16,005 nt of DNA from Opitutia bacterium UBA977 (lineage in GTDB: Bacteria; Verrucomicrobiota; Verrucomicrobiia; Opitutales; Coraliomargaritaceae). The translations under genes and the position numbers were made by a program. Positions 1 to 16,005 of this stretch are shown piece by piece. How positions within the stretch are numbered: position 1 is the stretch's first letter; each line of letters opens with the position of its first letter. Location of the stretch: positions 11,548 to 27,552 of the forward strand of contig DBBT01000027.1 in assembly GCA_002292345.1 (NCBI GenBank). The letters run 5' to 3'. The notes below the pieces were generated by a model. The model saw only the letters and a program-made list of their open reading frames with translations, had not been told where the DNA came from and did not search any database.

Positions 1-174
1 GTGCAACCACCGGCGAGCTCTTGGGGGATTTTAATTAACGACGGGGCCCAGAAACTCGACATCTACCCGTGGATGCTGATTTTCCCTGCCCTCTTTTTCT
101 CGCTCACTATTTTTGCGCTCAACTTCATCGGCGACGGCGTCCGCGATGCGCTGGATCCCAAAGAGTCGAAGTAA
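1..174 (+). CDS. ABC transporter permease, oligopeptide type (DppC/OppC family), 3' end only
   Basis: The frame is open from the left edge of the window and stops at TAA 172-174, giving 57 residues of a protein whose start lies outside. The visible tail carries the pattern seen at the C-terminus of DppC/OppC-type permeases: a P-x-x-SWG segment, a hydrophobic last membrane helix running from about WMLIFPALFF to IFALNF, and the closing N-F-I-G-D-G-V-R-D-A-L-D-P motif. Permeases of this family pair with a DppB-like partner and two ATPases to import peptides or related solutes through the inner membrane. None of those partners is in the window; they would be expected upstream. The substrate cannot be told from this fragment. 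The next gene begins within 15 bases, so the two are probably co-transcribed. Confidence 0.9.
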   Translation: MQPPASSWGILINDGAQKLDIYPWMLIFPALFFSLTIFALNFIGDGVRDALDPKESK

Positions 175-186
175 GTGGTTAAGCCA

Positions 187-711
187 ATGAGTGCTCTCCG
201 ACCTTGCCCGTATCTACCCACGCCAGAGGCGAAGATGTCGTACCGCTGCTTAACCGCCCTCAAGGGCGCTGACCGTGAACGCTTTTATCTCACCGCGCTC
301 AAATACGGGCACTTCCTTTGGCAGCAAGGATATGCAGGACGTAGCATTTTGGCCATCACACGCGCGCTTTATGCAGATGTTCCACCAGGCGCTGCGACCC
401 TCAATCAATGGCCACTGCCTTATGCCGCGCTAGGGTGGATCATCGCAAACCATCCTGACGATCATTTCCCTGGCAACCCACGTGTTAGCTTTGAGCACCA
501 AGCCACTCGGCTACGTGGCGATCGACAAGCTCTGCGCCGCGCCCGCGCATGGGCAGTCTGGGCACTCATCCGCAAAGCCAAGCCCACCTTAGCTGGCGAT
601 CCCAAACTAGGCATCGAACAACCCACACTCAACGAGATCGAAGCACAACTCCGCGCCATTGGTCATCCTGGCGAAGTCGCCAACTGGCAGGCCGCACTTG
701 AGCTCACCTAA
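187..711 (+). CDS. Conserved-looking hypothetical protein, about 174 residues
   Basis: This frame follows the permease stop by 12 bases and reads to TAA at 709-711. I chose ATG 187; GTG 175 (directly after the permease stop) and ATG 235 are in-frame alternatives, and no Shine-Dalgarno motif decides between them. The product has no signal peptide and no clear membrane helix, so it is probably cytoplasmic. It is rich in Trp, Arg and Ala, with a basic helical stretch around RLRGDRQALRRARAWAVWAL and a C-terminal helix ending in NWQAALEL. I recognise no domain. Tight linkage to a peptide-transporter permease suggests co-expression, but gives no evidence of a role in transport. Codon-like composition and operon spacing support a real gene; its function is unknown. 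Confidence 0.72.
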   Translation: MSALRPCPYLPTPEAKMSYRCLTALKGADRERFYLTALKYGHFLWQQGYAGRSILAITRALYADVPPGAATLNQWPLPYAALGWIIANHPDDHFPGNPRVSFEHQATRLRGDRQALRRARAWAVWALIRKAKPTLAGDPKLGIEQPTLNEIEAQLRAIGHPGEVANWQAALELT

Positions 712-713
712 TT

Positions 714-729
714 GAGTCTGATCGGACTC
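714..729. terminator. Small hairpin between convergent genes, possible weak bidirectional terminator
   Basis: An inverted repeat GAGTC / GACTC (714-718 and 725-729) with a 6-base loop fills nearly all of the 17-base gap between the stops of the plus-strand hypothetical gene and the minus-strand dehydratase gene. A transcription stop is expected here. The stem is only 5 bp and no T-tract follows on either strand, so it is not a canonical intrinsic terminator. Confidence 0.25.
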
Positions 730-2597
730 TAGCCGACGTAAGGCGTATACTCTGGAACAAATCGTTGTATCGTGCGTTTAATCTCAGTCGGATCACTCAC
801 CGACGATGCCGAACCAAGCGCAGTAGTAATCGACTCAATCGAATCCGCACACTTCTGGTCGGCCACAAACCGCATGACTCGCGGGTGGTTAGTCGGCTGC
901 AGCGTCTCACTGAGATGCTGCACCTCCTCATATAATTTCTCGCCTGGCTTCAGGCCAATAAACTTGATCTCAATATCTTCGCCTACGATATATCCACTCA
1001 GCGCAATCATCTGACGAGCCACGTCCACGATCTTCATGGATTTGCCCATATCTAGGACGAAAATCTCTCCACCGTCCCCCTGAGTCGCGCTCTGCAATAC
1101 CAAGCCGACCGCCTCATGCACCGTCATAAAGAAGCGAGTCACCTCCGGGTCGGTCACCGTCACTGGCCCACCTGCCGCAATTTGACGCTTAAAGATCGGT
1201 ATGACGCTACCCGACGAGCCCAGTACATTGCCAAACCGAACGGCCATAAATTTCGTCGTGTTTCCCTCCACCCCTTGTTGCTCCAATAAAGACAACTCGG
1301 CCAGTCGTTTACTCACCCCCATCACACTGGTTGGATTGATCGCCTTATCCGTGGAGATCAGAATAAATCGCTCCACCCCAGACGCACTCGCAAGACGAGC
1401 CAAGCCAGCAGTCGTCACAAAATTATTCTTTAACGCTTCAGCAGGTTGCGCTTCCATTAGATTAACATGCTTATGAGCCGCCGCATGAAAAATAACTTCC
1501 GGCTGAAAACGCTTAAATACTTTTTCAACCTCATCTACCTCATGCACATCTAATATCAAAGTTTGCGACAGTCGCGCAGGATCGTGCTGCTCGAGGACTT
1601 CCTGCTGCAAATCAAAAATAGCGAGCTCAGCCTGATCAATACAAAGTACCGATGCGGGCACATAATCCAACACTTGGGCCACTAGCTCGCGACCAATACT
1701 ACCTCCAGCCCCGGTCACCAGTACCCGTTTACCCGCGAGCATTCCGCGAATCTGATCCGAGTTCAGGTCGATCGTATCGCGCCCGAGTAAATCTTCCAAC
1801 TCAACCGGACGTAGCTGCGTCATCTGCGCACGCCCAGTCACCAAGTCTGTCAATGCCGGCACTGTCTCCACTCCAAGCCCTGCCTCGCCCGCCATCTTAG
1901 CTACGGCACGCACACGCCCCACGGATGCCGAAGGAAATGCGATGATCACCTTACCTGCAGCGTAGCGCTTCGCCACTTGAACCAGACCATCGACTGCATC
2001 AGCGACTAATACGCCATGCACATAGCGACCGACCTTCTTCACATCATCATCGAGGAAGGCCACGGGGCGCATGCCGAGCCGTGCTCTATGCTTGAGCTCC
2101 GAGCAAAGCCCTGCGCCGACCTCACCTGCGCCAACAATCAATACGTTCTCCATCTCATCCCAGCTAAGCCAATCTTCTAAACCACTACTTGCCTTGACGC
2201 GTAATGCTACGCGAAACCCTGCCAACAATAGAAAACTCAATAAAAAGTCGGTTAGAATCACCGCCCGCGGCGGCACGCCATTTCCATCATACACATACCA
2301 CATTGAGGCTAAAATACAGCTCGTCACAAATAAGCCTAGTGACAAGCGTACTGCATCTGGTAATCGGAAATAAGAGAGTACACAATCCATCTGGCCCGAG
2401 GCCACCAGTAACATCAGCTTCAACACCACGACCCACCAAATGGTATTAATTAAATCTAGAGCATGAGACTCTGGCACGTTGAAATCGAAGCGTAACTGAT
2501 AAGCCACGAAGTAACTCAGCCCACAAAGGAGTGCATACAATAACACCAACCCTAGGGTCCGAATATTGCAGTAACGGGATAAGATGCTAACAGCCAT
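729..2597 (-). CDS. Membrane-anchored NDP-sugar 4,6-dehydratase (PglF/WbpM/CapD-type polysaccharide biosynthesis protein)
   Basis: A 622-residue protein of the long dehydratase type that converts UDP-GlcNAc-like sugars to 4-keto-6-deoxy intermediates at the inner membrane. About four hydrophobic segments lie in residues 10-135. A first Rossmann fold begins with V-G-A-G-E-V-G near 155-162. The catalytic extended-SDR domain begins with T-G-A-G-G-S-I-G at 295-302, followed by HAAAHKHV (371-378) and STDKA (415-419). The usual YxxxK is M426-xxx-K430, the Met-for-Tyr form known from WbpM-type enzymes, so catalysis should rely on the Asp-Lys pair in STDKA. Length matches the family. It starts 15 bases after the aminotransferase stop, forming an operon whose two products act in consecutive steps. 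UDP-GlcNAc as substrate is inferred from the family. Confidence is high for family and moderate for exact sugar. Confidence 0.93.
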   Translation of the reverse strand: MAVSILSRYCNIRTLGLVLLYALLCGLSYFVAYQLRFDFNVPESHALDLINTIWWVVVLKLMLLVASGQMDCVLSYFRLPDAVRLSLGLFVTSCILASMWYVYDGNGVPPRAVILTDFLLSFLLLAGFRVALRVKASSGLEDWLSWDEMENVLIVGAGEVGAGLCSELKHRARLGMRPVAFLDDDVKKVGRYVHGVLVADAVDGLVQVAKRYAAGKVIIAFPSASVGRVRAVAKMAGEAGLGVETVPALTDLVTGRAQMTQLRPVELEDLLGRDTIDLNSDQIRGMLAGKRVLVTGAGGSIGRELVAQVLDYVPASVLCIDQAELAIFDLQQEVLEQHDPARLSQTLILDVHEVDEVEKVFKRFQPEVIFHAAAHKHVNLMEAQPAEALKNNFVTTAGLARLASASGVERFILISTDKAINPTSVMGVSKRLAELSLLEQQGVEGNTTKFMAVRFGNVLGSSGSVIPIFKRQIAAGGPVTVTDPEVTRFFMTVHEAVGLVLQSATQGDGGEIFVLDMGKSMKIVDVARQMIALSGYIVGEDIEIKFIGLKPGEKLYEEVQHLSETLQPTNHPRVMRFVADQKCADSIESITTALGSASSVSDPTEIKRTIQRFVPEYTPYVG

Positions 2598-2612
2598 AGT
2601 GAATACTTTTGG

Positions 2613-3749
2613 TTATGGCCGTCGTTGCGCAAAACACGAGCGCACAATCTCGATAACCTTCGAACGATCCTCCGCGCCCATCGCCGATCCACTCGGCAAA
2701 CACAATCCATTGGCAAACAAACCTTCCGCGCAATCCCCGCCAATCGACGCACAATCCTGAAATACTGGCTGCATGTGCAGCGGCTTCCATAGCGGTCGAG
2801 CCTCTATATCCGCATCTGCAAGCGCCTCGATGATCTGATCGCGCGAGCTCCCACCAGCCATTGGCTCGACAGTGAGGCAAGTCAGCCAGTAATTCGCCGC
2901 ATCCGGATCGACGATGGGCATAAATGCCACACCAGGCAACTCGCCCAAGGCATCACGATAGGCTTCAAAATGCACACGCTTCACAGCAATGCGTCGTTCA
3001 AGGTCATCTAACTGACTTAGACCGAGGCCTGCCAAGACGTTGCTCATCCGATAATTATAACCGACCTCGCGATGCTCATAATGTGCCACTGGCTCTTTCG
3101 CTTGAGTCGATAGAAAAAGCGCCCGCTCAATCCACGAGGCCTTATCCGCGAGCAACATACCGCCGCCCGAAGTCGTGATAATTTTATTACCATTAAAAGA
3201 GAAAAAAGAAAACGCACCCATGCTACCTGCCGCACGTCCTTTATAAGTCGCGCCCAATGCCTCAGCTGCATCTTCCACCACAGGAATATTATAGCGCTCA
3301 CACACCGCCAAAATCGGGTCCATATTCGCACACTGACCATACAGATGCACCACGATTACCGCCTTCGGCAGCTCCCCTGAAGCGGCACGCTCGCCGAGCT
3401 CCAGTTCGAGTAGAATCGGATCCATATTCCACGTGCTCGGCTCGCTATCCACAAATATTGGATCAGCACCACAGTAACAGATCGGATTGGCACTCGCAGC
3501 AAACGTCAGCGTCGGGCAAATCACTGTATCGCCCGGTTGTACATTCAGCATCTGTAGCGCAAGATGCAGCGCAGCAGTGCCAGAATTGAGTGCCACCGCA
3601 TGCTTACGGTCGGCACGCTTCGCCAGCGCCGCCTCAAAAGCCTCTAAATGCGGGCCCACTGGAGCCACCCAATTCGAGGTCAATACAGCATCAACCGCAG
3701 CATGGTCTTGCTGGCTGATATCTGGAGGCGAAAGATAAATACGGGGCAT
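2613..3749 (-). CDS. PLP-dependent sugar aminotransferase, DegT/DnrJ/EryC1/StrS family
   Basis: A 378-residue aspartate-aminotransferase-fold enzyme of the sugar-transaminase family. Visible landmarks are the phosphate-binding N-S-G-T-A-A-L-H-L region (55-63), V-V-E-D (157-160) with the pyridine-contacting Asp160, and F-N-G-N-K (185-189), where Lys189 should form the Schiff base with PLP. The R-M-S-N motif (about 234-237) is also typical. It would transfer an amino group from glutamate to the 4-keto sugar made by the dehydratase encoded just downstream, giving a 4-amino-4,6-dideoxy sugar as in PglE/PglF pairs. No acetyltransferase or glycosyltransferase is nearby, so the final glycan is unknown. 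The 131-bp gap upstream (3750-3880) should hold the promoter. It shows a direct repeat CCGTTT (3799-3804, 3815-3820), but no -35/-10 pair I would call. Confidence 0.92.
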   Translation of the reverse strand: MPRIYLSPPDISQQDHAAVDAVLTSNWVAPVGPHLEAFEAALAKRADRKHAVALNSGTAALHLALQMLNVQPGDTVICPTLTFAASANPICYCGADPIFVDSEPSTWNMDPILLELELGERAASGELPKAVIVVHLYGQCANMDPILAVCERYNIPVVEDAAEALGATYKGRAAGSMGAFSFFSFNGNKIITTSGGGMLLADKASWIERALFLSTQAKEPVAHYEHREVGYNYRMSNVLAGLGLSQLDDLERRIAVKRVHFEAYRDALGELPGVAFMPIVDPDAANYWLTCLTVEPMAGGSSRDQIIEALADADIEARPLWKPLHMQPVFQDCASIGGDCAEGLFANGLCLPSGSAMGAEDRSKVIEIVRSCFAQRRP

Positions 3750-3880
3750 GGTGCAAGTATGTTTTCCTCATCGAGGGGGTATTTCGATCTTTTTCACTCC
3801 GTTTCATGAAAAAACCGTTTGTTCACGATGGTCGGCTCAGAGTTTGATGCAAAAATGACACATGAATTTCGAATCATCCA

Positions 3881-5545
3881 CTATTTGAACGCCAACAGCT
3901 CTTCGGCATGCGCGCGGGCCGAATCAGAATGACGATCCCCAAGCATTCGAGAAAGCTCACTCAAGCGCGACTCACGACTCTGATGTATCGGACCGATCGA
4001 TACAGTGGTCGAATCATCATCCTGCGATTTTGTGACGACAAAATGATTTTGCGCAAGTGATGCCACTTGCGGCAAGTGCGTCACACACAGCACCTGATGT
4101 CGCTCTGCAAGTCGCGCTAGCTCTGCTCCGACCGCGCGACCGACTTCACCGCCGACATTGGCATCCACTTCGTCGAAGACCAGTAGCGGCGTGGCATCTG
4201 CCTCGGCCAGCACCGTCTTCAGTGCCAGCATGACACGAGCGGTCTCACCACTGGATGCGATTTTATTAAGCGGCAATAGGTCCTGCCCCGCATTGGGCGC
4301 AAACTGAAAGCCGCAGCGGCTGTTGCCAAAATCCTGCAGCTCACTTTCAGCAATAATCTCGATTTCGAGGCGCGCCTTCTTGAAGCCTAATGCCTGCAAC
4401 AATGCCGCAGCTTTGTCGGCCAAAGTCTTAGCAGCTTTTTCGCGGGCCTTGCGCAGCTTGGTGGCTTCTTTGCGCAGCGACGCTTCGAGTTTGGCGGCGG
4501 CTTCGCGTTTGGCTTTAAGCGTGCCTTCGATATCGCCCTGCACTGCCAACTGCTGCGCCAGCTGCTCACGTTTGACCAGCACCGCCTCAACACTGCCACC
4601 GTATTTGCGCCGCACTTCCTGCCAGAGATTCATCCGCTCGCTAGTCGCTTCAATCGCTTCAGCATCGAACTCGAAATCACTGGCGAGACGACCGGTCTCT
4701 TCACCGAGGTCCTGCATCTCGATCAACACGCTACGCGCTCGCTCCAACAGCGGCTCGGAATCAGCATCGAGTGCCACCAGCGACTCATAGCGCCCAACGA
4801 TCATGCTAAGCTGTTCGCACAGCCCTTGATCGCCCGACAGCCCTTCGGAGCAATTCGCAGCGAGCGTCACCAGCTCTTGTCCACTCGACATACGCGTGTA
4901 GTCACGCTCCAGCGCTTCGATGGAGTCTTCAGAGACATCGACGCTATCAATCTTGTTGATCTGTTTACGCACAAAATCAATTTCGTCCTCATCCAAGCGT
5001 TCGCCAGATTCGAGGCTGTCGATTTCTTTGTGCGCAGCTCGCCATGTTGCATAGCCGCCTTGATAGCTCGCAAGCAGCTCGGCATTGCCCGCATAGAGAT
5101 CGAGCATTTCCAACTGACGGCGTTCTTGAAATAGTTTTTGCGGCTCACCTGGCCCATGAAAATCGATCCACGACTCCCCTAGCTCCTGTAACTGTGTGAG
5201 TGTGGCCATGCTGCCATTGATCTGCACACGCGGCATTTTCTTGCGATGTATACTACGCTGTAGCAACAGCACGCCGTCTTCGCAGCACGGCAACCCGGCG
5301 GTCTCCAGTAGCGCATCTATTTCTGCGGAGTCTTCAAAATACAACGCCGCTTCGACTTCCAACTGATCCGTCCCCTGGCGAATCATGGTCTTATCCGTAC
5401 GTGCTCCGGAAAGCAGCCCCAACGCGCCAAGCAAGACACTCTTACCCGCGCCAGTCTCACCGGTGACGGCGGTAAACCCAGCATCCAACTCGAGCGTCAC
5501 CTCAGAGAGGAGCGCGAGATTCTTAATTTTAAGATATTGCAGCAT
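3881..5545 (-). CDS. recN: DNA repair protein RecN
   Basis: An SMC-like ATPase that acts at DNA double-strand breaks with the RecA pathway. I start it at ATG 5545 (554 residues, against 553 in E. coli) because MLQYLKIKNLALL aligns with the family N-terminus; an upstream ATG at 5572 would overlap the preceding gene. Walker A G-E-T-G-A-G-K-S is at 29-36, a long central coiled-coil region spans about 145-370, and Walker B L-L-V-F-D-E (Asp458, Glu459) is followed by CVTHLPQ (487-493). Two motifs depart from the common form: the usual HGQHxHQ stretch reads HGPGEPQ (130-136), and the ABC signature usually seen as ASGGELSR reads A-S-S-G-E-T-A-R (430-437). The gene follows the Yip1-like gene by 10 bases, so the two are likely co-transcribed. 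The head motifs still look competent for ATP binding. Confidence 0.95.
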   Translation of the reverse strand: MLQYLKIKNLALLSEVTLELDAGFTAVTGETGAGKSVLLGALGLLSGARTDKTMIRQGTDQLEVEAALYFEDSAEIDALLETAGLPCCEDGVLLLQRSIHRKKMPRVQINGSMATLTQLQELGESWIDFHGPGEPQKLFQERRQLEMLDLYAGNAELLASYQGGYATWRAAHKEIDSLESGERLDEDEIDFVRKQINKIDSVDVSEDSIEALERDYTRMSSGQELVTLAANCSEGLSGDQGLCEQLSMIVGRYESLVALDADSEPLLERARSVLIEMQDLGEETGRLASDFEFDAEAIEATSERMNLWQEVRRKYGGSVEAVLVKREQLAQQLAVQGDIEGTLKAKREAAAKLEASLRKEATKLRKAREKAAKTLADKAAALLQALGFKKARLEIEIIAESELQDFGNSRCGFQFAPNAGQDLLPLNKIASSGETARVMLALKTVLAEADATPLLVFDEVDANVGGEVGRAVGAELARLAERHQVLCVTHLPQVASLAQNHFVVTKSQDDDSTTVSIGPIHQSRESRLSELSRMLGDRHSDSARAHAEELLAFK

Positions 5546-5555
5546 GGCTAAAAAT

Positions 5556-6125
5556 TTAAGCGGCGGAGCCAAACAGAGTGACCAACAACTGCGCGCACAA
5601 GGTCAACGGAAACAGACTAACTATAATCGTCACAACCAAGCAAAAGAAGGTCTTCAATACACTCAGTCGCAGTGCCGCAGAAAGCGCCAAAAGGATGATT
5701 ACATAGCCATAGAAAAATACGCAGAAGAAGACTGGTGCGAAGCTGACAATCATTTCGGGGTTCACCTCAGCACCAAGCATAAAAGAGAGCACCATCGACA
5801 GCAACGTCCACGGCAACAAGCCGATCCCAAGCGCAGTGCGTGCATCGCGCTGCGTGCTTTCGGCACCGAACCAACGGCCGAAGTTACGTGTCAACCAGCC
5901 GAACAAATACAAGCCACACAGACCCGCGAATCCGCCGACCACAAACGGCAGCGGCCCCGACTCTGCGTGTGCCAACGAAAAACGACCACTTTGCACCGCG
6001 CCAAAAAAAGCCGCAATCATCACCGCAGCAGAATGCCCCTGCCCCGCATCGAGCAGTGCACGCATCGAACTGGCTGGTTTATACCAAAGCGTGAGTAGAG
6101 AAGGCTGGTTATTTATAGTGCTCAT
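5556..6125 (-). CDS. Yip1-family-like integral membrane protein
   Basis: A 189-residue hydrophobic protein with about five predicted membrane helices, near residues 30-45, 62-80, 100-120, 126-150 and 157-186. The opening S-L-L-T-L-W-Y-K-P-x-x-S-M-R-A-L-L resembles the start of bacterial YIP1 (Pfam PF04893) proteins, which often begin with a Trp/Pro stretch and an M-R motif before the first helix. A G-W-L-T-R-N-F-G-R-W-F-G loop also fits. The function of bacterial members is not established. It lies 10 bases upstream of recN and is divergent from the ABC-F gene across a 128-bp gap (6126-6253) that must hold both promoters, though I cannot name convincing boxes. Membrane topology is strongly supported; family membership is moderate. 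Confidence 0.7.
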   Translation of the reverse strand: MSTINNQPSLLTLWYKPASSMRALLDAGQGHSAAVMIAAFFGAVQSGRFSLAHAESGPLPFVVGGFAGLCGLYLFGWLTRNFGRWFGAESTQRDARTALGIGLLPWTLLSMVLSFMLGAEVNPEMIVSFAPVFFCVFFYGYVIILLALSAALRLSVLKTFFCLVVTIIVSLFPLTLCAQLLVTLFGSAA

Positions 6126-6253
6126 TTGTCCAAGTGCTTTTCAAAAAAGACAGAATACTGCGTACATGCAAGTCTGCGTCGATTCGAAGTCTGATTTAAA
6201 AATTCTTTTGCGTTGTCTCTTTGCTCCCTTCGACAAACCTCTGCGCTCTTTCT

Positions 6254-8188
6254 ATGCTTACCTTCTCAAAACTCAGTAAAGGCTTCGGCCAAAAGACCCT
6301 CTTCACCGATATCTCGTTTCGTATCCTACAAGGCGATCGCATCGGTCTGGTCGGACCCAACGGAGCCGGTAAGACGACGCTTTTTAACATCATCCTCGGC
6401 ACCACGGAGTGCGACAGCGGCAAGGTCGAGCTCGACCGCGGCACGGTGATCGGCTTCCTGCCTCAGGAAAGCGCGCCTGCTGGCGAAGAGACAGTCGCGG
6501 AGCTAGCGACTTCGATCTCCCCTGAGTTTGTCGGCATTTATAATGCACTGCGCGAGTTTCCTGATCCAGATGCCCCTGAGCGTATCGATGCGATGGAGCA
6601 ATTTGTCGATCTGGATGGCTACACATTGGAAGCTAAGGCAAAGCGTATCTTGGCAGGCCTTGCGTTCCGTTCAGAAGATTTTGATAAGCCCGCACATACC
6701 TTGAGCGGTGGCTGGATTATGCGTGCGCATTTGGCCCGTTTGCTAGTCATGGAGCCGGATCTGCTGATGCTCGATGAGCCGACCAATCACTTGGACCTCG
6801 AGACATTGGGCTGGTTTCAAAATCAGCTGAGCAACTACTCTGGCGCAATTTTGACCATCTCGCACGACCGTGAATTCCTCAACGGCGTCTGCGACGGCAT
6901 CATCGAAATCGCCAATGGACACCTGCACCGCTACCACGGCAACTACGACTATTATCTCACTCAAAAAGTGGATCGCGAAGCACAACAGCTCGCCGCTTAT
7001 AATAACCAGCAACGCGAAATCTCACACTTGGAAGATTTCGTGCGCCGCTTCCGCGCCAAGGCATCGAAAGCCTCGCAAGCGCAAGCGCGCATGAAGACGC
7101 TTGAAAAAATGGTGCGTCTGTCGCCGCCCGAAAGCGCCGCCGACACCATTTCATTTAGCTTCCCGCAGCCAATGCGGAGCGGCCAGCGCGTCGCTACCTT
7201 TGAAAATATTCAACAGGCTTACGGCGACCACGTCGTCTATACCGACCTGAACCTCATCATTGAGAAACAACAGCGCATCGTGCTGGTCGGCCCTAATGGC
7301 GCGGGTAAATCGACACTGCTTAAGATCCTCTCCGGGAGCGTCGGAATTCAAGGCGGCGTGCGCGAAATGGGCCACAATGTAAGTGTCGGCTACTTCTCGC
7401 AGCAACGGGTCGAAGTGCTCGATGTCGAGCGTAGTGTACTAGATGAAGCCATGGAACGTGTCGTCTCCGGCATGAATGAGCAAAAAGTACGCGGCATCCT
7501 GGGTGCCTTCCTATTTCGCGGCGACGACGTCTTTAAGAAAGTCAAAGTGCTCAGTGGTGGTGAGAAGAGCCGCCTCGCTCTGGTCAAACTGCTGCTCAAT
7601 CCGCCCAACCTACTGCTACTCGACGAACCGACCACTCACCTCGACATGCCCAGTATCGACGCGCTGATCGGTGCCCTAAAGGATTACACCGGCACCCTCG
7701 TCTTCGTCAGTCACGACGTGCACTTTATCCGTGCTATCGCTCAGCACACGATCCAAATCCAGGCCGGCAGTACCACTAATTTCGCCGGCGACTACGATTA
7801 TTACCTGCGCAAGTCAGAAGCGACTTCCGAAAAAGGCGGCCTAGTCGCAGGTATTAAAAACGCGCGCCCAGACTTTGAAGCCAAAGCAAAGAGTAAGCAA
7901 CCCGTCGTCAGCGCCAAAGAGCGCCGCCGCATCGAAGCAGAGAAACGCAAACTTGAATCAAAGGGCCGTAAAGGCGTCGAAAAACGCGTGGCAAAGCTCG
8001 AAGTCGAGGTGCTCAAGCTCGAGGCAGATCAAGCCGCAGTCACCGAACAACTCGGCAATCCCAGCGTTTATGCCGATAAAGAGAAAGCCAAAGAGCTCAA
8101 TATGCAGGCGGCTCGCATCTCGAAACGCTTGCAGGAGAAGAACTACGAGTGGGAAACAGCGGCAGAAGAATTAGGTAAGCTAATGTAA
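6254..8188 (+). CDS. ABC-F family ATPase (ribosome-associated, YheS/Uup-like)
   Basis: A 644-residue protein with two ABC domains and no membrane segment, so a soluble ABC-F ATPase and not a transporter. Domain 1 has G-P-N-G-A-G-K-T (34-41), LSGG (150-153) and L-D-E-P-T-N-H-L-D (173-181). Domain 2 has G-P-N-G-A-G-K-S (346-353), LSGGEKSR (433-440) and L-D-E-P-T-T-H-L-D (456-464). Between them a charged linker (about 232-300) contains R-R-F-R-A-K-A-S-K-A-S-Q-A-Q-A-R-M, typical of the P-site tRNA interaction motif of ABC-F proteins. A basic coiled-coil tail (about 550-644) is present as in Uup/YheS-like members. The expected role is relieving stalled or badly positioned ribosomes; no antibiotic specificity can be inferred. 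ATG 6254 is preferred over TTG 6221 because the family N-terminus begins at MLTFSKLSKGFG. No Shine-Dalgarno motif precedes it. Confidence 0.93.
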   Translation: MLTFSKLSKGFGQKTLFTDISFRILQGDRIGLVGPNGAGKTTLFNIILGTTECDSGKVELDRGTVIGFLPQESAPAGEETVAELATSISPEFVGIYNALREFPDPDAPERIDAMEQFVDLDGYTLEAKAKRILAGLAFRSEDFDKPAHTLSGGWIMRAHLARLLVMEPDLLMLDEPTNHLDLETLGWFQNQLSNYSGAILTISHDREFLNGVCDGIIEIANGHLHRYHGNYDYYLTQKVDREAQQLAAYNNQQREISHLEDFVRRFRAKASKASQAQARMKTLEKMVRLSPPESAADTISFSFPQPMRSGQRVATFENIQQAYGDHVVYTDLNLIIEKQQRIVLVGPNGAGKSTLLKILSGSVGIQGGVREMGHNVSVGYFSQQRVEVLDVERSVLDEAMERVVSGMNEQKVRGILGAFLFRGDDVFKKVKVLSGGEKSRLALVKLLLNPPNLLLLDEPTTHLDMPSIDALIGALKDYTGTLVFVSHDVHFIRAIAQHTIQIQAGSTTNFAGDYDYYLRKSEATSEKGGLVAGIKNARPDFEAKAKSKQPVVSAKERRRIEAEKRKLESKGRKGVEKRVAKLEVEVLKLEADQAAVTEQLGNPSVYADKEKAKELNMQAARISKRLQEKNYEWETAAEELGKLM

Positions 8189-8226
8189 GTTCTCAAACAG
8201 GAGTAATCATCATCAGCGGAATATCC

Positions 8227-8264
8227 CTGTAAAAGCCCATAGACTTAAGGTTTACGCTTTACAG
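8227..8264 (+). other. Hairpin in the leader before the TPR/ExbBD operon
   Basis: Arms 8227-8236 and 8256-8264 pair over 9 bp (CTGTAAA[A]GC with GCTTTACAG) with one bulged A and a 19-base loop. No T-tract follows, so it is not a standard intrinsic terminator for the ABC-F gene. It lies about 65 bases upstream of the TTG start of the first operon gene and could be a 5' UTR structure, an operator, or a chance pairing. The 141-bp gap 8189-8329 should also carry the operon promoter. TTTACA (8258-8263) with AATTTT 17 bases downstream is the best pair I see, and it is weak. Confidence 0.3.
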
Positions 8265-8329
8265 CAGAGACGGGACGAGGAATTTTATCAGCTTCTGGAA
8301 ATTGCTTCACCCGACACCAGCCATCTATT

Positions 8330-11300
8330 TTGCTTACCCGCTATATAAAGAAAATACTTTCGATTGCCGCCCTATTTTTTTGGAGCGGCGTCGTTTCTAT
8401 TCACGCACAAGATGCTACTCAGCTCGGCTTCTCTGACCTGCAAGCGCAAGCCAATGTACTAGTGGAAGCTGGTCAATTGGAGCAGGCTATGCCATTCCTG
8501 AAAGAGCTAATTAAGCGCGTCGAAGCGACTGACAACTCAGAGATCCAGCTCGACTTCCCGATCTTCTTGCTTGGCACCGCTCACATTCAGCGCTACGTCG
8601 CCACTCAGAATGCCCGCGAACTCAATCAAACTCTGGTCTGGTATGCTAAGCTGGAAAAGGACTATCCAGACAGCCCCAAGGTCAAAGATGCACTCCTTAA
8701 AAAGGTCGATGTGCTACGTATCTTGAAACGCGAAGACGATGCGATCGCATTAATGAAGCAACTGCTCGATGGCACCTACTCCTTCCGCCTCAATCTCAAG
8801 CAAGAGAGTCAATTGCTCAAAGATCTCACCCAGATCCACTATAATAAAGGCGACTGGAAAGGCGGCCTACCGATCTTCACCAAGTTGCTGAACACATCGC
8901 GCGACTTTGAAGACCAAGCCTGGGCCGCAGCCGCCAGCTTCGAAGCATTTGTCGCAGAGAAACGCTTCGACGACGCGATGGCGCTGCTACCGATCCTCGC
9001 GCGCGAATCCGAAGTGCGCTACTTGCCGCGACTGAACGTCGCTCTACTAAAAAGCAGCGATACCATGGTCGCCCAAGCTCGCCTCAGCGATGCCGCTATT
9101 TTGCTCAATTTGATCAAGACCACCGACATCATGATCGAGCACAATGAAGCCACAATGGCAGACAAGCTGGTCAAGATCAAATTCAACACTGACCTGGGGC
9201 GCAATGACGAGCTGATTGAGCGCCTCAAGCAGGAAGTCAAAAACCTCGAAGCCACCATTACGCAGTTGCGCAAGCTCCCCACCCTACGCAACGAGTTGCT
9301 GGTACGCCGCGCACGTAATTACACCAAAACCGCCCGCCGCTACGAAGCTTTCTGGATGTTCTTTGATCTGATGACGGAAAATCCAAAGGACAAGCAGACC
9401 GAATTCTTCACCTACGCGACCTTCTCCAACGCTCTGCAACTCAACAAGGCCGAAACTGCCATCACTGTGGGCCGCGCCTATCGCAGGCAATTCCCCCAAG
9501 GTGATTACTACTCCGACATCAGCATGGCCCTTGTTAGTACCTTGCAAGCTGACGATGCTAACACCGCTGAGTATATGCAAATAGCCAAAGACTTCCTTGA
9601 CAGCCGTCCGCTCGACACCGCATCCAGTAGTATGCTGGCAGTCTGGGCGGGCCGCAAGATGGAGAGCGGACTATTTGTAGACATTATCCAACAGTGCAAT
9701 AGCTGGCTCAATCTGCACCAGAACCCGATTTTCGAAGACGGCCTGTTTTACTGGCGCGGCATCTCTGAATTGCAAACCAGCAAATTCGCAGACGCGATTC
9801 AAAGCTTCGACAGCCTGCTTAAGCAATATCCTACCAGCCTCTACGCCGAAGATGGACTACTGCGTAAAGGAGCCGCCCAATTTTATGCGCAGGACTTCGA
9901 ATCCGCTCGCGAGACACTCTACAGCTACACCAAGAAATATCCACGCGGCAACGCACTCGACCAAGCCTACTATTTCCTCGGCGAAGTGGAGAACCTGGCT
10001 GGCGATTACGAACTCGCACTGAAGCACTTCAAGCAGGCCGACGACATCACCTCACTGCAAGATATTCACGATGGTGCCGCTTTCAGCATGGGTAAGATCT
10101 ATGAATTACTGCAGCGCTACGAAGAAATGGCCACTCACTTCAAGGCCTACACCGACCGTTTCGGCGAAGATGGCCGTCTCACCGATGCAATCTTCGAGCT
10201 CGGTCGTGCGTATGAATTCCTCCGTCAGCCCACTCAAATGCTCGCGCTCTACCGCAAATACATCGAGCAATTTGCCAACGACCCTGAAAATGCCGGCGTC
10301 GATGCACTCATCGAAGGCTACGCTGAGAAATACAACACCAACAAAGCACAACTGGAAAAGACCGTCGAATTCCTCGACAAGCTCGACAACGATATCGAGT
10401 TCCGCACCCAAATCGTGACTGACCGCGGCTACTTGTTTGAATACTTTTACGTCAACAGCGATCTGGATCAGACACTCTACAATCGCCTGCGCAACCACCC
10501 CCAATTTGGCGAATGGTTGGTTCAAGACCTCGCACCAATCAACGAAGTCATCGCGATCTACCGTAAGCAACTGGCGGACTACCCGACCGATACGCCAGTC
10601 GAATTTTTCCGTGATCAACTCGCTCAGTTTAAAGCAAAACAGCAACGCGTGGCCGAGGCCCGCATGTTGATGGGTCTCTACCGCAGCGATGTGGAACTCG
10701 CCCCAAGCCAATCCTACGACAGCGGGTTCTTCAGTGAAGTCACCCCGCGCGTACTGCTCTATATCGCCGACTACTCGCGTGCTGACCGCCTCGATTTTGC
10801 GATCGAAGCGTGGAACGAAGTGTTGGCCACTTATCCAACCGATGATGCAGCCATCGTGTCTTACATGCGCCTCGCCGACGTCAGCAATCAACGCGGCGAC
10901 AAACCCAGTGCACTCAACTATCTCGAAGCAATTCAGGCTCAATTCCCGGGTACGCCGAAACTCCCCGGAGTCATCTTACGCCAAGGCGAACTACTCTCTT
11001 CGATGGGTCGCGGCGAGGAAGCCCGCGAGAAATATCAATATATTTTGCGCGTACCGGACTGGCGCGGCCTCGTTCACGCTCGTGCCCTGTTCCAAACTGG
11101 CGAGGCCTACATGGCTGAGAGCAAATATGCCGAAGCACATGGTTTCTTCGAGCGCACATTCCTCGGCTACTCTCAATTCAGCGAATGGTGCGCACGCGCC
11201 TACCTAGCAGATGCCGAAGCCCTTCTAGGCATGGGAGCAAAAGCCGACGCGATTGCGACACTCACCGAAGCGAACGAAACACTCGCAGAAGCTGCACCTG

Positions 11301-11374
11301 CAGCGCTCTTTGATGCCATTCAAGCGAAACTGCAAGAGTTACAACCATTAGTCGCCCCATCGCCCCAGTCATAA
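8330..11374 (+). CDS. Large exported TPR-repeat protein (1014 residues), first gene of the ExbB/ExbD operon
   Basis: The N-terminus MLTRYIKKIL followed by a hydrophobic core and S-I-H-A at 23-26 is a Sec signal peptide, with likely cleavage after Ala26. No lipobox Cys is present, so the mature protein is probably soluble in the periplasm. The body is almost entirely helical TPR-like repeats resembling the BamD/YbgF/CpoB type. Clear units lie near residues 45-62, 465-640 (repeated patterns ending in K-x-Y-P) and 830-990. A region around 655-780 fits the repeat poorly. The start is a TTG: the frame is open back to a stop at 8246-8248 with no ATG or GTG before the signal sequence. The next gene follows by 17 bases. 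TPR solenoids bind other proteins, so it is probably a scaffold or partner of the downstream motor; this role is inferred from context. Confidence 0.88.
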   Translation: MLTRYIKKILSIAALFFWSGVVSIHAQDATQLGFSDLQAQANVLVEAGQLEQAMPFLKELIKRVEATDNSEIQLDFPIFLLGTAHIQRYVATQNARELNQTLVWYAKLEKDYPDSPKVKDALLKKVDVLRILKREDDAIALMKQLLDGTYSFRLNLKQESQLLKDLTQIHYNKGDWKGGLPIFTKLLNTSRDFEDQAWAAAASFEAFVAEKRFDDAMALLPILARESEVRYLPRLNVALLKSSDTMVAQARLSDAAILLNLIKTTDIMIEHNEATMADKLVKIKFNTDLGRNDELIERLKQEVKNLEATITQLRKLPTLRNELLVRRARNYTKTARRYEAFWMFFDLMTENPKDKQTEFFTYATFSNALQLNKAETAITVGRAYRRQFPQGDYYSDISMALVSTLQADDANTAEYMQIAKDFLDSRPLDTASSSMLAVWAGRKMESGLFVDIIQQCNSWLNLHQNPIFEDGLFYWRGISELQTSKFADAIQSFDSLLKQYPTSLYAEDGLLRKGAAQFYAQDFESARETLYSYTKKYPRGNALDQAYYFLGEVENLAGDYELALKHFKQADDITSLQDIHDGAAFSMGKIYELLQRYEEMATHFKAYTDRFGEDGRLTDAIFELGRAYEFLRQPTQMLALYRKYIEQFANDPENAGVDALIEGYAEKYNTNKAQLEKTVEFLDKLDNDIEFRTQIVTDRGYLFEYFYVNSDLDQTLYNRLRNHPQFGEWLVQDLAPINEVIAIYRKQLADYPTDTPVEFFRDQLAQFKAKQQRVAEARMLMGLYRSDVELAPSQSYDSGFFSEVTPRVLLYIADYSRADRLDFAIEAWNEVLATYPTDDAAIVSYMRLADVSNQRGDKPSALNYLEAIQAQFPGTPKLPGVILRQGELLSSMGRGEEAREKYQYILRVPDWRGLVHARALFQTGEAYMAESKYAEAHGFFERTFLGYSQFSEWCARAYLADAEALLGMGAKADAIATLTEANETLAEAAPAALFDAIQAKLQELQPLVAPSPQS

Positions 11375-11391
11375 CAGCCACACACAAACGG

Positions 11392-12507
11392 ATGCGTTAC
11401 TTTTCACTCAAAGCCCTGCTCATCGTAGCCCTCTCTGTCGGTTTCTCACTTTCCGGTTTTGCAGAAAATGCCTATTGGACAGAGCTTGGCAACCAACCTG
11501 TCTATATTCAGCAAGACAACGGCCGCTCGAAGCAGACCCTTAAATTTATCGATTATAAAGATGGCATGTTGGTTGCGGAAATAACGATTGATGGCAGTGT
11601 CGGCGAAATGTCCCTCCCCGTCAGTAAGTCGATGGTCAAGACACTGCGCTTGGAATTGGGCGAGACACAAAAAGCAAACAAACTGATTCAGCAGGGCAAC
11701 TACGCTGGTGCCGTCAAAGTGCTGCGCCAAAATGTCTATCCATTGGTTAAATTTACGGAGGTGCCAGAGTTGTTCAGCCAATTACACTCGCCCGTCCGCG
11801 CCTTGATTAGCAGCTTGATCAGCGCAGGCGAACTCGCCGAAGCAGACGATCTGCTCACGCGGGTCGCTCTTGATAAGGTCGACATCAAATATAGCCAACT
11901 GAGCATACAATTGATGAACGCGTATCTCGCAGAAGGAGAGTTCAAAGCCGCGGGACGAATCGCCGGTCAACTACCTAAAAGTGGTGCGTACGCGTCCAAC
12001 ATCTCCCAAGTCGTCAATGCGGCCGATGCTCTGCGCGGTGCAGGTGAATATGAAGCGGTGATTCCACTGTATAAGGAAATCGAGAGTTCTGTCCCTGAAG
12101 ATGTGCGCAAGAATGTGCGTATGTGGCTGGCCTACAGCTTGGTGCTAGCCGACCGTGTCGATGAAGCCTCTCCGATGATCGACAGCATGCAAGAGCCAGC
12201 GCCGAATGATCGCTTATTTTCTCTCTACAAATTGCTGCAAGGCTCGCGTGAGCACCGCAACAAGCAATACAACCAAGCCCTCGACGTGCTCACTCGCGGC
12301 TTTGTGCGCGCGCAAACTTCTTACGTCTGGGTGCCAGAAATGCTCTACCTGATCGGCGATTGCTACAAACAAGCCGAAGACCCAATTGCCGCACGGAATG
12401 TCTGGTTTGAAATCACGGTACTTTACCCCGACTCCCCATGGGCCAAACGTGCCGCCGAATCACTCAGCGAACTTCCAGAACCAAAACCCGCACCGCCAAG
12501 TAGTTAA
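11392..12507 (+). CDS. Exported TPR-like protein (371 residues)
   Basis: A Sec signal peptide occupies residues 1-24, ending G-F-A with cleavage before Glu25. Residues about 28-85 look beta-rich, with short alternating hydrophobic strands (PVYIQQD, LKFIDYKDGMLVAEI) before a helical region. From about 90 to 355 the protein is helical with TPR-like pairs: G-N-Y-A-G-A-V-K-V-L near 103-112, G-E-Y-E-A-V-I-P-L-Y near 219-228, and a good C-terminal TPR ending in V-L-Y-P-D-S-P. The tail is short and Pro-rich (PEPKPAPPSS). It is the second gene of the operon, 17 bases after the first and 58 bases before the ExbB-like gene, and is expected to act in the periplasm beside the large TPR protein. I cannot name the N-terminal domain. 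Confidence 0.85.
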   Translation: MRYFSLKALLIVALSVGFSLSGFAENAYWTELGNQPVYIQQDNGRSKQTLKFIDYKDGMLVAEITIDGSVGEMSLPVSKSMVKTLRLELGETQKANKLIQQGNYAGAVKVLRQNVYPLVKFTEVPELFSQLHSPVRALISSLISAGELAEADDLLTRVALDKVDIKYSQLSIQLMNAYLAEGEFKAAGRIAGQLPKSGAYASNISQVVNAADALRGAGEYEAVIPLYKEIESSVPEDVRKNVRMWLAYSLVLADRVDEASPMIDSMQEPAPNDRLFSLYKLLQGSREHRNKQYNQALDVLTRGFVRAQTSYVWVPEMLYLIGDCYKQAEDPIAARNVWFEITVLYPDSPWAKRAAESLSELPEPKPAPPSS

Positions 12508-12565
12508 TCAATCACTTCACAAAACAACAACCCACTCAATCATTAGTCTTTAATATTAAACCGTC

Positions 12566-13354
<789 letters not shown>

Positions 13355-13379
13355 TCCAAACACCTGCGATTACTAACCG

Positions 13380-13784
13380 ATGAAAACATGGTCCCCAGAA
13401 GAAGTTGATCCGGAGTTTGAACTGACTCCGATGATTGACATCGTGTTCCTGCTCATCGCGTTTTTCATGACATTGATCAGCTTCATTAGCGCCGAACTCA
13501 TCGAGCTCAAGCTGCCAGATGCCAATCAGTCGAGCATCCCAGAAGAACCAGGCGAACGCCAATATATCTCCGTTGATGTCAGCGGTCAGGCTTATCTCGG
13601 CTCGACTCCAATCAGCTACGAAGCACTGCCCCAAGCACTAGCTACCGGGCGCGCGGCTCAGCCCTCTTTGAAGGTGTTTCTTCGAGCTGACGCCAAAACG
13701 GCACACCGTCATGTCAACCGCGTCATGGAGGCCTGCGCTGAAGCAGGCATCTCTGACCTCATTTTTGCCTCCAATAAAAATTAA
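13380..13784 (+). CDS. ExbD/TolR-family protein, first copy
   Basis: A 134-residue protein with the ExbD/TolR layout: a short cytoplasmic N-terminus, one membrane helix (about 18-38) that begins L-T-P-M-I-D-I-V-F-L-L, then a periplasmic domain of about 90 residues. Asp20 in that motif matches the essential protonatable Asp of ExbD/TolR (Asp25 in E. coli ExbD). The periplasmic part contains the usual D-x-x-G and L-R-A-D-x-x-x-x-x-x-x-V-N-R-V-M-E features near the C-terminus. The start ATG is 25 bases after the ExbB-like stop. It should assemble as a dimer, or with the second ExbD, inside the ExbB channel. There is no OmpA/MotB peptidoglycan-binding domain. Confidence 0.93.
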   Translation: MKTWSPEEVDPEFELTPMIDIVFLLIAFFMTLISFISAELIELKLPDANQSSIPEEPGERQYISVDVSGQAYLGSTPISYEALPQALATGRAAQPSLKVFLRADAKTAHRHVNRVMEACAEAGISDLIFASNKN

Positions 13785-13787
13785 ACT

Positions 13788-14222
13788 GTGGCTGCTGTTA
13801 ACAAAGTTTTAGAATCAGAAGATAAAGTCGATATTACACCGATGATCGACATCGTGTTCTTGCTGCTGGTTTATTTCATGTTTCTACCGCTGCAACAAGA
13901 GGCAGATGTGGGGATCAAATTACCCAGCGCGACCCCACCTGCCGAGAACCTCAAATTACCCAGCGAGCATGTCATCGAGATCTTCCCGAATGGCTTGATC
14001 TTGCTTAATGGTGCACCAATGGACGCTTCGGATGACCGTGTCATGGCACGTCTCTCAACCACACTTACCCGACTACGCATGTCATCGGACCGAGTGGGCG
14101 ATGATATCGTGGTAAAGATTCAGGCCGATCCGGACTCGCCGCATCAGCGTTCAATCGATGCACTAAATGCCTGTGCCAAGGCTGATATTACCAAAGTCTC
14201 GTTCACTGCATACGCGCTCTAA
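13788..14222 (+). CDS. ExbD/TolR-family protein, second copy
   Basis: A 144-residue paralogue of the preceding protein, starting with GTG only 3 bases after its stop, so translation is probably coupled. The membrane helix (about 19-38) opens with I-T-P-M-I-D-I-V-F-L-L-L, keeping the protonatable Asp at position 21. The periplasmic domain differs markedly from the first copy and has a longer linker rich in Pro (L-P-S-A-T-P-P-A-E), then a strand-helix domain ending in A-L-N-A-C-A-K-A-D-I. Both copies keeping the motor Asp suggests both are functional. They may form a heterodimer or two alternative motor forms, as with paired TolR-like proteins in other systems. No other start fits the family alignment. 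Confidence 0.93.
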   Translation: MAAVNKVLESEDKVDITPMIDIVFLLLVYFMFLPLQQEADVGIKLPSATPPAENLKLPSEHVIEIFPNGLILLNGAPMDASDDRVMARLSTTLTRLRMSSDRVGDDIVVKIQADPDSPHQRSIDALNACAKADITKVSFTAYAL

Positions 14223-14265
14223 CAAAGTCGAGTGACCCACAATCGCTCGCCTATAATTTTTTCAA

Positions 14266-15648
14266 ATGCTTCCTCCGACTAAAAAGAAAAAAATAAATCC
14301 GTTACTGCTGAAGGTTATCTTCATCAGCGTAGCGATTCATCTGCTTGCGGGGCTGATTCTCGGAAGTATTACGATTTACAAATATGTCGTCCCTTCTGAG
14401 GCGCAATTCGAAGAACCGCCCGTCGTGGAGCAAGAAGAGCCGCCACCACCAGTCAAAGTTCAGATCAGACCGCAGCAACCCAAGCAGCAAAAAGCACAAA
14501 ACCTGGCGATGCGGCCAGTGGCGAACATCGCAGTGGCGAATGTGGACGTTAATTTGCCGAACATGGAGCAGAACTTTACCGTCAGCACCGGCCTCGGTGG
14601 CATGGGCGGCGGTAGCCTACTTGGCGGCACCCGCGGCAGTATCGGCATGGGCTTGTCCGATGTCAGTGTTTTCGGTCTCAAGTCGCGCGGCGAGCGTATT
14701 CTGTTCGTGATCGATGCCAATCGTCAGATGGTCGCCGACAAAAAAGGTGGACTCAACAGCTACAAGATAATTAAGGACGAAATCACCGACATGGTCGGCA
14801 ACCTCTCCGCCGGCACCTTGTTTAATGTCATGTTACGCGATCGAAAAAAAATAATGCTGTTCAAACCTCAGCTGGTGGCAGCAGGCTCAGAAACACATCG
14901 GCAGCTGATTCAATGGATCAGTCCAATTAATGCTAGCGCTGAAAAGGTCGGGCTCGAAGGCAACCGCCTAGCTAGCACTCCTAAGCTTCGGGGACTTCCC
15001 AATGAGGAAGTGCATAAGGCCTTACCGTGGTCAGGCCACTCAGGTAACGAAACTGGTTTCATCACTCAAGTGGCATTGGAACAGCACGTGGATGCGATCT
15101 TTATGATTGCCAGTGACCACAAAGGCTTTGGCTCTGTGCGCTCCCCACCGAGCGAACGCGCACAAGCTGAATGGGCACGCAAAATCGCCAAGCGCGACTA
15201 TATTCAGCAGCTCGCCAAGCATGAGGCGGAAGTCGCTAATATGAATAAACGAATTGCTGCAACGATGGCGAAGACCAATGCGCAGCGCAAAAAGCAAGGC
15301 CTACCACCACGCGTGCTTGAAAAACGCTATGGCGTGTATTCCGCAGCCAGAGAACTTGGTCTGAATTGGACCACTGACCATCCAGGGCATGGACCAAAAC
15401 CCGAATGGCTCAAAGACAGCGATGTTTCTAGATATTTCCGCAAGCTGCTCGATGAACTTTACGAGAAGGACGATAAGCCGGTGCCATCGGTCAACGTGGT
15501 ACTTTTCCTCGCTGGCGATGAGGTATTCGACAAGAACGCGAAAACACAGCTGGATCAATTCGTACGCTTTTTCCGCGGTAAGAATCGCGTGATTCGTGGC
15601 CTCGACGAAATCACCAGTGCGAGCAGTTCAAAGACAACTAGGAACTAA
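14266..15648 (+). CDS. TonB-like N-terminus fused to a von Willebrand A-like domain
   Basis: A 460-residue protein, last in the operon. A basic N-terminus (KKKK) precedes one membrane helix (13-35). Then comes a Glu/Pro-rich stretch with E-E-P-P-P-P-V-K-V (57-65) and a basic Q/P/K segment (66-78), as in TonB. A Gly-rich segment spans 109-130. The usual TonB C-terminal domain is absent. Instead, residues about 143-440 look like a vWA fold: a buried strand I-L-F-V-I-D-A-N-R-Q (145-154) at the MIDAS position with Asp150 but not a full DxSxS, a strand V-D-A-I-F-M-I-A-S-D (275-284), and a final V-N-V-V-L-F-L-A-G-D (409-418). A charged helical insert (about 295-350) interrupts the domain. It probably takes the TonB position in the motor, anchored in the inner membrane. 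The TonB-like part is well supported; vWA is moderate. Confidence 0.8.
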   Translation: MLPPTKKKKINPLLLKVIFISVAIHLLAGLILGSITIYKYVVPSEAQFEEPPVVEQEEPPPPVKVQIRPQQPKQQKAQNLAMRPVANIAVANVDVNLPNMEQNFTVSTGLGGMGGGSLLGGTRGSIGMGLSDVSVFGLKSRGERILFVIDANRQMVADKKGGLNSYKIIKDEITDMVGNLSAGTLFNVMLRDRKKIMLFKPQLVAAGSETHRQLIQWISPINASAEKVGLEGNRLASTPKLRGLPNEEVHKALPWSGHSGNETGFITQVALEQHVDAIFMIASDHKGFGSVRSPPSERAQAEWARKIAKRDYIQQLAKHEAEVANMNKRIAATMAKTNAQRKKQGLPPRVLEKRYGVYSAARELGLNWTTDHPGHGPKPEWLKDSDVSRYFRKLLDELYEKDDKPVPSVNVVLFLAGDEVFDKNAKTQLDQFVRFFRGKNRVIRGLDEITSASSSKTTRN

Positions 15649-15676
15649 GCCAGCGACTCCACACACTTTCAAACAA

Positions 15677-15706
15677 AAGGCAGCCGAATGATTGGCTGCC
15701 TTTTTT
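15677..15706 (+). terminator. Strong Rho-independent terminator of the TPR/ExbBD operon
   Basis: A 9-bp perfect stem (AAGGCAGCC at 15677-15685 with GGCTGCCTT at 15694-15702), an 8-base loop and a run of six T (15701-15706) lie 28 bases after the last operon stop. It should end transcription of the six-gene operon. Confidence 0.93.
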
Positions 15707-15715
15707 GTGCACGAT

Positions 15716-15785
15716 AGGAGTGTGGGCGACTCGCCCATGTTCAGCCGATGGTAAAGCAACCGAGGGCGGGTTCGCCCTCACTCCT
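15716..15785. repeat. REPIN-like compound inverted repeat
   Basis: Outer arms AGGAGTG (15716-15722) and CACTCCT (15779-15785) are perfect reverse complements. Each leads inward to its own hairpin: TGGGCGA-C-TCGCCCA (15723-15737), and GAGGGCG-GGTT-CGCCCTC (15762-15779, sharing one base with the outer arm). Read outside-in, the two halves are near-copies (AGGAGTG-T/A-GGGCGA...CGCCC) facing each other across a 24-base spacer. This is the architecture of a REPIN, two inverted REP sequences. It sits between two convergent genes, a usual place for such elements. Only one copy is in the window, so repetition in the genome is inferred. It may also help stop transcription of the minus-strand gene. Confidence 0.65.
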
Positions 15786-15790
15786 TCAAC

Positions 15791-16005
15791 CTAAAATCCG
15801 ACCTGCGGGATCAGTCCATCAGTCAATGATTTCGTAGCCTGATCTTTCAATGATTTCGTAGCCTGATCTTTCAATAAATCAGTCGCGGCAGCGGTCAATT
15901 CTTGCTCGGCGTCATCAATCACTGCCGCCACTTCTTCCAGCGCTTCGGCCTGAATCTCAGCAACCTCATCTTCGACCGCAGCCACGGCCTCGACTTGCAG
16001 CTCTA
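15791..16005 (-). CDS. Acidic Ala-rich hypothetical protein, C-terminal part only
   Basis: The frame is open from the right edge to TAG at 15791-15793, giving about 70 C-terminal residues; the start lies beyond the window. The visible part is strongly helical and acidic, with repeated A-V-E/A-E-V-type heptad-like patterns that suggest an amphipathic or coiled-coil helix. It then passes into a more basic segment with the 8-residue unit K-D-Q-A-T-K-S-L present twice, and ends in G-L-I-P-Q-V-G-F. I recognise no domain and cannot say where it acts. It converges on the ExbBD operon and is separated from it by the operon terminator and the REPIN-like element. Low complexity limits certainty, but the open frame and duplicated codons support a real gene. 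Confidence 0.6.
   Translation of the reverse strand, partial: ELQVEAVAAVEDEVAEIQAEALEEVAAVIDDAEQELTAAATDLLKDQATKSLKDQATKSLTDGLIPQVGF
15823..15870. repeat. Perfect 24-bp tandem duplication inside the partial minus-strand gene
   Basis: Units 15823-15846 and 15847-15870 are identical over 24 bases, beginning TCAATGATTTCG. On the minus strand each encodes K-D-Q-A-T-K-S-L, so the duplication is in frame. Perfect identity points to a recent event or continuing slippage. Confidence 0.95.

Follow-up and report, generated by a model that had tools for sequence, protein, structure and literature searches.

The window, by which we mean the whole analysed stretch of 16,005 nucleotides from a marine bacterium, harbours on its + strand a six-gene operon of the order TPR1-TPR2-ExbB-ExbD1-ExbD2-vWA transducer which is closed by a strong terminator and which, in a reading to which we attach middling confidence, encodes a PMF-driven machine with exchangeable heads helping to bring large glycans into the periplasm. 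ORF calling, Pfam matches, a structure model and hairpin energies confirm the gene content that an earlier note had deduced from the letters, namely two exported TPR proteins, ExbB, two ExbDs and a TonB/vWA hybrid ahead of the terminator. The more general view put forward there, a PMF-driven envelope machine with a vWA force transmitter and large periplasmic TPR proteins, likewise holds at the level of sequence. The proton gradient drives several families of motors whose reach extends to the outer membrane.

The operon starts with the exported TPR-repeat protein TPR1 (8330..11374, +; 1014 aa, TTG start), identified from its ORF and its matches to TPR_14 (6e-14), TPR_6 (1.1e-13) and a YfiO-like family (3.1e-11); its N-terminus, judged by eye, is signal-like. 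It is followed by a second exported TPR protein, TPR2 (11392..12507, +; 371 aa; TPR_19, 3.4e-12), and by the ExbB/TolQ-like motor subunit (12566..13354, +; 262 aa; PF01618, 1.5e-29) in which the alignment reveals an additional export-signal-like N-terminus. The two ExbD/TolR-like motor subunits, ExbD1 of the first class (13380..13784, +; PF02472, 2.8e-25) and ExbD2 of the second (13788..14222, +; GTG start; PF02472, 1.7e-17), fall into separate groups of a 30-row tree with supports of 67/99 and 93/96. Between ExbD2 and the 460-aa vWA force transducer (14266..15648, +; ORF, structure model and fold) a hairpin with a U run is present (14226..14262, +; -9.4 kcal/mol, z -4.1) whose stability was equalled in 0 of 200 shuffles and which is possibly an attenuator reducing the level of the transducer. 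An intrinsic terminator (15673..15708, +; -20 kcal/mol, z -5.2) closes the operon. Upstream lie genes reading as uup and recN, one that encodes a Yip1-domain protein and others for the biosynthesis of polysaccharides; downstream, the contig stops where the window stops. Rfam gave no match in the window, and a plasmid-borne origin was dropped after a tblastn search of a plasmid collection had yielded no match.

According to structure model and fold, the transducer consists of a TonB-like N-terminus, a linker and a vWA domain. TonB-type helices engage their motor via a Ser/His pair, and the N-terminal helix of the model (residues 12-41; 14299..14388, +), taken as a TM helix, contains S21 and H25. 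Among 51 aligned family members this His is present in 49 and the Ser four residues before it in 42. If placed by the spacing that we assume for the SHLS motif of E. coli, S21, H25 and L32 are kept and the final Ser is replaced by T36. The linker is disordered and Pro-rich, and the C-terminal domain shows no homology to TonB or TolA. The latter domain, comprising about residues 130-450 (14653..15615, +), is assigned as vWA by structure model, fold and alignment. It carries a long helical insertion (residues 297-343) and a degenerate metal site which reads DANRQ where Dx[ST]x[ST] is expected, a degeneracy found in 31 of the 51 family members. Foldseek by itself returned only three matches to the transducer model at E 0.001 or better, the top one labelled as a parvovirus capsid entry of 189 residues; the assignment is based on a second inspection of the fold and on the relatives. 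A sequence search of the PDB produced only a chance antibody match (E 0.37). An ordinary TonB was rejected as an identity for this protein, there being no match to the TonB C-terminal domain in Pfam or NCBIfam at E 0.1.

In the mechanism which we propose, an ExbD1-ExbD2 heterodimer would reside inside an ExbB pentamer and be moved by the proton flow, and the transducer would carry the resulting force through its linker. The vWA head may grip the large periplasmic TPR proteins which in turn would join the transducer, the outer membrane and glycan-handling proteins. The work done would be to move or process large glycans on their way through the outer membrane to the periplasm, as suggested by the sister machines described below, with the head, vWA or PA14-like, selecting the client.

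One such sister machine is encoded on another contig of the same genome (C90). There, a transducer with a PA14-like head and the motif SxxxH is divergent from an alpha-amylase of 1590 aa (6e-59 in Pfam) behind which TPR1, TPR2, ExbB, ExbD1 and ExbD2 follow, succeeded in turn by a protein of 283 aa that looks exported, a 4-alpha-glucanotransferase of family GH77 (1.3e-155) and an MFS transporter; a LacI-type regulator is located about 3 kb past the transducer. A different genus of the same family possesses a PA14-head gene (659 bits), the amylase (2418 bits) and the machine in the same arrangement, and no relatives of MalQ, LacI or MFS were found in its 19.5-kb stretch. In a further genome, PA14-like and vWA heads stand in tandem behind one motor, their N-termini being near-twins. 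Such a swap of heads on a shared motor would be a simple route to many clients per machine. If the sister copies do act on glycans, the PVC phyla own an energised uptake route for large polysaccharides which is an alternative to SusCD. The copy in the window is probably a general one without specialisation; no glycan-use gene is recognised beside it, which counts against the glycan reading.

The C90 locus also bears on a role as motor for gliding or surface adhesion by analogy with Myxococcus, which appears quite improbable to us. Passages of PMC12204202 suggest gliding, vWA domains often adhere, and of the analogy with Agl drawn in the earlier note the combination of one TolQ-like with two TolR-like proteins, which recalls AglRQS, stands. 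Its functional side does not fare as well, as the linkage of a sister machine to an amylase points more to glycan uptake than to gliding of the Agl type. Furthermore, A. muciniphila is described as non-motile in passages of PMC12418764, yet a related core set seems to be present there, and the metal site of the window's vWA domain is, as in the majority of its family mentioned above, degenerate.

Several leads came from transducer genes lacking an adjoining motor. Beside them we observed two sulfatases at one locus (L055) and two sulfatase-matching genes at another (L057) as well as GH115, GH5 and a weak GH43. Sulfatases, however, are not enriched at such loci since they occur in 9 of 20 solo windows compared to 7 of 20 control windows, the former including L114 (no called vWA ORF) and L117 (only 9 kb) and the latter being taken from the same genomes at round-number positions chosen by hand rather than drawn at random. 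Among the neighbouring proteins, sulfatases amount to 6/70 in solo versus 7/72 in control windows and fucosidases to 2/70 versus 3/72. The sulfatase neighbourhood as a clue to the function of motor-less transducers thus failed against the controls, and this counts against the glycan reading. Labels restricted to solo windows, i.e. a XylR-type regulator (4/20 versus 0), PA14-SHD1 proteins (5 versus 0), GH43 (3 versus 0) and MFS2 (2 versus 0), are given little weight because the query proteins were drawn from those same loci. As the genome contains 69 sulfatase matches, sulfatases near two further machines (C97 and C130) prove little. A few motor-less vWA genes adjoin genes with faint Verru_Chthon/GspK-like N-termini, and TPR1 shows a weak similarity to PorW/SprE of the type IX secretion system (32 bits against a cut-off of 250), both of which would suit a force-driven secretion or pilus assembly system energising the export of enzymes or pseudopilins instead of import. 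We hold such a system to be improbable: the pseudopilin match next to a motor-less transducer is a weak one, with about 16 bits where the cut-offs stand at 130 and 332, and is confined to few loci, and there is no secretin or pilin family among the window's operon proteins or the scanned C90 genes.

Gene order was compared at 46 hand-picked loci of the same phylum, a check that the earlier note had suggested. The full order TPR1-TPR2-ExbB-ExbD1-ExbD2-vWA is present in 22 of them and the motor part in 8 more; in 16 no ExbB adjoins the vWA gene. Neither outcome named there as adverse was encountered: the order is conserved, and no TonB C-terminal domain turns up in the last protein. The transducer profile has 22 matches in one genome; in about half of these, it is only the N-terminal module that matches. 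Within the same family, the operon is kept even in genomes of 1.3-1.7 Mb; a housekeeping envelope role fits this as well, which counts against the glycan reading. Such a role might resemble that of Tol-Pal, with the vWA head pulling on TPR or outer-membrane partners so that the outer membrane stays attached or constricts, and with the glycan link of the sister copies being secondary. We regard this as unlikely, if deserving attention: besides retention in small genomes next to the housekeeping-reading uup and recN, TPR1 exceeds the cut-off of the tol_pal_ybgF model TIGR02795 (112.3 versus 90.1 bits, spread over six stretches), and the 88.8%-complete genome contains no match to the OmpA family and its OmpA/Pal domain. 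On the other hand, a TolQ-TolR-TolA-like set exists elsewhere in the genome (contig C51), and 22 transducer-profile matches in one genome together with sister machines in an alpha-glucan locus would be odd for upkeep.

Returning to glycan import, a probable A. muciniphila genome contains a divergent, permuted TPR-TPR-ExbB-ExbD-ExbD set with the motor genes first and the TPR genes last (TPR1-like 131 bits, ExbB 169 bits, TPR2-like only 15 bits) whose two ExbDs fall one into each class of the 30-row tree. This set counts out as Amuc_0543 onward; we take Mul1A to be Amuc_0544 and the MUL1 mucin-use locus to lie at that position. Passages of the reviews PMC12418764 and PMC12928651 state that mucin transport requires MUL genes which encode pili and a periplasmic complex. 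Several observations count against the glycan reading: the permutation, the absence of a vWA gene from the fetched locus, TPR matches which are mostly not collinear, a second Akkermansia ExbB-ExbD-TPR locus which scores nearly as well (ExbB 154, TPR 108 bits), and the listing of Amuc_0546, in a passage of PMC11480725, with transporter genes whose levels are higher in soy than in mucin medium. With the ExbD1 profile, the ExbD of the second locus reaches 98 bits versus 89 for that of the first, and the TPR1 profile also catches other TPR proteins, namely three of its own genome at 25-45 bits and the one of the second Akkermansia locus at 108 bits. The ExbB tree has long branches and leaves the Akkermansia ExbB without placement. 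A genome assigned to the family of the probable A. muciniphila genome contains TPR1-ExbB-ExbD1-ExbD2-vWA, in contrast to a statement in a passage of PMC13174399 that MUL1 synteny is missing from aquatic Akkermansiaceae.

As a wider proposal, which is conceivable but for which we claim less than an even chance, Verrucomicrobiota and their kin would share a proton-driven uptake machine for large glycans in which one ExbB-ExbD1-ExbD2 motor with TPR scaffolds drives heads that can be exchanged on a shared TonB-like anchor, vWA and PA14-like ones and perhaps further kinds, without SusC/SusD or a TonB C-terminal domain. The Akkermansia MUL1 would then be a derived member that was not invented in the gut, and selfish uptake of polysaccharides by marine members would find part of its explanation in the machine. 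Sister copies that do work on glycans would also bear on the breakdown of sulfated algal sugars by marine Verrucomicrobiota and on mucin uptake by Akkermansia.

Compared to known systems, the operon is, as the earlier note had recognised, not plainly Ton, Tol-Pal or Zorya. With Ton (ExbB-ExbD-TonB) it has the motor proteins and the TonB-like N-terminal helix in common but differs in lacking the TonB C-terminal domain, in its two ExbD classes and TPR partners, and in the absence of a receptor among the six genes. With Tol-Pal (TolQ-TolR-TolA-TolB-Pal) it shares the motor proteins and the YbgF-like score of TPR1; Pfam and NCBIfam detect neither a TolA C-terminal domain nor TolB or Pal in the six proteins. 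A defence system was rejected, as PADLOC models including Zorya returned 0 families for these proteins. The AglRQS/Glt gliding machinery likewise comprises one TolQ-like and two TolR-like proteins. As in the Sus system of Bacteroidetes, the C90 locus joins amylase, glucanotransferase and an energised envelope machine; SusC/SusD are absent from the six window proteins and the scanned C90 genes, and no TonB-dependent receptor is found among the latter. MUL1 may have the same core (TPR1-like, TPR2-like, ExbB and one ExbD per class) with divergent TPR similarity. The closest counterparts are the vWA force transducers of the PVC group which passages of PMC12204202 (Williams-Jones et al. 2025) describe downstream of TPR, tolQ-like and paired, heterologous tolR-like genes, assigning them no function. 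They share with the window this gene position, the N-terminal helix with its conserved His, the Pro-rich disordered linker, the vWA domain and the lack of a TonB/TolA C-terminal domain; the window differs from the description in those passages in that its TPR genes number two and the metal site of its vWA domain is degenerate. Neither PA14-like heads nor a machine linked to an amylase, both seen here, are described in those passages. The architecture, as those passages attest, is already in print and its kind is not new; what is added here is a lead on function.

Gene order of the transducer operon, which the earlier note proposed to check, is conserved among relatives. A profile built from 12 close relatives of the window's vWA transducer (the vWA-headed protein encoded last in the operon) matches in 54 of 288 genomes of the phylum, and a broader 19-row profile, for which a maximum of four candidates per genome was scored in most rows, in 167 of 387, weak hits to the N-terminal module being counted. 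From both lists we picked 46 loci by hand for spread (40 + 6), several of which share one genome. The complete order TPR1-TPR2-ExbB-ExbD1-ExbD2-vWA is present at 22 of these, and at 8 more the motor part is accompanied by a TPR gene; a same-strand ExbB is absent at 16, some of which lie on short contigs (e.g. L061, L073). The labelling profiles, derived from the 46 loci themselves, served as an aid to naming, and gene order was read from the DNA. In the family to which the window belongs, the full order is seen in five of the genomes fetched, and a sixth, whose locus is situated at a contig end, has it intact from TPR2 onward; one genome outside the fetched set (G381) matched the broader profile and another (G204) gave no match in the profile searches.

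Since it matches the description in the accessible text of PMC12204202 (Mol Biol Evol 2025), we assign the window operon to the vWA force transducers reported there, i.e. it is a further member of an already published kind. That text gives no function for these proteins and suggests gliding. Very probably the operon encodes a force machine driven by the proton motive force. The motor would most likely be of the 5:2 type, known from MotAB, ExbBD and TolQR according to the summary in the same text, with ExbD1 and ExbD2 as a pair. The transducer is envisaged to dock on it through its His helix, while its head would act on the TPR scaffolds. A stable hairpin followed by a U run directly 5' of the vWA gene (14226-14262) is possibly an attenuator setting the transducer dose. 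Elsewhere in the window, a polysaccharide biosynthesis epimerase/dehydratase gene (Pfam 8.6e-107) and an adjoining DegT-type aminotransferase gene, the latter recognised by eye, are encoded on the minus strand (729-3749), and a perfect 24-base tandem repeat of 2.2 copies (15823-15875) apparently falls within a minus-strand reading frame running off the contig.

The source genome (2.43 Mb, 88.8% complete) yields 10 ExbB-type matches. The earlier note proposed to check it for Ton or Tol-Pal genes elsewhere: it has a TolQ-TolR-TolA-like set on contig C51, one TonB_C match and two TonB-dependent receptor barrels; OmpA gave zero matches in this incomplete assembly. On contig C87, ExbD and TPR proteins are encoded together with two ExbBs, one long and the other short. 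Three further loci are of the window's kind. On contig C97 a paralogous ExbB-ExbD1-ExbD2-vWA set (L012:6148-8697), its ExbB truncated by the contig end, encodes a vWA domain whose metal motif looks intact, DxSxS and TDG being retained; two sulfatase genes and a pectate-lyase-like gene are located nearby. Contig C130 holds TPR1-TPR2-ExbB (L015:2777-7434) beside a HipA-type gene, with no ExbD gene found adjoining.

The third, on contig C90 (L167:4264-10298 and L014:2288-10966), is a sister machine within an alpha-glucan locus. Its 384-aa transducer retains SxxxH in the helix and carries another domain in place of vWA. The transducer itself matches no Pfam family; its head is homologous to domains of a Kiritimatiellota-type protein (106 bits) and of a probable Akkermansia protein (153 bits), the latter matching Pfam PA14 at 9e-5, just under the cut-off. 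Divergent from this PA14-like-head gene runs that of a 1590-aa alpha-amylase (Pfam 6e-59), followed by TPR1, TPR2, ExbB, ExbD1 and ExbD2; use of the first start makes the amylase and TPR1 reading frames overlap by 11 bases. A 283-aa protein is encoded 239 bases past ExbD2, then GH77 and an MFS transporter. In G048, a genome of another genus of the same family, the block from PA14-head gene to ExbD2 recurs in the same arrangement (L175), and no relative of the GH77, LacI-type regulator or MFS genes was found in the 19.5-kb stretch. Because the block is conserved while its flanks differ, amylase and machine appear to belong together. For the window copy, we consider the chances of a role in glycan uptake or processing to be evenly balanced.

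Both head types may stand behind one motor: in genome G172 (L176:5595-13857) a single motor is followed by a transducer with a PA14-like head, its PA14 match being below the cut-off, and by one with a vWA head. Their N-termini are near twins, and both have Thr in place of the Ser preceding the His. Three sulfatase genes flank this locus, but sulfatases abound in such genomes.

Many transducer genes have no adjoining motor; genome G227 contains 22 transducer-profile matches, about half of which span only the N-terminal module, versus 11 ExbB matches. Glycan genes seemed plentiful around motor-less transducers, yet sulfatases proved equally frequent in matched windows taken from these genomes. 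A glycan role is therefore supported only by the amylase block and not by such neighbourhoods at large. In one protein (L075:5687-7570) the transducer N-terminus is joined both to an SHD1 domain (Pfam 9e-7) and to a region resembling PA14. A motor-less vWA transducer on contig C61 of the source genome (L168:248-1261) and similar ones in L178 and L179 bear Gln at the position of the helix His, so that, judging from this exchange, they are perhaps uncoupled from a motor. In two adjoining proteins of probable A. muciniphila (L166:4713-7888) a transducer-like N-terminus precedes a squalene-hopene-cyclase-like domain, and the usual helix His is absent.

In G113, a probable A. muciniphila genome, the locus at 641.8-649.1 kb, probably MUL1, the mucin-use locus, comprises TPR2-like, TPR1-like, ExbD2, ExbD1 and ExbB genes, ahead of which stand one MreB-like gene and another two named by eye. 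Its ExbDs fall one into each class of the tree (support 67/99, which is weak, and 93/96) and its ExbB is unplaced; the TPR-profile score is 131 bits with only partial collinearity, the TPR2-profile score 15 bits, and a second locus of this genome scores nearly as high. As the accessible text of PMC11480725 gives Amuc_0540 as MreB and lists Amuc_0546 at a point where a biopolymer transporter is named, the TPR1-like gene counts out as Amuc_0544; an additional 206-aa reading frame, which separates TPR1 from ExbD2, might offset the numbering beyond that point.

Contig C58 of the source genome carries an ExbB-like gene and, after it, genes for two proteins that contain Asp within a TM-like helix (L019:7202-9629); a vWA-like motif is present in the first at least, and by eye these proteins resemble the second vWA family of PMC12204202. 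According to the reviews PMC12418764 and PMC12928651, mucin transport requires those MUL genes that encode pili and a complex in the periplasm, and PMC13174399 likens MUL1 to Sus and reports no synteny in aquatic Akkermansiaceae. Provided that MUL1 is of the present kind, this missing synteny outside gut lineages contrasts with G243, a genome of the same family as G113, in which TPR1-ExbB-ExbD1-ExbD2-vWA occur in order (L169:6247-13067).
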